A DNA stretch of 64,000 nucleotides from Clostridiales bacterium (GTDB taxonomy: Bacteria > Bacillota > Clostridia > Christensenellales > Aristaeellaceae): NCBI GenBank assembly GCA_015056325.1, contig SVGL01000007.1, positions 62,001 to 126,000 of the forward strand. Direction: 5' to 3'. Numbering within the stretch: the first letter of the stretch is position 1; every line of letters starts with the position of its first letter. Made by a program: the position numbers and the translations under genes. The notes under the pieces are model-generated. The model worked only from the letters and a program-made list of their open reading frames with translations. It was not told where the DNA came from and did no database searches. Of the stretch, positions 1 through 64,000 are shown piece after piece.

Positions 1-625
1 GCCAGAGATCAGCCGTGTAACGTCCTTCATGCAGGGTGCGGTTGAGGCGGATGATCAGCTGCTCCCCATAGGTCTGGGATATCCAGTTCAGGAATCCGCC
101 TGTTACCGTATAGGAATCCATGTAGCTCTGACCTTCCTGCCAGGAGCTTAGCGCCCAGTTTGCATCCTGACGGTAGCTGTATTTGGCGCGGGCATAATCC
201 GCAAGTCCCTCGGTCAGGACAGGAATGAAGGGATCGTCTCCATAATAGCCGTTCTGCACAACGTGGAACAGCTCATGTGTCAGCAGGTTGTAGTCCTCCG
301 GATGAGCGTCCATATACTCAATGGAGACGAAAATACTCTGGCCGTCGGTATAAGCCACGCTATCAGGCGCATGGTGGAAAAATATAGTCACTTCCGTGGC
401 GTCGGTGGTACCATACACTTCTCGCATCACAGGATAGCGGGAAAAGTACAATTCCTCGAACACCGTGTGATGGACAGGGGCTTCCTCACCCTCTGGCCAG
501 AACACCACCAGCGTGTAGTGGCTGTTGCTGACGCTGATTTTATGGCCCACAAAGGAAGTAGACTCTGCCTTTGCGCAGGAGACGCATATTACGACCATCA
601 TCACAAGAAAAAGGAATTTACGCAT
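1..625 (-). CDS. Secreted basic-secretory-protein-type metallopeptidase (3' end outside window)
   Basis: The start is ATG at 625 with GAGGTG 7 bases upstream. About 208 codons are visible and the C-terminus lies beyond the left edge. A signal peptide (MRKFLFLVMMVVICVSCAKA) has a cysteine near its end that could be a lipobox. The centre of the protein holds the zinc motif HELFH, followed about 17 residues later by TEGLADYAR, where the glutamate probably supplies the third ligand. A segment GGFLNWISQTYGEQLI follows. This HExxH, then E-G-xADY, then aromatic-FL arrangement is what I know from the basic secretory protein family (plant BSPs and a minority of bacterial proteins). The protein is probably exported and cleaves peptides outside the cell. 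The family call is by motif; the secreted zinc peptidase call is firmer. Confidence 0.72.
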   Translation of the reverse strand, partial: MRKFLFLVMMVVICVSCAKAESTSFVGHKISVSNSHYTLVVFWPEGEEAPVHHTVFEELYFSRYPVMREVYGTTDATEVTIFFHHAPDSVAYTDGQSIFVSIEYMDAHPEDYNLLTHELFHVVQNGYYGDDPFIPVLTEGLADYARAKYSYRQDANWALSSWQEGQSYMDSYTVTGGFLNWISQTYGEQLIIRLNRTLHEGRYTADLW

Positions 626-656
626 GCGATGCACCTCGATTCACTTGGTTTTTTTC

Positions 657-686
657 ATGATACCACTACTTGCATATTTCTGTCAA
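657..686 (-). promoter_or_regulatory. Promoter of the BSP-type peptidase gene
   Basis: On the minus strand TTGACA (686-681) is followed after 18 bases by TATCAT (662-657), about 32 bases upstream of the ATG at 625. It overlaps the divergent control region of the gene starting at 759. Confidence 0.6.
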
Positions 687-697
687 CGCATCCCTAA

Positions 698-726
698 TTG
701 ACAAAACCCCTGCCATCCACTACAAT
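698..726 (+). promoter_or_regulatory. Sigma-A-type promoter of the 759 gene
   Basis: TTGACA (698-703), 17 bases, TACAAT (721-726), then an AAAGGAGG ribosome binding site and ATG at 759. It is divergent to the promoter at 657-686. Confidence 0.75.
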
Positions 727-758
727 GAATTGATGCCAAACCATAAAGGAGGCTGCCC

Positions 759-1697
759 ATGAAGCGCCTTTTATCCTTATTGTTGCTGCTGTGCCTGCTG
801 CCTGTTTTTGCGGTGGCTGAGGAAAGCGCCAGCGGGGGGCCCGCCATCATTGACCGCACCGGCAACCTGACGGAGGAGTACCAATTCCCTGAGGGCACGC
901 CGGTGCTGGAAATCGTCTTCCCCCGCGTGTATTCCTCGGACTGCGCCATCGTCCGCTACGGCTATGATGTGATGATGATCGACGCATCCACTGGTACGGA
1001 GGAGATGCATGACCGCATCAAGTCCGCGCTCTCGTCCATGGGCGTGGATTATATCGATATCGCCTTCAACTCCCATCCCCATGACGACCACATCAACGGC
1101 TTTGTCCCCCTGGCGGAGAGTTTTCCCGTGGGGCGGCTCATCCTTACCTTTGAGGAGGACTGCAACGACAGCATGAAGAATACGGTGGCCGCCTTCAATG
1201 AGAAAGACATCCCCATCGAGCATGTGGAAGACGGCGATGTGTTCTATATGGGCCCGGAGGAGGACGTGGTGATCCGCGTGCTGCAGCGCAATGACTCCGG
1301 CACCTGGGAGCCCAACAACCGCTCCGCCATGCTGCACATCCAGTTCGGCGAGCGCTCGATTATCTTTACCGGCGACGTGGAGAACCACGCCCAGCGCTCC
1401 TTCGGGGAGAATCCGCCGGAGGGCGGCCTGAAGGCGGATATCCTCAAGTACCCCCATCACGGGCAGGTCAAGCTGCATGATCCCTTCTTTGACGCCATCG
1501 ACCCGGAATTGGTGTTCATGAACGGCGCCAATCAGGTCATGGAGGGTGCGAAGAGCTACCTGGACAAGAGAAGGGTACCCTACCTGATCGGTTATGAGGG
1601 TCTCACCCGCCTGCGCACCGACGGAGTGGTCTGGGTGGTGGACTACATGCACGAAAACTACACCGACCGCAACACCAAAAACCCCGACTACAAGTGA
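759..1697 (+). CDS. Secreted metallo-beta-lactamase-fold hydrolase, ComEC C-terminal-like
   Basis: This 312-residue protein starts with a clear signal peptide (about residues 1-20, ending VFAVAEES). The metal-binding motif is SHPHDDH (H-x-H-x-D-D-H), with later ligands in IFTGDVE and KYPHHGQ. The order matches the soluble MBL domain at the end of ComEC-type DNA-uptake proteins, which also occurs as a stand-alone secreted protein in Firmicutes. Phosphodiesterase or nuclease activity outside the membrane is likely from the family, but the substrate cannot be read. It has its own promoter, and its stop lies 12 bases before the next gene, so the two may be co-transcribed. Confidence 0.8.
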   Translation: MKRLLSLLLLLCLLPVFAVAEESASGGPAIIDRTGNLTEEYQFPEGTPVLEIVFPRVYSSDCAIVRYGYDVMMIDASTGTEEMHDRIKSALSSMGVDYIDIAFNSHPHDDHINGFVPLAESFPVGRLILTFEEDCNDSMKNTVAAFNEKDIPIEHVEDGDVFYMGPEEDVVIRVLQRNDSGTWEPNNRSAMLHIQFGERSIIFTGDVENHAQRSFGENPPEGGLKADILKYPHHGQVKLHDPFFDAIDPELVFMNGANQVMEGAKSYLDKRRVPYLIGYEGLTRLRTDGVVWVVDYMHENYTDRNTKNPDYK

Positions 1698-1709
1698 CAG
1701 GAGGCCGCT

Positions 1710-2393
1710 ATGCGCTACCAGTACCTGCTGATCGACAACGACAATACCATCATGGACTTCAACGCCGCCGAGGCCAAGGCTCTGGTGGACGTGCTGAAGA
1801 ATCGCGGCCTGCCCACCGACGACGCTACCGTCCACCGTTACCACGAGATCAACGACGCGCTGTGGAAGGCCCTGGAGCGAGGTGAAACCACCCAGCCCAA
1901 GCTCAAGGTGGAGCGCTTTCGCCAGCTGCTGACGGTGCTGGGACGTGAGGACATCGACCCGGCTGCCCTGGGCGCGGAGTACGCGGCGGGCCTGGGCAAT
2001 CACTCCGATCTGCTGCCCGGCGCGGAGGGCTTCATCCGTGCCCTCCACGGCAAGATGAAGATTGCCCTGGTCAGCAATGGGGTGAGCGCCATCCAGCGCA
2101 GCCGCCTGAGCCTGTGTCCGCTGACGCCCCTGTACGACGCGATCGTCATCTCCGAGGAGGTCGGCGCGGCCAAGCCCGATCCCAAGCTGCTCCATATCGC
2201 CATGGAGATGCTCGGCTGCACGGACAAATCGATGGCCGTCATGATGGGCGACAGCCTGTCAGCGGACATCGGCGCGGCCAACAACGCCGGCGTGGACAGC
2301 ATCTTCTTCAGCCTGAAGGGTACGACCAGCGACAAGGCAACCTATACGGTGTTTACCCACGCGGAAGCGCTGAAGATTCTCACGGAGGAATGA
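1710..2393 (+). CDS. HAD-superfamily phosphatase, YjjG-type (non-canonical nucleotidase-like)
   Basis: 227 residues, start ATG at 1710 preceded by GACAGGAGGCC. HAD motif I is IDNDNTIMDF near residue 8, the conserved serine is in LVSNGVS, motif III lysine is in AAKPDPKLL, and motif IV is MMGDSLSADIGAA. The DxDNTxxDF form of motif I and the length fit the YjjG/YfnB group, which dephosphorylates nucleoside monophosphates and other small phosphates. It is cytoplasmic. It sits 12 bases after the MBL gene and is followed after 2 bases by a radical SAM gene, so the three probably form an operon. The fold is secure; the substrate is inferred. Confidence 0.82.
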   Translation: MRYQYLLIDNDNTIMDFNAAEAKALVDVLKNRGLPTDDATVHRYHEINDALWKALERGETTQPKLKVERFRQLLTVLGREDIDPAALGAEYAAGLGNHSDLLPGAEGFIRALHGKMKIALVSNGVSAIQRSRLSLCPLTPLYDAIVISEEVGAAKPDPKLLHIAMEMLGCTDKSMAVMMGDSLSADIGAANNAGVDSIFFSLKGTTSDKATYTVFTHAEALKILTEE

Positions 2394-2395
2394 TT

Positions 2396-3520
2396 ATGAA
2401 GATTTCCAAGCGCGACGCGCTGATGTGGTACTCCTTCTTCGCCCAGCTGGACGAGGAAGAACCCTTGATGCCCCGGCAGCAGGAGATTGCCCTGGCTGTC
2501 CTCAGCCAGATCGAAGTAGCCCAGGAAGCCCGCATCGCCGCCCTGCGCGCCGAGATTCCTGATTTGCAGACCATCGCGGGCCGCACCTATTTTGTCGGCG
2601 ATGCGGAGAAGTTTTCGAAGGGCTGCCGCTCCTGCCTGACTGGCACGGGCCTTTCCGCCATCCGCAAGACCAACAAGTGCAACATCAACTGCCGCTTCTG
2701 CTACAACCACGGTGAGCTGGACTGCCAGCCTCCGATCGGCGAGGGCATGTGGGAGATCGGCGGCACCAAGTTCCGCGAGGAGGACATCGACCTCCTGCTG
2801 TCCATCCAGCGCAAGCCTACTGGCGTGAGCTACGTCTACCTCGAGCCCTTCATGGAGATCGAGAAGTACTACGGCGTGATTCGCAAGTTTCATGAGGCGG
2901 GCGTGCATCAGCATATGTACACCAACGGCACCCTCTGCACGGAGGAAAATCTGCGCGCCCTGGGCGAGGCGGGTCTTGACGAGCTGCGCTTCAACCTGGG
3001 CGGCACGAACTGCGCGGACAATGTCATTGCCAATATGAAGCTGGCCAGCAAGTACATCCCCGTGATTGCCATAGAGACCCCCATGACCCCTGACTTCTAC
3101 GAGCAGTTCCAGCAGAAGAAGGACGAGATCCTCGCCACCGGCATCGCCTTCATGAACTGCGCCGAGCTCCACCTGAACCCCAACAACATCGGCAACTACG
3201 AGGGCGAGCCGATGTACATGACCCGCCACGGCTACCTCTCGCCCATCTGGAGCCACGAGCTCACCTGCAGGCTCATGAAGCAGTGCGTGGAGGAAAAGTG
3301 GCCCATCGTGATCCACGACTGCTGCAACATGACCAAGTTCGCCCGCGACCTGAACGTGAAGGTGCATGAGGGCGGCTGGTTCGGCGCGAGTGCGTACCAC
3401 AGCGAGTTCGACGGTATTCCCTATGCGGCCTTCCTGCCCACGCTGGAGGACGAGGACTTCCGCTTCGTTGAGGAAGAGGAGCTGCCCAAGGGGTATCGGC
3501 CGGGGGATATTGTTTTGTAA
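2396..3520 (+). CDS. Radical SAM protein of unknown substrate
   Basis: 374 residues from ATG at 2396, chosen because GGAGG at 2384-2388 lies 7 bases upstream; the in-frame ATG at 2390 is only 1 base from that site. The radical SAM cluster motif is KCNINCRFCYN (C-x3-C-x2-C) near residue 100. A second cysteine pair GCRSC lies about 20 residues before it, and HDCCN occurs near the C-terminus, so an auxiliary metal or Fe-S site is possible. A barrel core follows the motif (VYLEPFMEIEKYYGVI, MYTNGTLCT, LRFNLGG). Nothing points to a known peptide or cofactor pathway. It is the last gene before a strong terminator. Confidence 0.8.
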   Translation: MKISKRDALMWYSFFAQLDEEEPLMPRQQEIALAVLSQIEVAQEARIAALRAEIPDLQTIAGRTYFVGDAEKFSKGCRSCLTGTGLSAIRKTNKCNINCRFCYNHGELDCQPPIGEGMWEIGGTKFREEDIDLLLSIQRKPTGVSYVYLEPFMEIEKYYGVIRKFHEAGVHQHMYTNGTLCTEENLRALGEAGLDELRFNLGGTNCADNVIANMKLASKYIPVIAIETPMTPDFYEQFQQKKDEILATGIAFMNCAELHLNPNNIGNYEGEPMYMTRHGYLSPIWSHELTCRLMKQCVEEKWPIVIHDCCNMTKFARDLNVKVHEGGWFGASAYHSEFDGIPYAAFLPTLEDEDFRFVEEEELPKGYRPGDIVL

Positions 3521-3535
3521 CTGCATAATAACAGG

Positions 3536-3568
3536 CATCCGACATGGTTTGTGTCGGATGTCTTTTTT
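3536..3568 (+). terminator. Rho-independent terminator after the radical SAM gene
   Basis: CATCCGACA (3536-3544) pairs perfectly with TGTCGGATG (3552-3560) across a 7-base loop and is followed by TCTTTTTT. Confidence 0.88.
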
Positions 3569-3594
3569 CGTGTTTTTGTTTGGTGGATGCAGCT

Positions 3595-3806
3595 GGGAGG
3601 CCGCTTTCGCGCGTCGAAAGCGGCGCAAAGCCGCCGGGGGGAAGCAAAAAATGCTTCCCCCCGGACCCCCTCGGGCTCCCCTGCAGTCGGGAGAGCGGCT
3701 GCATTGGGGGCGGCTCTGGCTGTAGAGGATTCCTTTGAATTTCCGCATGCTGCGGAAGGAATCCTCTGCAAAATCGCCGCACGGGCTCCTTTGCGGGTTG
3801 AGCGGC
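3595..3806 (-). repeat. Structured intergenic element, copy A (covarying hairpins)
   Basis: This fills most of the gene-free stretch 3569-3858. Read on the minus strand it contains, in order, AACCCGCAAAG, GCGGCGATTTTGC, a long hairpin (arms AGAGGATTCCTT and AAGGAATCCTCT around an inner TTCCGC/GCGGAA stem), CCAGAGCCGCCC, ATGCAGCCGCT, GAGGGGGTCCGG, a second hairpin (arms GGGGAAGC and GCTTCCCC) and CCGGCGGCT. A second copy lies at 50130-50317 on the plus strand, with the linkers conserved and different but self-pairing arms. No open reading frame of note lies in it. Confidence 0.75.
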
Positions 3807-3858
3807 AGCCGCTGGAACAAAGGGGACTGCTTGCTTTTGCCTGTGCCTTTTGGTGGCC

Positions 3859-4266
3859 TTATCCGATCTTCCCTGCCTTGCGCAGCATGTCCTCGGCGAT
3901 CTCGATGCACTCGTACACCAGTCCGTCGCAGAAGGGCTTCTTCTCGTTGCCGGCTTCTGCGTTACGGGCAAGCAGCGGCTTGCAGTCGAGGGACTCCGGG
4001 TGCTTTTCGCGCACGCGGGCGTAGTATTCTGCGGTGACGTCGGGCGTGTCCAGGCCGTGGAGGGCCAGCACGGTCACGCCGCCGGCGACGGCTCCGCACA
4101 GCGCGCCGGTCTTCATGCCGCCGCCGAAATTCGCGGCAAAGCGCATGACCAGGTCGGTCGGGAGCCCCATTTCCTCCGCGAAGGGCAGGATAGCGGCCTG
4201 TCCGCAGTTGTAGTGTGGGGTGACGATGGCGCGGAGTTCTTTCGCGCGGGTGATGTATTTGCTCAT
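3859..4266 (-). CDS. C_GCAxxG_C_C family putative redox protein
   Basis: 135 residues from ATG at 4266 (MSKYITRAKEL); an ATG two codons earlier is possible. The spaced cysteines are in NCGQAAI, GALCGAVAGG, LDCKP and FCDGLVYEC, with the glycine-rich GGGMKTGALCG segment that defines this small cysteine family. Members are thought to bind metal or take part in redox chemistry, but function is not settled. The gene lies downstream of and parallel to the ABC exporter pair, with about 130 bases between, so it may be read through from them. Confidence 0.8.
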   Translation of the reverse strand: MSKYITRAKELRAIVTPHYNCGQAAILPFAEEMGLPTDLVMRFAANFGGGMKTGALCGAVAGGVTVLALHGLDTPDVTAEYYARVREKHPESLDCKPLLARNAEAGNEKKPFCDGLVYECIEIAEDMLRKAGKIG

Positions 4267-4396
4267 AGGCATCTCTTTTCTCGTAATCTGCGAGCTGCAC
4301 GCGAACTCAACCGAAAAGGAGCCGCGCAGCTCGATCGCGAAAGGGGAGTCCAGAGGGATGATATCCCTCTGGCGGGGGTGTAGGGGGCAGCGCCCC

Positions 4397-6154
4397 TTAC
4401 GCGCCGAACTGCGCGTTGTACAGCGTCGCATAGAAACCGTTCTTTGCAATCAGCGTGTCATGATCGCCCTGCTCGACAATGTGGCCGTCGCGCATGACGA
4501 GGATCACGTCGGCCTCGCGGATGGTGGACAGGCGGTGCGCCACGATGAAGGACGTTCTGCCCTGCATCATCTTCGCGAACGCGGACTGGATGCGCAGCTC
4601 CGTGCGGGTGTCGATGGAGGAGGTGGCCTCGTCCAGGATCAGCATGGGCGGCAGCGTCAGCATCACGCGGGCGATGCACAGCAGCTGCTTCTGTCCGGCG
4701 GAGAGGTTGCCGCCGTTCTCGGTGATGACGGTGTCGTAGCCCTCGGGCAGTCGGCGGATGAAGGAATGGGCATGGGCGGCCTTGGCGGCAGCGGTGATTT
4801 CCTCGATTGTCGCGTCGGGCTTGCCGTAGGCGATGTTCTCGCGGATGGTGCCCGCCTTCAGCCAGGTATCCTGCAGCACCATGCCGATGTTCCGGCGCAG
4901 CTCGCGGCGCTTGATATCGCGGATGTCGACGCCGTCCACCCGGATGGAACCCTCGTTCACGTCGTAGAAGCGCATGAGCAGGTTGATCAGCGTGGTCTTG
5001 CCGCAGCCGGTGGGGCCGACGATGGCGATGCGCTGGCCGGGCTTGACATTCAGGGAGAAGTCCTCGATCAGCGGACGGTCGGGCACGTAGCGGAAGCTCA
5101 CGTCGGTGAGGCTGACGTTGCCCTGCGCGTCCAGGTCGGAGGCGTCCGCCGCGTCGGGCAGGCGGTCGGGTTCGTCCAGCAGGGTGAAGATGCGGCGCAC
5201 GCAGGCCAGCGCGTTTTGCAGCTCGGTCACCACGCCGGAAATCTCGTTGAAGGGCTTGGCGTACTGGCTGGCGTAGGAGAGGAACACGCTCATGCCGCCG
5301 ATGGTCATGCTGGGATTATCCGCGATGGCAAAGAGCGCGCACACCAGACCAACCGCGGCGTAGATGATGTTATTGACCAGGCGGGTGGAGGGATTCACGA
5401 GGGAGGAGAAGAAGGTTGCGTTCAGGCTGACCTTGCCCAGCCGCTCGTTGACTTCGTCAAACTCGGCGAGGCTCTCGTCCTCGTGGCCGAAGGACTGCAC
5501 GACCTTCTGGCCCTCGATCAGCTCGTTGATCATCGCGGTCTGCTCGCCGCGTACCTTGGCCTGCTCGGTGAAGTAGCGGTGGGTGCGCTTGGCGATGAAC
5601 GCCGCCACAAACAGGCTCAGGGGCGTGAGCACCACCACCAGCAGGGCGATGGAGAAATTCAGCGCCAGCATGATGCCCAGCGTACCGCAGATGGTCACCA
5701 CGCCGGTGAAGAGCTGTGTGAAGCCCATCAGCAGGCCGTCGGAGAAGGCGTCCACGTCGGCGATGACGCGGCTGACCACGTCGCCGGCGGGATGGGCGTC
5801 CAGGTAGGAAAGGGGCAAGCGTTGGAGCTTGCGGTTGGTTTCGTTGCGGATGTCGCGGCTGACGCAGTAGGCGATGCGGTTGTTGCTCGTCGCCAGGAAC
5901 TGCTGGGCAATTGCCGCAAGGATGGCGGACAGCGCGATCAGCAGCGCCCACTTGGTCACACCGGCCATATCCACCGCGCCCACGCCGATCATACAGTCAA
6001 TGGCGTTGCCGGAGAAGATGGGGATCAGCAGCGCTGCTGCCGCGCTCACGGATGCGCACAGCAGGCTCACCAGCACATGGGTGCGGTAGGGCTTGACATA
6101 GGTCAGCACCCGGCGGAGGGTCTGCAGGTTCAGGGCTGTTTTCTGCTTGCTCAT
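4397..6154 (-). CDS. ABC exporter half-transporter, consensus ATPase site subunit
   Basis: 585 residues, start ATG at 6154 with GGAGGTG upstream; ATG and the previous stop overlap (ATGA). Residues 1 to about 310 form the six-helix export domain and the rest is the nucleotide-binding domain, with Walker A GPTGCGKTTL, signature NLSAGQKQLL and Walker B MLILDEATSSID. The catalytic glutamate is present. With its partner at 6151-7986 it probably makes a heterodimeric multidrug or lipid exporter of the BmrCD/LmrCD type. The start before the overlap was rejected because it would extend into the partner gene without a ribosome binding site. Confidence 0.9.
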   Translation of the reverse strand: MSKQKTALNLQTLRRVLTYVKPYRTHVLVSLLCASVSAAAALLIPIFSGNAIDCMIGVGAVDMAGVTKWALLIALSAILAAIAQQFLATSNNRIAYCVSRDIRNETNRKLQRLPLSYLDAHPAGDVVSRVIADVDAFSDGLLMGFTQLFTGVVTICGTLGIMLALNFSIALLVVVLTPLSLFVAAFIAKRTHRYFTEQAKVRGEQTAMINELIEGQKVVQSFGHEDESLAEFDEVNERLGKVSLNATFFSSLVNPSTRLVNNIIYAAVGLVCALFAIADNPSMTIGGMSVFLSYASQYAKPFNEISGVVTELQNALACVRRIFTLLDEPDRLPDAADASDLDAQGNVSLTDVSFRYVPDRPLIEDFSLNVKPGQRIAIVGPTGCGKTTLINLLMRFYDVNEGSIRVDGVDIRDIKRRELRRNIGMVLQDTWLKAGTIRENIAYGKPDATIEEITAAAKAAHAHSFIRRLPEGYDTVITENGGNLSAGQKQLLCIARVMLTLPPMLILDEATSSIDTRTELRIQSAFAKMMQGRTSFIVAHRLSTIREADVILVMRDGHIVEQGDHDTLIAKNGFYATLYNAQFGA

Positions 6155-7986
6155 GCCTGCGCACCTCCCTTGGCGTGGTCGTTGCGGAACTGACTTTCGT
6201 GGATCTCGCGGTAGACCTCGCATCTGCTCATCAGCTCATCATGGGTGCCGCAGCCGACCAGCTCGCCGTCGTCCAGGACGAGGATCTGATCCGCGTGGCG
6301 GATGCTCGACGTGCGCTGGCTGACGATGAAGGTCGTGGTGGTGTCGGGCAGCTGGCGCAGGGCCTTGCGCAGGGCTGCGTCGGTGGCGTAATCCAGGGCG
6401 GAGGCGCTGTCGTCCAGGATGAGGATATCGGGCTTCGAGACCAGCGCGCGAGCGATGGTCAACCGCTGCTTCTGGCCGCCGGAAAGGTTGCGGCCGCCCT
6501 GCTCCACGGGAGCATCCAGCTGGCCGGGCTTCTCGCGGACGAACTCCGCCGCCTGCGCGGTTTCCAGGGCTGCCCAGAGCTCGTCGTCGGTAGCGGTCAT
6601 GTCGCCCTGCCGGAGGTCGGGCGTAAGCCCGACGAGCGACTGCGATTCTTTGGAATCGCTGAGCGAAGCCTTTCGTCGGGCTTGTCCCGAGGAAAGGCCG
6701 AAGAGAAGATTGGAGCGGATGGTGCCCTTGAACAGCTGGGCGCGCTGCATCACCACGGCCACACGGTCGCGGAGCTCATCGTGAGGCCAATCGGCGATGG
6801 GGCGGCCCATCAGGGACACGCTGCCCTTCGTCGCGTCGTAGAAACGGGGGATCAGGCTCACCAGCGTGGACTTGCCTGAGCCGGTGCCGCCGATCACGCC
6901 GATGGTTTGTCCCTTCAGCGCGCGGAAGGAAATGTCGGTGATGCTCTCGTCGCCCGCGCCCTTGTAGGTCAGGGAGACGTGGTCGAAGCGGACCGCTTCG
7001 GAGGATGATTCCGCATGGGCGGCCTTCTCCGGATAGGACATGGAGGTCTCCGTGTCCAGCACGGTGCCCACGCGGCCAAGGCTCGCCACGGCGCGGGTCA
7101 GCAGGACGATCAGGTTGGCCAGCTTGACCAGCTCCACCAGGATCTGGCTCATATAGTTGACCAGCGCCACCACGTCGCCGGAGAGCAGCGTTGCGCCATT
7201 CACCTTGTCTGCGCCGACGTAGAGGATGGCGATCAGCGCCAGGTTCACCACCACGTAAGTCATGGGGTTCATCAGCGCGGCGATGCGGCCAACCTTCAGC
7301 TGGGCCTCATTGAGCTCGCCGTTGGCGTTTGCAAAGCGCTCTGCCTCGGCTTCCTCGCGGCCGAAGGCACGCACCACTCGCACGCCGGTGAGGTTCTCGC
7401 GGGTGGCGGAGGTGACCGCGTCCAGCTTCTGCTGCACCTGCTTGTACATGGGGGAGGTCAGCTTCATCACGCCGAAGACGATCACCGCCAGCACCGGGAT
7501 GGCGATGACGAAGATGCTCGCCGCGCCCCAGTCGATGGTGAAGGCCATGACCATCGCGCCGATGACGATGAAGGGGCTGCGCAGGAACAACCGCAGGAAC
7601 ATGTTCACGCCGTTTTGAACCTGGTTGACGTCAGCGGTCATGCGGGTGATGAGGGTCGACACGCCGATGGTGTCCAGCTCGGTGAAAGAGAGCTTCTGGA
7701 TATGGGCCATCAGCTCGTGGCGCAGGCCCGTGGATGTACCGATGGCGGCCCGCGCCGCGAAGTACTGCGCCGTGAAGGAGCAGCCGAGGCCCACCAGCGC
7801 CATCAGGATCAAAAGGCCGCACTGGCCCAGGATATACCCGCCGTCCCGCGTGGGGATGCCGGTGTTGATGATATTGGCCACCACCAGCGGCACCAGCAGG
7901 TCAAACATGGCCTCCAGCATCTTGAACAGGGGCGCAATAATGCTCTCGAACCGGTATTTCTTCATGTATGGGAAAAGGTGTTTCAT
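6151..7986 (-). CDS. ABC exporter half-transporter, degenerate ATPase site, with in-frame palindromic insert
   Basis: 611 residues, start ATG at 7986 with AGGAGG 8 bases upstream. The order is an N-terminal membrane domain, then Walker A GGTGSGKSTL, signature NLSGGQKQRL and Walker B ILILDDSASALD. The residue after the Walker B aspartate is D instead of E, as in the degenerate subunit of heterodimeric exporters. Between LLFG and ATDDELW, about residues 427-460, lies a segment of about 30 residues (core DSKESQSLVGLTPDLR) not normally found there. It coincides with a DNA palindromic element also present inside rimO. Family members are usually about 575-585 residues, so the excess length matches the insert. 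Confidence 0.9.
   Translation of the reverse strand: MKHLFPYMKKYRFESIIAPLFKMLEAMFDLLVPLVVANIINTGIPTRDGGYILGQCGLLILMALVGLGCSFTAQYFAARAAIGTSTGLRHELMAHIQKLSFTELDTIGVSTLITRMTADVNQVQNGVNMFLRLFLRSPFIVIGAMVMAFTIDWGAASIFVIAIPVLAVIVFGVMKLTSPMYKQVQQKLDAVTSATRENLTGVRVVRAFGREEAEAERFANANGELNEAQLKVGRIAALMNPMTYVVVNLALIAILYVGADKVNGATLLSGDVVALVNYMSQILVELVKLANLIVLLTRAVASLGRVGTVLDTETSMSYPEKAAHAESSSEAVRFDHVSLTYKGAGDESITDISFRALKGQTIGVIGGTGSGKSTLVSLIPRFYDATKGSVSLMGRPIADWPHDELRDRVAVVMQRAQLFKGTIRSNLLFGLSSGQARRKASLSDSKESQSLVGLTPDLRQGDMTATDDELWAALETAQAAEFVREKPGQLDAPVEQGGRNLSGGQKQRLTIARALVSKPDILILDDSASALDYATDAALRKALRQLPDTTTTFIVSQRTSSIRHADQILVLDDGELVGCGTHDELMSRCEVYREIHESQFRNDHAKGGAQA
6612..6702 (-). repeat. Coding palindromic element, copy 1 (inside ABC exporter gene)
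   Basis: Plus-strand text runs GAGGTCGGGC, GTAA, GCCCGAC, then AGCGACTGC, a hairpin with arms GATTC and GAATC, then GCTGAGCGAAGCC and a terminal TCGGG/CCCGA hairpin. Copies 2 (22031-22103) and 3 (24007-24092) share this framework. In the sense of the gene it is translated as DSKESQSLVGLTPDLR without breaking the frame. Confidence 0.8.
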
Positions 7987-8016
7987 GCCGTTTCCTCCTG
8001 AAAGGTAATCCTCATG

Positions 8017-8045
8017 ATTATACCGCAAGCCGCCGCTTTCCTCAA
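8017..8045 (-). promoter_or_regulatory. Promoter of the ABC exporter operon
   Basis: Minus strand TTGAGG (8045-8040), 17 bases, TATAAT (8022-8017), 30 bases before the ATG at 7986. Confidence 0.65.
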
Positions 8046-8125
8046 CAGATTTTTCGCATTTCAGGGAAGATTTTCCGCCGCTGATGCGTTATTATGGTAG
8101 TAACCATGCAAAAGGAGCTAATCCC

Positions 8126-9169
8126 ATGAAGAAACGCTTGCTCCTGCAGATGATGATCCCGGTGCTGCTGTTTGCCGCAGCCTGGGTGATACAGATGGCG
8201 TGCAGAACGCCCTTCCAGCCGGAGATGATCGAAGGCTGCACCTTTGCCGAACTCCACCACAAGTCCACCGGGCAAATGATCCACCTCACTTCTGAGTATG
8301 ACATGGACAACCTGGCGTCGATGCTGGTACATGCCGAGGAAATGGAGGACCGGACGAATTGTCCCTTCGACGCGGAATTGACCCTCATCCTGGCGGACGA
8401 GGAGCAGCTTCGCCTGAAGATCGCCACCGACGACTGCAGCGTGTACCGGGTCAATGGCCGGGATTACCGCTATGGCCGCAACTATGTTTCGGATCCGGAA
8501 AGCAGCCCGGACAGTTCGGTGCTGTTCACCCTCTTCGACATGGATACACAGGGAAATTATGCTGAGGATCACCCTGCGCCCAATGCCTGGACCTTCGGGC
8601 AAGCGCCGCTGTATCTCTCTCCCGCTGACACAGAGCCCGTGGCTGTCCTTCCCGGGGGCATGAGGGTGCTGTGGCTCTCCACCACGGCGGATTACGCCTT
8701 TGGCCGCATTGAAACCGTGGTGAACGGAGTACGGGTGCAGGGGTATGTGCCATGGCTCGACCTGCAGGCCTATAATACCGGCACGGAGGCGGAACACGCC
8801 CTTGCTTATCTGCAAACCGAGCTGGGCTGGACGCAGGAGGAGCTGGACGCTTGCCAGATGTATGTGCCCATGACCGCCCAGCGCCATCAGTTCAGCTGCG
8901 TGACAGTCATGTCAAAAATGTATCCCCATTGGCGGTATGACGTGTGGGTGGATTACCTTGACGGCTGCGGATTGCACGATATTCAGACGCCCTTCACCGG
9001 CAGCCTTGGCCCGGATGAAAAGGCTATCCGCAACACGCTGTGCAGCGGCACGCTGAAAACGGCGGATGAGGTGCATCAATACTTCCTGACCTGCTATGGC
9101 CCGCAGGAAAGCTGGTCTGCGGCCCTGGCAGAGTGGGTCGCGCGTGAATGCGCTCAGCTTGCACAATAA
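8126..9169 (+). CDS. Membrane-anchored extracytoplasmic protein, paralogue of the next gene
   Basis: 347 residues from ATG at 8126 with AAAGGAG upstream. One N-terminal hydrophobic segment (about residues 6-25) acts as signal or anchor; the rest looks extracellular. A region around residues 75-130 (CPFDAELTLILAD, DCSVYRVNGRDYRYGRNYVS, VLFTLFDM) recurs closely in the next gene. The middle part (VLPGGMRVLWLSTTADYAFGRIE to GYVPWLDL) looks like an SH3-type fold. I do not recognise a named family. The two genes are 38 bases apart and probably co-transcribed. Confidence 0.7.
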   Translation: MKKRLLLQMMIPVLLFAAAWVIQMACRTPFQPEMIEGCTFAELHHKSTGQMIHLTSEYDMDNLASMLVHAEEMEDRTNCPFDAELTLILADEEQLRLKIATDDCSVYRVNGRDYRYGRNYVSDPESSPDSSVLFTLFDMDTQGNYAEDHPAPNAWTFGQAPLYLSPADTEPVAVLPGGMRVLWLSTTADYAFGRIETVVNGVRVQGYVPWLDLQAYNTGTEAEHALAYLQTELGWTQEELDACQMYVPMTAQRHQFSCVTVMSKMYPHWRYDVWVDYLDGCGLHDIQTPFTGSLGPDEKAIRNTLCSGTLKTADEVHQYFLTCYGPQESWSAALAEWVARECAQLAQ

Positions 9170-9207
9170 GGATAATTGATCGAAATGTTTGATTCAAAGG
9201 AGCGATC

Positions 9208-10095
9208 ATGATGAAGAAGCAAGTCCTGTCCTTCCTGTTGACTCTGATGCTGCTGTATACCTCCTGCGCCTCCGCGACGATCCTCCCGCCCTCCGGGGTG
9301 GACGAGGACTTCAAGGCCTGGACGGGTCTGGAAGCGACCCCTGCGGTGGTGCTGTGCGAGAGCCTGAGCGTGCTCAACGCCCGCGGAGACCAGGGTGGCA
9401 AGAAGGTCGATACCCTGTACTATACCGGCAATGACATCCTCGTCATCGAGAGCTGGGATGGCTACGCGAAAATTCACTATTCCGACGGTGCAGACCTCGG
9501 TTGGGTGCGCAGCGACTACCTGCTGATGGACCCGGCCTGGTATGTCTGTGACGAGGACGTGCAGGTCTATGCCTACCCGGATACGATGGCGCCCCGCGTG
9601 GCACTGCTGGACAAGGGCGCCAAGCTGCCCATCCTGACCCAGTGGGACGACGGACAAAGCGTGAACGGCTGGGTGTGCGTGAGCCTTCGCGGCGCGGCGG
9701 GGTGGATCCGCAAGACTCCGAAAGATACCGTGGATGAGACCTGGTTCCGCCCGGAGATGCTGGCGGACATCACCGGCGCGGTGCTGCAAATGGGTGACAA
9801 CGCCGTGGGCTCCACGGACAAGGCCGTGCTGACGGAGCTCTCCCGGCTGCTGACCAACGTGGAGGACCAGGGCGGCGCGATGGCGGGCTGTCCCTTCACC
9901 GCCACGCTGACGCTGCTGCTTGCTGACGGTCAGAAGGTCGAAATGCTCCTGGCCACTGACTCCTGCTGTGTCTACCGGGTGAATGACCGGGATTATGCCT
10001 ATGCCCGCCATCTGGTTTCCGGGGATGAGGGTAGTCCGGAGAACACGGTGCTGTTCTCCCTCTTCGGTATGTACCCGCAGTTGTGGGTCCGGTAA
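9208..10095 (+). CDS. Secreted SH3-domain protein
   Basis: 295 residues, start ATG at 9208 (a second ATG at 9211 is equally possible), with AAAGGAG upstream. A signal peptide spans about residues 1-24. Two SH3-like units follow: one ending GWVRSDYLLM, the other running from VQVYAYPDTMAPRVALL to GAAGWIRKTP. The C-terminal domain (CPFTATLTLLLAD, CCVYRVNDRDYAYARHLVS, VLFSLFGM) matches the first half of the preceding protein. Bacterial SH3 units often bind cell wall or peptide ligands, so a surface-associated role is likely; the substrate is unknown. Confidence 0.72.
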   Translation: MMKKQVLSFLLTLMLLYTSCASATILPPSGVDEDFKAWTGLEATPAVVLCESLSVLNARGDQGGKKVDTLYYTGNDILVIESWDGYAKIHYSDGADLGWVRSDYLLMDPAWYVCDEDVQVYAYPDTMAPRVALLDKGAKLPILTQWDDGQSVNGWVCVSLRGAAGWIRKTPKDTVDETWFRPEMLADITGAVLQMGDNAVGSTDKAVLTELSRLLTNVEDQGGAMAGCPFTATLTLLLADGQKVEMLLATDSCCVYRVNDRDYAYARHLVSGDEGSPENTVLFSLFGMYPQLWVR

Positions 10096-10102
10096 CAAAA
10101 AA

Positions 10103-10127
10103 GGCTCCCCGCGAGGGGAGTCTTTTT
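10103..10127. terminator. Bidirectional terminator between convergent genes
   Basis: GGCTCCCC and GGGGAGTC pair across GCGA. A-rich sequence precedes and TTTTT follows, so it can stop transcription from both sides. Confidence 0.8.
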
Positions 10128-10133
10128 GTATGT

Positions 10134-10901
10134 TTACCGCCCGATGCGGCGGAGCTCCTCGTACATCACGGGGAGAAGGTACTGACTCATCGTTGCCGTT
10201 ACCACACCCATGGCAGTGGAAATCATCGAGTTCAGCCACAGAGGCAGCACTGCCGTCAACAAGCCAATCACCAGCACAATCACCAGTATGCCTCCAAAAA
10301 CCGGCAGGCCCACCTTGAAGTAGTGCCAGCGGTAGCCCTGCATCATGGTCTTGCTCTTTTTGAGGATGTCCCGCACGGGCGTGGTGGGGTCATCGATCAG
10401 GATGCCGTTGTTCATGGCGTAGGAAAACGCCGCCCGGCACGCCAGCACGAGCATCGCGACCACGCCGGCAATCATCGTCAGGCCGCCGAGGATGCCCAGC
10501 ACCAGCAGCTTCTGGCCGATGGCGAGCATCATCAGGCCTACGATCATGCCGCCCATGCCCGGCAGCATCCAGGCAAAGAGGCACAGCATCGTCCACAGGT
10601 AGAGGCAGATCACCTTCCATGCATGGGGCAGCATGCTGCGGATGCAGTCGTAGGTCAGGGGCTTTTTGCGCACATAGCCCAGCGTGCCGTTCAGCACGCC
10701 CACTGTGGGCACCATGATCACCGCCGTGGCGACGAAGGAAAGGACGGTTCCCAGCGCACCGGGAATGAAGCTTACCAGCTGACTGAGCACATAGGAAGCC
10801 ACCTGAATCCCGGCGACCAGCGGCAGCACGATCTGCCAGGTGGCCTTCAGGGCTGTCCAGGCACGGGAGAACAATTCCTTCGGGGACGCAATCTTCTTCA
10901 T
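10134..10901 (-). CDS. Polytopic membrane protein, DUF975-like
   Basis: 255 residues with about five or six hydrophobic helices. The stretch KKSKTMMQGYRWHYFKVGL resembles the conserved MMKGxKW-type segment I associate with DUF975 membrane proteins; that assignment is tentative. Start ATG at 10901 has a GAAAGGATG ribosome binding site. It lies 19 bases after the cysteine desulfidase-like gene on the same strand, suggesting one transcript, and ends at the bidirectional terminator. No substrate or role can be stated. Confidence 0.65.
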   Translation of the reverse strand: MKKIASPKELFSRAWTALKATWQIVLPLVAGIQVASYVLSQLVSFIPGALGTVLSFVATAVIMVPTVGVLNGTLGYVRKKPLTYDCIRSMLPHAWKVICLYLWTMLCLFAWMLPGMGGMIVGLMMLAIGQKLLVLGILGGLTMIAGVVAMLVLACRAAFSYAMNNGILIDDPTTPVRDILKKSKTMMQGYRWHYFKVGLPVFGGILVIVLVIGLLTAVLPLWLNSMISTAMGVVTATMSQYLLPVMYEELRRIGR

Positions 10902-10920
10902 AAGATGTCATCCTTTCTGA

Positions 10921-12180
10921 TCAACAATTGGGGCGCCGCACCTTCTCATCCTTCATGATGTGCACAATCGTGTCATTGGTGCTGCCCATGCCGATACAGA
11001 CCAGCTCACCCAGATGCTCAATGAGGCGGTCGAAGCTGTCGTCCAGGATGCCGTCCTGGGCGTGGATGCCGCCGCCCTCCATGGCCAGGCAGGCAGATTC
11101 CACCGCAAGGCCCGCAGAGAGCGCCACCTTGGAGGCACAGCCCTCCTTCGCGCCGTCGCAGATCATGCCGGACACGCTTCCCAGGATGTTGCGGGAAGCC
11201 TGCAGCATCTCCTTTTCGCTGCCGCCCATCAGGTACACTACGCCGATGGAGGCGCTCAGGCCGGAGGCCACGCCGCAGGCACACACGCTGGACAGGGGGC
11301 CGATGAAGCTCTTGATGTAGATGTTGGCCAGGGCCGCGCAGGCCAGGGCACGCAGGAGGCGCTCCTCGGAGACATTGAAGGTGCGAGCTGCCGCGTCCAC
11401 GGTGAGGAAGAGCGTCAGGCCCTGATTGCCGCTGCCGGTGGCGGTCATCACCGGCAGGGGGATGCCATGCATGCGGGCATAGCTTGCCGCGCCGGCCATC
11501 TTCTTGGCCTGGGCATAAAGGGAGCCGTCCTGCAGCAGCATATTGGGCAGCACATGGTGAGCCAGGCCCTCCTCCATGGCGCGGTAGTAGACCACGCGGT
11601 TCATGTTGAGAGCGTCGCGCAGGAAGGTCAGCTCCTCCAGGGGGCAGGTTCTGGCGAACTCGATAAACTCGCCCAGGGAGCCCTCATGGGGAGCCTCTGC
11701 CACCTCCGCCCCATGCTCGGTGAAGGGGGCGAAGGGCGCATGCTCAATGCGGGCGAGGTTATCATGCCCGCCGCTGGTGATGACCCGCACCTGATCCTCC
11801 TGGGTGGTGATGGTGGTCTCGATGTACAGCCCCTTGGCCTCATCGGCGATTTCGACGGTGACTAGCTCCCGCAGCACCTTGGCAGCGGCCAGTTGATCGG
11901 CCTTCACGGTGTGCAGGGCGTTCATGCCTGCATCGGGATCACCGGCGGTGATGCCCAGGGCCACGCAGAGGCTCACGCCACGCTCATCCGCACCGGGGAT
12001 GCCCACGCCCATGGCGTTCTTGAAGAGGTAGGCGTCCAGACGCGCAGTGATGCGCTTGATCTCGCCCTTGATGTTCGCGCGGGCGGTGGCAGCATTCAGG
12101 GCAATGGCCGCCGGCTCGGTACAGCCGGTGGACGGCGCCAGGGAGGACTTGATCTTATTCAGCCAGGTTGTATGGTTCAT
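10921..12180 (-). CDS. L-serine dehydratase-like / L-cysteine desulfidase family protein (CyuA/UPF0597)
   Basis: 419 residues from ATG at 12180. The N-terminus STGCTEPAAIA, the later VCACGVASG and the pair MICDGAKEGCASK are the cluster-binding cysteine segments of the Fe-S L-cysteine desulfidase (CyuA, YhaM) family, which converts cysteine to pyruvate, ammonia and sulfide. The protein is cytoplasmic. The ribosome binding site is not ideal (GGAGCG about 12 bases upstream), but no better in-frame start exists. It is divergent from the threonine aldolase gene, so both amino acid catabolic genes share a control region. Confidence 0.85.
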   Translation of the reverse strand: MNHTTWLNKIKSSLAPSTGCTEPAAIALNAATARANIKGEIKRITARLDAYLFKNAMGVGIPGADERGVSLCVALGITAGDPDAGMNALHTVKADQLAAAKVLRELVTVEIADEAKGLYIETTITTQEDQVRVITSGGHDNLARIEHAPFAPFTEHGAEVAEAPHEGSLGEFIEFARTCPLEELTFLRDALNMNRVVYYRAMEEGLAHHVLPNMLLQDGSLYAQAKKMAGAASYARMHGIPLPVMTATGSGNQGLTLFLTVDAAARTFNVSEERLLRALACAALANIYIKSFIGPLSSVCACGVASGLSASIGVVYLMGGSEKEMLQASRNILGSVSGMICDGAKEGCASKVALSAGLAVESACLAMEGGGIHAQDGILDDSFDRLIEHLGELVCIGMGSTNDTIVHIMKDEKVRRPNC

Positions 12181-12272
12181 CGTGATGATACGCTCCGTTT
12201 CGACAGGATTCAACAGAATTATTTCGCCCCGGGCAGGGGAAAATCCTGCAATGGCCGCGCAAGAATTGCCCA

Positions 12273-12301
12273 TTGACGGGGCTTTGCGAAAACGTTATAA
12301 T
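12273..12301 (+). promoter_or_regulatory. Strong sigma-A promoter of the threonine aldolase gene
   Basis: TTGACG (12273-12278), 17 bases, TATAAT (12296-12301), 41 bases before the ATG at 12342. Confidence 0.85.
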
Positions 12302-12341
12302 GAACGGGTATACACTGAATCTAATCGAAGGAGTATGATAT

Positions 12342-13370
12342 ATGATCCGTCTGAATTGCGATTACCTGGAGGGCTGCCATCCTTCCATCCTGGAAAAGCT
12401 GACCGCCACCAACTTCGAACAGACCCCCGGCTATGGCACCGACCACTACTGCAAGGAAGCCGCTGACGCCATCCGCGAGGCCTTCTCCTGCCGCGAGAGC
12501 GCGGTGCACTTCCTGGTCGGCGGCACCCAGGCCAACATGACCGTCATCGCGGCGGCGCTGCGTCCCTATGAAGGCGTGCTCTGCGCCGAGACCGGCCACA
12601 TCAACGTCCACGAGACCGGTGCGATTGAGTCCACCGGCCACAAGTGCCTGGCCCTCCCCCACAAGGACGGCCTGATTGCCGGCAGCCAGGTGGCCGTCGC
12701 TGCCGCCACCCAGGCCGATGACGAGCACACTGTCCGCCCTGGCATGGTGTATATCTCCATGTCCACCGAGCTGGGCACGGTGTATAACCGCAGCCAGCTC
12801 AAGGATCTGTATTACACCTGCAAGCAGCTGGGGTTGTACCTGTTCATCGACGGCGCCCGCCTGGGCTATGGCCTGGCCGCCCCCACCTGCGATCTGACCC
12901 CGGCGGACATCGCCAAGTTCTCCGACGTGTTCACCGTGGGCGGCACCAAGATGGGCGCGCTCTTCGGCGAAGCGGTGGTCATCAACAACCCCGAGCTGAA
13001 CGTGCGCTTCCGCTACATGATCAAGCAGAAGGGCGGCATGCTGGCCAAGGGCCGTCTGCTGGGCCTGCAGTTCCTGGCGCTGATGGAGGACGGCCTCTAC
13101 TTCAAGACCGGCAAGAAGGCCGTTGACCAGGCCATGCGCATCCGCGAGGCGCTGATGGAGGCGGGCTTCACCTTCCATGTGGACAGCCCCACCAACCAGA
13201 TTTTCCCCATCTTCACCGACGCTCAGTGGGAGAAGATCGAGGAGCTCGGTTTTAAGCTGGAGTTCAACGGCCGTCTGGATGAGGAGCACGTCGTGCTGCG
13301 CGTTTGCACCTCCTGGTGCACGCCGGACGAGTACGTGGAGAAGTTCATCGAGGCCATCAAGAACCTGTAA
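12342..13370 (+). CDS. ltaE: Low-specificity L-threonine aldolase (PLP enzyme)
   Basis: 342 residues, start ATG at 12342 with GAAGGAG 8 bases upstream. It belongs to the beta-eliminating-lyase fold-type I group. The PLP-binding lysine is in FTVGGTKMGALFG, with the aspartate in LFIDGARLGYG upstream of it and the substrate region HINVHETGAIE near the N-terminus. It cleaves threonine or allo-threonine to glycine and acetaldehyde, PLP-dependent and cytoplasmic. Length is typical. It is a single-gene unit with its own promoter and terminator. Confidence 0.93.
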   Translation: MIRLNCDYLEGCHPSILEKLTATNFEQTPGYGTDHYCKEAADAIREAFSCRESAVHFLVGGTQANMTVIAAALRPYEGVLCAETGHINVHETGAIESTGHKCLALPHKDGLIAGSQVAVAAATQADDEHTVRPGMVYISMSTELGTVYNRSQLKDLYYTCKQLGLYLFIDGARLGYGLAAPTCDLTPADIAKFSDVFTVGGTKMGALFGEAVVINNPELNVRFRYMIKQKGGMLAKGRLLGLQFLALMEDGLYFKTGKKAVDQAMRIREALMEAGFTFHVDSPTNQIFPIFTDAQWEKIEELGFKLEFNGRLDEEHVVLRVCTSWCTPDEYVEKFIEAIKNL

Positions 13371-13372
13371 TT

Positions 13373-13422
13373 GAAAACGACCGCCGCTTCCGGAAGCAAT
13401 TCTCCGGAGGCGGCGGTTTTCA
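13373..13422. terminator. Terminator between ltaE and the ECF gene
   Basis: An ACCGCCGC...GCGGCGGT stem with inner TCCGGA/TCCGGA pairing is followed by TTTTC and preceded by AAAAC. It serves both convergent genes. Confidence 0.82.
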
Positions 13423-13425
13423 TAT

Positions 13426-13917
13426 TCACTTGACGATCTTCTTCAGCCGGGGATACAGTGCGTGGCACGTGAGGCCCAGCGCCACGCCCGCCATGCCCTG
13501 GATGCAGTTCGGGCCCACAGCCGCCCAGGCAGCAGCCGCACCGTACATCACCGCTTCAAGGGCGAAGTACCCCGCGACCATCACGGCTTCCGCCAGCACG
13601 AAGGCAATCACCGCGCGGAGCCAGGAGCTTTCCTTCCAGATCTTCCAGGCGATCAGCGCCACCAGCGCCTTGATCACCATCGTGGGCAGGACGTACACCA
13701 TGTAGCCACCCAGGATATCCGACAGGCCGGAGCCGATGGCCGCCGCGGGGATGCCCAGCGGGCCCAGCAGCAGCGTCGCCAGGAAGATCGCGCCGTCGCC
13801 CAGGTGGACATAGCCGCCCGTCACGGGCACCGGTACCTTGGGCACATAGGTCATCACGAAGACCAGCGCCGCCATCACGCCGGCGAGAGTCAGTTTCTTC
13901 ACGGAGAGATTCCGCAT
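13426..13917 (-). CDS. ECF transporter substrate-binding S component
   Basis: 163 residues from ATG at 13917; ATGs at 13929 and 13935 are alternatives, but GAGGATG sits about 10 bases before 13917. Five to six hydrophobic helices are visible. The N-terminus MRNLSVKKLTLAGVMAALVFVMTYVPKVPVP and the motif GGYVHLGDGAIFLA are typical of S components that capture vitamins or metals and dock on the shared EcfAAT module, which is not in this window. The GGYVHLGD motif occurs in the DUF1393/riboflavin-like subgroup, but the substrate is not certain. A hairpin opens its transcript. Confidence 0.85.
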   Translation of the reverse strand: MRNLSVKKLTLAGVMAALVFVMTYVPKVPVPVTGGYVHLGDGAIFLATLLLGPLGIPAAAIGSGLSDILGGYMVYVLPTMVIKALVALIAWKIWKESSWLRAVIAFVLAEAVMVAGYFALEAVMYGAAAAWAAVGPNCIQGMAGVALGLTCHALYPRLKKIVK

Positions 13918-13948
13918 CAATATCGCCATCCTCATATATGCAAAAATG

Positions 13949-13980
13949 GACGCTGCATCCAAAGGTGGATACAGCGTCCG
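13949..13980 (-). promoter_or_regulatory. 5'-terminal hairpin in the ECF S-component leader
   Basis: GGACGCTG.ATCC pairs with GGAT.CAGCGTCC (12 or more base pairs), then ATTTTT in the minus-strand direction. It begins about 2-7 bases after the -10 box, so the mRNA would start with it. It could be an mRNA stabiliser or a weak attenuator. Confidence 0.55.
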
Positions 13981-13981
13981 T

Positions 13982-14010
13982 ATTATATATCGGCTTGGTA
14001 GGTTTGTCAA
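13982..14010 (-). promoter_or_regulatory. Consensus promoter of the ECF S-component gene
   Basis: Minus strand TTGACA (14010-14005), exactly 17 bases, TATAAT (13987-13982). Confidence 0.88.
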
Positions 14011-14020
14011 TGGGGGACGA

Positions 14021-14079
14021 GCTCCCTCAGTCAGCGAGCAAAAGCTCGCTGCCAGCTCCCTCGGGAGGGAGCCTTTTGG
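14021..14079. repeat. REP-like element, CTCCCTCAGTCAGC family (3' of gltX)
   Basis: CTCCCTCAGTCAGC, a GCGAGC/GCTCGC hairpin, then a GCTCCCTC/GAGGGAGC hairpin ending in CTTTT. It lies immediately downstream of the gltX stop. Confidence 0.8.
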
Positions 14080-14088
14080 TCCCCACCC

Positions 14089-15540
14089 TTAGCCCAATTT
14101 AGCCAGGCCAAGATCAATACGGCGCAGGCACTCGTCCTTGCCCAGCAGCCAGGCAATCTCGATCGCGCCGCCGGGGGTGGACATCTGGCCGGAAATGGCG
14201 ATGCGCAGGGGCCACAGGGCGGTGGCGTTCTTCATGCCGGCCTCGGCGATTGATGCCATCAGCACGTCGTGGATGGTGGTCTCCGTCCAGTCGGAGATAG
14301 CTTCGATGACGGGACGCAGCATCAGCAAAGCGGCCTTGGCAACCTCGGGGTTGGTCTTGGCCTTCTTGTTTACGAACATGTCGGCCTCGTAGGCAGGCAG
14401 CTCGCCCAGGAACTTGACCATCTCGGGCACGCGGTTGAACACCTCGGTGCGGGTCTGCATCAGCTCCGCCAGGCGCTTGTAGCAGATGCCCTTGCCGGCC
14501 AGCACCTGGTCGAACCAGGGGGTCGCCAGCTCGAGGTACTTGTCCGCGTCCAGCTTGCGGATGTACTCGGCGTTGAACCAGGTCAGCTTGTCCACATCGA
14601 AGATGCCGGGAGACTTCGACAGGCGATCCACCGAGAAGGCCTCCACCAGCTCGTCCATGGTGAAGAACTCGCGGTCATTGCCGGGGTTCCAGCCGACGAG
14701 GGCCAGGTAGTTGATCAGCGCCTCGGTCAGGTAACCCTTCTCCACATAGTCGGAGTAGTAAGCGTCGCCGTCGCGCTTGGAGAGCTTATGGGTGGCGTCG
14801 CGCATGACGGGCGCCATGTGGATGTACTGGGGGATCTCCCAACCCAGCGCCTCGTACAGCAGGTTGTACTTGGGGGTGGAGGAGATGTACTCCAGGCCGC
14901 GCATAACGTGGGTGATGCCCATCAGGTGGTCGTCGATGACGTTGGCGAAGTTGTAGGTGGGCATGCCGTCCGCCTTGATGAGGATCATGTCATCCAGGGT
15001 CTCATTGGGGAAGGTCATGTGGCCGAAGACCAGGTCGTCATAGCTGGTTTCGCCCGTGGTGGGGGCGTTCTGGCGGATGACGTAGGGCACGCCGGCGTCC
15101 AGCTTGGCTTGCACCTCCTCCTCGGAAAGGTGGAGGCAGTGCTTGTCGTACTTGAACACCTCGCCCCGGGCCTCGGCGGCGGCGCGGCGCTCGTCCAGCT
15201 CGCACTTGGTGCAGAAGCAGTAGTAGGCATGGCCGGTCTTCACCAGCTGCTTGGCGTAGGGCAGGTAAGTGGCCTTGCGCTCGGACTGGATGTAGGGGCC
15301 GAAATCGCCGCCCACGTCGGGGCCCTCGTCCCAGTTGATGCCGCAGCCGCGCAGGGTATCGTAAATGACCTCGGTCGCGCCCTCCACGAAGCGCTCCTGG
15401 TCGGTATCCTCAATGCGGAGGATGAACTTGCCGCCCATCTTCTTGGCGAACAGGTAGCCATACAGGGCCGTGCGCAGGCCGCCCAGGTGCATGAAGCCCG
15501 TGGGGGAGGGCGCAAAACGGGTGCGGACTTGGTTGGACAT
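14089..15540 (-). CDS. gltX: Glutamyl-tRNA synthetase
   Basis: 483 residues, start ATG at 15540 with AAGGAGG upstream. Class I signatures are RFAPSPTGFMHLGGLR at the N-terminus (HIGH-type motif as HLGG) and HKLSKRDGD (KLSKR-type motif) near the middle. A zinc-type cluster YCFCTKCELDERR follows the first part. It charges tRNA-Glu with glutamate. It is the last gene of a minus-strand group after a DUF559 gene and a small membrane protein, 41 bases downstream of the latter. No T-box leader is seen in the short spacer. Confidence 0.96.
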   Translation of the reverse strand: MSNQVRTRFAPSPTGFMHLGGLRTALYGYLFAKKMGGKFILRIEDTDQERFVEGATEVIYDTLRGCGINWDEGPDVGGDFGPYIQSERKATYLPYAKQLVKTGHAYYCFCTKCELDERRAAAEARGEVFKYDKHCLHLSEEEVQAKLDAGVPYVIRQNAPTTGETSYDDLVFGHMTFPNETLDDMILIKADGMPTYNFANVIDDHLMGITHVMRGLEYISSTPKYNLLYEALGWEIPQYIHMAPVMRDATHKLSKRDGDAYYSDYVEKGYLTEALINYLALVGWNPGNDREFFTMDELVEAFSVDRLSKSPGIFDVDKLTWFNAEYIRKLDADKYLELATPWFDQVLAGKGICYKRLAELMQTRTEVFNRVPEMVKFLGELPAYEADMFVNKKAKTNPEVAKAALLMLRPVIEAISDWTETTIHDVLMASIAEAGMKNATALWPLRIAISGQMSTPGGAIEIAWLLGKDECLRRIDLGLAKLG

Positions 15541-15581
15541 ATGTGTTTCCTCCTTGCAGGGTATCCCTGCAGATGTTGTGT

Positions 15582-16049
15582 TTATTCTAAGATTGGTGCT
15601 TCAATGCGCAGGATGACATTTTTGCCATTGTCCAGCGTGATGTAAGAAATGCGGACGTACTGTCCATTACCGCGGATATAGCCGCCGACCATGGCATTCT
15701 TGCGATAGCCGACAGGAACGGTCAGGTCGGTGGAGCCATAAACAAAATGTACACCATCGACATAGAAATCGTCGCGGGTTCCTTTTTCTTTCCGGGCACA
15801 TTCATAGTCGTAGTCTGTCACAACGCCCTCGGCGATTTGCATTTGTCCGCCGGTGATCTGCTCATGCATCTGATGCCAGTGCTGAAAGCGTTCGTGGCCC
15901 ATGATCAGCGCAACGACTACGAACAACAGCATGATCGGATAGAACCAGAGCCGCCGCATGATCAGGTCGGATTTGCTGTCAGCAGGCTTGCTTCGGACGA
16001 CCAGAAATGCAACCAGCAGGAACAACAACATCCCGATGGTCGTGGACAT
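15582..16049 (-). CDS. Small two-helix membrane protein with uncertain (probably upstream, non-ATG) start
   Basis: From the first ATG (16049) the protein is 155 residues. Two N-terminal transmembrane helices (about residues 3-18 and 35-52) are followed by a compact extracytoplasmic domain (GVVTDYDYECARK, FVYGSTDLTVPVGYRK, QYVRISYITLD). The frame stays open upstream for 18 further hydrophobic codons (VIYNYAYFAPLALLHQ) to an ACG at 16103 placed 9 bases after a perfect GGAGG. No ATG, GTG or TTG lies in that extension, and no ribosome binding site precedes 16049. I infer translation begins near 16103 or that the start codon has mutated. The family is not recognised. Confidence 0.6.
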   Translation of the reverse strand: MSTTIGMLLFLLVAFLVVRSKPADSKSDLIMRRLWFYPIMLLFVVVALIMGHERFQHWHQMHEQITGGQMQIAEGVVTDYDYECARKEKGTRDDFYVDGVHFVYGSTDLTVPVGYRKNAMVGGYIRGNGQYVRISYITLDNGKNVILRIEAPILE

Positions 16050-16117
16050 CTGGTGCAGCAGCGCCAGAGGCGCAAAGTAGGCGTAATTGTAGATGACTTG
16101 CGTGGCGGGTCACCTCC

Positions 16118-16477
16118 TCAGGGGATCCGTTCGCGGACAACCGTATCTATTCTCATGCAGACCGCTTGAAACTCGCGGTCAATATCGCGGTTGGTGAAGC
16201 GCAGAACAGTCACGCCAACGGTTTCGATGGCGGTAGTGCGGGCTTCGTCGTAGGTGTGTCCTTCGGGGGTGAAATGCTGGGAGCCGTCCAGCTCGATGAC
16301 CAACTTTGCCTTCTCGCAGTAGAAGTCAGCGATGAACTGCCCGATGGTCTTCTGCCGCTGGAAACGCGGCGTGTAGCTGCGCAGGAAGTCATACCAGAGG
16401 TGGTTTTCCTGGGGCGTGGCGTGCTTGCGGAGGGACTTGGCAAGAGGGATGAGGTGCTTGTTGTATTCAAGAGACAT
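16118..16477 (-). CDS. DUF559 family endonuclease-like protein
   Basis: 119 residues, start ATG at 16477 chosen because AGGAGG lies 7 bases upstream; the GTG at 16483 is too close to it. The order RKHATPQENHLWYDFLR, FQRQKTIGQFIADFYC, KLVIELDGSQH, then RTTAIETVGVTVLRFTN is the classic DUF559 layout, a fold related to Vsr and restriction endonucleases, with the likely active residues in F-I-A-D-F-Y and E-L-D-G. Its cellular role is not established. Its stop overlaps the ribosome binding site of the next gene. Confidence 0.88.
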   Translation of the reverse strand: MSLEYNKHLIPLAKSLRKHATPQENHLWYDFLRSYTPRFQRQKTIGQFIADFYCEKAKLVIELDGSQHFTPEGHTYDEARTTAIETVGVTVLRFTNRDIDREFQAVCMRIDTVVRERIP

Positions 16478-16517
16478 TCTCACACCTCCTGGCTCGTTGT
16501 TTCCGCTGCTTCGCGTT

Positions 16518-16571
16518 CTCCCTCAGTCAGCGAGCAAGCTCGCTGCCAGCTCCCTCCCGGAGGGAGCCTTT
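16518..16571. repeat. REP-like element, CTCCCTCAGTCAGC family
   Basis: CTCCCTCAGTCAGC, AGCGAG/CTCGCT hairpin, GCTCCCTCC/GGAGGGAGC hairpin, CTTTT. It faces an inverted copy at 16637-16703. Confidence 0.8.
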
Positions 16572-16636
16572 TGGTCGCGTCCTTTGTTGCATGTCAGAAC
16601 GAGTGACAAAGGAAAAGTCAACTGCGGCATCCCTGA

Positions 16637-16703
16637 GGCTCCCTCCGGGAGGGAGCTGGATTCGCGAATGGGTGAAACCCGTGAGCGAAGACGGAGGGAG
16701 TTT
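16637..16703. repeat. REP-like element, inverted copy touching the glnS stop
   Basis: GGCTCCCTCC/GGAGGGAGC hairpin, then GGATTCGCGAATGGG and GAGCGAAGACGGAGGGAG. It ends within the last codons of glnS on the other strand. Confidence 0.75.
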
Positions 16704-18444
16704 ACAGCTTCAGTCCATTCAGCTCCACCGTGCGGTTGAACACCGGCAGCTCGCTGGTGGAATCGGGATCCTTGCAGAAGTAGCCCACGCGCACGAACTG
16801 GAAGCTGGTGCCCACTTCGCAATCGCGGATGGCGGGCTCGGCGTAGCCGCGCAGGATGGTCAGGGTGTTGGGGCTGATCTGCTTGAGGAAGTCGTAGTCC
16901 TTGCGGGTCAGGGCATCAGTTTCTTCGGCGCCGTCTTCGACGGTTTCCATTTCATCCGCAGCAGTCTCTTCGACTTCCTCCTCGACGGCTTCGCCCTCGG
17001 CAGGCAGCAGGGGCTCGTACAGGCGAGCCTCAAAGGGCACCGCGTCCTTGGCGTTCACCCAGTGGAGTACCTTGCCCTTGATCTTGCGGCTGGAACCTTC
17101 GCAGCCGGCGAAGGAATCGAAGTCCACCGTGCACTGGATCTCGACGACGTTGCCGTCCTCATCCTTGGTGCAGCCCTCGCACTTGACGATGCAGGCGCCC
17201 TTCAGGCGAACCTCGAAGCCGGGGTACATGCGCTGGAACTTGTTGGCGGGAACCTCCATGAAGTCCTCCGCGTCGATGTAGATCTCGCGGGAGAGGGTCA
17301 CGGTGTGGGTGCCCATGTCGGGGTTCTTGGGGTGGTTTTCGACCACCAGCTCGCGCTTTTCGCCCTCGGGCCAGTTGGTCAGGACGACCTTGATGGGACG
17401 CAGCACGGCGCTCACGCGGGCGGCATTTGCATCCAGATCCTGACGGACGCAGGCTTCCAGCACGGCGGTATCCACCACGGAGTCAGCCTTGGAAAGGCCA
17501 ATGCGGCTGATGAAATCGCGGATGGCATTGGCGGTGTAGCCGCGGCGGCGCAGAGCGGACAATGTGGGCATGCGGGGGTCATCCCAGCCGCGGACGTAGC
17601 CGCCTTCCACCAGGGCGCGCAGCTTGCGCTTGGACATGACGGTGCGGGTCATGTTCAGGCGGGCGAACTCAATCTGACGGGGCTTGGCGGGCAGCATGTG
17701 GGCGGACTTCTCCACCACCCAGTCGTACAGGGGACGGTGGATCTCATACTCCAGGGAGCAGAGGCTGTGGCTGATGCCCTCCAGCGCGTCGCCGATGGGA
17801 TGGGCGAAGTCGTACATGGGGTAGATGCACCACTTGCTGCCGGTGCGCCAGTGCTCCTTGTACAGGATGCGGTACATGGCGGGGTCACGCATGACGATGT
17901 TGGGGGACGCCATGTCGATCTTGGCGCGCAGGGTGTAGGTACCCTCGGCGAACTCGCCGTTCTTCATGCGGCGGAACAAATCGAGGGATTCCTCCGCGGG
18001 GCGATCGCGCCAGGGGGAATTCTTGCCGGGCTTGGTCAGGGTGCCGCGGTATTCGCGCATCTGCTCCTTGTCCAGCTCGTCCACGTAGGCCAGACCGCGC
18101 TTGATCCAGTCCTCGGCGATCTCGTAGCACTTGTCGTAGTAATCAGAGGCGTAGTACAGTCCGCCGGTCCAGGTGAAGCCCAGCCAGTTGATATCCCGCT
18201 TGATGGCTTCGACGTACTCGGTGTCCTCCTTGGCGGGGTTGGTATCGTCAAAGCGCAGGTTGGAAAGGCCGCCGTACTTTTCGGCAGTCAGGAAGTCCAT
18301 GATCAGGGCCTTGCAGTGGCCGATGTGCATGTAGCCGTTGGGTTCGGGGGGGAAACGGGTGTGCACTTGGGTGTAGCGGCCCTCGGCCAGATCCTGGTCA
18401 ATGGCGTCCCAGATAAAATTGCTGCGCGTCGTCGTTTCTTCCAT
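16702..18444 (-). CDS. glnS: Glutaminyl-tRNA synthetase
   Basis: 580 residues from ATG at 18444 with GGGAGG 9 bases upstream. Signatures: TRFPPEPNGYMHIGHCKALI (HIGH), FDDTNPAKE, and VMSKRKLRALV (KMSKS-type). The C-terminal beta-barrel domain ends in GYFCKDPD and FNRTVELNG as in GlnRS. About residues 478-508 carry an acidic low-complexity insertion (EEEVEETAADEMETVEDGAE) inside the anticodon-binding part, which is unusual and accounts for the extra length over the usual 550-560. It charges tRNA-Gln directly. It is monocistronic with a leader of about 95 bases. Confidence 0.95.
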   Translation of the reverse strand: MEETTTRSNFIWDAIDQDLAEGRYTQVHTRFPPEPNGYMHIGHCKALIMDFLTAEKYGGLSNLRFDDTNPAKEDTEYVEAIKRDINWLGFTWTGGLYYASDYYDKCYEIAEDWIKRGLAYVDELDKEQMREYRGTLTKPGKNSPWRDRPAEESLDLFRRMKNGEFAEGTYTLRAKIDMASPNIVMRDPAMYRILYKEHWRTGSKWCIYPMYDFAHPIGDALEGISHSLCSLEYEIHRPLYDWVVEKSAHMLPAKPRQIEFARLNMTRTVMSKRKLRALVEGGYVRGWDDPRMPTLSALRRRGYTANAIRDFISRIGLSKADSVVDTAVLEACVRQDLDANAARVSAVLRPIKVVLTNWPEGEKRELVVENHPKNPDMGTHTVTLSREIYIDAEDFMEVPANKFQRMYPGFEVRLKGACIVKCEGCTKDEDGNVVEIQCTVDFDSFAGCEGSSRKIKGKVLHWVNAKDAVPFEARLYEPLLPAEGEAVEEEVEETAADEMETVEDGAEETDALTRKDYDFLKQISPNTLTILRGYAEPAIRDCEVGTSFQFVRVGYFCKDPDSTSELPVFNRTVELNGLKL

Positions 18445-18544
18445 AACAGATGCCTCCCTTATCCTCATGCAGATAGTTCTGCGTGATTGTGATCATACCA
18501 GCATAACGGGTCAGCAAACAAATGCACCCAATATGCATTCTATC

Positions 18545-18573
18545 ATTATAATGGCTAACGTCCAAGATTGCAA
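18545..18573 (-). promoter_or_regulatory. Promoter of glnS
   Basis: Minus strand TTGCAA (18573-18568), 17 bases, TATAAT (18550-18545). The leader up to the ATG at 18444 is about 95 bases and shows no T-box signature. Confidence 0.7.
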
Positions 18574-18582
18574 GGGGCTGCA

Positions 18583-18607
18583 CAAAAAAACGCCCGCCCG
18601 GGGCGTG
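18583..18607 (-). terminator. Terminator of the acidic-repeat protein gene
   Basis: Minus strand ACGCCC/GGGCGT stem followed by seven T. Confidence 0.8.
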
Positions 18608-18627
18608 TTTCCCGGACGGGGGGAAGG

Positions 18628-19695
18628 TCAGGGATCCAGATAGATGTCCGAATCCTCATTGGGCTCGCAGTCCTCTTCGTCGCCGCCGATGATATCTTCG
18701 TCTCCGCTCACATCATCTCTGGAGGTATCGGAAGGCGCTCCGGTGCTTTCTTCCCGGTCGAGGGGAAGATTGGGCTCGCAGTCCTCTTCGTCGCCGCCGA
18801 TGACATCTTCGTCTCCGCTCACATCATCTCTGGAGGTGTCGGAAGGAGTTCCGGTGCTTTCTTCCCGGTCGAGAGGAAGATTGGGCTCGCAGTCCTCTTC
18901 GTCGCCGCCGATGACATCTTCGTCTCCGCTCACATCATCTCTGGAGGTGTCGGAAGGCGCTTCGGTGCTTTCTTCCCGGTCGAGAGGAAGATTGGGCTCG
19001 CAAGTCGGCTGGGGCGTCGGAGTCGGCACAGCCGTAGGGGCGGCCGTCACAACCGGCGGAGGTGTTACACTTTCAGGGGCAGAGGTAGGTGTAGGCGTCG
19101 GAGTCGGTGTAGACGTGGCAGTTGGGGCAGGCGTGTTCTGGGGCGTCGCCATGGGCGGAGCGGTAGCTGTCGGCGTGGACGGGACCTCGCTGCCCTGTGT
19201 GCTGACATACAGTTCCGTCGGGAAGCCTGCATCGGCATTGTAATAGCACAGATACACGCCGTCCTCCTCGTCTGAAACGACACAGACATAGGTATCCGGA
19301 GCCGTCTGCCAGATGGAGGTCACGCCTTCCGCCGCCTCAGCAGAGGCTTCCTTATCAACCTGGCCATACACGAGGGCCATCATCTGTTCAAGCATTTCGG
19401 CGTCCATCTCTTCGGGGACGATGGAGGCGCTGACCAGACGGTCATTCAGGAAGTTGCATACGATGGTAGCATGAAAAGAACCGATGTATACATTCTGCAG
19501 TAAGCCCTGGCTGGTGCCCTGGCTGCGGTCGATGTACTCGACGTCAAAGGCACCTCTGCCTTCTGCAGCCAGCACCTCCTCGGGCGTCATGCCCCAGTGC
19601 AGGCCATTGCGGAAGGTGAAGGCGGATTCCTCCGCGCAGGCAAAGCAGGTGCACAGCATCAAAACAGACAGCAGAATAGCAACGATCTTCTGCAT
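18628..19695 (-). CDS. Secreted protein with Pro/Thr linker and three 37-residue acidic repeats
   Basis: 355 residues from ATG at 19695 with AAGGAGG upstream. A signal peptide spans about residues 1-21 (CTCFACAEES). A globular domain follows (about 22-150, with HWGMTPEEVLAAEG and YIGSFHATIVCNFLNDRLV), then a Pro/Thr linker (TPTPTPTPTS). The C-terminal third is three nearly identical 37-residue repeats (CEPNLPLDREES, PSDTSRDDVSGDEDVIGGDEED), each with one cysteine and net strong negative charge, then a half repeat. The globular part resembles small secreted proteins in related genomes but is unnamed. The acidic tail could bind calcium or attach to the cell surface; this is inference. Confidence 0.75.
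   Translation of the reverse strand: MQKIVAILLSVLMLCTCFACAEESAFTFRNGLHWGMTPEEVLAAEGRGAFDVEYIDRSQGTSQGLLQNVYIGSFHATIVCNFLNDRLVSASIVPEEMDAEMLEQMMALVYGQVDKEASAEAAEGVTSIWQTAPDTYVCVVSDEEDGVYLCYYNADAGFPTELYVSTQGSEVPSTPTATAPPMATPQNTPAPTATSTPTPTPTPTSAPESVTPPPVVTAAPTAVPTPTPQPTCEPNLPLDREESTEAPSDTSRDDVSGDEDVIGGDEEDCEPNLPLDREESTGTPSDTSRDDVSGDEDVIGGDEEDCEPNLPLDREESTGAPSDTSRDDVSGDEDIIGGDEEDCEPNEDSDIYLDP
18661..18993 (-). repeat. Three tandem 111-base coding repeats
   Basis: Units start at 18661, 18772 and 18883 and differ by only a few bases. They encode the 37-residue acidic repeats of the surrounding gene. Near identity at the DNA level indicates recent duplication. Confidence 0.9.
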
Positions 19696-19769
19696 ATCAA
19701 ATTCCTCCTTGGAGCTTTTGTTCAGTATACCATCTGTTTGCCCGGCTCGCACGGGGAAATGCGGAAAAA

Positions 19770-20043
19770 TCAAGGGTTGGGGGATGGTTCTCCTCCGGCC
19801 CTTAGGATGTCGTAAAAGCGGTTTTTGCCGCTTTTACGAGGATTGCACTCCGTCACTGTCAGAGCTGTAAACAGCCCTGACGGCCGTTCCTGCGTGTAAT
19901 GAATGAATTTTGCAAAGCAAAATTCACCCCGTCCGCGCGGCAGAGCCCCGCGATACGATCTCAGTCAGAGGGCCTGTGGGCCCTCCAACACCACCCAAAG
20001 GCTTATCCTGTCTGAGGGCCGGGGGATGGTTCTCCTCCGGCCC
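19770..20043. repeat. Multi-hairpin spacer bounded by a 23-base perfect direct repeat
   Basis: The gene-free interval 19696-20068 contains a 23-base sequence beginning GGGGGATGGTTCTCC at 19779-19801, repeated exactly at 20021-20043; both sit inside GC-rich hairpins. Between them are GTAAAAGCGG/CCGCTTTTAC (about 19814-19838), GTCAG.GCTG/CAGCCCTGAC (19857-19881), TGAATTTTGC/GCAAAATTCA (19902-19927) and GAGGGCC/GGCCCTC (19968-19986). There is no convincing ORF. Confidence 0.7.
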
Positions 20044-20068
20044 GGATGGGTGGACGGCGGTGCCTGCG

Positions 20069-20635
20069 TCACACGTTGCGGCGCAGGGTGTCCTCATGGC
20101 TGAACTGCTGCCGGGCCGCCTCCAGCAGGCGGCGGCACCAGGCTTCCGTAGCCTTCACATTGCGGCAGTAGGCTGCCTGGATGCGCTCCCCCTCCGCGAG
20201 GGCAAGGGCATGCTGCGCTACTGTCACGTCACCGGATTGCAAGGCGGCGTCCAGTTCGTCTGCGTCGTCTACCTTCAGGTCGCCCCTGGGGGAGAAGATC
20301 ACGTCCAGGTACATGTCCACAAAGGCTGCCACGCCGTCCTCGTCGAACTCCACGCGGTCGATGACGTCAGCGTACCACACGTTGACGCGCCCCTTGGGAT
20401 TGAATTTCACGGTGAGAACGTGGTTCTGGCCGTCGGGGATGAGCTGCAGCCAGGTCATACCCGCGCCGCACACGGCCACCTTGCCCATCCGGGGCATGTG
20501 CCAGAAACAGTCGTGACCGTCCGTCAGGCGAATGACGCCTGCAAGGCCGTGAAAATCCGCGCTTTCAATGCGCATCTGGTAATAGGGGAAGTGCTGGAAG
20601 CCCCAGCCCTCCCGGGTCAGACGTTTGCGTTTCAT
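20069..20635 (-). CDS. DUF402 domain protein
   Basis: 188 residues, start ATG at 20635 with CAGGAG upstream. The central block VDMYLDVIFSPRGDLKVDDA followed by DELDAAL is the hallmark of DUF402 (FomD/YgaC-type), a barrel fold in which some members hydrolyse nucleotide diphosphates or phosphonate-nucleotide esters with divalent metal. The aspartates of DMYLDV and KVDDADELD are the expected metal ligands. It is cytoplasmic and appears monocistronic, with TATAAT at 20668-20663 on the minus strand. The precise substrate is unknown. Confidence 0.85.
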   Translation of the reverse strand: MKRKRLTREGWGFQHFPYYQMRIESADFHGLAGVIRLTDGHDCFWHMPRMGKVAVCGAGMTWLQLIPDGQNHVLTVKFNPKGRVNVWYADVIDRVEFDEDGVAAFVDMYLDVIFSPRGDLKVDDADELDAALQSGDVTVAQHALALAEGERIQAAYCRNVKATEAWCRRLLEAARQQFSHEDTLRRNV

Positions 20636-20784
20636 ACGCGTCTCCTGCTGTTGTGATACCCTATTATAGCACAGCGGGCCAATTTGCGCCAGGTGCGGCT
20701 GTCCCCCTTTTCAAATGTGGACAAATGTGATACAATATACTCGCAGATGTATGCCTGCAACTACCTCCATAAGGAGCCTTATCC

Positions 20785-22179
20785 ATGACCACACCCCTCA
20801 AAGTAGGCATGATTTCCCTGGGCTGCAACAAGAACCGCGTGGACTCCGAGACCGCGCTGGGTCTGCTGGCAGACCACGGCTACACATTCACCGGCGACCC
20901 TGCGGACGCCGATATCCTGATGGTCAACACCTGCGGCTTCATTGAGTCCGCCAAGGAGGAGTCCATCGACACCATCTTCGAGATGGCCCAGTACAAGCAA
21001 ACCGGCAAGTGCAAGCTGCTGGTGGTGACGGGCTGCCTCGCCCAGCGCTACGAGGACGTGCTGAAGCAGGAGATCCCCGAGATCGACCTGCTGATGGGCG
21101 TCAACCAGTACAAGGAGCTGCCCGCCGCCATCGAGCGCGCCCTCAAGGGCGAAAAGCGCTCCTATTGCGCGGACGACAACTCCTACTACGCCCATGACCG
21201 CGTGCTGACCACGCCCTTCTACACCGCCTACACCCGCATCGGCGAGGGCTGCTCCAACCGGTGCACCTTCTGCGCGATTCCGCTGATCCGCGGCGCGTAC
21301 CGCAGCCGCCCGGAGGCTGATGTGCTGGCAGAGATCGAGCAGCTGGCCAAGCAGGGCGTGCGCGAGCACATCCTGGTCGCCCAGGATACCACCCGCTTCG
21401 GCACCGAAAACGGCGGGCACACCACCCTCCCCGAGCTGATGAAGAAGGCTGCCGCCATCGACGGCGTGGACTGGCTGCGTGTGCTCTACTGCTACCCGGA
21501 CGAGACCGACGACCGCCTGCTGGACGTCATCGCGAACACCCCCAACATCTGCAAGTACCTGGATCTGCCGATCCAGCACGTCAACGATGTGGTGCTCAGG
21601 CGCATGCACCGCCGGGGCAACAAGGCGGACATCCTGCGCTGCATTAAGGGGGCGCGCGAACGCGGCTTGACCCTGCGCACCAGCATCATCGTGGGCTTCC
21701 CCGGCGAGACGGAGGAGCAATTCCAGGAGCTGCTGGACGTGCTGGACGAGGCGGAATTCGACCGCCTGGGCGCATTCACCTACTCCCCGGAGGAGGACAC
21801 CCCCGCCGCCCGTATGCCCGACCAGATCCCCGAAGAGGTCAAGCAGGAACGTCTCGACCGCCTGATGACCATGCAGAGTGCCATCAGCCTGAGGCGCAAC
21901 CAGGCCCGCGTGGGCACGATCGAAAAGGTGCTGGTCACGGATGTGGGCGAGGACGGCTTCATCCTTGGCCGCAGCCACCGCGAGGCCCCCGAAACCGACG
22001 GCGAGATCGTGATCGGCCATCACCCGACGCAGGGTCGGGCGCTGGCTACGCTCGGCGAATCCAAGGATTCGCTGTCGCTAGTCGGGCTTCCGCCCGACCT
22101 CAGGCCCGCCATAGGCACCTTCGTCAACGTGAAAATCACCCAAGCTGACACCTACGACCTGATGGGAGAAATGCTGTAA
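20785..22179 (+). CDS. rimO: Ribosomal protein S12 methylthiotransferase RimO, with in-frame palindromic insert
   Basis: 464 residues, start ATG at 20785 with AAGGAGC upstream. The N-terminal MTTase domain has cysteines in LGCNKNRVDSE, NTCGFIESAKEES and VTGCLAQRY. The radical SAM motif is GCSNRCTFCAIP (C-x3-C-x2-C) and the C-terminal part is a TRAM domain. RimO adds a methylthio group to the conserved aspartate of S12. Within the TRAM domain, about residues 412-442, a segment with core ESKDSLSLVGLPPDLR separates IVIG from IGTFVNVKI; this is the translated palindromic element. Usual length is about 435-445, so the extra residues match the insert. pgsA overlaps its stop by one base. Confidence 0.95.
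   Translation: MTTPLKVGMISLGCNKNRVDSETALGLLADHGYTFTGDPADADILMVNTCGFIESAKEESIDTIFEMAQYKQTGKCKLLVVTGCLAQRYEDVLKQEIPEIDLLMGVNQYKELPAAIERALKGEKRSYCADDNSYYAHDRVLTTPFYTAYTRIGEGCSNRCTFCAIPLIRGAYRSRPEADVLAEIEQLAKQGVREHILVAQDTTRFGTENGGHTTLPELMKKAAAIDGVDWLRVLYCYPDETDDRLLDVIANTPNICKYLDLPIQHVNDVVLRRMHRRGNKADILRCIKGARERGLTLRTSIIVGFPGETEEQFQELLDVLDEAEFDRLGAFTYSPEEDTPAARMPDQIPEEVKQERLDRLMTMQSAISLRRNQARVGTIEKVLVTDVGEDGFILGRSHREAPETDGEIVIGHHPTQGRALATLGESKDSLSLVGLPPDLRPAIGTFVNVKITQADTYDLMGEML
22031..22103 (+). repeat. Coding palindromic element, copy 2 (inside rimO)
   Basis: The reverse complement reads GAGGTCGGGC, GGAA, GCCCGAC, AGCGACAGC, hairpin arms GAATCC and GGATTC, then GCCGAGCGTAGCC. It has the same orientation and reading frame relative to its host gene as copy 1. 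Confidence 0.85.
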
Positions 22180-22751
22180 TGAATACGCCCAACAAGCTGA
22201 GCCTTCTGCGCGTGGCGCTGATTCCTGTGATGGTGCTGTTTATGTACCTGCCCGGCTGGCCGATGGTGCTGCTCTCTGCCGCCGTCTTCGGCGCAGCTGC
22301 CTACACCGACTACCTGGATGGTCACATCGCCCGCCGCGACAATATCGTGACCGACTTCGGCAAGTTCATCGACCCCGTGGCCGATAAGCTCCTGAACCTC
22401 TCCGCCATGATCATGCTGACCCATGTTGGTCTGCTGCCCCACTGGGCGGTGATCGTCATTCTCGCCCGCGAGCTGGCGGTGGACGGATTGCGCATGGTGG
22501 CTGTGGGTCAGGGCCGCGTGATCGCGGCAGGCAAGCTGGGCAAGATCAAGACCGTCAGCCAGATCGTGCTGATCCTCTTCCTGCTGATTGCTGGCCGACT
22601 GGCGCCGGTCATCTTCCCCAATGCGGCGGTGCTGCTGACCATCGTGGACGTGATCGGCTGGGTGATCACCGCATGGGTGGTGGCCATCACCGTGTGGAGC
22701 GGCGTGGACTACTTCAAGCGCAACTTTGACGTCATTAAGAATGCCAAGTAA
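22179..22751 (+). CDS. pgsA: CDP-diacylglycerol-glycerol-3-phosphate 3-phosphatidyltransferase
   Basis: 190 residues, start ATG at 22179 overlapping the rimO stop (TAATG). The CDP-alcohol phosphotransferase motif is intact: DYLDGHIARRDN, then FGKFIDPVADKL (D-G-x2-A-R-x8-G-x3-D-x3-D). About five membrane helices are present. It makes phosphatidylglycerol phosphate, the first committed step of anionic phospholipid synthesis, at the inner face of the membrane. The rimO-pgsA order with translational coupling is common in Firmicutes. Confidence 0.95.
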   Translation: MNTPNKLSLLRVALIPVMVLFMYLPGWPMVLLSAAVFGAAAYTDYLDGHIARRDNIVTDFGKFIDPVADKLLNLSAMIMLTHVGLLPHWAVIVILARELAVDGLRMVAVGQGRVIAAGKLGKIKTVSQIVLILFLLIAGRLAPVIFPNAAVLLTIVDVIGWVITAWVVAITVWSGVDYFKRNFDVIKNAK

Positions 22752-22758
22752 ATCATGA

Positions 22759-22791
22759 TGAGCCGCTCTCCGGGAGGAGGGCGGTTTTGCT
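22759..22791 (+). terminator. Terminator after pgsA
   Basis: AGCCGCTCTCC pairs with GGAGGGCGG (with a G-T pair) and TTTT follows. Confidence 0.65.
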
Positions 22792-22799
22792 ATTTCAAA

Positions 22800-22846
22800 G
22801 CCATTCCCTCCGGGAGCGCGGGCGCTTCCCTTTGAGGGGAAGGCGT
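22800..22846. repeat. Partial REP-like element
   Basis: TTCCCTCCGGGAG and CTTCCCTTTGAGGGGAAG hairpins of the CTCCCTCAGTCAGC family. The CAGTCAGC part is missing. Confidence 0.5.
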
Positions 22847-22873
22847 TGCTGCCGTAATTTGTTACATCTCCTC

Positions 22874-22902
22874 TTGTATTCAACCGAAATTCGTTCTATA
22901 AT
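22874..22902 (+). promoter_or_regulatory. Promoter of the phosphoesterase-like gene
   Basis: TTGTAT (22874-22879), 17 bases, TATAAT (22897-22902). Confidence 0.7.
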
Positions 22903-22932
22903 ATATATTGAGAAAGTATGCGGAGGATTTAC

Positions 22933-24003
22933 ATGGCGCGTCGTCAGCAATATATCTTTTCCGATGAACCCCGGGGAGGCAAGGGCGTGAAGATCGCCGT
23001 CCTGGCGGTGCTGTTCCTGCTGCTGGCGGTACTGTTCACCGCCAATCTGGTGATGACTCACTCTGTGGCCTATACGAGGGAGTACGTCACCATCGCCGAT
23101 CTGCCTGCAGGGCTGGACAACTTCACCATCCTGCATCTGTCCGACCTGAACGGCGCGGAGCTGGGCGACCGGCAGTCCGCGGTGAAGAAGGCCATCGGCA
23201 ACCGATCCGGTTACGGCGCGGTGGTGCTCTCCGGCAACATGGTGGGCGAGAGCGGCGATGTGCAGCCCCTGCTGGATCTGCTTGCTCAGCTGCCTGTCGG
23301 TACGCCGGTGCTGCTCCTGCCCGGCGACGGCGATCCTGCCGTCTACGCCACCACCGCCCACGCCAGTCTTTCCCCCTATCAGGACTGGGCGCAGCAGCTG
23401 ATCGACGCGGGCGTTATCTTCCTGGATGAGCCCTATTCCATCACCACCGACAAGGCTACCATCTGGTTCAGCCCGGAGAGTCTTTATACCACCGACACCG
23501 TCTCCACCGAGAAGGCCTGGCAGAACCAGATCGACATGCTGGACGCCCAGATCGAACCCCTCGATGCTGATCAGGCTGCCCTGCGCCGCACGGCGGAATA
23601 CCAGGTGCAGCGCATGCAGCGCATCCGGGAGAAGATCGCCTCCATGAAGGACAGCCACATCCAGGTGGCCGTCAGCCATATGCCATTGACGCGCGAATCC
23701 GTCGCCGAAAGCCGCGCCTGGGCCACCAGCAAGGTGTTCTCCATGAGCAATGTGCGGCTGATTCTTTCCGGCGGATACTGCGCGGGCCAGTGGCGCATCC
23801 CCGGCGGCGGAGCCATCTGGGCGCCGGAGCTGGGCTTCTTCCCCGAGGATGTGAAAATCACCGGCATGGGGTACTTGGCCGGCGTGTGGCAGCACATCAG
23901 CCCCGGCCTTGGCGCCAGCGCCGAGTACCCCTGGTTCATGCCCATGCGGCTGTTCAATTCCCCCGGCGCAACGATGCTTGTTCTTACCGCCACGGTACAC
24001 TGA
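22933..24003 (+). CDS. Membrane-anchored calcineurin-like phosphoesterase homologue lacking the metal ligands
   Basis: 356 residues from ATG at 22933 (CGGAGG 7 bases upstream). One transmembrane helix (about residues 19-40) precedes an outside domain that follows the YkuE/YaeI-type metallophosphoesterase plan. The ligands are gone: the D-x-H motif reads ILHLSDLNGA, the GDxxD motif reads VLSGNMVGE, the GNH[DE] motif reads LPGDGDPAV, and the C-terminal GHTHGGQ motif reads LSGGYCAGQ. Only the first aspartate and the histidine of AVSHMPL remain. Compared with the family, a metal-dependent phosphatase activity is therefore unlikely. A helical insert around residues 195-240 (QNQIDMLDAQIEPLDADQ) looks like a coiled coil. 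Confidence 0.75.
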   Translation: MARRQQYIFSDEPRGGKGVKIAVLAVLFLLLAVLFTANLVMTHSVAYTREYVTIADLPAGLDNFTILHLSDLNGAELGDRQSAVKKAIGNRSGYGAVVLSGNMVGESGDVQPLLDLLAQLPVGTPVLLLPGDGDPAVYATTAHASLSPYQDWAQQLIDAGVIFLDEPYSITTDKATIWFSPESLYTTDTVSTEKAWQNQIDMLDAQIEPLDADQAALRRTAEYQVQRMQRIREKIASMKDSHIQVAVSHMPLTRESVAESRAWATSKVFSMSNVRLILSGGYCAGQWRIPGGGAIWAPELGFFPEDVKITGMGYLAGVWQHISPGLGASAEYPWFMPMRLFNSPGATMLVLTATVH

Positions 24004-24006
24004 TAT

Positions 24007-24092
24007 GAGGTCGGGCCTTGGCCCGACCAGCGACAGCCAATGCATGCATTGGCCGAGCGTAGCCAGCGCTGCTTGAAAAGCAGTGATGGCCG
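24007..24092 (+). repeat. Coding palindromic element, copy 3 (intergenic)
   Basis: GAGGTCGGGC, CTTG, GCCCGAC, AGCGACAGC, hairpin arms CAATGC and GCATTG, GCCGAGCGTAGCC, then CTGCTT/AGCAG. Copies 1 and 2 lie within genes. The variable hairpin has different bases but full pairing. Confidence 0.8.
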
Positions 24093-24109
24093 AAATATAG
24101 GAGGATTTC

Positions 24110-26962
24110 ATGATGTTCCTGACTCGCAATGGTACTGCTCTGCCCTTTGTTGTGGAAGTATCCGCCCATGCGGGTGTATTGCGCGTGGCTGGCAAGGTCA
24201 TGATGGACGTGGAGAAGGTTTCCGGCGTGAAGCCCGCGCTGCTGCGAGCAGCTCCTGACGCGCCCCATGTGCTCTGCGCGACCCTGGGCTGCTCCGAGAT
24301 CGCTGACAGGCTCATCGCCCAGGGCAAGCTCCCCCAGGCGGAGGAAATCCGCGGCAAGTGGGAGTGCTATGTCATCGCCAAGGTGGACGGCAATCTGATC
24401 ATCCTGGGCTCCGACAAGCGCAGCACCGAGTTCGGCATGTTTGAGCTTTCGAAGTACATCGGCGTGTCCCCCCTGTGCTACTGGGGCGATGCGGATCCCC
24501 TGCCCTGCGCGGACGTCGAGCTGAAGGACGATATCTGCACCGTATCGAAGGAGCCCAGCGTCCGTTACCGCGGCCTGTTTATCAACGATGAATGGCCCTG
24601 CTTCGGCACCTGGGCAACCACCCACTTTGGCGGCGTGAACGCAGAAATGTACGACCACGTCTTCGAGCTGCTGCTGCGGTTGAAAGCCAACTACATGTGG
24701 CCCGCGATGTGGAAGAGCGTCTTCGGCGAGGAAGGCCCCGGCCCCCTGAACGAGGAGCTGGCGGATGAGTACGGCATTGTGGTGGGCAACAGCCATCATG
24801 AGCCTTGCCTGCGGGCGGGCGAGGAGTTCAAGCACTCCATCAAAGCCGGCGGCCAGTACGGCACCGACTGGAATTTTGTGCGCAACCGCGAGGGCATCAC
24901 CCGCTTCTGGGTGGACGGCCTCAAGCGCTCCGGCAAGTACGAGCACCTGATCACCATCGGCATGCGCGGCGAGGATGACTCCGCCATGCTGGGCGAGGAC
25001 AGCGGTCTTCGCGCCAATATCGAGTACCTCAAGGACGTCATCACCACCCAGGAAAGGCTCATACAGGAGCACGCGGGCCCCAAGTCGAAGGATCAGCCCC
25101 GTCTGCTGGCGCTGTACAAGGAGGTCGAGCCCTTCTTCTACGGCAACGAGAACGTTCAGGGCCTCAAGGACTGGGAGGGCCTCACCAACACCGTCTGCAT
25201 GCTGTGCGAGGACAACCATGGCTTCATGCGTTCCCTGCCCACGCCCGAGATGACCGAGAACATCAAGCAGCGCGGCTGCGGCTGGGGCATGTACTACCAC
25301 GTCGATTATCACGGCGGCCCGGTGAGCTACGAGTGGATGCCCTCCACGCCCTTCTCCCTGCTGTGGGAGCAGATGTGCCTGGCCTATGACTACGGCATCC
25401 ACGATGTGTGGATCCTCAACACCGGCGACCTGAAGGGCAACGAGGTGAGCCTCCAGCAGTTCCTGGATCTGGCCTACGACTACGACAGGTGGGGCAGCCA
25501 CATCGCTGACAACTGGCGCAGGTGGGTGGCGCATTTTGTCGCGGAAACCTTCCCTGGTATGACCTCCGGTCAGCAAAACATCACCGCCGAGCTGCTCATC
25601 GGCCTGTATGACCTGAATGGCAAGCGACGCCCCGAGGCGCTCAACGCCGGCGTATATCATCCCTGCCACGAGCAGGAATATACCCGCATGCACCGTCTGG
25701 GAGAGAAGCTCTGCCTGGACAGCTGCAGCCTCTGCGACAGTCTGGACGATCCCATGCAGGACGCCTTCTACAGTATGGTGCATCTTCCCCTGAAGAGCAG
25801 CGTCAACCTGCTGGAGATGCACCTGAATGCCGCTGTCAACGCCCACTATGCCCAGCAGGCCCGTCCGGTTGCCAACGAATACGCAGACCGCGTGGCCGAG
25901 TGCATGCAGCGCGACGCCGCCCTGTGCGAAGAGTACGCCGCCTTCCGGGACGGCAAGTGGAGCGGCATGGAGCAGGAAGCCCATATCGGGTTCATCGTCT
26001 GGAACGAGGACGGCTGCAAGCTGCCTCTGCGCACCTATGTGTACCCCTGGAAGGAGCCCCGCCTGAGCGCCTCCCGGGCAGATGCGGCCCCCGTTTACGG
26101 TAAAAAGTACGGCGCGCCCATGGTCATCCGTGCAGATGACTTCTGCGACGCAGGCGTGAGCCGTGTGGAGCTGGAAATCGCCAATGCCGGCGTGGGCGAG
26201 CTGAACTTCCACATTGAGGGCGAAGCGGACTGGCTGCAGGTTTCTCCCTCCTCCGGTACGGTCTGCGATATCGGCTATGTTGCCCTTGACTGTGACCGCA
26301 GCAAGCTGACCGAGGACGTCCAGCACTGCACGCTGACCATCATCGCCGACGACTGCAAGGTGCTGGTGGACGTCCACGCAAAGAAGCATGCTCCCAACGC
26401 CAAGCCCGCCTATATGCCCGTGAAGAAGGTCGTCACCATCGACGCTCCGCATTTCTGCGATCATCACGACGTGGACGGCGCGGCCTTCCGCGTGCTGCCC
26501 GGCTACGGCCGCAGCGGCAACCAGAGCCTGGCTGGCGGTGCCGTGAAGGTCTACCCCAACACCGCCGCCTTCGCGCCTGATGCGGACGCGCCTTCCCTCA
26601 CCTACCGCTTCTTCGCGGAGGAAGCTGGCGAGCATATCTGCGAGCTGTGGCTCACCCCCACCAGCCCCGTGCAGCCCAAGACAGCCATGCGCTGCACCCT
26701 GGAGATCGGCGGCGAAAAGCAGCTGATCACCTGCGTGCCCGATGACTACCGCGCGGGCGAGAACAGCGATCCCCGCTGGTGCCACGCGATGGTCAATCAC
26801 ATCCGCAAGGTGAAGATGGCCATCCACTGCGAAAAGGGCCTCAACGAAATCACCATCGGCGCGGTGGATCCCAACCTCATTCTGGAGCGCATCCTGATCT
26901 ACCCCGCGGGCCACGTCATGCCCGAGAGCTACCTCGGCCCGCAGGAATCCGCCTGCATCTGA
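24110..26962 (+). CDS. Glycoside hydrolase family 115 (xylan alpha-glucuronidase-like)
   Basis: 950 residues, start ATG at 24110 (ATG 24113 is equally possible), AGGAGG upstream. An N-terminal domain (about 1-150) precedes the catalytic barrel with RYRGLFINDEWPC, LLLRLKANYMWPAMW, YGIVVGNSHHEP and WILNTGDLKGNE, the conserved blocks of GH115. A C-terminal carbohydrate-binding-like portion is seen from about residue 680. GH115 enzymes remove (4-O-methyl)glucuronic acid side chains from xylan. There is no signal peptide, so it probably acts on imported oligosaccharides. A MATE exporter follows 19 bases later. Confidence 0.88.
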   Translation: MMFLTRNGTALPFVVEVSAHAGVLRVAGKVMMDVEKVSGVKPALLRAAPDAPHVLCATLGCSEIADRLIAQGKLPQAEEIRGKWECYVIAKVDGNLIILGSDKRSTEFGMFELSKYIGVSPLCYWGDADPLPCADVELKDDICTVSKEPSVRYRGLFINDEWPCFGTWATTHFGGVNAEMYDHVFELLLRLKANYMWPAMWKSVFGEEGPGPLNEELADEYGIVVGNSHHEPCLRAGEEFKHSIKAGGQYGTDWNFVRNREGITRFWVDGLKRSGKYEHLITIGMRGEDDSAMLGEDSGLRANIEYLKDVITTQERLIQEHAGPKSKDQPRLLALYKEVEPFFYGNENVQGLKDWEGLTNTVCMLCEDNHGFMRSLPTPEMTENIKQRGCGWGMYYHVDYHGGPVSYEWMPSTPFSLLWEQMCLAYDYGIHDVWILNTGDLKGNEVSLQQFLDLAYDYDRWGSHIADNWRRWVAHFVAETFPGMTSGQQNITAELLIGLYDLNGKRRPEALNAGVYHPCHEQEYTRMHRLGEKLCLDSCSLCDSLDDPMQDAFYSMVHLPLKSSVNLLEMHLNAAVNAHYAQQARPVANEYADRVAECMQRDAALCEEYAAFRDGKWSGMEQEAHIGFIVWNEDGCKLPLRTYVYPWKEPRLSASRADAAPVYGKKYGAPMVIRADDFCDAGVSRVELEIANAGVGELNFHIEGEADWLQVSPSSGTVCDIGYVALDCDRSKLTEDVQHCTLTIIADDCKVLVDVHAKKHAPNAKPAYMPVKKVVTIDAPHFCDHHDVDGAAFRVLPGYGRSGNQSLAGGAVKVYPNTAAFAPDADAPSLTYRFFAEEAGEHICELWLTPTSPVQPKTAMRCTLEIGGEKQLITCVPDDYRAGENSDPRWCHAMVNHIRKVKMAIHCEKGLNEITIGAVDPNLILERILIYPAGHVMPESYLGPQESACI

Positions 26963-26981
26963 TGCAAAGGAGACAAGCCTT

Positions 26982-28379
26982 ATGGCACGCGCAAAAAAAT
27001 ATGAAATGAACATGACCGAGGGCGCACTGCTGCCTAAAGTCCTGCTGTTCTCCCTGCCGCTGATTGCTTCCGGCGTGCTGCAGCTGCTCTTCAACGCTGC
27101 GGACATGGTGGTCGTGGGCCAGTGGGCGGGCAAGGAATGCCTGGCCGCAGTGGGCTCCACGGGCAGCCTGATCAACCTGATGGTCAATGTGTTCATCGGG
27201 TTGAGCGTGGGCGGCAGCGTGGCGGTGGCCCGCTCCTTCGGCGCGAGCGACCCGGCGGCGGTGCACCGTTCCGTCCATACGGCGATGACCCTGGCGATCA
27301 TCGCCGGCCTGGTGGTGGGCCTGCTGGGCTTCATCTTCTGCCGGCCGCTGCTGAAGATGATGGACAACCCCGTCCTGGACCTGGCTACCACCTACATGAA
27401 GATCTACTTCCTGGGCATGCCCTTCAACATGGTGTACAACTTCGGCGCGTCCATCCTGCGCGCCGTGGGCGACACCAAGCGTCCGCTGGTCTACCTGACC
27501 ATCGCCGGTGTGGTGAATGTGATTTTGAACCTCATCCTGGTCATTGCCTTCCACATGAACGTGGCGGGCGTGGCCATCGCGACGGTTGCCTCCCAGGCGG
27601 TCAGCGCGGTGCTGGTGGTCATCTGCCTGATGCGCTCCCACGGTGTGGTGCATCTGGATGTGAAGGAGCTGCGCATCCACAAGCGCCAGCTGATCGATAT
27701 CGCGAGAGTCGGTCTGCCTGCGGGTCTGCAGGGCAGCCTGTTCTCCATCTCCAACGTGCTGATCCAGTCCTCGGTGAATGGCTTCGGCGAGGTGGTCGTG
27801 GCGGCGAACTCTGCCGGCGGCAACCTGGAGGGATTCGTTTACACGGCGATGAACGCCATCCACCAGGCGGCGCTGACCTTTGCCAGCCAGAACCTGGGCG
27901 CGGGCAAGATCAAGCGCGTGCGCCGCAGCGTGGGCGTATGTCTGCTGACGGTGCTGACCATCGGATTGGTGCTGGGCAATCTGATGCTGCTCTTCGGCCG
28001 GCCGCTGCTCTCATTGTACCTGGATGACCCCTCAGCCATCGACCTGGCCACCGGCGTCACCGTGCTGGAATACGGCATGAAGCGCCTGACCTGGATGCTG
28101 CCGCTGTACTGCCTGTGCGGTCTGATGGACGTGATGGTGGGCACGCTGCGCGGCGTGGGATACTCCATCATGCCCATGATCGTGAGCCTGACGGGCGCGT
28201 GCATCTTCCGCGTGGTGTGGATCCTGACGATCTTCGCCGCCAACCCCACGCTGGATATCCTCTATGTGTCCTACCCCATCTCCTGGGCGCTGACCTTCGG
28301 GGCGCACCTGCTGTGCTATGTGTTCATTGCGCGCAGGAAGCTGGCGAGGCTGGAAGCGAAGATAGGACCGGTTGAATAA
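26982..28379 (+). CDS. MATE family efflux transporter
   Basis: 465 residues, twelve predicted hydrophobic helices in two pseudo-symmetric halves. Conserved blocks are LPLIASGVLQLLFNAADMVVVGQ, GSTGSLINL near the N-terminus and the matching second-half GLPAGLQGSLFSISNVLIQS. Start ATG at 26982 has AAAGGAG upstream. It exports organic cations, drugs or metabolites with Na+ or H+. The tight spacing behind GH115 suggests co-transcription but does not reveal the substrate. Confidence 0.93.
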   Translation: MARAKKYEMNMTEGALLPKVLLFSLPLIASGVLQLLFNAADMVVVGQWAGKECLAAVGSTGSLINLMVNVFIGLSVGGSVAVARSFGASDPAAVHRSVHTAMTLAIIAGLVVGLLGFIFCRPLLKMMDNPVLDLATTYMKIYFLGMPFNMVYNFGASILRAVGDTKRPLVYLTIAGVVNVILNLILVIAFHMNVAGVAIATVASQAVSAVLVVICLMRSHGVVHLDVKELRIHKRQLIDIARVGLPAGLQGSLFSISNVLIQSSVNGFGEVVVAANSAGGNLEGFVYTAMNAIHQAALTFASQNLGAGKIKRVRRSVGVCLLTVLTIGLVLGNLMLLFGRPLLSLYLDDPSAIDLATGVTVLEYGMKRLTWMLPLYCLCGLMDVMVGTLRGVGYSIMPMIVSLTGACIFRVVWILTIFAANPTLDILYVSYPISWALTFGAHLLCYVFIARRKLARLEAKIGPVE

Positions 28380-28388
28380 CTGTATATC

Positions 28389-28427
28389 AAAGGGCGCTGA
28401 CAGTGCAAATTGCTGTCAGCGCCTTTC
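28389..28427 (+). terminator. Terminator after the MATE gene
   Basis: AGGGCGCTGACAG and CTGTCAGCGCCTTT form a long near-perfect stem across a 9-base loop. Confidence 0.85.
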
Positions 28428-28463
28428 TGATTGGCTGGCAAGATTTACAAACAAGTCGCGCAT

Positions 28464-28532
28464 TCTCCCTCAGTCAGCGCCGCAAGGCGATGACTGAGGG
28501 AGTAAAACCACGGGCGAAGACGGAGGGAGTTC
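28464..28532. repeat. REP-like element, CTCCCTCAGTCAGC family
   Basis: CTCCCTCAGTCA followed by its complement TGACTGAGGGAG and the GGGCGAAGACGGAGGGAG tail seen in other copies. Confidence 0.75.
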
Positions 28533-28538
28533 CCACAC

Positions 28539-28569
28539 AAAAAAAGGAGGACGCACATCGCGTCCTCCT
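28539..28569 (-). terminator. Terminator of the floT operon
   Basis: Minus strand GGAGGACGC/GCGTCCTCC perfect stem followed by seven T. Confidence 0.88.
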
Positions 28570-28575
28570 CGGAAT

Positions 28576-28755
28576 TCACCTGACCGGGGTGATGACGGGC
28601 TTGCCCTCCTTGTCCACCAGGACTGTCAGGCCTGCGCCGTAGCCCTGGGCGAAGTACAGGTAATTCACACCCGTTTCCTTATCTACCCAGATCTCCACGC
28701 AGGACATTGCTCCCTGCTTGTAGACCCTTTCAAAACGCTTGTCGTCCCAGGCCAT
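28576..28755 (-). CDS. DUF6440 family small protein
   Basis: 59 residues, start ATG at 28755 with AAGGAG 7 bases upstream. The sequence (DDKRFERVYKQG, IWVDKETGVNYLYFAQGYG, AGLTVLVDKEGKPVI) matches the small DUF6440 group, which has a DKxTGVNYL core and a DKxGKPV tail. It is common in Firmicutes and of unknown function. It sits 17 bases behind the flotillin-like gene in the same direction, and a terminator follows directly, so the pair is an operon. Confidence 0.82.
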   Translation of the reverse strand: MAWDDKRFERVYKQGAMSCVEIWVDKETGVNYLYFAQGYGAGLTVLVDKEGKPVITPVR

Positions 28756-28772
28756 GTTGATGCTCCTTCCGG

Positions 28773-30221
28773 TTACTCCGCCTTCTCATCGTCGCTGACC
28801 GCCTTGCCAATCAGGCCGCCGGTGGTCACGTCCCGGAGCATGCGGGGGATGTCCAGACCCACGGCGTCCTTGACGGCCTCGAAGGTCTGCAGCATGGTGC
28901 CGGCGGTGTCCTTCGCCATGGAGGTTGCGCCGCCCTCGCCGAAGAGGATGATCTTGTCGGTCTTGGAAAGGGGCTCGGAGACGGCCTTGGCCATGTCGGG
29001 CAGCTTGTCGATGACCATCTGCATCATGGCGGCCTGGCCGTACTGCTTCATGGCTTCGGCCTTCTTGAGCATGGCCTCGGCCTCGGCTTCACCCTTCATG
29101 CGGATGGCTTCGGCTTCCTTCTGGGCCAGAACGTACTGGGCTTCGGCTTCCTTCTGGGCCTTGAACAGATCGGCCTCGGCGCGGGCCTGGATGACGGCAC
29201 GATCGGCTTCCGCAGCGGCGATCTTGGCGTCGCGCTCGGCCTCGGCACGTTCGCGGACCTCGATGGACAGCTTCTCACGCTGAATCTGGACCTGCTGGGC
29301 CTGCAGCTCGGTTTCCTTCTGCAGACGGATCAGCTCGGCTTCGGCGCGCTCGGTTTCCAGGGCCTTACGGCTGTTTTCCTGCTGCACCTGGTAGGCCAGG
29401 TCGGCTTCAGCCTTGGCGCGGTCCTGCTCGGCGCGGAACTGGGCACGGCGGAGCTCCAGCTCCTTGTCCTGCTCGGCGATGGTGGCGTGGGCCTCAGCGC
29501 GGGCCTTGTTACCTTCCTGCTCGGCGATGGACTGACGGATCAGGGTGTCACGCTCGGCCTCGGCACGGGCGATGTCCGCGTCGCGCTTCTTCTCGGTGAT
29601 GTTCTTGACGGCCAGGGTATCCAGCACGCCGTCGTTATCAGAGAAGTTCTGGATGGTGATGTTGACGATTTCCAGACCCATGTTGCGCATGTCGCCGGTA
29701 GCGGCGCGCTGGGTGGCGGTGGCGAACTTATCACGGTTCTGCACCAGGTCGGAGATGGTCATGCCGCCGATGATTTCACGCATGTTGCCTTCCAGCACCT
29801 GCATGGCGACCGCGGCGATTTCCTGCTGCTTCCAGCCCAGGAACTGCTCCGCGGCGGTAGCGACGGACACATCGTCAGAGCCGATCTTGATGTTGGCAAC
29901 GCCGTCCACCATCACGCCGATGTATTCCTGAGAGGGCACGGGCTGGCCGGTCTTGATATCGACCTGCATGATGCCCAGGTTCAGCTTGTCCACACGCTCG
30001 AAGAAGGGGATGACGAAGGTCGCGCCGCCGCGAACGATGCGGTAGCCGAAACGCTTGACAACTTCTTTGCCATCGTCGTCCTTGACCTTATACTTGTGCT
30101 TGCGGCCGGAAACGATCAGCGCCACATTCGGCGGAACCTTGATGTAGTTGCACATGAAAATGATGACTGCCAACACGACAAGGGCGATGATGACAATCGC
30201 TGCGGGAGAAATACCAGGCAT
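28773..30221 (-). CDS. floT: Flotillin-like SPFH/band-7 membrane scaffold protein
   Basis: 482 residues, start ATG at 30221 with AAGGAGG upstream. An N-terminal transmembrane segment (about 8-24) is followed by the SPFH domain (about 30-200, with YRIVRGGATFVIPFFERVD and FLGWKQQEI). A long Ala/Glu-rich coiled coil follows (about 200-400, many AEAE repeats), then a C-terminal region with KTDKIILFGEGG. This is the YuaG/FloT layout, not the shorter FloA. It organises membrane microdomains together with signalling and secretion proteins. Confidence 0.9.
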   Translation of the reverse strand: MPGISPAAIVIIALVVLAVIIFMCNYIKVPPNVALIVSGRKHKYKVKDDDGKEVVKRFGYRIVRGGATFVIPFFERVDKLNLGIMQVDIKTGQPVPSQEYIGVMVDGVANIKIGSDDVSVATAAEQFLGWKQQEIAAVAMQVLEGNMREIIGGMTISDLVQNRDKFATATQRAATGDMRNMGLEIVNITIQNFSDNDGVLDTLAVKNITEKKRDADIARAEAERDTLIRQSIAEQEGNKARAEAHATIAEQDKELELRRAQFRAEQDRAKAEADLAYQVQQENSRKALETERAEAELIRLQKETELQAQQVQIQREKLSIEVRERAEAERDAKIAAAEADRAVIQARAEADLFKAQKEAEAQYVLAQKEAEAIRMKGEAEAEAMLKKAEAMKQYGQAAMMQMVIDKLPDMAKAVSEPLSKTDKIILFGEGGATSMAKDTAGTMLQTFEAVKDAVGLDIPRMLRDVTTGGLIGKAVSDDEKAE

Positions 30222-30277
30222 AGTGTACCTCCTTGATCCTTTGTGTTTACAGGCGGGGGTTCCGCCCTGCTGCTTTT

Positions 30278-30306
30278 ATTATACAACAGTTGAGATATTT
30301 ATGCAA
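30278..30306 (-). promoter_or_regulatory. Promoter of the floT operon
   Basis: Minus strand TTGCAT (30306-30301), 17 bases, TATAAT (30283-30278). It is divergent from the aroB promoter at 30424-30452. The 296-base spacer 30222-30517 holds only these two promoters. Confidence 0.7.
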
Positions 30307-30423
30307 GGACAAGTGGAACGGTTCGGTGATGATTTCAACCGCGTCCGGCGACAGATGGGACGTTTTTCGCCTGGCTGAGGAAAAAGCAGAGGAAATGGCT
30401 TGTGCCGGGGAGGCGTTTCCGCA

Positions 30424-30452
30424 TTGCTTTTTTGCTGCAGATTCATTATAAT
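30424..30452 (+). promoter_or_regulatory. Promoter of aroB-GH43
   Basis: TTGCTT (30424-30429), 17 bases, TATAAT (30447-30452), 66 bases before the aroB start. Confidence 0.7.
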
Positions 30453-30517
30453 AGTGGCAAAAGAATGCCGAAGATCCTGGGATTGATCTGATGTACAAAA
30501 CAAACCGGAGGTTCATG

Positions 30518-31591
30518 ATGTCTATGATTACCGTTCCCCTGGGGGAACGCAGCTATCCTATCCACATCGGCAGCGGCCTGCTGGACTGCCTGGGCGCCCA
30601 CACGCTGGAGGCCCTGGGCGAGATTTCCGTGGCCGTCGTCACCGATGATAACGTGGCCCCGCTGTACCTCCAGCGCGCCGTAGCTTCGCTGGAAAGCGCG
30701 GGATTGCATGTGTGCACCCTCACGCTGCCCCACGGCGAGCAAACGAAGTGCCTGGACCAGCTGGCGAAGCTGTACAGCTTCCTGTGCGAGAGCCGCATCA
30801 CCCGCCGGGATGCGGTGGTGGCCCTTGGCGGCGGCGTGATCGGCGATCTGACCGGCCTTGCGGCGGCGACCTTCCTGCGGGGCGTGCACTTCATCCAGGT
30901 GCCCACGACCCTGCTGGCCCAGGTGGATTCCTCCGTGGGCGGCAAGGTTGCGGTGGATTTGCCCCAGGGCAAGAACCTGGTCGGCGCGTTCTATCAGCCG
31001 GATTTCGTGCTGGTGGATCCCAATACCCTGACCACGCTGACGGATGAGTACTGGCGGGACGGCCTGGGCGAGGTGGTCAAGTACGGCTGCATCGGCGATA
31101 GCTCGCTCTTCGCCCTGCTGGAGGAATGTGCCCCCGGCGGACGCGCTGCCCTCATGGCGCGCATCGACGAGATCCTCCAGCACTGCATCCAGGCGAAAGC
31201 TGACGTGGTCGCCCAGGATGAGCGGGACACCGGCCTGCGCATGACGCTGAACTTCGGCCACACCATCGCCCACGCGGTGGAGACCTGCCAGCATTATTCG
31301 GGCATACGCCACGGCGAGGCCGTTGCCCTGGGCATGCACCTGATGACCCGCCTGACCGAGCAGAAGGGCCTGACCGCTCCTGGCACCGCTGACCGCCTGG
31401 ACGCCCTCCTCCGCCAGCTGGACATGCCCATGGAGCTGCCGGATTTCGACGAGGAAACCCTTATCTCCGCCATGTTTATGGACAAGAAGTTTTCCGGGAA
31501 GGTGCTGCGGGTCATTGTGCTGAACAAGATTGGCCAGTGCTTCATCCATCCCACGGATGCAACGTTCTTTCACGGTATGACGAATATTTGA
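30518..31591 (+). CDS. aroB: 3-dehydroquinate synthase
   Basis: 357 residues from ATG at 30518, taken because GGAGG (30507-30511) lies 6 bases upstream; 30515 and 30524 are alternatives. NAD-binding and metal-site blocks are present: VALGGGVIGDLTGLAA, QVPTTLLAQVDSSVGGK, NFGHTIAHAVE (metal histidine) and GIRHGEAVALGMHL. It converts DAHP to 3-dehydroquinate, step two of the shikimate pathway. The gene is away from other aro genes and is followed after 12 bases by a GH43 glycosidase, an unusual partner. Confidence 0.95.
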   Translation: MSMITVPLGERSYPIHIGSGLLDCLGAHTLEALGEISVAVVTDDNVAPLYLQRAVASLESAGLHVCTLTLPHGEQTKCLDQLAKLYSFLCESRITRRDAVVALGGGVIGDLTGLAAATFLRGVHFIQVPTTLLAQVDSSVGGKVAVDLPQGKNLVGAFYQPDFVLVDPNTLTTLTDEYWRDGLGEVVKYGCIGDSSLFALLEECAPGGRAALMARIDEILQHCIQAKADVVAQDERDTGLRMTLNFGHTIAHAVETCQHYSGIRHGEAVALGMHLMTRLTEQKGLTAPGTADRLDALLRQLDMPMELPDFDEETLISAMFMDKKFSGKVLRVIVLNKIGQCFIHPTDATFFHGMTNI

Positions 31592-31603
31592 GAGGTGCGA
31601 ACG

Positions 31604-33004
31604 ATGAAAAAGCAGGCTTTCAATCCCTATCTGCCCTCATGGGAGTACATCCCGGACGGTGAGCCCTACGTCTTTGACGGGCGCGTGTATGTATACGGTT
31701 CCCACGATCAGTTCAACGGCTGGGTCTTCTGCCAGGGGGACTACATGGGCTGGTCCGCGCCGGTGGAGGATCTGTCCGACTGGCGCTGCGAGGGCGTGAT
31801 CTACGAAAAGACCCAGGATCCCCTCAACGCCGACGGCGCCATGTGCCTCTATGCCCCTGACGTCACCAAGGGCCCCGACGGCCGCTACTACCTGTACTAC
31901 GTGCTGGACAAGGTGGGCGTGGTAAGTGTCGCGGTGTGTGATTCCCCGGCAGGCCGGTACAAGTTCCTGGGCTATGTGCACTACAAGGACGGCACGCGTT
32001 TGGGCGATCGTCCCGGCGACGAGCCCCAGTTCGACCCCGGCGTGATCACCGAGGGCGACAAGACCTTCCTGTACACCGGCTTTTGCGCAAGGGGCGACAA
32101 GTCCCGCCACGGCGCGATGTGCACCGTGCTGGAGAGCGATATGCTCACCATCGCCGAGGAGCCCATCTTCGTCGCGCCCGGCGTGGAGTACGAGCAGGGC
32201 ACCGGTTTTGAGGGCCACGCCTACTTTGAGGCGGCCTCCATCCGCAAGCGCGGGGATACCTACTACTTTGTGTACTCCTCCACGCCCATGCACGAGCTGT
32301 GCTATGCTACCGGCAGCGATCCCCGCGGCCCCTTCACCTACGGCGGCGTGATCGTCTCCAACGCGGACCTGCACATTGATACCTACAAGCCCGCTGACAT
32401 GCATGTGGTATCCGGCGGCAACAACCACGGATCCATCGTGGAGATCAATGGCCAGTGGTACATTTTCTACCACCGCCAGACCAACGGCCACTGGTACAGC
32501 CGCCAGGTCTGCGCCGAGCCCATCGAATTCCGCGAGGACGGCTCCATCATCCAGGCGGAGATCACCTCCTGCGGCCTCAACGGCGGCCCGCTGAAGGGCG
32601 AGGGTTGGTACCCGGCCTACATCGCCTGCCACCTTTTCGGCAAGGACACCCCGCTGATCGTGAGCCGCCCCGGTCTGCCCCGTATCACCCAGGATGGCCG
32701 CGACGGCGATCCCATCCCCGGCCACATCGATCAGATCGCGGACGGCACGACCATCGGCTTCAAGTACTTTGACTGCAAGGCGGTCAAGGGCATCCGCATC
32801 CAGACCCGCGGCTATTGCAACGGCGTCTTCAAGGTGCGCACCGCCTGGGACGGCGAGAACCTGGGCGAGATCCCGGTGAAGAACACCAACATCTGGGCGG
32901 AGGGCAGCTGCGAGTGCCAGATCCCCGACGGCGTGAACGCCATTTACCTCGTGTATCGCGGCGGCGGGGCGCCCCAGCTGCGCGGATTTGGCTTCATTTG
33001 CTGA
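31604..33004 (+). CDS. Glycoside hydrolase family 43 (arabinofuranosidase/xylosidase-like) with C-terminal binding module
   Basis: 466 residues from ATG at 31604 (AGAGGTG 6 bases upstream). Five-bladed propeller catalytic residues are visible: base Asp near PDGEPYVFDGRVYVYGSHD, pKa-tuning Asp in YAPDVTKGPDGRYYLYY, and acid Glu in FEGHAYFEAASIRKRGD. From about residue 370 a beta-sandwich module follows (FKYFDCKAVKGIRIQTRGY to YLVYRGGGAPQLRGFGF), resembling CBM6/35 types. There is no signal peptide, so it is likely intracellular, acting on imported arabinoxylo-oligosaccharides. It probably shares a transcript with aroB. Confidence 0.88.
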   Translation: MKKQAFNPYLPSWEYIPDGEPYVFDGRVYVYGSHDQFNGWVFCQGDYMGWSAPVEDLSDWRCEGVIYEKTQDPLNADGAMCLYAPDVTKGPDGRYYLYYVLDKVGVVSVAVCDSPAGRYKFLGYVHYKDGTRLGDRPGDEPQFDPGVITEGDKTFLYTGFCARGDKSRHGAMCTVLESDMLTIAEEPIFVAPGVEYEQGTGFEGHAYFEAASIRKRGDTYYFVYSSTPMHELCYATGSDPRGPFTYGGVIVSNADLHIDTYKPADMHVVSGGNNHGSIVEINGQWYIFYHRQTNGHWYSRQVCAEPIEFREDGSIIQAEITSCGLNGGPLKGEGWYPAYIACHLFGKDTPLIVSRPGLPRITQDGRDGDPIPGHIDQIADGTTIGFKYFDCKAVKGIRIQTRGYCNGVFKVRTAWDGENLGEIPVKNTNIWAEGSCECQIPDGVNAIYLVYRGGGAPQLRGFGFIC

Positions 33005-33174
33005 GTTGAAAGCGGATACATTGTGCACAAACGACGAAAAGCAACAAATTTGCATAATGCCCTTCCCAAAAGAATGGGAATCATGTAAAATATACTCGGC
33101 AGCATATTTCGCGGCCCGTCCAGGTTGTTCTGGGCGTGCCGCTTTTAGCTTTTGTACGGATGAAGGAGATGCTT

Positions 33175-34254
33175 ATGGCAACGGAACGCGAGCTTGCCCT
33201 GAGCCGCACCATGGCGGCGCTGCTTGCAGGGCATCCGGGTGCGGAGATGCCCATGGATGCGGACGTTTATGCCTGGCGGCTGATCCGCTGGGAGGCGGAC
33301 GTCCCCCTGACCGACGATCAGCGCGAGGCCCTGCTGGAGGGCATTGACGTGACCCTGGCGCCTGCGGGCGTGGCGGCGGCGCTCTTCGCGGCGGACGGCG
33401 ATGTGATGACCATCATGCTGGCACTGAACCGCTTCCCGGCGAAGGTGCACAGGGATACGGTGCTCTGGCTGTGCGCCCATTCGCTGATGGATCATGCCTC
33501 GGTCAACCTGGAGCAGGACGGCACCATGTTCATCGGCGAGGAGTTCGCAGATGCAGCGGACTGGGTGAATCACCTGGCCCCCATGCGGGAGATCACGGAC
33601 TGGTGGCGGCGCGTGTCGCCCATCGAGGGCGCGAAGGCCCATGCCCACCGCACCAGCCTGCAGACCAGCATCAAGCGCCGCCAGTACAGCACCATGGGCG
33701 GCTATATCTCCCGCGTTCTGCGCACGGAAACGGCCCTGGCGCCGGTGTGCTTCGGCTTTGTGCCGCTGGTGATCGAAGCCATCTGGAGCCAGCACGGCGA
33801 GCTCTCATTGCAGACGCTCACCCGGGGGCTCTCCCTCACAGAGATGACCCGCCATCCCCGGGAAGCGCTGCTTGCCTGGCTGAACGCGCTGCAGCCCGTA
33901 CTGCGCGCCTGTCCGCCCAGCGTCAATGCCGCGCCGGTGGAGCGGGTGATCGAATCCATCAAGGCGGACTGCTCGCTGCCCTATTCCCAGGCGAATCTCT
34001 CGAAGTCGCTGGGGCTGACCCCGGCTTATTTCTGCCGCCTCTTCCACGAGAAGACCGGCCAGCACTTTTCGACCTTCCTCACCCGCACGCGCATGGAAAA
34101 GGCACAGTATCTGCTTTCCGACGGGCAGAATCTGTCCCTGGCGGAGGTCAGCGCGGCCTGCGGCTATCCCAACAAGAGCTATTTCTGCCAGGTGTTCAAG
34201 AAGTACACCGGCATGACCCCCGGCGAATTTGAAAGCACCTATAAGGATGTATAA
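33175..34254 (+). CDS. AraC-family transcriptional regulator
   Basis: 359 residues from ATG at 33175 (GAAGGAG 6 bases upstream). The last 100 residues are the double helix-turn-helix AraC domain: YSQANLSKSLGLTPAYFCRLFHEKTGQHFSTFL and LAEVSAACGYPNKSYFCQVFKKYTGMTPGEF. The N-terminal 250 residues are helical and do not look like a cupin; AHAHRTSLQTSIKRRQYS resembles the regulator region found before such domains in Clostridia. It follows the GH43 gene by 170 bases and may regulate nearby glycan genes; this is inference. Confidence 0.88.
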   Translation: MATERELALSRTMAALLAGHPGAEMPMDADVYAWRLIRWEADVPLTDDQREALLEGIDVTLAPAGVAAALFAADGDVMTIMLALNRFPAKVHRDTVLWLCAHSLMDHASVNLEQDGTMFIGEEFADAADWVNHLAPMREITDWWRRVSPIEGAKAHAHRTSLQTSIKRRQYSTMGGYISRVLRTETALAPVCFGFVPLVIEAIWSQHGELSLQTLTRGLSLTEMTRHPREALLAWLNALQPVLRACPPSVNAAPVERVIESIKADCSLPYSQANLSKSLGLTPAYFCRLFHEKTGQHFSTFLTRTRMEKAQYLLSDGQNLSLAEVSAACGYPNKSYFCQVFKKYTGMTPGEFESTYKDV

Positions 34255-34264
34255 ATATTTGCCA

Positions 34265-34298
34265 TGCGGATGATAATGTGATTGTCATCCGTTTTATT
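34265..34298 (+). terminator. Terminator after the AraC gene
   Basis: CGGATGA (34267-34273) and TCATCCG (34285-34291), then TTTTATT. Confidence 0.7.
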
Positions 34299-34367
34299 GA
34301 TGGATACGATTCAGAAAATGGGGGTCTAAGCCCCGCAGACGTTTTATGTATGTACGAATTTGCTCCA

Positions 34368-34432
34368 GCCCTCAAAGGCTTCCCCTTGAGGGGAAGCTGT
34401 CAGCGCTCGCGCTGACTGATGAGGTGTTCCCT
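34368..34432. repeat. Divergent REP-like element
   Basis: GCTTCCCCTTGAGGGGAAGC hairpin followed by GTCAGCGCTCGCGCTGAC hairpin. It shares the two-hairpin plan of the CTCCCTCAGTCAGC family in reverse order. Confidence 0.6.
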
Positions 34433-34462
34433 GCGACTAAGCCCAAGGAGGTTCTCTATATT

Positions 34463-36310
34463 ATGAAGAAACGCCTTGTACAGATGTTGTGTCTTCTCCT
34501 GTGCATTGCCCTTCTGCCGCTGAGCGCACACACCGCCTCCGCGGAGGAACCCGCCCCCAGCGTGCGCGTGCTTTTGCGCCGCGTGGCCCTCACCGACCGG
34601 GCCGACCTCATCCTGGACGGCGTGTATACCGCGAAGGTCGGCGGCAAGGTGATCATGTCCTTCCCCCGGAAGGCGGAGGTCACTGTCGCCATCCGCAGCG
34701 GCGAGTTGTTCCTGTTCTATGAGGGCATGACCCAGCACCTGGGCGCGGGGGTCACCTTCGTCCGCAACGCTTCCGGCGGTGATGACGCCCGCACCGGCAT
34801 CCGCTTTGAAAAGAACGGCGGCCTCTATCCCGGCGATTTGAGACTGACCATCTCCGGCGGTGTGCTCTACCCCGTGTGCACCATGAGCGTGGAGGACTAC
34901 CTGCTGGGGGTGGTGCCCTACGAGATGAGCGAATACTTCCCTCTGGAGGCCCTCAAGGCCCAGGCCGTCTGCGCCCGCACCTACGCGCTGAACAAAATCG
35001 GCGCGAACGCTGACTACGATGTGGTGGACACCACCAACGACCAGGTCTTCAAGGGCGTGAATCATGCTTATACCAATGCCGCCCGCGCCGTCCGCGAGAC
35101 CGCCGGCGTGGTGGGCACCTACAAGGGCAAGCTGGCCATCTGCTATTACAGCGCCTCCAACGGCGGCCAGACCGAGCTGGTTCAAAACGTCTGGTCCGGC
35201 CGGGGCGACTGGGATTATTACGCCGTGGTGGATGACCCCTACGACGTGGAGAACCCGGAATCCGTGGTGCGCCGCGCCCGTATTGCCAAGAACGGCGACG
35301 TCCGCGAGGGCTTCAAGGATATTCTGTTCTCCTACGTCCTGCCGGAAATGGTGCAGCAGGGTTATGTCCCTGCTGCGGAGAACTTCCGCATTGACGGCAT
35401 TTCCGCCATGAGCCTGGGCGCCCCTGCCCATGCCGAGCCCAACCGCCTGTACACGAAGCTGACGCTGACCCTCGCCTGGTCGGGCAGGAAGTGGATTCAG
35501 CCGGAGACGAAGGGGACTCCTGTTCCTGAAGTGGAGGATGAGGAGGAGTTCTATTTCTTCGCCACGCCGGTTCCCACGGCGACGCCCACCCCCATGGCCA
35601 CGCCTGAGGCGTCCCCCACGCCGGAGCCCACGGCCTACCTGAGCGACTTCATCCCTGCGGAAGAGGAGATTACCATCACCGTGGATATCTTCCCCGAGGT
35701 GATTGACGAGCTGCTGCTGTCCGTCTACGGTGCGGACAACGAGCTGCTGACCATCCAGGAAACCGACACACACTTCATTCTGGAGGCCCGTCGCTACGGC
35801 CACGGCGTGGGCATGAGCCAGCGCGGCGCCCAGTGGATGGCTGGCCAGTACGGCAAGACCTACCAGGAGATCATGAAATTCTACTACCCCGGACTGACGC
35901 TGTCCAAGATGGACGCCGGTGCGCCTGTGCTGCCCACCACGCCGGCGGATCTGGCTGCGACCCTTGCGCCGCCGGCCACGCCCACGCCCCGTCCGACGCT
36001 GATGCCGGCCACCATGACCGCTGACCTGCCCGAGGGCGCCTACCTCGCCGCAGTGACGGAGATTGACGATGACAGCAGCCTCAACCTGCGCGAGGAGCCC
36101 TCCCAGGGTGCGGCGATCCTTAGGCGGCTGTACAAGCATCAGCAGCTGATCGTGCTGGAAACCTGCGAGGATCCCGCGTGGGTGAAGGTCAAAACCGACG
36201 TGATCGAGGGCTATGTGATGCTGAGCTTCATCACCCCGGTGGAGGAGGGCAAGGCGCCCATTGTCACGCCCGCGCCGACGCCGGGATTCACGCCCGGGCC
36301 GACGAAATAA
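34463..36310 (+). CDS. Secreted SpoIID/LytB-domain protein with C-terminal SH3 domain
   Basis: 615 residues from ATG at 34463 (AAGGAGG 11 bases upstream). A signal peptide spans about 1-28. The SpoIID amidase-enhancer/lytic-transglycosylase domain runs from about residue 100 to 480: MSVEDYLLGVVPYEMSEYFP, LEALKAQAVCARTYAL, CYYSASNGGQTE and the signature RYGHGVGMSQRGAQWMA. It is interrupted by a Pro/Thr linker (about 375-395). A second Pro/Thr linker precedes an SH3b domain (SLNLREEPSQGAAILRRL to EGYVMLSFI), and a Pro-rich tail ends the protein. It probably trims peptidoglycan. It is longer than sporulation SpoIID and has extra modules, so a vegetative wall role is as likely as sporulation. Confidence 0.9.
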   Translation: MKKRLVQMLCLLLCIALLPLSAHTASAEEPAPSVRVLLRRVALTDRADLILDGVYTAKVGGKVIMSFPRKAEVTVAIRSGELFLFYEGMTQHLGAGVTFVRNASGGDDARTGIRFEKNGGLYPGDLRLTISGGVLYPVCTMSVEDYLLGVVPYEMSEYFPLEALKAQAVCARTYALNKIGANADYDVVDTTNDQVFKGVNHAYTNAARAVRETAGVVGTYKGKLAICYYSASNGGQTELVQNVWSGRGDWDYYAVVDDPYDVENPESVVRRARIAKNGDVREGFKDILFSYVLPEMVQQGYVPAAENFRIDGISAMSLGAPAHAEPNRLYTKLTLTLAWSGRKWIQPETKGTPVPEVEDEEEFYFFATPVPTATPTPMATPEASPTPEPTAYLSDFIPAEEEITITVDIFPEVIDELLLSVYGADNELLTIQETDTHFILEARRYGHGVGMSQRGAQWMAGQYGKTYQEIMKFYYPGLTLSKMDAGAPVLPTTPADLAATLAPPATPTPRPTLMPATMTADLPEGAYLAAVTEIDDDSSLNLREEPSQGAAILRRLYKHQQLIVLETCEDPAWVKVKTDVIEGYVMLSFITPVEEGKAPIVTPAPTPGFTPGPTK

Positions 36311-36320
36311 AGCCATATCA

Positions 36321-36355
36321 AAAGCCCGGCTTCCGTGATGGAGGCCGGGCGTTGT
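36321..36355 (+). terminator. Hairpin after the SpoIID-like gene
   Basis: AAGCCCGGC and GCCGGGC enclose TTCCGTGATGGA; GTTGTGG follows, so the U-tract is weak. The same inner sequence occurs in the hairpin at 50024-50059. Confidence 0.6.
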
Positions 36356-36451
36356 GGTGAAATCAGGGATGCTCTTGCCCTGAGATGACTGCTATGATCT
36401 TCTTTTCAGCCGTGCAGGATGATTGCTATGGAGGCTGTTGCCACATGGGAT

Positions 36452-37003
36452 TCAGCGCTTGCGGCGCGGAGGGTTAGTGCTTGTCATATGGGACTTAATC
36501 CTGTAGACATAGTGCTTGTTTTGTTTGCGGGTGCTAATTGTGACAGATGAAAGATCTTTCATCGTACAAACAAGAGCGTAGGAGTCTGCACTATCTTCAA
36601 ACTTTGAGACGTCAAAACGCACTGACTCGATTTCGCTGTACGCCAGGATTTGAGAGGCATGCTTGGAATAGAGGAAACGCTGACCCAGGCGGAAATCATC
36701 GCCGCTGGCGCCGGTGCGGGCATGGGCAAAATCATTGTATAAGGTGTCTTCTCCATACTTTTGTGCATACAGCATGGGCAGGCTGGAAGCCCGTTCGGTA
36801 GCATCTAATTGGGAAAAGCCAAAACCCAGAAGGAGGAGTACAGGGGGGACGCAGCCGATGAGCACGATGGCTCGTCCGGAAATGATGCATCCGCCGACAG
36901 CAGCGAAAATAAGGAATGCTGCTATAATCCACATGGCGCCGGATATGGAACTGGAGGAAGGGGTGAGATATGCTTTGATAGCCTGCAGCTTGTTGTCTGT
37001 CAT
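36452..37003 (-). CDS. Hypothetical two-helix membrane protein
   Basis: 183 residues from ATG at 37003 (AAGGAG 7 bases upstream); a longer frame has no ribosome binding site. Two hydrophobic helices (about 24-43 and 46-65) precede a basic cytoplasmic domain (DTLYNDFAHARTGASGDDF, YSKHASQILAYSEIESVRF, YALVCTMKDLSSVTISTRKQ). I do not recognise the family. Its codon use is less GC-rich than its neighbours. It is divergent from murG. Confidence 0.62.
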   Translation of the reverse strand: MTDNKLQAIKAYLTPSSSSISGAMWIIAAFLIFAAVGGCIISGRAIVLIGCVPPVLLLLGFGFSQLDATERASSLPMLYAQKYGEDTLYNDFAHARTGASGDDFRLGQRFLYSKHASQILAYSEIESVRFDVSKFEDSADSYALVCTMKDLSSVTISTRKQNKHYVYRIKSHMTSTNPPRRKR

Positions 37004-37080
37004 GAGAACTCCTTCCTGCACCGTTAGGTACAAACTGCTTATGATGGTGAGTATATCAAAAAATGGGGTCAGCGCAAGCC

Positions 37081-37109
37081 TTGACACATGATGTGGAAAA
37101 GCTTATCAT
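37081..37109 (+). promoter_or_regulatory. Promoter of murG
   Basis: TTGACA (37081-37086), 17 bases, TATCAT (37104-37109), 41 bases before the ATG. Confidence 0.75.
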
Positions 37110-37149
37110 AGACTGTGCAAAAGACAATTCCCCAAGGAGGGTCAACCAT

Positions 37150-38220
37150 ATGAGCAAGAAGATCGTCCTCACCGGCGGCGGCACGATGGGCCACGTCACC
37201 CCCAACCTGGCGCTGCTGCCTCATCTGCTGGAAAAGGGCTACGAGGTGCACTACATCGGCACCGAAAAGGGCGTGGAGGCCGATAAATTGACGGCCGTCG
37301 AGGGCATCAACTACCATGCCGTCAAGTCCGGCAAGCTGCGCCGCTACTTCGACTGGAAAAACTTCACCGACCCCTTCCGCGTGATTGCGGGCGCGTTCCA
37401 GTCTGCTCACCTGATGGGCAAGATCAAGCCCGATGTGTGCTTCTCCAAGGGTGGTTTCGTGGCTGTGCCGGTGGTGTTCGGCGCGTGGCTGCACCGCATC
37501 CCCGTGGTCTGCCATGAGAGCGATCTCACCCCCGGCCTGGCGAATAAGCTCTGCACGCCCTTCGCCAGGAAGGTTGCCACCACCTTCCCCGAGTGCGCTG
37601 CCGCCCTGGGTGACAAGGCGGAGTGCGTCGGCACGCCCCTGCGCCCCGAGCTCTTTGCGGGAGACCGGGCGAACGGCCTGAAGCTGCTGGGCTTCAACGG
37701 TGAAAAGCCCGTCCTGATGATGATGGGTGGCTCCCTGGGCGCCCAGGCGGTCAACAAGGCCCTGCGCGAGGCCCTGCCGGAGCTGCTCCCCACCTTTGAC
37801 GTGGTGCATATCTGCGGCAAGGGCAATCTGGATGAAGCACTGAACGCCACAGCCGGATACACCCAGCTGGAGTTCGTTTCCGCCGAACTGCCGGATATCT
37901 TCGCGGCGTGTGATCTGGTGCTGTCCCGCGCGGGCAGCAACGCCCTGATGGAGTTCCAGGCCCTGGCGCGTCCCCTGCTGCTGGTGCCCTACCCCAAGGG
38001 AGCCAGCCGCGGCGACCAGATCCTTAACGCCCAGAGTCTGGAAAAGCGCGGGCTGTGCCGTGTGCTCCTGCAGGAGAACATGACGGCCGAGACCCTCACC
38101 GAGGCCCTCCTGTCCACTTGGGCGGACCGCGAGCAGCTGACTGCTGCCGTGAAGGCAGCGCCCCCGGCGGACGGCACCATGCGGGTGCTGGAGATGATCG
38201 AAGAGGTTCAGGTAAAGTGA
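37150..38220 (+). CDS. murG: UDP-GlcNAc:lipid I N-acetylglucosaminyltransferase
   Basis: 356 residues from ATG at 37150 (AAGGAGG upstream). The N-terminus ILTGGGTMGHVTPNLALLP holds the glycine loop, PDVCFSKGGFVAVPVVFGA the acceptor side, and the C-terminal donor site has MMMGGSLGAQAVNKALRE and LSRAGSNALMEFQAL. It makes lipid II on the inner membrane face. The gene is outside any dcw cluster, with its own promoter, and is followed by a small unknown gene overlapping its stop. Confidence 0.95.
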   Translation: MSKKIVLTGGGTMGHVTPNLALLPHLLEKGYEVHYIGTEKGVEADKLTAVEGINYHAVKSGKLRRYFDWKNFTDPFRVIAGAFQSAHLMGKIKPDVCFSKGGFVAVPVVFGAWLHRIPVVCHESDLTPGLANKLCTPFARKVATTFPECAAALGDKAECVGTPLRPELFAGDRANGLKLLGFNGEKPVLMMMGGSLGAQAVNKALREALPELLPTFDVVHICGKGNLDEALNATAGYTQLEFVSAELPDIFAACDLVLSRAGSNALMEFQALARPLLLVPYPKGASRGDQILNAQSLEKRGLCRVLLQENMTAETLTEALLSTWADREQLTAAVKAAPPADGTMRVLEMIEEVQVK

Positions 38221-38585
38221 GTGCTGTCCGGCTCTACGACCTTGCTGTAGCCTGTAAGGGCCGCATCCGTCCCAGCGGCTGGTGGCCGCCTTGGTATGTG
38301 CAGCGGTTGCGGACGGATGTAGCGGAAATGTTCCGCCTGTTTCGCGCCCTGCCGGAGCCGCGCCGGAAGCGTGTTGATAAGGCAATGCGGCTCACCCTCC
38401 AGGCTCTGGGAAGTAAGCTCTGTGGCTTCCGGTATGACAAGGAGCGCATCACCCGCCTGTTGTTTGCTTTGCATAATCTGCCCCGGGCTTATCTGCCGGA
38501 AGGGCATCCCATGTGTGTGTCGGAAGACCTGGCACTGGAATATGCCCGTGATTGGCTGGAGAAAGCAAATATCCACATGAAGTGA
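38217..38585 (+). CDS. Small hypothetical protein coupled to murG
   Basis: 122 residues, start GTG at 38217 overlapping the murG stop (GTGA), with GAGG 10 bases upstream. The sequence is basic and helical (GRIRPSGWWPPWYVQRLRTD, LFRALPEPRRKRVDKAMRL, RITRLLFALHNLPRAYLP), with no signal or membrane segment. No family is recognised. Overlap with murG and a following terminator argue for translation as the last gene of a two-gene unit. Confidence 0.65.
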   Translation: MSAVRLYDLAVACKGRIRPSGWWPPWYVQRLRTDVAEMFRLFRALPEPRRKRVDKAMRLTLQALGSKLCGFRYDKERITRLLFALHNLPRAYLPEGHPMCVSEDLALEYARDWLEKANIHMK

Positions 38586-38627
38586 AAATGCCCGCTGCAT
38601 CGCATTGACGCAGCGGGCATCTTTTGT
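38586..38627 (+). terminator. Terminator of the murG operon
   Basis: ATGCCCGCTGC and GCAGCGGGCAT perfect 11-base stem, then CTTTTG. Confidence 0.85.
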
Positions 38628-38686
38628 GGGTATGGGCGGGCGACCAATGGCCGATCCGACGGATGTGCGAAAGGTCGGTAGGCAAA

Positions 38687-38745
38687 GCCTCCCTCTCGAG
38701 GGAGGTGGATTCGTGAGGCTTTGCCGAACGAAGACGGAGGGAGTT
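38687..38745. repeat. REP-like element 3' of deoC
   Basis: CCTCCCTCTCGAGGGAGG hairpin, GGATTCGTGAGG, then CGAAGACGGAGGGAG, as in the copy at 16637-16703. It ends 6 bases from the deoC stop codon. Confidence 0.75.
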
Positions 38746-38751
38746 TGCGGC

Positions 38752-39483
38752 TTAGTACCCTCCGCTCATCTCGGTCAGGTCGGTGACCTCAGCCAGGGTG
38801 CCGGCAGCGTAGCGGGCCTCGGCCTCCTCCATGATCTTGGCGGTGGCGGACACGCCGCAGCGGCTCGCGCCCACGGCACGGGCGGACAGCACGGTGTCCA
38901 GATCGCGGATGCCGCCGGAGCCCTTCACGCGGATGTGGGAGGAGACGGATGCGCGCATCAGCTTCAGATCGTCGATGGTGCAGCCCTTGGAGCCGTAACC
39001 GGTGGAGGTCTTCACGAAGTCCGCGCCGGCTTCCTCGGCCAGCTTGCAGCAGGCGATCTTCTGCTCGTCGGTCAGGTAGCAGGTCTCCAGGATGACCTTC
39101 AGGATGGCGCCCTTCTCATGGACAGCGTCCGCCAGGAGCTTGATCTCATTCTTCACGTACTCATGGTCGCCGGCGATCATCTTGCCGATGTTGATGACCA
39201 TGTCCAGCTCAGTGCAGCCCTCCTCCAGGGCCAGCTTGGCCTCGGCAACCTTGATGGCGGTCTCGTGGCTGCCGTGGGGGAAGCCGATGACGGTGCAGAC
39301 CTTCACGTCGGAGCCCTTGAGCATCTCGGCCAGGATCGGCACATCGCAGGGGCGGGCGCAGACGGACGCGCAATCATACTTCAGCGCCAGCTCGCAGCCC
39401 TTGCGGATGTCTTCCTCGGTGAGGAAGGGCTGCAGGGTGGAGTGGTCGAGCATCTTGGCAATGTCATGGGGGGTAATGGCCAT
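38752..39483 (-). CDS. deoC: Deoxyribose-phosphate aldolase
   Basis: 243 residues, start ATG at 39483 with AAGGAGG upstream. The Schiff-base lysine is in DFVKTSTGYGSKGCT; also ELDMVINIGKMIAGD, TVIGFPHGSH and VKGSGGIRDL. It cleaves 2-deoxyribose-5-phosphate to glyceraldehyde-3-phosphate and acetaldehyde in deoxynucleoside salvage. It stands alone here without deoA/deoB partners. Confidence 0.95.
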   Translation of the reverse strand: MAITPHDIAKMLDHSTLQPFLTEEDIRKGCELALKYDCASVCARPCDVPILAEMLKGSDVKVCTVIGFPHGSHETAIKVAEAKLALEEGCTELDMVINIGKMIAGDHEYVKNEIKLLADAVHEKGAILKVILETCYLTDEQKIACCKLAEEAGADFVKTSTGYGSKGCTIDDLKLMRASVSSHIRVKGSGGIRDLDTVLSARAVGASRCGVSATAKIMEEAEARYAAGTLAEVTDLTEMSGGY

Positions 39484-39565
39484 GGGATTGTCCTCCTTAT
39501 ATATGAAGTGATGGATGACATAACGGGTATCATTACTTATTCGCCGCGGGTAGCGGAATCCCTGC

Positions 39566-39595
39566 TTGACAGCCTCCGCAAAGGCATGCTATCAT
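39566..39595 (+). promoter_or_regulatory. Promoter of the 2H phosphoesterase gene
   Basis: TTGACA (39566-39571), 18 bases, TATCAT (39590-39595). Confidence 0.65.
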
Positions 39596-39625
39596 CGAAA
39601 AAAAGGCACGAAAGAGGCGATCGAT

Positions 39626-40138
39626 ATGGCAGAATCCTTCCTGACTCTGATGGCGGACTACGATACGTCCTCCCAGTTCCGCATGGACGAGTGGTACGGC
39701 GCGATCCAGCGCGCGGGCTTCACCGGCACCCAGACGCCGGGACTCAACCACCACATCAGCCTGGCCACCTTCCCCGTGGAGCAGGAGGCGGAGGCCATCG
39801 AACTGACGAAGCAGATCGCCGCGGCATTTGCGCCGGTGGAGGTCCACGTCAGCCACGTGGGCCTGTTCGCAGGTTCGCGGGTGCTCTTTGCTGCGCCGGA
39901 GGTGAATCCTGCCCTGTCGGCCCTTCAACGCGCCTGCGCGGATGACCGTCCTCTCAACGGCCATCCCTGGACGCCTCACACCACCATGCTCATCGACAGC
40001 CCGGAGAACATCGTGGCTGCGCTGCCTGTGCTGATGGAGAAGTTCGAGCCCTTCCGGGGGACGATCACTCACCTGCACCTGTGCGCCTTCTGGCCCACGA
40101 GGGAGATCCTCCGCGTGCCGCTGACGGGGGAGAAATAA
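39626..40138 (+). CDS. 2'-5' RNA ligase-like (2H phosphoesterase) protein
   Basis: 170 residues from ATG at 39626 (AGAGG 8 bases upstream). The two HxT/S motifs are HHISLATF (about residue 50) and PHTTMLID (about 115), in the duplicated fold of the 2H superfamily (LigT, cyclic phosphodiesterases). These enzymes act on 2',3'-cyclic or 2'-5' phosphodiester bonds in RNA or nucleotides. The substrate is unknown. A secreted-protein gene follows 60 bases later. Confidence 0.85.
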   Translation: MAESFLTLMADYDTSSQFRMDEWYGAIQRAGFTGTQTPGLNHHISLATFPVEQEAEAIELTKQIAAAFAPVEVHVSHVGLFAGSRVLFAAPEVNPALSALQRACADDRPLNGHPWTPHTTMLIDSPENIVAALPVLMEKFEPFRGTITHLHLCAFWPTREILRVPLTGEK

Positions 40139-40198
40139 TTTGTCTGAACTTGCAGGATTTTCATGCGCCGATTCGTTGTATCAGCAAAGGAGTTGATG

Positions 40199-41230
40199 AT
40201 GATGCGGCGCTTTTTGTGTGCCCTGGCGATGCTGCTGACACTGCTGTGCCTGACCGCCCGCGCGGAGGATGACTGGCGCGTCGCGGAAGGCATGCCCGTG
40301 CTGGATATCACCTGGCGAGATACCGGCGAATCCACCGGGAACGACCGCCGTCCCTACCGGCTGGCGGCGGATATCCGTGCGGAGGACGGCTCCCTCACCC
40401 AGACGGTGACGTGGGAATCCGCCGAGCGCAACGACCGTATCGCGCTCCACGTCCGCCTGGTGGACTACAACTTCGACGGCTTCAAGGATTTGCAGCTGCT
40501 GACCGCTATGGGGGCGAGGAATGTGTTCTACGCCGTGGCGCTGTGGAATGAGGAGCAGGGCCGATTCCTCGAGGCGGAACGGCATTGCCTGCATCTGCCC
40601 GGCGGAGAGATCGTCCAGGAGATTACCCAGGCGGAGTTCTGCAACCCGGAGTTTTATCCCAATGGGAACCCCTGGGGGCAGATCCTCAGCGTGGAAGAGG
40701 ACGGTTTCTACTACCGCACCGAGTATGTCTACGGCTGGGAGAGTCGCTATGGTCTGACGACCTATCATGTCGCCTCCGTGTACGATGCAGGGGAGGGGAT
40801 GATCGGCGAATCCCTTGAGCAGTGGGGCACCGGTCTCAACTACTGGTGGAACCAGGTCTACCCGGAGGACTGGTACTACGGCGAGGGCAATGCGGACGCC
40901 AAGCGCACGGAAGCCCGCCGTCTGCTGATGCTGGGCCGGGGCACGGTGGATGGCTACTGGATGCAGGTCGCGAATGTGGATTGGGTCAACCTGCGTCAGC
41001 TGGACAGCAAGGATTCACCCTCCCTGGCGCGGCTTAATCGCGGCACAACCGTACAGGTACTGGCCACCGGCTGCGGCGAGGACGGCGGCTGGGTGCTGGT
41101 GTATTGCAGCAACGATGACCTGGGCGTCAGGACGGACATTGACATGTACCACGACGACAAGCCGGACGGCGCGACGGGCTATATCTGGCACAGCTACCTG
41201 GAACCGGAGCCCGTCATCCGCTGTGAATAA
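40199..41230 (+). CDS. Secreted protein with Asp-rich repeat motif and SH3-like domain
   Basis: 343 residues; starts at ATG 40196, 40199 or 40202 are in frame, and 40199 gives the best spacing to AAAGGAG. A signal peptide spans about 1-21 (LLTLLCLTARAEDD). The motif VDYNFDGFKDLQLL resembles an EF-hand or FG-GAP-like calcium loop found in XAC2610-type domains. The C-terminal part (ANVDWVNLRQLDSKDSPSLA to TGYIWHSYLEPEP) is SH3-like. It is a surface or periplasm-equivalent protein; binding function is inferred and the family name is uncertain. Confidence 0.7.
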   Translation: MMRRFLCALAMLLTLLCLTARAEDDWRVAEGMPVLDITWRDTGESTGNDRRPYRLAADIRAEDGSLTQTVTWESAERNDRIALHVRLVDYNFDGFKDLQLLTAMGARNVFYAVALWNEEQGRFLEAERHCLHLPGGEIVQEITQAEFCNPEFYPNGNPWGQILSVEEDGFYYRTEYVYGWESRYGLTTYHVASVYDAGEGMIGESLEQWGTGLNYWWNQVYPEDWYYGEGNADAKRTEARRLLMLGRGTVDGYWMQVANVDWVNLRQLDSKDSPSLARLNRGTTVQVLATGCGEDGGWVLVYCSNDDLGVRTDIDMYHDDKPDGATGYIWHSYLEPEPVIRCE

Positions 41231-41279
41231 GCCCCACAAACTTTTTTCAAAAAAACTTGTAATTTTTCAAATTTCCCTA

Positions 41280-41308
41280 TTGACTTGTCCCCCGAAACGT
41301 GATATACT
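41280..41308 (+). promoter_or_regulatory. Promoter of tRNA-Ala
   Basis: TTGACT (41280-41285), 17 bases, TATACT (41303-41308), 13 bases before the tRNA. Confidence 0.8.
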
Positions 41309-41321
41309 ATAAAACGTTGAC

Positions 41322-41394
41322 GGGGCATTAGCGCAGCTGGTAGCGCACAACACTGGCAGTGTTGGGGTCAGCGGTTCGAATCCGCTATGCTCCA
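41322..41394 (+). tRNA. tRNA-Ala (anticodon GGC)
   Basis: 73 bases with GGGGCAT/ATGCTCC acceptor arm (one G-T pair), D arm with GCGCAGCTGGTAGCGC, anticodon stem CAACA/TGTTG with loop CTGGCAG giving anticodon GGC, and T arm GCGGTTCGAATCCGC. Discriminator A; CCA is not encoded. It reads GCC alanine codons. Confidence 0.95.
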
Positions 41395-41397
41395 CGC

Positions 41398-41428
41398 AAG
41401 GACTTGCAGAAATGCAAGTCCTTTTTGT
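41398..41428 (+). terminator. Terminator of tRNA-Ala
   Basis: AAGGACTTGCA/TGCAAGTCCTT perfect stem, GAAA loop, TTTTT. Confidence 0.88.
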
Positions 41429-41464
41429 TGTTATAAGCATTTCCTGCAGGATGCGGGTGTAAAA

Positions 41465-41528
41465 GGATTCATGTTTGTAAACGATGTAAAGGTTTTGACC
41501 ACTTTTTTGACCACAACGTAAACGAAAT
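41465..41528 (+). repeat. Candidate left attachment/integrase arm repeat
   Basis: GGATTCATGTTTGTAAACG, ATGTAAAGG, then TTTTGACCAC twice, AACGTAAACGAAA. A shorter version lies at 48581-48630. It lies between tRNA-Ala and the end of the integrase remnant. Confidence 0.55.
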
Positions 41529-42283
41529 CACAGGTACTTTTCTATACAGTTCATGGCCTCGACTTTCGTTTCCATCGTGGAGTGGGCGTAGAGCTGCAAG
41601 GTCAGGGAAACCTTGGTGTGACCGAGGATTTCGGACAGGGTGCGCAAGTCCATTCCCGACTCAACGGCCCTGGTCGCAAAGGTATGGCGCAGGGCATGAA
41701 CACCCATCGGCGGCAAACCAATTTCCTTCAGGGTTCGGTGTAAAACCCTCGCCAGATTGCGTCCTTCGTAGGGAGTTCCAGTCTCCGTGCAGAAAACCAG
41801 GTCGTTGGGAACCCAATCCTTCCCTGCGGCAATCTTGTCCGCCCGCTGCCTTCTGCGCTGAATTTTGAGAACTTCCTGCATTTTCGGCGGCAGAGGGATG
41901 GTGCGGCGGCCTGCTTTGGTTTTCGGTGTTCCTGCATGAAGAAGGCTGCGATTATCAGCATCAGCGGTGAAATCGCGAATGCGCTGGATGGTCTGGTTGA
42001 CGGTGAAGGTGTCACTGTCGATATCTGACCAGCGCAGACCTGCCAACTCTCCTGCGCGGATGCCTGTGCCCAGAATGAAATAGAGAGCACGTCCGCCTGT
42101 GCTGTCAGGCAGGGCGTCAATGAACCGCTTCTGCTCTTCAAGAGTGAAGAAGCGGATTTCTTTTTGCTCCATTTTCGGTAGGACGGTGCGGCTGCTGACA
42201 TTGCGGACGATGATGGGGTGCAGCTTCCTGATGCTGCTTGGCCTGATTGCAAAAAGGCGCAGGCAGCAGGCGTAATTCACCAA
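41528..42283 (-). pseudogene. Tyrosine-type site-specific integrase, N-terminal part lost
   Basis: About 250 codons. The catalytic domain is whole: [14 protein letters not shown] (first Arg), [13 protein letters not shown] (Lys), [11 protein letters not shown] (H-x2-R), [17 protein letters not shown] (Gly-His and nucleophile Tyr). The arm-binding and core-binding domains (about 150 residues) expected before [19 protein letters not shown] are missing, and the first about 25 codons ([16 protein letters not shown]) do not look like integrase. Only TTG or GTG starts with poor spacing to GGAGG exist. I take it as a decayed integrase, next to tRNA-Ala, the usual target of such enzymes. Confidence 0.8.
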
Positions 42284-42289
42284 CCTCCG

Positions 42290-42316
42290 ACCGGCTCTGA
42301 ATCAGGGCCGGTTTTT
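42290..42316 (+). terminator. Plus-strand hairpin with T-tract at the integrase break
   Basis: ACCGGC.CTG and CAGGGCCGGT, then TTTTT. No plus-strand gene precedes it, so it is probably a leftover of deleted DNA. Confidence 0.45.
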
Positions 42317-42328
42317 CATGTGAGCAGA

Positions 42329-42354
42329 CAAAAAAGAGCGGGATCTCCCGCTCC
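42329..42354 (-). terminator. Terminator of the sortase gene
   Basis: Minus strand GAGCGGGA/TCCCGCTC stem followed by TTTTTT. Confidence 0.85.
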
Positions 42355-42365
42355 TTGGCAATATG

Positions 42366-43415
42366 CTATCGCAGATTCGTTTTTGCGGATAACCGCAGCA
42401 GTTCATCCTCGCTTTCACCCTCGCGGATTCTTCGGGCAGCAACGACCCGGCGCTCCGCATCATCATCAACACAGGTGACAAGCAGCAGCAGCTGATCCTG
42501 AGGCAGGACGCCAATCCTGCTGATGTACTTCGATTGCTGTACCAGGGCATTCAGCGCATTCTGCCGGTATGCAACCACGGACAAATGCAGCTTGGTGAAA
42601 TCCACAAACCGCCAGCTGGATGCATCCAGGCTCACCGTTGCTACTGCGAAAACCACGTATCGGCCTTCCTCGTAAAGGGTGTCAAAGGTGATGAACGGAT
42701 TGATGCGGCAGAAGGTCAGATTCTCGTAGTTTCGCAGGCAGCCGAACATCGCTCCCGATTTCATATTGTGCCCATAGATGAGGTATGTATAAGGCCGGGT
42801 GGACAAATCGCAGGTTTGCTCCAGGAAAATAGCGCCGTTTACATTGTGATACCCGCGATAATCGCGGTCAAGGTAGTAGTCGTTATCACGCTGTACAACC
42901 GCCTCGTCAAGCATTTCGTCAATCTTCAGCCAGCCGATGATATCCGCATTTTGCCGGCGCAGCTTGGCAAACCGCGCGTCTATGGTACGGTACGGATTGT
43001 AGGGATAAGAGCATTTTTCCAGATGACTCATTGGCGTAATGGTCGGTGTTGGCGCCGCAGTTGTCGCAGGATCGCCCGTGGACTCAGGCTGTGCCGTCAC
43101 TGCAGGCAGGGCAGAAGGCGCGGGCGACGGAGAGACAAGCTGATCTTCATAATAAGCATTGCGCATCGCTTGGGATGCCTGCCGGAGCCGATGATAATCG
43201 CCGATATAAGCAATCAGCTTGCCCGCGCTGACAACGAGGACAAGAATACAAAGACAAAAGCCCAGTCGTGCAGCAGTCCCCGGCCCCTCTCTGTCAGCAA
43301 CGAAACGGTATCTGCGCTGTTTTTTTCGCGGCCGCCCAACGACATAGTCGTCATTGCATGCATCCGGCCGACGCGCTGTTTCCCACGCCTGCCGCAAAGC
43401 TCTGAAAACGCTCAA
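42366..43415 (-). CDS. Class B sortase
   Basis: 349 residues. The start is TTG at 43415, chosen because AAGGAG lies 9 bases upstream and no ATG or GTG in frame is near. A basic N-terminus, one transmembrane helix (about 50-70) and a Pro/Thr linker (about 95-130) precede the sortase domain: IDEMLDEAVVQRDNDYYLDRDY, YLIYGHNMKSGAMFGCLRNY (catalytic His), LLLVTCVDDDAERRVVAARR (catalytic Cys and Arg). It attaches proteins to the wall or assembles surface structures. No sortase substrate with a clear sorting signal is adjacent. Confidence 0.92.
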   Translation of the reverse strand: MSVFRALRQAWETARRPDACNDDYVVGRPRKKQRRYRFVADREGPGTAARLGFCLCILVLVVSAGKLIAYIGDYHRLRQASQAMRNAYYEDQLVSPSPAPSALPAVTAQPESTGDPATTAAPTPTITPMSHLEKCSYPYNPYRTIDARFAKLRRQNADIIGWLKIDEMLDEAVVQRDNDYYLDRDYRGYHNVNGAIFLEQTCDLSTRPYTYLIYGHNMKSGAMFGCLRNYENLTFCRINPFITFDTLYEEGRYVVFAVATVSLDASSWRFVDFTKLHLSVVAYRQNALNALVQQSKYISRIGVLPQDQLLLLVTCVDDDAERRVVAARRIREGESEDELLRLSAKTNLR

Positions 43416-43530
43416 GCACGTCGACTCCTTGCATCATTATTCCCTTTATTGATTCGTACTCTGCCGCCCGAACTCCTGCCTCTGGTACGCAAATTCCAGG
43501 GAAATCCCGAAGGGCAATCATCTAAGGCAT

Positions 43531-43728
43531 TCGCTGTTGGGTGGTCAGAATCATTATGATTGTTCAGGAAGCAAGATTGGCTACACGGCAGGGGGCATTC
43601 TGGGTGAAAGTCATTATGGAAGGGGAGGCAAAAAGACTGGCTATTCTACAGATGGGTAGTTTGGGCAGTCAACGACCCTGACAAATGATGAGACTTGTAC
43701 AGATGCCTGCGGCGCTCCAATCAAATGA
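43531..43728 (+). pseudogene. Remnant of a Gly/Tyr repeat protein (HYDxxGxxxGYS)
   Basis: One frame reads LLGGQNHYDCSGSKIGY, TAGGILGESHYGRGGKKTGYS, then TDG and a TAG stop at 43657. The frame is otherwise open to a TGA at 43726. The two half units (HYD..GSKIGYTAGGILG and HYG..GKKTGYSTDG) repeat each other, as in secreted Clostridia proteins with HYDxxGxxxGYS repeats that I know only loosely. There is no start, signal or ribosome binding site. It lies in the 560-base gene-free stretch 43416-43975, whose rest holds an AATTTGCGGC/GCCGCAAATT hairpin (43728-43776) and the promoter region of the next gene. Confidence 0.55.
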
Positions 43729-43828
43729 ATTTGCGGCAATGAAAAGAAAAATACAGGTTTTTGCCGCAAATTATTGAACGTATCATTATCTTTTTTCGAT
43801 GATCGACGTTGTGAGATAGTGCATAAAC

Positions 43829-43844
43829 GATAGAATGTGTCAAT
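43829..43844 (+). promoter_or_regulatory. Putative AraC operator, copy A
   Basis: GATAGAATGTGTCAAT, 59 bases before the TATAAT of the binding-protein gene. It is found with one change at 46230-46245, and further matches (TAAT, ATTATT, CTTGCTG) follow at the same spacing. Confidence 0.65.
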
Positions 43845-43863
43845 AAATTAATCGGATTATTTC

Positions 43864-43893
43864 TTGCTGGCCCTGCGGTTAAGGGCGTATAAT
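43864..43893 (+). promoter_or_regulatory. Promoter of the sugar-binding protein gene
   Basis: TTGCTG (43864-43869), 18 bases, TATAAT (43888-43893). Confidence 0.65.
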
Positions 43894-43975
43894 TCAAATA
43901 TAAATATCGTTACTGTATAAGCGCATTGCGCTTTTGCGAATCGCTTGTATAGAAATAAAAAAGGAGGATTCCTCT

Positions 43976-45319
43976 ATGAAGAAACTTGTTGCACTGCTTC
44001 TGGCTGCAATGATGCTCACTGTGAGCTTCGCAATGGCAGAGGCCCCTGAAGGCTACCCCGAGATCGTGCCCGGCATGGACTTCGGCGGCGCCACCGTGAC
44101 CATCTACGACTACTGGGGCGGCAATGATCGTGTTGCCGAGCCCACCGAGGAGCAGCAGGCCCGCTATGACTACGAGGATTGGCTGATGGAGACCTACAAC
44201 GTCGTCATCAAGCAGACCCAGGGCGGCGACTGGAACACCTGCGCGGAGGAAATGATCAACTTCGTTTCTGCGCCCGACGGCTCCTACCGCGCTTACATCA
44301 TCGAAGCTGGCAAGGTCGGCACGCTGGTCGCCAACGGCATCGCGGCGCCCATCACCACCTATGATGTGTCCGGCGAAGAATGGAATCAGGCCAACATCGC
44401 CATGTGGGCCAAGGGCGGCGTGCCCTACGGCCTGTCCAAGGGCGAGCAGGAGCCCCGCATCTGCCTGTTCTTCAACAAGCGCATCCTGGAAGAGGCTGGC
44501 ATCGACTGGAACACCATCTATGACATGCAGGCTGAAGGCACCTGGACCTGGGCCGCTCTGGAAGAACTGATGGACAAGGTGCAGCGCGACCTGGACAACG
44601 ACGGCGTGATCGATATCTACGGCATGACCGGCGACCACAACAACCTGCATACCATCGCTGTGGCGGTTGGCGGCGGCGCTTACTTCGCCTATGACGAGGA
44701 TGGCAAGCTGCAGCCCGCGATGGGCAGCGAGGCCACCATCAACGCGCTGAACTGGAGCCGCAACACCCTGCTGACCTACTTCTACCGTCAGCCCGCCGAC
44801 GGCAACTGGGATTACTTCAAGGAGGCCTGGAAGACCGGTATTGCCGGTTTCTATGTCAACCAGACCTATGCTGGCTTCAACGACAACTCCGAAATGGCTG
44901 ACATGGAAGACGAGTGGGGCTGCGTGGCCTTCCCCGTGCCCAACGCCGGTGACAAGTACCTCACCAACATCTCCGAGAACACCTACCTGATTCCCAACAT
45001 CTACTCCGCGGATGAGGTCGGCAAGATCGCCTTCATCATCGATATGTGGACCAAGCCCACTCCCGGCTACGACGATGAGTTTGGCTGGATCGGCAACAAG
45101 TACAACTACACCGACGACCGTGCTGTGGACGAGACCTACGCCATGCTGCGCAAAGGCGAGCACGGCTGGGCCAACCTGACCTTCCTGCTGGGTACCGAGA
45201 ACGACGTTCTTGGCCAGTCCCTGATCTGGGTGCTGGGCGGCGAGTCCACTCCCGCTCAGCTGGTTGAAGCTGGTATGCCCGCTTGGCAGGCCCTGTGCGA
45301 CGCCTTCAACGCGAAGTAA
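43976..45319 (+). CDS. Extracellular solute (sugar) binding protein, orphan
   Basis: 447 residues from ATG at 43976 (AAGGAGG upstream). The signal peptide (about 1-22, MLTVSFAMAEA) has no lipobox cysteine. The mature part has the family-1 sugar-binding plan: DFGGATVTIYDYWGGND, a central RICLFFNKRILEEAGIDW, TWTWAALEELMDKVQRDLDNDGVIDIYGMTG, and NISENTYLIPNIYS near the C-terminus. Transporter permeases and ATPase are not adjacent, so it must use distant ones or act otherwise. The same promoter box precedes the GH2 gene, linking it to GH2-released sugars. Confidence 0.88.
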   Translation: MKKLVALLLAAMMLTVSFAMAEAPEGYPEIVPGMDFGGATVTIYDYWGGNDRVAEPTEEQQARYDYEDWLMETYNVVIKQTQGGDWNTCAEEMINFVSAPDGSYRAYIIEAGKVGTLVANGIAAPITTYDVSGEEWNQANIAMWAKGGVPYGLSKGEQEPRICLFFNKRILEEAGIDWNTIYDMQAEGTWTWAALEELMDKVQRDLDNDGVIDIYGMTGDHNNLHTIAVAVGGGAYFAYDEDGKLQPAMGSEATINALNWSRNTLLTYFYRQPADGNWDYFKEAWKTGIAGFYVNQTYAGFNDNSEMADMEDEWGCVAFPVPNAGDKYLTNISENTYLIPNIYSADEVGKIAFIIDMWTKPTPGYDDEFGWIGNKYNYTDDRAVDETYAMLRKGEHGWANLTFLLGTENDVLGQSLIWVLGGESTPAQLVEAGMPAWQALCDAFNAK

Positions 45320-45353
45320 TTGCACAAAGTCCTGATTATCCCGAAAGATAATC

Positions 45354-45385
45354 ACGGCCGCTGTGGAAACACAGCGGCCGTTTTG
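45354..45385. terminator. Terminator between binding-protein and AraC genes
   Basis: ACGGCCGCTGTG/CACAGCGGCCGT perfect stem, GAAA loop, then TTTG. Confidence 0.88.
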
Positions 45386-45434
45386 TATACCCGGATCAGA
45401 TGGAGGAAAAGCGCTGTCCCCCCTTCATTGCCGG

Positions 45435-46196
45435 TCATTTCCCCCACTTGCCGGGTGTCACGCCGGCCTCTTGCCGGAATTGGCGGATGAAATGGTAGGT
45501 GCTGCTATAACCGAGCAGTTCAGCGGTTTCGGTGACCGAATGGCCCTGCTGAATCAGCTGCTTTGCCTTTTCCACGCGCATGAGGATCACATCCCGCCCG
45601 GGGGAGATGGAAAACAGCCGCCTGTAGAGCGGATACAGGCGTGAAACGCTGATATTGACCTGCTGTGCCATCATTTCGTTGGTCCAAGGCAGCTCCGGGT
45701 GCAGGCTCATCGCGGTGCGCAGCTCCCGGAGACGATCCGCTGTTTTCTGCATCAGGGGCAGCGTCACGCGTCCGTTGACCTGACGGTAAATGGCAATCCA
45801 CAATTCATCCATCAACGTCTCGATGCAGGGCTGCCAGTAGCGATCCTTCGCAAAGAACTCCGCCTCCATGCGCGCAATGCGGCTGGTGATCTGCTGCTTC
45901 TGCTCCATGTGGTAAACCGTATTCACCTTCAGGCCGAACAGAGCCATTCTTTCCGCGATATCGCCATAGACATGCATCCAGTCGTTCAGCATCGGCTGGC
46001 GGCTGACGATCCGATGAGGCACATGCGGCGCCACCACAATCAGATCCCCGGGAGAAAGGGACATCCATTTATCTTCAAGCTTGTACTCGACCGGCGTCAG
46101 GAAATGAACAAATACGTAGTGAGGTCTTCCAACTGGCTTGTCCAGATCAAATCCGGCCACTTCGGGCCAGTTGTGACGGATCATCTCAATTTCCAT
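45435..46196 (-). CDS. AraC-family regulator with N-terminal cupin
   Basis: 253 residues from ATG at 46196; earlier in-frame starts would run into the operator box at 46230-46245. The N-terminal cupin-like sugar-sensing domain (YVFVHFLTPVEYKL, LSPGDLIVVAPHVPHRI) is followed by the C-terminal double helix-turn-helix (MMAQQVNISVSRLYPLYRRLF, VTETAELLGYSSTYHFIRQFRQEAGVTPGKW). It is divergent from the GH2 gene and near the binding-protein gene; both promoters carry the same box, so it probably activates both on a sugar signal. Confidence 0.9.
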   Translation of the reverse strand: MEIEMIRHNWPEVAGFDLDKPVGRPHYVFVHFLTPVEYKLEDKWMSLSPGDLIVVAPHVPHRIVSRQPMLNDWMHVYGDIAERMALFGLKVNTVYHMEQKQQITSRIARMEAEFFAKDRYWQPCIETLMDELWIAIYRQVNGRVTLPLMQKTADRLRELRTAMSLHPELPWTNEMMAQQVNISVSRLYPLYRRLFSISPGRDVILMRVEKAKQLIQQGHSVTETAELLGYSSTYHFIRQFRQEAGVTPGKWGK

Positions 46197-46229
46197 ATCA
46201 ATCACCCCTGTAAGGATTATATTTTTGAA

Positions 46230-46245
46230 GATAGAATATGTCAAT
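46230..46245 (+). promoter_or_regulatory. Putative AraC operator, copy B
   Basis: GATAGAATATGTCAAT, 58 bases before the GH2 TATAAT and 34 bases upstream of the AraC start. Confidence 0.65.
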
Positions 46246-46264
46246 GGGATAATTGAATTATTGC

Positions 46265-46293
46265 TTGCTGATCAGTAGCTGGGCGTGTATAAT
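46265..46293 (+). promoter_or_regulatory. Promoter of the GH2 gene
   Basis: TTGCTG (46265-46270), 17 bases, TATAAT (46288-46293). It has the same -35 and the same flank as the promoter at 43864-43893. Confidence 0.68.
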
Positions 46294-46358
46294 AAAGCCA
46301 ACAGTATCGAGAAGAGCAATCCCATATATCACAACAACATACGTCGGAGGAAGATGAC

Positions 46359-48080
46359 ATGAGCGACTATTCCCGCCCGGAATACCCTCGTCCCCAATTC
46401 CAGCGCGCTGCTTGGATGAACCTGAATGGCCAATGGCAGTTTGAAATTGACCATGGTGCTTCCGGGCGGGCCCGGGGTCTTGTTGAGCGTGAACTGACGG
46501 GCACGATCACGGTACCCTTCTGTCCGGAAAGCAAGCTGTCCGGCGTTGAATACAGGGATTTCATGGCAGCCGTCTGGTATCGCCGCACCTTCATGCTGCC
46601 GCAGGAAGCAGCAGGCAAGCGGGGGCTGCTGCATTTCGGCGCAGTAGACTATAAGTGTGAGGTCTGGATCAACGGGAAATCCGCGGGCGTCCATGAGGGC
46701 GGCTATGCGTCCTTTCATTTTGATGTGACGGATGTGCTGCAGAAGGGTGAAAACACCATTGTCGTCTGTGCGGACGATGATCTGCGCCACGGCCGCCAGC
46801 CCTACGGCAAGCAGTCCAGCCGGTATGAATCCTACGGCTGCAGCTACACCCGCACCACCGGCATCTGGCAGACGGTATGGCTTGAATGGGTGAATCCTGT
46901 GTATATTCAGTCCGTGAAGATGATCCCGGACGCCGCAAACGGCACGGTACTCCTGGATGCAACGATCTCCGGCCATGCGGCAGGGGTGACGCTGAATGCC
47001 AGCGCTGCGTTCAACGGCATGCCTGAATGTGAGGCCGAGGTGCTGGTGGATGGCAGCCATGCAAGGCTGCCCCTCAAGGTCGCCAATGTCCATCTCTGGG
47101 GTCCCGGCGAGGGCAACCTCTACGATCTGCATCTGTCCCTGAAGCAGGACGGCGCCATTGTCGATGATGTGGACAGCTACTTTGCCCTGCGCACCATTTC
47201 CTTTGACGGCAAGAAGTGTCTGCTGAACGGCAAGCCCGTGTTCCAGCGTTTGATCCTCGATCAGGGCTTCTACCCGAATGGCGTCTATACAGCGCCCACT
47301 GACGATGCGCTGCGGGGCGACATTGAAATGTCCATGGCGATGGGATTCAACGGGGCGCGCCTCCATCAGAAGGTCTTCGAGCAGCGCTTCCTTTATTGGG
47401 CGGATAAGCTCGGTTATCTCTGCTGGGGTGAAATGCCCAGCTGGGGCATTGATCCTGCCCGTCCCCACACGCTGAGTATCTTCCTCCGCGAATGGATGGA
47501 GGTCGTTGAACGCGATTACAACGCGCCCTGCATCGTAGGCTGGTGTCCATACAACGAGGTGTGGGGTGAGAGCAACGAGGGCCTGCGCGAGCTGACGCTG
47601 ACCATGACCTACCGCACCACAAAGGCCATCGACCCCACCCGTCCCTGCATCGACGTCAGCGGCGGCCTGCACACCGAGACTGACGTCTATGACATCCATG
47701 ATTATGAGCAAAACCCGGCAGTTTTGCGCGCACATTATCCCCATGGCGGCATGCCGGTGGATCCCTTCGCCGGGAAGCAGAAGTACGATGGTGTGAAGCC
47801 GATCTTCGTCAGCGAATACGGCGGCATCCGCTGGACAGAGGACACTTCCGGCTGGGGCTATGGCGTTGCGCCCGTCAGCACTGAGGAGTTCGTTACACGC
47901 TACGAGGGACTGACACAGGCACTGCTGGATCAACCCGACCACATGGGCTTCTGCTACACCCAACTCACCGATGTAGAGCAGGAGCAGAACGGCCTGTACA
48001 CCTACGATCGCAAGGCCAAGTTCGATCCGGCCATCATCGCGGAGATCAACCGGCGACCTGCGGCCATCGAAAAGGAATAA
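46359..48080 (+). CDS. Glycoside hydrolase family 2 (beta-galactosidase/glucuronidase-like)
   Basis: 573 residues, start ATG at 46359 with CGGAGG upstream. An N-terminal jelly roll (about 1-185; VWYRRTFMLP, VWINGKSAGVHEGGYASFHFDVT) is followed by an Ig-like part (about 185-275) and the TIM barrel. The acid/base is Glu400 in WCPYNEVWG and the nucleophile Glu486 in FVSEYGGI. No signal peptide is seen, so it is intracellular. It is short for LacZ and closer to three-domain glucuronidase or small galactosidase forms; the exact sugar is not certain. A GDPD fragment follows. Confidence 0.92.
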   Translation: MSDYSRPEYPRPQFQRAAWMNLNGQWQFEIDHGASGRARGLVERELTGTITVPFCPESKLSGVEYRDFMAAVWYRRTFMLPQEAAGKRGLLHFGAVDYKCEVWINGKSAGVHEGGYASFHFDVTDVLQKGENTIVVCADDDLRHGRQPYGKQSSRYESYGCSYTRTTGIWQTVWLEWVNPVYIQSVKMIPDAANGTVLLDATISGHAAGVTLNASAAFNGMPECEAEVLVDGSHARLPLKVANVHLWGPGEGNLYDLHLSLKQDGAIVDDVDSYFALRTISFDGKKCLLNGKPVFQRLILDQGFYPNGVYTAPTDDALRGDIEMSMAMGFNGARLHQKVFEQRFLYWADKLGYLCWGEMPSWGIDPARPHTLSIFLREWMEVVERDYNAPCIVGWCPYNEVWGESNEGLRELTLTMTYRTTKAIDPTRPCIDVSGGLHTETDVYDIHDYEQNPAVLRAHYPHGGMPVDPFAGKQKYDGVKPIFVSEYGGIRWTEDTSGWGYGVAPVSTEEFVTRYEGLTQALLDQPDHMGFCYTQLTDVEQEQNGLYTYDRKAKFDPAIIAEINRRPAAIEKE

Positions 48081-48116
48081 CGCAGCCCCGAACGACCTTT
48101 GACAGGAATGAACAGC

Positions 48117-48569
48117 ATGAAGAAGATCCGCGTGGCGGCCCATATGGGCTGCTTCGGAGGAAACATACCCGGCAATACCAAAGCATCGGCAGAACTTGCC
48201 CTGCGCTCCGGCGCTGACATCATCGAACTGGATGTCACCATGAGTGCCGATGGGCAACTGTTCGTTTTCCATCCCCAGCTGGAGAGGCGGTTTCTGAATC
48301 AGGATGTTGATATCCGGACGATGGCTGCCAAGGATGTTGAACTGCTGCACTTTGTCAATCAGCAGGGTGCTCCGACCAGCCATACCATTTGCCTGCTTCA
48401 GGACATGCTGGCCTTTCTCAAAGATCGGTGCGTAATCAGCATTGGCAAGTTTGGCGACCATCCGGTGGAAATAGCGAAAGTGGTGCGTGATCTTCACATG
48501 CAGGATCAAGTCATCGTCAAAAGTCCCGGTAAGCAGCATCACTTCAACATGATCGCAGAGACCGCGTGA
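48117..48569 (+). CDS. Glycerophosphodiester phosphodiesterase-like protein, C-terminally truncated
   Basis: 150 residues from ATG at 48117 (AGGA 9 bases upstream). The N-terminal half of the GDPD barrel is seen: AAHMGCFGGNIPGNTKASAELA, ADIIELDVTMSADGQLFVFHPQLERR, with His, Glu and Asp ligands partly kept but HRG changed to HMG. Family members are about 230-280 residues, so the last third is missing. The break lies 11 bases before the 48581 repeat that matches the sequence by the integrase, consistent with a boundary that cut the gene. It is probably inactive. Confidence 0.7.
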   Translation: MKKIRVAAHMGCFGGNIPGNTKASAELALRSGADIIELDVTMSADGQLFVFHPQLERRFLNQDVDIRTMAAKDVELLHFVNQQGAPTSHTICLLQDMLAFLKDRCVISIGKFGDHPVEIAKVVRDLHMQDQVIVKSPGKQHHFNMIAETA

Positions 48570-48580
48570 GCCTCCTGAAG

Positions 48581-48630
48581 GGATTTATGGTTGAAAACGA
48601 TGTAAAGGCTTTGACCACAACGATAAAGAA
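48581..48630 (+). repeat. Candidate right attachment/arm repeat
   Basis: GGATTTATGGTTGAAAACG, ATGTAAAGG, CTTTGACCACAACG. It aligns with 41465-41528 with few changes over the first 38 bases; the second TTTGACCAC unit is absent. Confidence 0.5.
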
Positions 48631-48687
48631 AAGCGTCTTTCCTTTCCATGCCAAATCGTTTCCCGCGTGGATCTGCGCGACTTTCTC

Positions 48688-48716
48688 TTGCATCCTGATG
48701 CAAAAGGGAATATAAT
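48688..48716 (+). promoter_or_regulatory. Promoter of the HIT gene with overlapping palindrome
   Basis: TTGCAT (48688-48693), 17 bases, TATAAT (48711-48716). TTGCATC/GATGCAA (48688-48703) is a perfect inverted repeat over the -35, a possible operator. Confidence 0.65.
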
Positions 48717-48744
48717 GGAGAAAACCTGAACAGGAGGAATCGTG

Positions 48745-49164
48745 ATGAAAGACATCAACTGCGGCTACTGTATGCGCGGTGAATTGCTGGATGCATTTGG
48801 CATCGTTATTTGCGACCTGAGCGTTTCGACGCTGATTCTGTTCCGCGAGCAAAGCCATCCTGGCCGCTGCATCGTGGCGTATAAGGATCATGTCAGCGAG
48901 CTGGTCAACCTGTCCGATGAGGAGCGCAATGCCTATTTCGCTGACATCGACCGGGCGGCCAAGGCCATCCACTCCGCCTTCCACCCCAACAAGATCAACT
49001 ACGGCGCGTACGGCGATACCGGCTGCCATCTGCATTTCCACCTTGTGCCCAAGTACAAGGATGCATTTGAGTGGGGCGGCGTTTTCGCCATGAATCCCGG
49101 CGCCGTCAAGCTGACCGACGCGGAATATGCCGAGATGATCGAGAAGATCAAGGCGAACCTGTAA
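48745..49164 (+). CDS. HIT family nucleotide-binding protein
   Basis: 139 residues, start ATG at 48745 (AGGAGG 7 bases upstream). The histidine triad is HLHFHLVPK, preceded by the GRCIVAYKDHVSEL strand. A CGYC near the N-terminus recalls zinc-type HIT proteins. Members hydrolyse AMP-linked or dinucleoside polyphosphate substrates. It is cytoplasmic, with its own promoter. Confidence 0.9.
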   Translation: MKDINCGYCMRGELLDAFGIVICDLSVSTLILFREQSHPGRCIVAYKDHVSELVNLSDEERNAYFADIDRAAKAIHSAFHPNKINYGAYGDTGCHLHFHLVPKYKDAFEWGGVFAMNPGAVKLTDAEYAEMIEKIKANL

Positions 49165-49297
49165 AGAACACAAAACGAAGGCGCAGTCCGCACTGCAACG
49201 TGCGCTGCGTTCGTTGCTATATCCAGTCTGGTGAGGAAGCTGTTTTATGCAGCAGCGGCAATTGCAGACAGATTGGCAAGATGAAGGAGCGATTACC

Positions 49298-50017
49298 ATG
49301 ACCATCTCCACCATGATCCCCCGCCGCCGCTCTGTGCGCGCCTACCGCGCTGAGCGCATCGATGATGCCGTCCTCGCCGACCTGCAGCGGTACATGGAGG
49401 GCCTCGTGCCCCTCATCCCCGGCGCGACGGTCGAGGGCCGCATCATCCCCACTGACCACGGCAGCTTCCTGCAAAAGTGGAAGACGCCCCATTTTATCGC
49501 CATTTTCTCTGACGGCAGCGATGACAGCCTGCTCAATGTGGGCTTCATGTACCAGCAGCTGGATCTGTACGCCCAGTCGCTGGGGCTTGGCACTTGCTGG
49601 GTGGGGCTGGGCAGCCTGACGGACAAGGAAAGCGTCCCCGAGGGCATGAAGCTGGCGGTGATGATGGCCATCGGCATCCCGGATAACGTGCCGGAGCGCA
49701 CCGTTGCGGACTTCAAGCGCAAGCCCATGAATGAGCTGTCCGACCAGCCCGACGACCGCCTGGAGGCCCTGCGGCTGGCGCCCTCTGCCACCAACAGCCA
49801 GCCCTGGTACGTCACCCACGAGGGCGACACGCTGCACCTCTACCGGGAGGAGCTGGGCATCATCAAGCAGCGCACCCTGGGCCGGATGAACAAGATCGAC
49901 ATGGGCATCGGCATGTGCCACCTGTACGCGGAGCACCCGGACACCTTCCGCTTCTGGCGGGAGGAAAACCCGCCGAAGGCGGATGGGCAGATCTATATCG
50001 GCAGCGTGACGCTGTAA
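49298..50017 (+). CDS. Nitroreductase-family (TM1586-like) flavoprotein
   Basis: 239 residues from ATG at 49298 (AAGGAG 8 bases upstream). Flavin-site blocks are IPRRRSVRAYRAERID, FMYQQLDLYAQSLGLGTCWVGLG and LRLAPSATNSQPWYV. The order, with RR-S-x-R-x-Y at the start and PSATNSQPW late, fits the TM1586-type group in which two halves of the fold are fused in one chain. It is an FMN-dependent reductase of unknown substrate. Confidence 0.85.
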   Translation: MTISTMIPRRRSVRAYRAERIDDAVLADLQRYMEGLVPLIPGATVEGRIIPTDHGSFLQKWKTPHFIAIFSDGSDDSLLNVGFMYQQLDLYAQSLGLGTCWVGLGSLTDKESVPEGMKLAVMMAIGIPDNVPERTVADFKRKPMNELSDQPDDRLEALRLAPSATNSQPWYVTHEGDTLHLYREELGIIKQRTLGRMNKIDMGIGMCHLYAEHPDTFRFWREENPPKADGQIYIGSVTL

Positions 50018-50023
50018 GACATG

Positions 50024-50059
50024 AAACTCCCCCGTTTCCGTGATGGAAGCGGGGGAGTT
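50024..50059 (+). terminator. Hairpin after the nitroreductase gene
   Basis: AACTCCCCC/GGGGGAGTT with inner TTTCCGTGATGGAA; no T-tract. The inner sequence equals that of the hairpin at 36321-36355. Confidence 0.55.
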
Positions 50060-50129
50060 GCTGTGTGACAAGAAAGACGTTTGCCCAGAATGGTCATGTA
50101 TGGCGCCGGTCAGCGTGTCATTGCGGCTG

Positions 50130-50317
50130 CATCGAAACCCGCAAAGAAATGAAGCGGCGATTTTGCGGAGGCTTGCTTCCGCTTCATGCGGAAGTTCATG
50201 CAAGCCTCTGCAACCAGAGCCGCCCAGCATATGCAGCCGCTATTCCGACCTCACAGTGGCATGAGGGGGTCCGGAGGAAATCGCTGTTTTCGATTTCCTC
50301 CGGCGGCTCTCGATTCT
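50130..50317 (+). repeat. Structured intergenic element, copy B
   Basis: AACCCGCAAAG, GCGGCGATTTTGC, hairpin with arms GGAGGCTTGC and GCAAGCCTC around TTCCGC/GCGGAA, CCAGAGCCGCCC, ATGCAGCCGCT, GAGGGGGTCCGG, hairpin with arms AGGAAATCG and CGATTTCCT, CCGGCGGCT. It occupies most of the gene-free stretch 50060-50367. Copy A lies at 3595-3806 on the other strand. Confidence 0.75.
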
Positions 50318-50367
50318 CGGCTTTACGATCTCCGGGAAATTGCGAAGAATCCGCAAATGCAGGTGAT

Positions 50368-51129
50368 TTACTGCCCGCCATCCATATACACGATGACCTC
50401 GCCGGGGGTATCGCTGATGGGATGCTGGCGGGCCGTGCCGCCGAAGAACTGGTAAGGCTGGTCGTTTTCCGTGCGGCCGGCGAGGATATCCTCGCAGCCC
50501 TGGATCATCCAGTCCAGGATTTCCTTGCCGCGCAGCTCCCTGGCATGGCCGTGGGCGACGTAATCGAAGTCCCCGCCGTGCTTTTCCTTCAGGGCGCGGA
50601 AGGTCTCCAGCATGGTCTCGATGGGGAGCGAGTGATCCAGCTGCATCCACAGATGGGTGTTGAGGCCGTCGCCGGTGTAGAGGATGCGTCCCGCCTTGTC
50701 CAGCAATCCGATGGAGCCGGCGGTGTGGCCCTTGAGATCAACGACCTCAAGCTGCACGCCGCCCAGGTCGAAGATCTGGCCAATTTGAAGAGGCTTGACG
50801 GGGCAGGGCTTGAGGCCGAACTTGTCCATTTCCTCCTTGGCATAGCCGAAGAACATGTCGTACAGGCCGTGATCCGCCGGGTGCAGCCAGGCTTCGTCAA
50901 AATACACGTTGCCCAGGATGTGGTCGCCGTGGCCGTGGGTGTTGACCACGATGACAGGCAGATCGGTCAGGCTGCGGACGATGGCGCAGAGGTCTTCGTA
51001 GCCGTTGGCGGTATCCACCAGCAGGGCGCTTTCGCTGCCGGTGATGAGGTAGCAGGTGCTCTCGCCTGCGTCGTCGATCAGGTGGACGTTGGGGCGGATC
51101 TGCTTGATGATGGCGCGTTCAAAGGACAT
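50368..51129 (-). CDS. Metallo-beta-lactamase-fold hydrolase
   Basis: 253 residues from ATG at 51129 (AAGGAGG upstream). The metal motif is NTHGHGDHILG, with later histidines in DLKGHTAGSIGLLD, Asp in LYTGDGLNTH and a C-terminal AHGHARELRG. There is no signal peptide. The class resembles glyoxalase II or general cytoplasmic MBL hydrolases. It ends beside the structured element and is about 100 bases downstream of the GH29 gene on the same strand. Confidence 0.88.
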   Translation of the reverse strand: MSFERAIIKQIRPNVHLIDDAGESTCYLITGSESALLVDTANGYEDLCAIVRSLTDLPVIVVNTHGHGDHILGNVYFDEAWLHPADHGLYDMFFGYAKEEMDKFGLKPCPVKPLQIGQIFDLGGVQLEVVDLKGHTAGSIGLLDKAGRILYTGDGLNTHLWMQLDHSLPIETMLETFRALKEKHGGDFDYVAHGHARELRGKEILDWMIQGCEDILAGRTENDQPYQFFGGTARQHPISDTPGEVIVYMDGGQ

Positions 51130-51231
51130 AGGCGTACCTCCTTGATGTGTGCGGCGGTTGAACGAACGGAATCTTCGTTTACAGCATAACACAGATTGTC
51201 CCGGTGCGAAATGCAGCCCATTGCCATTCAG

Positions 51232-52707
51232 TTAATCAATCTTCACCCTGACAACCACCGGCTTATCCGTCTTCACGCTGGGTGCGGTGACGTGCAGGCC
51301 CTGCTCGTCGCGGTGCCATTCGGGCTTCTCCGCGCAGCCCAGCACGTCCACATCCTTCACGATGCCGTGGAACACCGGCAGGCGGGAGGCGTCGGCGTGG
51401 CCCAGGGACTTGATCACCACATGCCCGTCCTCCGGCCAGGAAAGCACGGTGCAGTACAGGTTCTCGCCCTTGACGGTAAAGCGAATGTCCTGGGAGGTGA
51501 AGATCTTCTCTTTGCCGTCGGTGAACTGGCCCTCTTCGACCTTCGTGGGGCCCTCGCCGTACTTGCGCCAGACCTTGGTGTCGTAGATGGCCTCGCTGTT
51601 GACGGCCATCCACTCACCGATCTCGGTAAGGACGGCGGTGTCCTGTTCGGAGATGGAGCCGTCCGGCTTGGGGCCGACGTTGAGCAGCAGCGTGCCGTTC
51701 TTGGACACGATGTCCACCAGGTCGCAGATCAGGCTCCTGGCGGACTTGAAGTAATTGCCCTCAGTCCAGCACCAGGAGTTGGTGGCGATGGCGGTATCGG
51801 TCTGCCAGAAGAAGGGCTTGATATCCGCAAACTGGCCGCGCTCCACGTCCGGCACCGCACAGCCGAACATGAAGGCCTCGTGCTTGTAGTTGATGGCCAC
51901 CTGCACGCCCCACTCGGCGGCGCGGTTGTAGTAGTAGGCCGCGAACTTCTTAAGATACGGCTTCACGCTGTGGTGCTGGATCCACCAGTCGAAGTACACC
52001 AGCTTGGGGCGGTACTTATCCACGATTTCGCAGCAGCGGCACAGCCAGTCCTCCAGGTACTCCTTCGTGGGGGTGGGCTCGGAGTACAGGTCGTGATGGT
52101 TCGCCTCGGGCATCGCGGGCCAGTAGAAATCGCCGCGCTGCATGGGCTCCTTGATGTCGGAGTCAAACTCCTTGCCGTGGCCCATGAAGAACCAGTGCTC
52201 CACGCGGTGGGTGGAGGCGCCCAGGGTCATGCCGCGCTCTTCCACGGCCTGCTTGAGTTCGCCCAGGACGTTGCGGCAGGGACCCATCTCCGCGGCGTTC
52301 CAGTGGGAAATGTCGCTCTGGTACATCTGGAAGCCGTCATGGTGCTCCGCCACCGGCACCACATAGCGCGCGCCGGCCTTCTGGAACAGATCCGCCCAGG
52401 CATCGGCAGAGAACTTCTCCGCCTTGAACATGGGGATGAAATCCTTGTAGCCAAACTCCTTGTGGGGGCCGTAGGTCTTCACGTGGTGCTCGAATTCGCG
52501 GGTGCCCTGAATGTACATGGAGCGGGAATACCACTCGCTGCCGAAGGCGGGCACGGAGTACACGCCCCAGTGGATGAAAATGCCGAATTTGGCGCTCCGG
52601 TACCAATCCGGCACCTGGAACTTGCCCAGGGACTCCCAGGTGTCCTTGAAGGGGCCCTTTTCGATCACGCGGTCGATCTCTGCAAGGTAGGGCTTCATAT
52701 CGTACAT
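51232..52707 (-). CDS. Alpha-L-fucosidase (GH29)
   Basis: 491 residues from ATG at 52707 (AGGAGG 7 bases upstream). The catalytic barrel has WYRSAKFGIFIHWGVYSVPA, VVPVAEHHDGFQMYQSD and the nucleophile Asp in KLVYFDWW, then NGTLLLNVGPKPDGSI; a small beta-sandwich ends the protein (about 400-491). It releases terminal L-fucose by retention. There is no signal peptide, so it probably works on imported oligosaccharides. It is divergent from the toroid enzyme and transporter operon. Confidence 0.93.
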   Translation of the reverse strand: MYDMKPYLAEIDRVIEKGPFKDTWESLGKFQVPDWYRSAKFGIFIHWGVYSVPAFGSEWYSRSMYIQGTREFEHHVKTYGPHKEFGYKDFIPMFKAEKFSADAWADLFQKAGARYVVPVAEHHDGFQMYQSDISHWNAAEMGPCRNVLGELKQAVEERGMTLGASTHRVEHWFFMGHGKEFDSDIKEPMQRGDFYWPAMPEANHHDLYSEPTPTKEYLEDWLCRCCEIVDKYRPKLVYFDWWIQHHSVKPYLKKFAAYYYNRAAEWGVQVAINYKHEAFMFGCAVPDVERGQFADIKPFFWQTDTAIATNSWCWTEGNYFKSARSLICDLVDIVSKNGTLLLNVGPKPDGSISEQDTAVLTEIGEWMAVNSEAIYDTKVWRKYGEGPTKVEEGQFTDGKEKIFTSQDIRFTVKGENLYCTVLSWPEDGHVVIKSLGHADASRLPVFHGIVKDVDVLGCAEKPEWHRDEQGLHVTAPSVKTDKPVVVRVKID

Positions 52708-52908
52708 GGGGATACCTCCTGTATATAGTAATGAATGGTTGTTCAATTTTCACCGAAGATGATCTGATTCTATTTTACCGATATTTCACCATTTGTAAAG
52801 GGATTTATGCGCATTTTGAGAAAACGGGTGCTGCGTCTCCTGGCCGTCGCCGGCGCGGCAGGATCGAAAACTTTTGTTATTAAACATGAGGTTTACGACT
52901 TTTTTCGC

Positions 52909-52937
52909 TTGCAAACCTGGGCGCAGTTTGCTATAAT
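52909..52937 (+). promoter_or_regulatory. Promoter of the glycan operon
   Basis: TTGCAA (52909-52914), 17 bases, TATAAT (52932-52937). In the 299-base spacer 52708-53006 a weak minus-strand promoter for GH29 (TTTACA, 16 bases, TAAAAT at 52777-52772) is also visible. Confidence 0.72.
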
Positions 52938-53006
52938 GGGAGCAACAAGTGATGAGAAATACATCCGTTTTGGTGTCTGTTCATGGAAGGCCATTTGAGG
53001 TGCAAT

Positions 53007-54668
53007 ATGACAAAACATCGCAGCGAGCTTCTGCATGAGCTCGATATTTATATTGGCGATCTGCTGGAACGTCAGCTGACCGATGCGGGCGATCCCCGCT
53101 ACGGCGGCTTCTGGACGGAGCTGTTCCATGTGGAGCCCCGTCAGAGCGGCTTCTTCCTGGGGGAAATGATCGCGGCCTTCTGCACGAAGGATAGCCGCTG
53201 GTACCTCTCCCGCCGGCTGGCCCGCGGCATCCGCGCGGTGCTGACCTACATGGAGAACCACCAGCGCCCCGACGGCTGCTTCGACCTGACACCCTGCAAC
53301 TACGCTTCCCCGCCGGATACGGCCTTCATGGTCAATGCCCTGCTGAATGGCTGGTGGCTGCTGGAGAAGTGCGACGCGCCCGAGGCGGACTTCATGCGCG
53401 AGCCTGTCTACCGGCTGATCGACACCACCTCCCGCGGCATCGCGGCGGGCGGCTTCCATACGCCCAATCACCGCTGGGCTATCGCCTCCTGCCTGCTGAG
53501 CTGCGAAAAGATCACCGGCAACAAGGCCCTGGGCGAGCGTGCCCGCCAGTTCCTGGCGGAGGGCCTGGATATCAACGAGGACGGCGAATTTGCCGAGCGC
53601 AGCGCCGGCAACTACAATCAGGTCAACGATGACCAGATGTTCCGCCTGTATATGGCCACTGGCGATCAGGTCTACCTCGAGGCTGCCGCGAAGAACCTTG
53701 AGATGATGTACAGCTACTTCGACCCGGATAATTCCGTGTTCACCAACAACTCCACCCGGCAGGATCTGGGCAAGAAGGTGTATGCGGATACCTACTATAT
53801 TCTGTACCTGCTGGCAGCCTGGTTCCTCAAGCGGCCCGACCTGGGCGCGATGGCGGAGTGGATCTGGAAGGACTGCCGCCGCCGGGGCGCCTACCCCCGC
53901 TGCGCGGAATGGCTGCTGCTCTTCCCGGAGATGGACGGCTACGGCGCGGAATCCCCCTTCATCGCTCCTTTTGAGCAGGTGGATCGACTCTTCCCTGACA
54001 GCGACATCGCCCGCATCCGCGACGGCCGCTGGAGCTGCTCCATCCTCAAAGGGAAGGCTAACTGCCTGTACTTCCAGCATGGCTCCTTCTCCATGTACAT
54101 GACCATCTACTCCAATTTGTGCGACCGCCGCAACTTTCTGGCGGACACCCTGGAGCGCACCGAGAACGGCTACCGCATGAAGGCCCACGCCGCAGGCTGG
54201 TATTACCTGCCCTTCCCCGAAGATCAGCGGCCGGACACCTCCGACTGGTGGGCGATGGATAACCCCAACAAGCGCCCCAAGACCGAGGGTCTGCCCCTGG
54301 ACACCGTCCTGGACATTGTCAAGCGCCCCGAAGGTATCGACCTGCATATCAAGACCGACGGCATCGACCAGCTGCCCCTGCGCATGGAGTTCTCCTTCCT
54401 GCCCGGCGGGTACGTCCGCACGGAGCACTTCCTGCAGCGGGCCAAGGCTGGCGAATCCATCAACGTCATTGATGGCATGGTGGAAGCCTGCGGCCCCGGC
54501 GGCGAGACCATCACCATCGGCCCGGCCTTCTCTGCCCACGATTTCACCGACCGCATGGGCGGCGCGTATCCGCTGAGCGATAAGCACTATACCGTGTACT
54601 TCACCGGCTACACCCCGGTGGAGCGGGTGATTAAGATCCGGGCAAAACGCAAGGACCGGCACCTGTAA
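53007..54668 (+). CDS. Alpha-helical toroid-type glycan-active enzyme, family unknown
   Basis: 553 residues from ATG at 53007 (TTGAGG 6 bases upstream). The first 370 residues are rich in helices with Trp/Tyr/His (YGGFWTELFHVEPRQSGFFLGE, GGFHTPNHRWAIASCLLS, NYNQVNDDQMFRLYMATGD), as in (alpha/alpha) toroid hydrolases and polysaccharide lyases. A beta-rich C-terminal part begins near NCLYFQHGSFSMYMTIYSNL. There is no signal peptide. I cannot assign a CAZy family. Its position between GH29 and an oligosaccharide-type transporter argues for work on an imported glycan, perhaps a uronic acid one. Confidence 0.7.
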   Translation: MTKHRSELLHELDIYIGDLLERQLTDAGDPRYGGFWTELFHVEPRQSGFFLGEMIAAFCTKDSRWYLSRRLARGIRAVLTYMENHQRPDGCFDLTPCNYASPPDTAFMVNALLNGWWLLEKCDAPEADFMREPVYRLIDTTSRGIAAGGFHTPNHRWAIASCLLSCEKITGNKALGERARQFLAEGLDINEDGEFAERSAGNYNQVNDDQMFRLYMATGDQVYLEAAAKNLEMMYSYFDPDNSVFTNNSTRQDLGKKVYADTYYILYLLAAWFLKRPDLGAMAEWIWKDCRRRGAYPRCAEWLLLFPEMDGYGAESPFIAPFEQVDRLFPDSDIARIRDGRWSCSILKGKANCLYFQHGSFSMYMTIYSNLCDRRNFLADTLERTENGYRMKAHAAGWYYLPFPEDQRPDTSDWWAMDNPNKRPKTEGLPLDTVLDIVKRPEGIDLHIKTDGIDQLPLRMEFSFLPGGYVRTEHFLQRAKAGESINVIDGMVEACGPGGETITIGPAFSAHDFTDRMGGAYPLSDKHYTVYFTGYTPVERVIKIRAKRKDRHL

Positions 54669-54680
54669 GCTCCCATAGAA

Positions 54681-54702
54681 TCTATCCGCATAGTGAAGTG
54701 CG
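54681..54702 (+). other. Small hairpin between enzyme and binding-protein genes
   Basis: ATCCGCA/TGCGGAT stem with an 8-base loop, no T-tract. It may stabilise the mRNA of the following gene. Confidence 0.45.
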
Positions 54703-54730
54703 GATGATATAAAACAAGGAGGAACCTGTC

Positions 54731-56590
54731 ATGAAGAAACTCATCTCCCTGGCTCTGGCGCTGTTCATGGTTCTGAGCATGATCCCCGCCTCTGCTGAAG
54801 CGGCCTACACCCAGGCCCCTATGCTGGACGGCATGGATCTGCCCCCTGTGGCGGAGCGTATGCCCGTTGAGCCTATGGTGGAAGACGCTGACTATCTGCA
54901 GATCGGCACCTACGGCGGCGAGCTGCGCCGTGCTGCTGACGGCGGCAACTGGTACAACGGCAAGCCCATCGAAGAGGGCCTGTTCCGCTTCACTACCGAA
55001 GGCGTGGCCGAGCCCAACGTTGCCAAGGACTTCGACGTCAACGAGGACGCCACCGTCTACACCATCTACCTGCGTGAAGGCATGAAGTGGTCCGACGGCG
55101 TTCCCTTCACTGCTGAAGACTGCGTGTGGTTCTATAATGCTGTGTGCCTGAACAAGATCGACTCCAAGGGCATCCGCAACTGCCACAAGGACGCCAACGG
55201 CAATCCCGCTGTTGTCGAGAAGGTGGATGACTACACCTTCACCGTTACCTTCGGTACCCCCAAGTACGACTTCATTGAGGCCCTGACCGTTGACCTGAAG
55301 TGGCACTTCGCCCCCAAGCACATCTTCGAAGAGATGGTGCAGTGCATCATCGACGGCAAGAACGACGAAGCGCTGGCCCTGGGTAAGGCGATCTGCGGTA
55401 TGGAGTTCGCCGACGTGGGAGCGCTGGGCAAGGAGACCCTGTACTACTTCTGGAACTACCCGGGCATCCCCACCCTGAATCCCTATGTGCTGTCCACCGA
55501 GGAAGGCAAGAACAACGTCAAGGGTCAGTACTATGAGTACGTCCGCAACCCCTACTACTGGAAGGTTGACAAGGCCGGTCAGCAGCTGCCCTACATCGAC
55601 AAGATCGTGGGCGTGACCGTTTCCAACGTGGACCAGAAGCTGATGCTCCTGCTGGACGGCACCACTGACTTCGAGACCGTCGGCATGGAATCCATCCCCA
55701 CCATCCTCGAGTCCCAGACCCAGATCAACATCTACGAGTGGGCCGGCGCTGACTGGGGCGCAACCCAGATCCACTTCAACCTGAACGTGGAAGACGAACA
55801 CCTCAAGGAACTGTTCAACAACGCTGACTTCCGTCAGGCCATGTCCATCTGCGTGGACCGCGAAGAGCTCGCCGGTCTGCTGACCGACGGCTGGCTGGGC
55901 GGCGGCCAGGCTGCTCCCGCTCCGGGCCAGCTGGGCTACTCCGAGGCCTGGGCCACCAAGTGGACTGAGTACGACGTTGCCAAGGCGAAGGCCCTGTTCG
56001 AGGGCTGCGGCCTGGTTATGGGCGCTGACGGCTTCTATGACTTCGCCGACGGCACCGACCTGGTCCTGAACATCGTCTCCGTGGCCGATTCCGGCGCTGC
56101 CGACACCTACAAGGTGCTCGAGCCCTACTACCGTGCTGCCGGCATCAAGTGCACCTTCAAGGATTCCGACCGCTCCAACATCGATAATGATCTGCTGGCC
56201 AACGCTGTGCAGGTCATGCTGGCGCCCGTCACCAACATCGGCGACATCTCCATCGTCCTCAAGCCCAACTCCATGGTTCCCGGCTACGCCACCAACGTTG
56301 CCTGGTACGGCACCATGGACGAAACCACTGCCACCGGCGATCTGCTCAAGCTGATCGAGCTGAAGAAGCAGCTGGACGTCACCGCTTCCACCGAGGAGCG
56401 CACCGCTATCGCCCTGCAGATGCTCAAGCTCCACGAGGCGAACCAGTGGACCCTGGCCTATGTTGAGGCCGCTCCCGCTTACCACGCTGTGAACGCCCGC
56501 ATCCAGAACTTCCTGGAGAACGGCGTGTGGTCCGATATCTACCGCGACATGGGCATCGCTCACTGCCAGTGCTGGTTCATCGCGGAGTAA
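54731..56590 (+). CDS. ABC transporter substrate-binding protein, family 5 (oligopeptide/oligosaccharide)
   Basis: 619 residues, start ATG at 54731 with AAGGAGG upstream. The signal peptide (about 1-23) has no lipobox cysteine. Family-5 blocks are seen: GTYGGELRRAADGG, LREGMKWSDGVPFTAEDCVWFYNAV, YYEYVRNPYYWKVDKAGQQLPYIDKI, FRQAMSICVDREELAGLL. These proteins bind peptides, nickel or, in gut and thermophile genomes, oligosaccharides. The GH neighbours favour an oligosaccharide. A hairpin and a triple REP array separate it from the permease gene. Confidence 0.92.
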   Translation: MKKLISLALALFMVLSMIPASAEAAYTQAPMLDGMDLPPVAERMPVEPMVEDADYLQIGTYGGELRRAADGGNWYNGKPIEEGLFRFTTEGVAEPNVAKDFDVNEDATVYTIYLREGMKWSDGVPFTAEDCVWFYNAVCLNKIDSKGIRNCHKDANGNPAVVEKVDDYTFTVTFGTPKYDFIEALTVDLKWHFAPKHIFEEMVQCIIDGKNDEALALGKAICGMEFADVGALGKETLYYFWNYPGIPTLNPYVLSTEEGKNNVKGQYYEYVRNPYYWKVDKAGQQLPYIDKIVGVTVSNVDQKLMLLLDGTTDFETVGMESIPTILESQTQINIYEWAGADWGATQIHFNLNVEDEHLKELFNNADFRQAMSICVDREELAGLLTDGWLGGGQAAPAPGQLGYSEAWATKWTEYDVAKAKALFEGCGLVMGADGFYDFADGTDLVLNIVSVADSGAADTYKVLEPYYRAAGIKCTFKDSDRSNIDNDLLANAVQVMLAPVTNIGDISIVLKPNSMVPGYATNVAWYGTMDETTATGDLLKLIELKKQLDVTASTEERTAIALQMLKLHEANQWTLAYVEAAPAYHAVNARIQNFLENGVWSDIYRDMGIAHCQCWFIAE

Positions 56591-56630
56591 TCCGACCTGT
56601 CCCGCATAAGCAAAAAGAAATGATATAAGG

Positions 56631-56672
56631 CGCGGGAGGCAACTTCCCTCAAAGAGGTTGCCTCCCGCGTTT
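56631..56672 (+). terminator. Strong hairpin after the binding-protein gene (probable attenuator)
   Basis: CGCGGGAGGCAAC pairs with GTTGCCTCCCGCG (13 base pairs); GTTTGGG follows, a short T-run. It could leave more transcript for the binding protein than for the permeases. Confidence 0.65.
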
Positions 56673-56726
56673 GGGTAATCTGTACCTCATACCGCACTGC
56701 AGATAGGCGGACTGCTGTCTGCCAGG

Positions 56727-56981
56727 CTCCCTCAGTCTGCGGGCAAGCTCGCAGCCAGCTTCCTCATGGAAGGAGCCTTTACGAGGAAGGCGGCGTACCC
56801 GCCGCTCCATCACTCCCTCAGTCAGTGCCTGTGGCACTGCCAGCTCCCTCCCAGAGGGAGCCTTTGCAAGGAAGGCGGCGTCCCGCCGCTCCATTACTCC
56901 CTCAGTCAGTGCCTGTGGCACTGCCAGCTCCCTCCCAGAGGGAGCCTTTGCAAGGAAGGCGGCGTACCCGCCGCTCCATTA
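56727..56981. repeat. Three tandem REP-like units
   Basis: Units of 86, 84 and 85 bases begin at 56727, 56813 and 56897, each CTCCCTCAGTC, a hairpin (GCGGGCAAGCTCGC or AGTGCCTGTGGCACT), a CTCCC/GGGAG-type hairpin, then AAGGCGGCGT and CCGCTCCAT. Units 2 and 3 are almost identical. Together with the hairpin they fill the 433-base gap between the SBP and permease genes. Confidence 0.85.
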
Positions 56982-57023
56982 GATTCCCCCCCACGAATCA
57001 CCCAAGAAAGGATTCGAGGCATC

Positions 57024-58019
57024 ATGCTTAGCTATATCGGCAAACGCATCCTGATGTTTATCCCCACGCTCATCATCATTTCATTTCTGATCTTCTTCAT
57101 CATCCAGCTGCCCCCGGGCGATTACGTGACCTCCTATGTGGCGGCCATGGCAGCTGAGGGCGAGATCTTCACGCCCGAGCAGATTGCAGACCTGCGCGTG
57201 CAGTACGGCCTGGATGATCCCTGGTTCGTGCAGTACTTCAACTGGGTCAAGGGCATCGTCACCGAGGGTGACTTCGGCTACTCCTTTGAGTACGGCCGCG
57301 ACGTATGGGATGTTATCATGGATCGCCTGTATCTGACGCTGGCGGTCTCCTTCATCATTTTGATTTTCCAGTATGGCGTTTCGCTGCCCATTGGCATTTA
57401 CTGTGCCAATCACCAGTATTCCGCCGGAGACTATATCTGGTCCTTCTTCGGCTTCATCGGCACCGCCACGCCAAACTTTTTGCTTGCCATCATCATCATG
57501 TACTATATCTATGTGAAGACCGGCAATGTATACCTGGGTCTTTTCTCCACGGAGATGCTGGCAAACGGCATGCGCTGGGAGTATGTGCCTGAATTCCTGG
57601 GCCGCTGCGCCATCCCGCTGATCGTCATCGGCACCTCCGGCACCTGCGGCATCATCCGTACCGTGCGCGCCCAGATGCTGGATGAGCAGGCCCGGCAGTA
57701 CACCCTGTGCGCCCGCGCCAAGGGCTGCTCTGAGGCGACGATCACCTACAAGTACTGCCTGCGTGCGGCGCTGAACCCGGTGGTGTCCGGCCTGGCAGGC
57801 TCGCTGCGTACGATCTTCTCCGGTTCCACCGTGTCCGCCATCGTGATGAACCTGGCCATTCAGGGCCCGGTGCTGCTGGCGGCGCTCAAGTCCCAGGACA
57901 TGTACCTGGCCGGTACCACGGTGCTCATCCAGGCGGTGCTGGTGCTGGTGGGTACACTGCTGAGCGATATCGCCCTGGCGTGGCTTGATCCGCGAATCCG
58001 TTTCGCAGAGAGGGGGTAA
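57024..58019 (+). CDS. ABC transporter permease, DppB-type
   Basis: 331 residues from ATG at 57024 (GAGG 4 bases upstream; an AAAGGA lies further up). Six membrane helices; N-terminus MLSYIGKRILMFIPTLIIISFLIFF with PPGDYVTSY is typical of DppB/OppB, and the EAA-type loop is near EQARQYTLCARAKGCSEATI. It forms the channel with the next gene. Confidence 0.93.
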   Translation: MLSYIGKRILMFIPTLIIISFLIFFIIQLPPGDYVTSYVAAMAAEGEIFTPEQIADLRVQYGLDDPWFVQYFNWVKGIVTEGDFGYSFEYGRDVWDVIMDRLYLTLAVSFIILIFQYGVSLPIGIYCANHQYSAGDYIWSFFGFIGTATPNFLLAIIIMYYIYVKTGNVYLGLFSTEMLANGMRWEYVPEFLGRCAIPLIVIGTSGTCGIIRTVRAQMLDEQARQYTLCARAKGCSEATITYKYCLRAALNPVVSGLAGSLRTIFSGSTVSAIVMNLAIQGPVLLAALKSQDMYLAGTTVLIQAVLVLVGTLLSDIALAWLDPRIRFAERG

Positions 58020-58024
58020 AGAAG

Positions 58025-59173
58025 ATGGCACTGTTCAAGAAAAAGCAGACCCGCGACGAAAGCTACTACATGGCGTCGCAGTGGACGCTGATGTGGCGCA
58101 AGCTGCAGAAGCACAAGCTGGCCCAGTTCTCCCTGGTGCTCCTGGCCATCCTCTACCTCGGCGCCCTCTTTGCGGATTTCTTCGCGCCCTATGGCCTGGA
58201 GGAGTTCTCCTCCCTGTACAAGGATACCAAGCCCACCAAGATCTACTGGCAGGATGAGGAGGGCAACTTCTCCCGTCCCTATGTCTACGGCCTGAAGAAG
58301 GTCAATGACCGCAAGACCTTCAAGGTCATCATCAGCGAGGATACCAGCAAAAAGTACTACATCGACCTGTTTGTGGAGGGCGTGGAGTACAACATTCTGG
58401 GCATCAAGTCGAATATTCACCTGTATGGCCTGGTGGACGAGGACGGCAATCCCGCCCGAGACCAGAACGGCAAGGCTACGGTGCGCGTCAATATCTTCGG
58501 CGCGGACTCCACCGGCGCGTGCATTTTCTCCCGTATCCTGTTTGGCAGCCGGGTATCGCTGACGATCCCCTTCGTGTCCGCGGCGATCAGCTTTGTGCTG
58601 GGCATCCTGCTGGGCGGCATCTCCGGCTACTTCGGCGGATTTGTGGATAACGCCATCCAGCGCATTATCGAGGTGCTCAGCGCCATTCCCTCCATCCCGC
58701 TGTGGATGGCCCTGTCCGCCGCCATTCCGCCGGACATTCCCGTGTCCGCGATGTACCTGTACATCACCATCATCCTGTCCTTCATCGGGTGGACGGGCCT
58801 GGCCCGCGTGGTGCGCGGCAAGTTCATCTCCCTGCGCAAGGAGGACTACGTCACTGCCGCCCGACTGGCCGGCGTGAGCGACTTCAAGATTATCACCAAG
58901 CATCTGGTGCCCGGCTTCCTGAGCTACCTGATCGTCAACCTGACCCTGGGCATCCCCGGCTCCATCCTGGGCGAGACGTCCATGAGCTACCTGGGCCTGG
59001 GTATGAAGGCGCCGGCGACCTCCTGGGGCGTGCTGCTCAAGGAAACCGAGGACCTCATCTCCGTCGCCCAGTGCCCCTGGAAGATGATCCCGCTGATTTT
59101 TGTGGTCATCACCGTGCTGGCCTTCAACTTCCTGGGCGACGGCCTGCGCGACGCCGCTGATCCCTACAAATAA
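58025..59173 (+). CDS. ABC transporter permease, DppC-type with external insert
   Basis: 382 residues, start ATG at 58025 (GAGAGGGGG upstream). An N-terminal helix (about 35-55) is followed by an outside insert of about 100 residues (EEFSSLYKDTKPTKIYWQDEE to DENGNPARDQN-like region), then five helices with the EAA loop KEDYVTAARLAGVSDFKIITKH. Large inserts of this kind occur in the DppC of several gut Firmicutes transporters. It is the partner of the preceding permease. Confidence 0.92.
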   Translation: MALFKKKQTRDESYYMASQWTLMWRKLQKHKLAQFSLVLLAILYLGALFADFFAPYGLEEFSSLYKDTKPTKIYWQDEEGNFSRPYVYGLKKVNDRKTFKVIISEDTSKKYYIDLFVEGVEYNILGIKSNIHLYGLVDEDGNPARDQNGKATVRVNIFGADSTGACIFSRILFGSRVSLTIPFVSAAISFVLGILLGGISGYFGGFVDNAIQRIIEVLSAIPSIPLWMALSAAIPPDIPVSAMYLYITIILSFIGWTGLARVVRGKFISLRKEDYVTAARLAGVSDFKIITKHLVPGFLSYLIVNLTLGIPGSILGETSMSYLGLGMKAPATSWGVLLKETEDLISVAQCPWKMIPLIFVVITVLAFNFLGDGLRDAADPYK

Positions 59174-59273
59174 GCGGCCGGCGGCCGCGGGCATTTCCGC
59201 CAATCTACGGGGAGCGTGAAGTCGTCTTCCGCGACAATTTCTTGACTTCTCCCAATGAAAAGGGGAATACGAT

Positions 59274-60353
59274 ATGGAAAACATGAAACCCATCATCCAG
59301 GTGAAGAACCTGGGTGTGAACATCAAGATGGACGAGGGTCTCCTGACCCCCGTGCGCGGGGTGGATTTCGAGATCTACCCCGGCGAGACCCTGGGCCTGG
59401 TGGGTGAAAGCGGCTGCGGCAAGTCCCTCACCAGCAAGGCCATCCTTGCCATCAACGACAAGAAGTGCGTCTCCACGGGCGAGATCCTCTTCCGGGATGA
59501 AAACGACGAGATCGTGGACATCATCGCCCTGGAAAAGGCCAGCAAGGCCCGCAAGTTCCTCAGCTTCCGCAAGGTGCCCGGCCAGATGAAGCGCAGGGAC
59601 GCCATCCGCCGCCTGCGTACCATCCGCGGCAAGCAGATTTCGATGATCTTCCAGGAGCCCATGGTGGCCTTCAGCCCCATGTACACCATCGGCAATCAGA
59701 TCAACGAGGCGACCCGTCTGCACATCACCAAGGACAAGGCGCAAAGCAAGGCCATCACCCTGGAAATGATGAAGATGGTCGGCATCGCCAACGCGGAAAA
59801 GCGCTACGACCAGTACCCTCACGAGTTCTCCGGCGGCATGCTCCAGCGTGCGCTGATCTCCATGGCGCTGGTGTGCAAGCCTCGTCTGCTCATCGCCGAC
59901 GAGCCCACCACCGCCCTGGATGTGACCATCCAGGCGCAGATCCTGGAACTCATGCAGGAGCTGCAAAAAGATCTTGGCATGGCCATCCTCTTCATCACCC
60001 ATGACCTGGGCACCGTGGCGAAAATGTGTGACCGCGTGGCCGTCATGTACCTGGGCAAGATCGTAGAAACCGGTACCGCCAAGGAAATCTACAAGAATCC
60101 CCAGCACCCCTACACCAAGGGCCTGATGGGCTCCGTGCACAAGATCGGCTCCCTCAAGCAGGACAGGCTCTTCTCCATCGACGGTACTGTGCCCCTGGCG
60201 CTGAATCTGAAGCCCGGCTGCGGCTTCTACGAGCGCTGCGGCGACCGCATCGAGGGCCTGTGCGACAAGATCGACCCTGAAAACATCTGCCTGGGCGGCA
60301 GCCATTGCGTTGCCTGCCACCGCTGCAAGAAAGAGGTGAGCTCTGATGACTGA
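59274..60353 (+). CDS. ABC transporter ATP-binding protein, DppD-type
   Basis: 359 residues, start ATG at 59274 (AAAAGGGG upstream). Walker [14 protein letters not shown], signature [11 protein letters not shown], Walker [13 protein letters not shown], and the OppD-type C-terminus with [19 protein letters not shown] and cysteines that may hold a cluster. An inserted stretch (about 70-115, [19 protein letters not shown]) is longer than usual. It energises the transporter with its partner. Confidence 0.93.
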
Positions 60354-61362
60354 TAAGGAAAAGCGTGAGCTCATCCTGCAGGTCCGCAATGTGTCGAAGG
60401 TCTTCTCCTCCAAGGGCGTCAACGTCCGTGCGGTCACCAACGTGTCCTTCGACGTGCACAAGGGCGAGACCATCGGCATCGTGGGCGAAAGCGGCTGCGG
60501 TAAGACCACCCTGGGTCGCTGCATTGTCCGCGCGATCGAGGCCTCCGAGGGCGAAGTGCTCTACAAGACCCTCGCGGGGGATGTAGTCAACTTCCTCACC
60601 CTGGACAAGAAGCAAATGAAGCCCGTCCGCAAGGAGATCCAGATGATCTTCCAGGATCCCTATTCCTCCCTGGATCCCCGCATGACGGTGCTGGACATCA
60701 TCGGCGAGCCCATCAAGGCGAACTACCCCAAGATGCCTAAAAGCGAGCGCGAGGCCCTGGTCAAGGACATCGCCGCCAAGGTCGGCCTGAACACCACCTA
60801 CCTTATGCGCTACCCCCACGCCTTTTCCGGCGGCCAGCGCCAGCGCATCGGCATCGCCCGCGCGCTGATCCTGAAGCCCCAGGTGATCGTCTGCGACGAG
60901 GCCGTGTCCGCGCTGGACGTGTCCATCCAGGCGCAGATCATCAACCTGCTCAAGGACTTGCAACGGGAGATGGAGCTGACCTACATCTTCATCAGCCATG
61001 ACCTGTCCGTGGTGGAGCATATCTCCGACAAGGTGGGCGTGATGTACCTGGGCAAGATGGTCGAGTTCGGCGAGACGGAGAAGCTCTTCTCCAGCCCCAA
61101 GCACCCCTACACCGAGGCGCTGCTGTCCGCCGTGCCCGTGGCCGACCCGGAGGTGGAGATGGACCGCATTCCCCTCAAGGGCGAGATTCCGAACCCTGCC
61201 AATCCGCCCAGCGGCTGCTATTTCCATGCCCGCTGCAGCTACTGTACCGAGCGCTGCAAGACCGAGGCCCCCGAGCTGCACGAGGTGGATGGCCGCATGG
61301 TCGCCTGCCACCGCGCGGAGGAACTGTCCCTGCGTGGATTTGACTACTCCACTGTGGAGTAA
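60346..61362 (+). CDS. ABC transporter ATP-binding protein, DppF-type
   Basis: 338 residues, start ATG at 60346 overlapping the previous gene by 8 bases. Walker A GESGCGKTTLGR, Q loop IFQDPYSSLDPR, signature FSGGQRQRIGIARA, Walker B VIVCDEAVSALD. The C-terminal ARCSYCTERCKTEAP resembles the Opp/DppF Cys cluster. It completes the transporter of five genes from 54731. Confidence 0.94.
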   Translation: MTDKEKRELILQVRNVSKVFSSKGVNVRAVTNVSFDVHKGETIGIVGESGCGKTTLGRCIVRAIEASEGEVLYKTLAGDVVNFLTLDKKQMKPVRKEIQMIFQDPYSSLDPRMTVLDIIGEPIKANYPKMPKSEREALVKDIAAKVGLNTTYLMRYPHAFSGGQRQRIGIARALILKPQVIVCDEAVSALDVSIQAQIINLLKDLQREMELTYIFISHDLSVVEHISDKVGVMYLGKMVEFGETEKLFSSPKHPYTEALLSAVPVADPEVEMDRIPLKGEIPNPANPPSGCYFHARCSYCTERCKTEAPELHEVDGRMVACHRAEELSLRGFDYSTVE

Positions 61363-61376
61363 ACCTCTGTATGGCT

Positions 61377-61409
61377 GGGAGCGTCCCCAAGCGGGGAGGC
61401 TCCCTTTTT
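61377..61409 (+). terminator. Terminator of the transporter operon
   Basis: GGGAGCGTCCCC and GGGGAGGCTCCC pair across AAGC (with one mismatch), then TTTTT. Confidence 0.85.
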
Positions 61410-61479
61410 CTCGCCCAATGGCAGGAAAAAAGGCCCTCTGCCGGGAATATCACAGGGTAGAAACAACGGGAGGTGCGCG

Positions 61480-62292
61480 ATGAAGGCGCTGTTTTTCGAC
61501 CTGGACGGGACGCTGCTGGACAGCAACAAGAAGATCCCGGCCTCCGCTGCGGAGGCGCTGACGGCAGCCCGTGAGAAGGGCGTGAAGGTCTTCGTCTGCA
61601 CGGGACGGTCGCTCCGGGTGGAGAAGATGCTCGGCTGGACGACGGAGCTGCAGCTCTTTGACGGCGGCGTGTACTGCAACGGCGCCTGCATCTACCTGGA
61701 GGGAGAGACTAACTACGTTTTCATCGAGCCGAAAGCTGTGCGCGCAGTGCTGGATGAGGTCAGCCGCTATGATGGCGTGCATACCTCCCTCAACGGCGAA
61801 GGCGCGGAGCATGCCTTCAACTTCACCCCGCCGGAGAGCATGATGGGCCCCTGGGGCATGAAGCCCGAGGACATCCACCCGCTGGATGACGCGGCCATCA
61901 ACCATTGTACCAAGATGCTCATTTTCTACAAGGAGCTGGTGAACTCCACCCGCAAGCTGCCGGAGGAGCTGTATCCCCGCCTGGTGGAGCGCTGCGGCGA
62001 CCTTGCCACGATGTACCTGACCGATCAGGGCGCGACGATCCAGGTGGTCAGCCGGGAGAGCAGCAAGCGCGAGGGCATCGAGCGGGTGCGCAGGGCCCTG
62101 GGCATCGCCCCGGAGGAGCTGGCCGTCTTCGGCGACGACCTCAACGACCTGGAGATGATCTCCGCCTACCCGGTCAGCATCGCCATGGGCAACGCGGTGG
62201 AGGAGGTCAAGGCCGCCGCAAAGCACATCACCCGTGCCAACGACGAGGGCGGGATTGAATACGCGCTCAAACACATTTTGAAGATTATCTGA
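61480..62292 (+). CDS. Cof-type HAD phosphatase
   Basis: 270 residues, start ATG at 61480 with GGGAGGTG upstream. Motif I FFDLDGTLLDSN, motif II VCTGRSLRV, motif IV FGDDLNDLEMISAYPVSIAMGNA. The C2-type cap between about residues 80 and 190 is typical. It dephosphorylates sugar phosphates or flavin-type substrates. It is followed after 12 bases by the TIM-barrel gene. Confidence 0.92.
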   Translation: MKALFFDLDGTLLDSNKKIPASAAEALTAAREKGVKVFVCTGRSLRVEKMLGWTTELQLFDGGVYCNGACIYLEGETNYVFIEPKAVRAVLDEVSRYDGVHTSLNGEGAEHAFNFTPPESMMGPWGMKPEDIHPLDDAAINHCTKMLIFYKELVNSTRKLPEELYPRLVERCGDLATMYLTDQGATIQVVSRESSKREGIERVRRALGIAPEELAVFGDDLNDLEMISAYPVSIAMGNAVEEVKAAAKHITRANDEGGIEYALKHILKII

Positions 62293-62304
62293 GGAGGCAA
62301 CACC

Positions 62305-63234
62305 ATGTCCTTCACCAAAGCCGACCTGGCGATTTCGACCATGTGGAACTTCCGCAAGGCCCATTCCGGAGAGGAACTGATCGACCAGCTGACTGCGCTG
62401 GGCTTCTCGCGGGTGGAGCTGAATTATCAGGTGCGCACCGAGTGGCTCTCCGGCATCCGCCGCCGCATCAATGAGGGCGCCATCAAGGTGAGCAGCGTGC
62501 ACAATGTCTTCCCCAAAACGCTGGACAAGAAGTTCGACACTGACTCCGTGATGCTGGGCTACGAGGATGAATCCCTCCGCCAGCAGGCTGTTGAGCTGGC
62601 CAAGGGCAGCATCGACTGGGCCTGCGTGCTGGGCGCGGGCGCGGTGGTGTTCCACCCGACCGAGGTGCCCATGGATCCCAATGAGTACGACGTGCCGCTG
62701 AAGAAGCACATCGCGGCCCATCAGACCGACACCCTGGAGTACAAGGCTCTCCACGCGAAGATGCTCGCTGCCCGGCAATCCGCGCCCTACATCGACCGGA
62801 TGATGAAGTCCATCGACGAGCTGGCCAACTATGTCGCCAAATACAACCTGCCTGTCAAGCTGGGCATGGAGAACCGCGCCATGTGCCACCAGTGCCCGAT
62901 CTACTCCGAGTTTGACATGATCGCGGATCGCTTCGCCGGCGGCCCGGTGGGCATCTGGCTGGACACCGGCCACGCCATCATGATGGAGGAAATGGGCCTG
63001 CAGCAGCTGCCGCTCTCCAAGAAGGCGGCGGACATGATCGTGGGCATGCACATCCACGACGCGGTGGACGCGCTGGATCACTACGCCCCCTGCACGCTGC
63101 CCGGCGACGTGCTGGCGCCCTATCGGGAGTACATCGTGAATAGCCCGATCAAGGTGCTGGAGCTTTCCGGACGCTTGTCTGCAGAGGAGATTATCACTGG
63201 CACGGACCGGTTTGTGGCACGGTACGGGAAGTGA
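62305..63234 (+). CDS. Sugar phosphate isomerase/epimerase-like TIM barrel
   Basis: 309 residues, start ATG at 62305 with GAGGAGG upstream. The barrel shows VELNYQVRTEWLSG, VVFHPTEVPMDP, KLGMENRAMCHQCP (Glu ligand), IWLDTGHAIMM (Asp-x-x-His) and MHIHDAVDALDHYAP (His ligands), i.e. the xylose-isomerase-like/endonuclease IV metal site. It probably isomerises or epimerises a sugar from the glycan block; the substrate is not certain. It forms an operon with the HAD gene. Confidence 0.87.
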   Translation: MSFTKADLAISTMWNFRKAHSGEELIDQLTALGFSRVELNYQVRTEWLSGIRRRINEGAIKVSSVHNVFPKTLDKKFDTDSVMLGYEDESLRQQAVELAKGSIDWACVLGAGAVVFHPTEVPMDPNEYDVPLKKHIAAHQTDTLEYKALHAKMLAARQSAPYIDRMMKSIDELANYVAKYNLPVKLGMENRAMCHQCPIYSEFDMIADRFAGGPVGIWLDTGHAIMMEEMGLQQLPLSKKAADMIVGMHIHDAVDALDHYAPCTLPGDVLAPYREYIVNSPIKVLELSGRLSAEEIITGTDRFVARYGK

Positions 63235-63255
63235 CAACAGGTGAGGGCTCTTTAT

Positions 63256-63286
63256 GCGGCTTTCCCATGCGGGAGGCCGCTTTTTA
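63256..63286 (+). terminator. Terminator after the TIM-barrel gene
   Basis: GCGGC.TTCCC/GGGAGGCCGC stem and TTTTT. Confidence 0.82.
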
Positions 63287-63288
63287 CA

Positions 63289-63317
63289 TTGACAGACCGC
63301 GCCTTTCATGGGATAAT
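63289..63317 (+). promoter_or_regulatory. Promoter of the CotH-like gene
   Basis: TTGACA (63289-63294), 17 bases, GATAAT (63312-63317). Confidence 0.75.
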
Positions 63318-63353
63318 ATACAATGAAGTAATATCGTTTGACAGGAGATGTGC

Positions 63354-64000
63354 ATGATGAGAAAATTCCGCATTTTGTTCACCCTGGCCCTCTGTCTGCT
63401 GCTGATTCCTGCCCTGGCCAGCGCGCTGGAGGTGGAGCTCAGCCATAGCAGCGGCTTCTATGATGACACGGTGCAGCTGGAGATTACCTGCGATACCAAG
63501 AAGGCGACCATCCATTACACCCTGGACGGTACTGTGCCGGATGAAAACAGCCCTGTCTATGAGGGCCCACTGACCCTCACGGACTCCGGCCAGCGCGCGG
63601 ACACCCTCATGCGCATCGGCGGCACCAACTCCGCGGAGGAGTACATCCCTGCCATGGATTTCCCCACGGCCCGCGTGGTGCGTGCGGTGGCCATTGCCCC
63701 GGGCGGCAAGACGAGCAATGTGGTCAGCGGCACCTACTTTGTGGGATATGACCGCAAGGCGCTCTACGGCGATACCGCCATCGTCTGCCTGGTGACCGAC
63801 CCTGCCAACCTGTTCGACTACGAGAAGGGCATTTATGTCCTGGGCAAGATCTTTGACCAGTGGGCCCCTCAGCAGACCGAGCCCTTCGAGGATTGGGAGG
63901 CCGTGGCCAATTTCACCCAGCACGGCGACGAGTGGGAGCGCCCGGTGTCCGTTACCTTCATGAATCCGGACGGCAAGTCCTTCACCCAGGATATGGGCAT
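63354..64000 (+). CDS. Secreted CotH-kinase-like protein with chitobiase-type domain (3' end outside window)
   Basis: About 215 codons visible; start ATG at 63354 (AGGAG 6 bases upstream). A signal peptide spans about 1-24 (LLIPALASALEV). A CHB_HEX_C-like beta domain comes first: CDTKKATIHYTLDGTVPDENS, YEGPLTL, VVRAVAIAPGGKTSNVV. Then begins the region typical of CotH proteins: LFDYEKGIYVLGKIFD, ANFTQHGDEWERPVSVTFMNPDGK. CotH members phosphorylate spore coat or surface proteins, but the active-site part lies beyond the edge. Confidence 0.8.
   Translation, partial: MMRKFRILFTLALCLLLIPALASALEVELSHSSGFYDDTVQLEITCDTKKATIHYTLDGTVPDENSPVYEGPLTLTDSGQRADTLMRIGGTNSAEEYIPAMDFPTARVVRAVAIAPGGKTSNVVSGTYFVGYDRKALYGDTAIVCLVTDPANLFDYEKGIYVLGKIFDQWAPQQTEPFEDWEAVANFTQHGDEWERPVSVTFMNPDGKSFTQDMG

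Follow-up and report, generated by a model that had tools for sequence, protein, structure and literature searches.

A three-hairpin palindromic element in one genus of uncultured gut Clostridia, found in open frame in genes and upstream of Shine-Dalgarno sites

Rickettsia is the best-known host of palindromic elements that lie in frame within genes, and some other bacteria have intragenic REPs. The Rickettsia palindromic elements (RPEs) are described as multi-copy palindromes in and between genes, in frame in conserved proteins and tolerated there (PMC2229807, PMC10969869, PMC3733652). Intragenic REPs are described from several species, with RAYT genes absent in some REP species (PMC3733652), and in-frame MITE fusions from enterobacteria and Neisseria (PMC2229807); PMC4853749 is a further source on these three kinds of element. 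Among the open-licence papers listed for such elements, no earlier case in Clostridia or Firmicutes was seen. The window analysed here, a 64,000-nucleotide stretch of one contig of a Clostridiales genome (G000), holds three copies of a self-complementary repeat, one inside rimO, one inside the gene of an ABC exporter and one between genes (Table 1). We think it quite likely that this repeat is a small non-autonomous hairpin element of about 89 bp, mobile or formerly mobile, which was amplified in one genus of uncultured gut Clostridia.

Table 1. Positions within the window of the genes and element copies discussed in the text.
Feature	Position	Strand	Basis and remarks
rimO, 464 aa	20785..22179	+	TIGR01125, E 7.3e-134; insert near C terminus
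Full 89-bp element inside rimO	22013..22101	-	Antisense to gene; read as GHHPTQGRALATLGESKDSLSLVGLPPDL; covariance model R1, 103.1 bits, and reading frame
Hairpin 1 (GGTCGGGC-n4-GCCCGAC) and start of linker, rimO copy	22075..22099	-	Pattern match; none in 100 shuffles
ABC exporter gene with insert	6151..8028	-	ORF listing; PF00664 and PF00005
Element in ATPase domain of ABC exporter	6613..6701	+	Antisense to gene; read as GLSSGQARRKASLSDSKESQSLVGLTPDL; R1, 90.9 bits
Free intergenic copy	24007..24093	+	R1, 93.2 bits; 5 nt upstream of AGGAGG of a 950-aa ORF starting at 24110

Comparison of further copies defines a unit with three covarying hairpins, formed by positions 4-10 with 15-21, by 30-36 with 41-47 (closed by 24-26 with 52-54) and by 56-68 with 74-86. 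The original prediction was right about where self-complementary DNA lies: a hairpin 1 pattern allowing up to three mismatches matches three times in the window and never in 100 shuffles, and covariance model R1, which was built from copies including these three, scores them at 90.9 to 103.1 bits. The extent it gave for the rimO copy, about 73 bases at 22031-22103, was too short; the element reaches beyond it and has a third hairpin. Among 22 non-redundant copies, 92.9% of stem cells hold standard pairs and both sides change in 17 of the 29 stem pairs, figures for a structure drawn from the same 22 copies it was scored on, which favours the paired percentage above all. Structures slid by one to three columns are 25-45% paired, and none of 500 shuffles reached any of five structure measures. 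The linker sequences are conserved as well as the stems. R1 matches are 81 to 105 bases long apart from one of 74, one of 151 and one truncated at a contig end, and no family among the Rfam 15 covariance models matched the element at six loci with E up to 1 (the scan did return a sub-threshold L20 leader and, elsewhere in L029, a weak match).

Some copies are associated with other repeats. The copy at L153:2001-2151 is broken up by what appears to be another hairpin repeat, and those at L135:2001, L137:2001, L152:3089 and L160:3061 start with AAGGCT or GAGGCT and lie inside flanking inverted repeats (e.g. TTTTCGGC...GCCGAAAA) that form a larger hairpin enclosing the element. The window also contains a second repeat family (CTCCCTCAGTC...GCCAGCTCCCTC...GAGGGAGCC) at 56727-56981, 16518-16571 and 14022-14075, which looks like hairpins in a row and includes 84-bp tandem units at 56754-56981, as well as a 111-bp unit in three tandem copies (96% matches) at 18658-19002.

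The insert in RimO lies in a region that we take to be the TRAM domain. Such residues in the RimO of relatives would have told against the original prediction; among 30 aligned RimO sequences the insert is present in that of the window and in none of the 29 relatives. Measured against G017, the closest relative for rimO (RimO 95% identical), the gene has 94 nt where G017 has 25, a net gain of 69 nt or 23 residues rather than the roughly 30 first estimated. An AlphaFold2 model based on 39 RimO sequences has a mean pLDDT of 90.8; within the insert, residues 415-430 fall below 50 and residues 431-440 average 74, and predicted strands at 408-412 and 446-454 flank it, in blocks averaging 88 (401-410) and 94-95 (441-460). 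According to this model the insert is most likely a partly disordered loop between well-modelled strands.

RimO is one of a number of proteins affected in this way. In all, 13 genes that could be assigned to a family carry 15 copies, both minimum counts: glf, rimO, a response regulator, two ABC exporters, a radical SAM/B12 protein, ksgA, priA, an aldo/keto reductase, a GH130 enzyme, a glycogen-debranching enzyme, queA and a heparinase-like protein. This set was drawn from ORFs open through the element, 30 of which were scanned against Pfam (the family of rimO being taken from TIGR01125), and ORFs without a match were dropped. An open frame is therefore the condition of entry, so that its presence in all 15 is no result and frame-breaking copies are uncounted. 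Two further groups, some members of which may be genic, were also left out of the count: copies in ORFs lacking a domain match (e.g. L158, L169, L150:3181) and those close to the end of an ORF that has one (L155, L161). The inserted peptide measures about 23-30 amino acids across the carriers and falls inside or between domain matches in most of the 13 genes; it comes directly before the domain match in the GH130 and heparinase-like genes. The radical SAM/B12-binding ORF (L166:4340-6304) holds three open-frame copies in two orientations, the third just after the domain match. In the exporter of the window, the ABC_tran match (384-561) spans the insert, which starts after ORF residue 462. We infer from the sequences that the element is probably translated in at least 13 genes. 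As a separate observation, two different ABC exporters (L114:2001-2086 and the window's 6613-6701) apparently carry a copy in corresponding places, following N-(L/I)-(L/A)-F-G in the ATPase domain, but in different hairpin-2 frames.

The original prediction supposed that the element sits in genes in a single orientation and frame. This is true of the RimO copy and that of the window's ABC exporter, which use the same antisense frame, but not of the family, whose 15 genic copies comprise nine antisense and six sense. Within the antisense group a single-frame rule nearly holds, in that eight of the nine copies share one hairpin-2 frame (p 0.0003), a frame that accounts for 28% of all antisense frames open in 127 distinct non-genic copies; the antisense frame most often open is used by one genic copy. 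Four of the six sense copies are in one frame (p 0.29, not significant), and overall the rule fails.

These frames bear on whether the insert reaches the protein at all. It might be removed from the mRNA or skipped by the ribosome, like the mitochondrial byp elements, a reading that would suit stable hairpins in coding sequence and has a precedent in the palindromic bypassed elements of yeast mitochondria (PMC6649704). Genic copies were picked by open frame, so frame-breaking ones would have been missed. However, bypass would not need open frames, which at least 15 copies in recognised genes have, and the antisense copies keep so largely to one frame though another is open more often; we consider bypass very unlikely.

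Translation of the element may also have left a trace in its sequence. Hairpin 2 ends in a C-G rather than a G-C pair in eight of the 148 copies counted in the genome, six of them among the nine antisense genic copies and two elsewhere (Fisher p 2e-7, from a test chosen post hoc that treats copies as independent). In frame, this swap turns Cys-Lys-Gln into Ser-Lys-Asp, Ser-Lys-Glu and similar peptides while the stem pair is kept, and it occurs on both main backgrounds of the element (T22/T54 and G22/A54). Two antisense copies in domain-matched genes of other species encode Ser in an oxidoreductase (L330) and Cys in purL (L318). It is possible that the Cys-to-Ser change reflects selection on the peptide, or else a source subfamily. 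We see in it, with the stem pair preserved, some sign of adaptation of the element inside genes. The idea that the element is adapted to coding DNA gains that much, but coding DNA is not its main habitat, as 89 of 104 sites lie outside the recognised genic set.

The original prediction depended on there being further copies in the genome, and these are abundant. A first pattern search allowing up to three mismatches gave 43 matches against one for a reversed control. In the whole genome (3.06 Mb) there are at least 148 matches with E of 0.01 or better among the best 150 of 1535 candidates scored, and a second search of 83 stretches (356 kb) around copies, with E up to 0.0001, again gave 148. 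These copies occupy 104 sites, 94 of them single and 10 of them tandem arrays of 2 to 9. The equal spacing of 2257 bp in two pairs of copies was set down to chance, the element being all that the loci have in common.

Beyond this genome the element thins out quickly. Searches with R1 under stricter filters found matches in 15 of 17 genomes of the same genus (one of the 15 by a single weak match, E 6e-4), in 2 of 18 genomes from other genera of the family, with one match each, and in none of 24 from other families of the order. In a sample of 148 genomes across the class only G000 was positive, with none of the 147 others matching. Within the genus, copies per genome range from 0 to at least 148. 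No copy occurs in 80 rimO loci (1.33 Mb) of named relatives, loci that are small parts of their genomes, and two exact patterns found no match in viral contigs. For RimO, the nearest named relatives belong to uncultured Clostridia of the sheep and goat gut. A genus-restricted distribution with changing copy number is thus supported by the sequences compared.

The genomes in question are drafts, probably metagenome-assembled, and an artefact of assembly or binning could be suspected: G000 consists of 63 contigs at 84.9% completeness, one array sits at the end of a contig (C1) and some of the relatives' copies are near contig ends. Yet the rimO, ABC exporter and 24007 copies are inside a 140-kb contig, one insert, that in queA, is found in two genomes, and several sites are common to different genomes, all of which makes an artefact hardly credible.

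Comparison of species reveals both filled and empty sites. The match to ksgA breaks at the insert in all eight other genomes of the genus with a match, and that to queA in nine of ten, with a net gain in G000 of 90 nt in each gene. The tenth queA genome, G007, has the insert as well (net +87). G011 is without it, and G007 groups with G011 (support 89/92) in a tree that is otherwise poorly resolved; recombination or loss must therefore be invoked to place the insert in G000 and G007 but not in G011. Of the 86 bases of the queA insert, 7 differ between the two genomes; five of these lie outside stems, although stems take up 56 of the 86 positions, and the remainder of the gene differs by 15.5% between the two carriers. 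The reverse arrangement also occurs, with copies in a G017 gene without a Pfam match (+90) and in purL of G007 (+87) at sites where G000 is empty, and an intergenic copy of G000 adds 88 nt over G012; these last three lengths are arithmetic on BLAST coordinates. The net genic lengths (+69, +90, +90, +87, +90, +87) are consistent with frame keeping, to which they are not independent witnesses, since the genes were chosen for an open frame. The site of the free copy at 24007 is empty in L172. Arrays vary too: the array before rpmI and that at L142/L326 have one copy in G000 and two in G017 and G002, respectively, and the C1 array has six in G000 and one in G017, compared on one flank only because C1 ends there.

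On this evolutionary evidence, the filled and empty sites, we infer that the element is mobile. The prediction of a multi-copy hairpin element carried as an in-frame peptide insert agrees with the empty sites in relatives, the genus-restricted range and the changing copy number; that it is mobile or copying follows from the filled and empty sites, but no mobilising enzyme was identified. Separately, about 3 kb around a copy common to G002 (L319) and G000 (L154) is 97-99% identical, compared with 94% identity between the two RimOs, which suggests a recent exchange between these genomes.

Outside genes, many copies share a setting. At 30 of the 89 non-genic sites, a Shine-Dalgarno (SD) motif follows 0-9 nt after the element in sense orientation, with a start codon behind it, against five sites in antisense (p 2e-5); for 54 of the 89, no SD plus start codon in sense orientation occurs inside 40 nt. 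Among 41 sites in four other species, 11 stand before an SD in sense and one in antisense. These 41 are the best-scoring matches listed rather than a random sample, and because some are common with G000 and three contig pairs repeat, they are a partial replicate of the bias. At 20 of the 30 SD sites, a same-strand ORF of at least 100 codons ends within 100 nt upstream of the element. A scan of 20 of the 30 downstream genes assigned 17 to families, which are unrelated to one another and include FloA, TrpS, RpmI, NusB, SigM-like, Tgt, MnmM and Dgt. Folding gave no support to the notion that a flipped element hides the SD and so causes the orientation bias, and showed no effect of the element or its orientation on accessibility: the mean unpaired probability of the SD over the 30 sites is 0.46 in sense, 0.43 flipped, 0.44 without the element and 0.47 shuffled.

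A seat of this kind could mean that the repeat is a domesticated regulatory RNA, kept in 5' UTRs for stabilising or processing mRNA or for tuning translation, and that the genic copies are by-products. Such a role would explain the strong sense bias and the narrow distance to the SD, seen in G000 and in four relatives, but the identified downstream genes are unrelated, and most non-genic sites lack a nearby sense SD and start codon. G-U pairs exceed A-C pairs on the sense strand and the site upstream of rpmI is common to G000 and G017, which would also fit; set against this, copy number swings from none to at least 148 within the genus, and folding shows no effect on SD accessibility. We regard regulatory domestication as possible but doubtful.

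The excess of wobble pairs deserves attention of its own. In the stem cells of 98 non-array copies there are 86 G-U against 25 A-C, omitting the pairs that are commonest as G-U; the counts including tandem arrays are 101 and 60, and the genic copies, 15 in number, give 5 and 3. The imbalance suggests that it is the top strand that folds, either as RNA or as single-stranded DNA, although the model used for finding copies itself favours that strand. Covariation of the stems could nevertheless be neutral, if template switching at hairpins, a known process (cited in PMC6649704), perfects them with no selection on RNA or DNA structure. Genic copies have 92.3% of their stem cells paired and other copies 93.6%, though there is no obvious RNA role in genes, and both bases of a pair are involved in the Cys-to-Ser changes, as template switching would have it. 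Correction of double-stranded DNA alone would not be expected to produce the asymmetry of G-U over A-C, but a one-strand model can inflate this asymmetry, which is also smaller with arrays; the conservation of the linkers is a further point against. We would entertain a neutral origin of the covariation as a tentative alternative, somewhat on the unlikely side.

Returning to a mobile or formerly mobile element, the question is what would move it. There is no constant target duplication, direct repeats flanking 103 sites having a mean of 1.70 against 1.40 shuffled (maximum 1.77). At the element ends only TCGG/CCGA match nearby, judged by eye, there is no long terminal inverted repeat, and some filled/empty junctions show replaced or diverged bases. 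Neither the family search (PF01797) nor a search with a RAYT-like protein found a Y1 transposase in the G000 assembly, which is 84.9% complete; by either search Y1 transposases, some of them broken, are present in 8 of 18 genomes of the genus, with RAYT-like genes in G006, G007, G017 and, in two pieces, G011. R1 found no copy of the element beside the relatives' Y1 genes in 11 loci covering eight of nine places, with about 1.5 kb on each side. The eight genomes with Y1 have 4 to at least 73 copies and the ten without have 0 to at least 73, more copies going with Y1 (p 0.02, uncorrected for phylogeny or completeness), yet G000 has the most copies of all and no Y1 gene found in its assembly. As an aside, the RAYT-like Y1 protein of G006 (L292:1453-1950) includes VGAICDRPP, coded by a short GGGCGATC/GATCGCCC palindrome that is perhaps another coding palindrome.

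We hypothesize that the element moves as a folded single strand and that a Y1 enzyme (HUH, IS200/IS605- or RAYT-like) or a similar one, supplied in trans, would move it. We hold this single-strand route conditionally, given the missing target duplication, the lack of Y1 in the G000 assembly and the lack of copies beside Y1 genes. The element would often settle, in sense orientation, in the narrow space that precedes an SD, and would there be transcribed as a stable mRNA structure. An insertion into a gene, if its length preserves the frame, would be translated as a loop, at least partly disordered, that is tolerated. Inside genes one antisense frame is favoured, and the Cys/Gln pair often becomes Ser/Glu or Ser/Asp, both bases of the stem pair changing so that the hairpin stays.

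A bolder version of this hypothesis would make the element a new class: a single-strand mobile element that targets the untranslated stretch before SD sites, always the same way round, and spreads in the form of a transcribed RNA with three hairpins or of the corresponding single-stranded DNA. It would have evolved under the double constraint of hairpin and peptide, its genic copies adding loops of 23-30 residues in which paired substitutions remove cysteines without breaking the stem. We consider this unlikely. A young, abundant and genus-restricted family with filled and empty sites would let close relatives be used to test new protein segments against mere tolerance, and the sense bias upstream of SD sites is a second clue, of another kind, to the spread of small hairpin elements and their effect on mRNA. 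There is also a warning for annotation, in that insert peptides such as SLVGLxPDLR are element-derived.

By the features described for them, RPEs and intragenic REPs are the systems that the element appears to work like, a likeness that does not by itself make it a member of either. Like the RPEs, it is a multi-copy palindrome in frame in unrelated conserved genes. An RPE, however, is described as one long stem-loop, 105-146 bp in size, that has terminal inverted repeats, and the unit here has three separate hairpins in 89 bp; it belongs to another phylum, and most of its recognised sites are outside genes, many in sense just upstream of an SD. With the REPs of the GTAG/CGTC families, as these are described, it shares short palindromes, tandem groups and intragenic copies, and GTAG precedes hairpin 3 in most copies (model position 54, the T of GTAG, is T in 112 of 148, A in 30 and C in 6). 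REPs are 20-40 bp long, in contrast to the three-hairpin unit, and RAYT genes, the partners of REPs, were neither found in G000 nor, where relatives have RAYT-like genes, accompanied by a copy within flanks of about 1.5 kb. MITEs such as ERIC, RUP, Correia/NEMIS and YPAL are comparable as intergenic repeats of about 100-200 bp with structured transcripts, sometimes fused in frame (PMC2229807). The element differs from them in having no constant target duplication, no long terminal inverted repeat and a sense-biased seat by the SD. It also resembles a fourth group in its hairpins, the marking of one strand by wobble pairs and perhaps the lack of a constant target duplication, some junctions having replaced or diverged bases. 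These features belong to the palindromic elements derived from IS200/IS605 (PATE-like), although here no parent element was found, no target tetranucleotide was recognised and, in the flanks examined, no ends are common with a Y1 transposon. What is known, then, is the coding palindrome of the RPE or REP kind; what is unusual here is the three-hairpin unit and its sense-biased seat upstream of Shine-Dalgarno sites.
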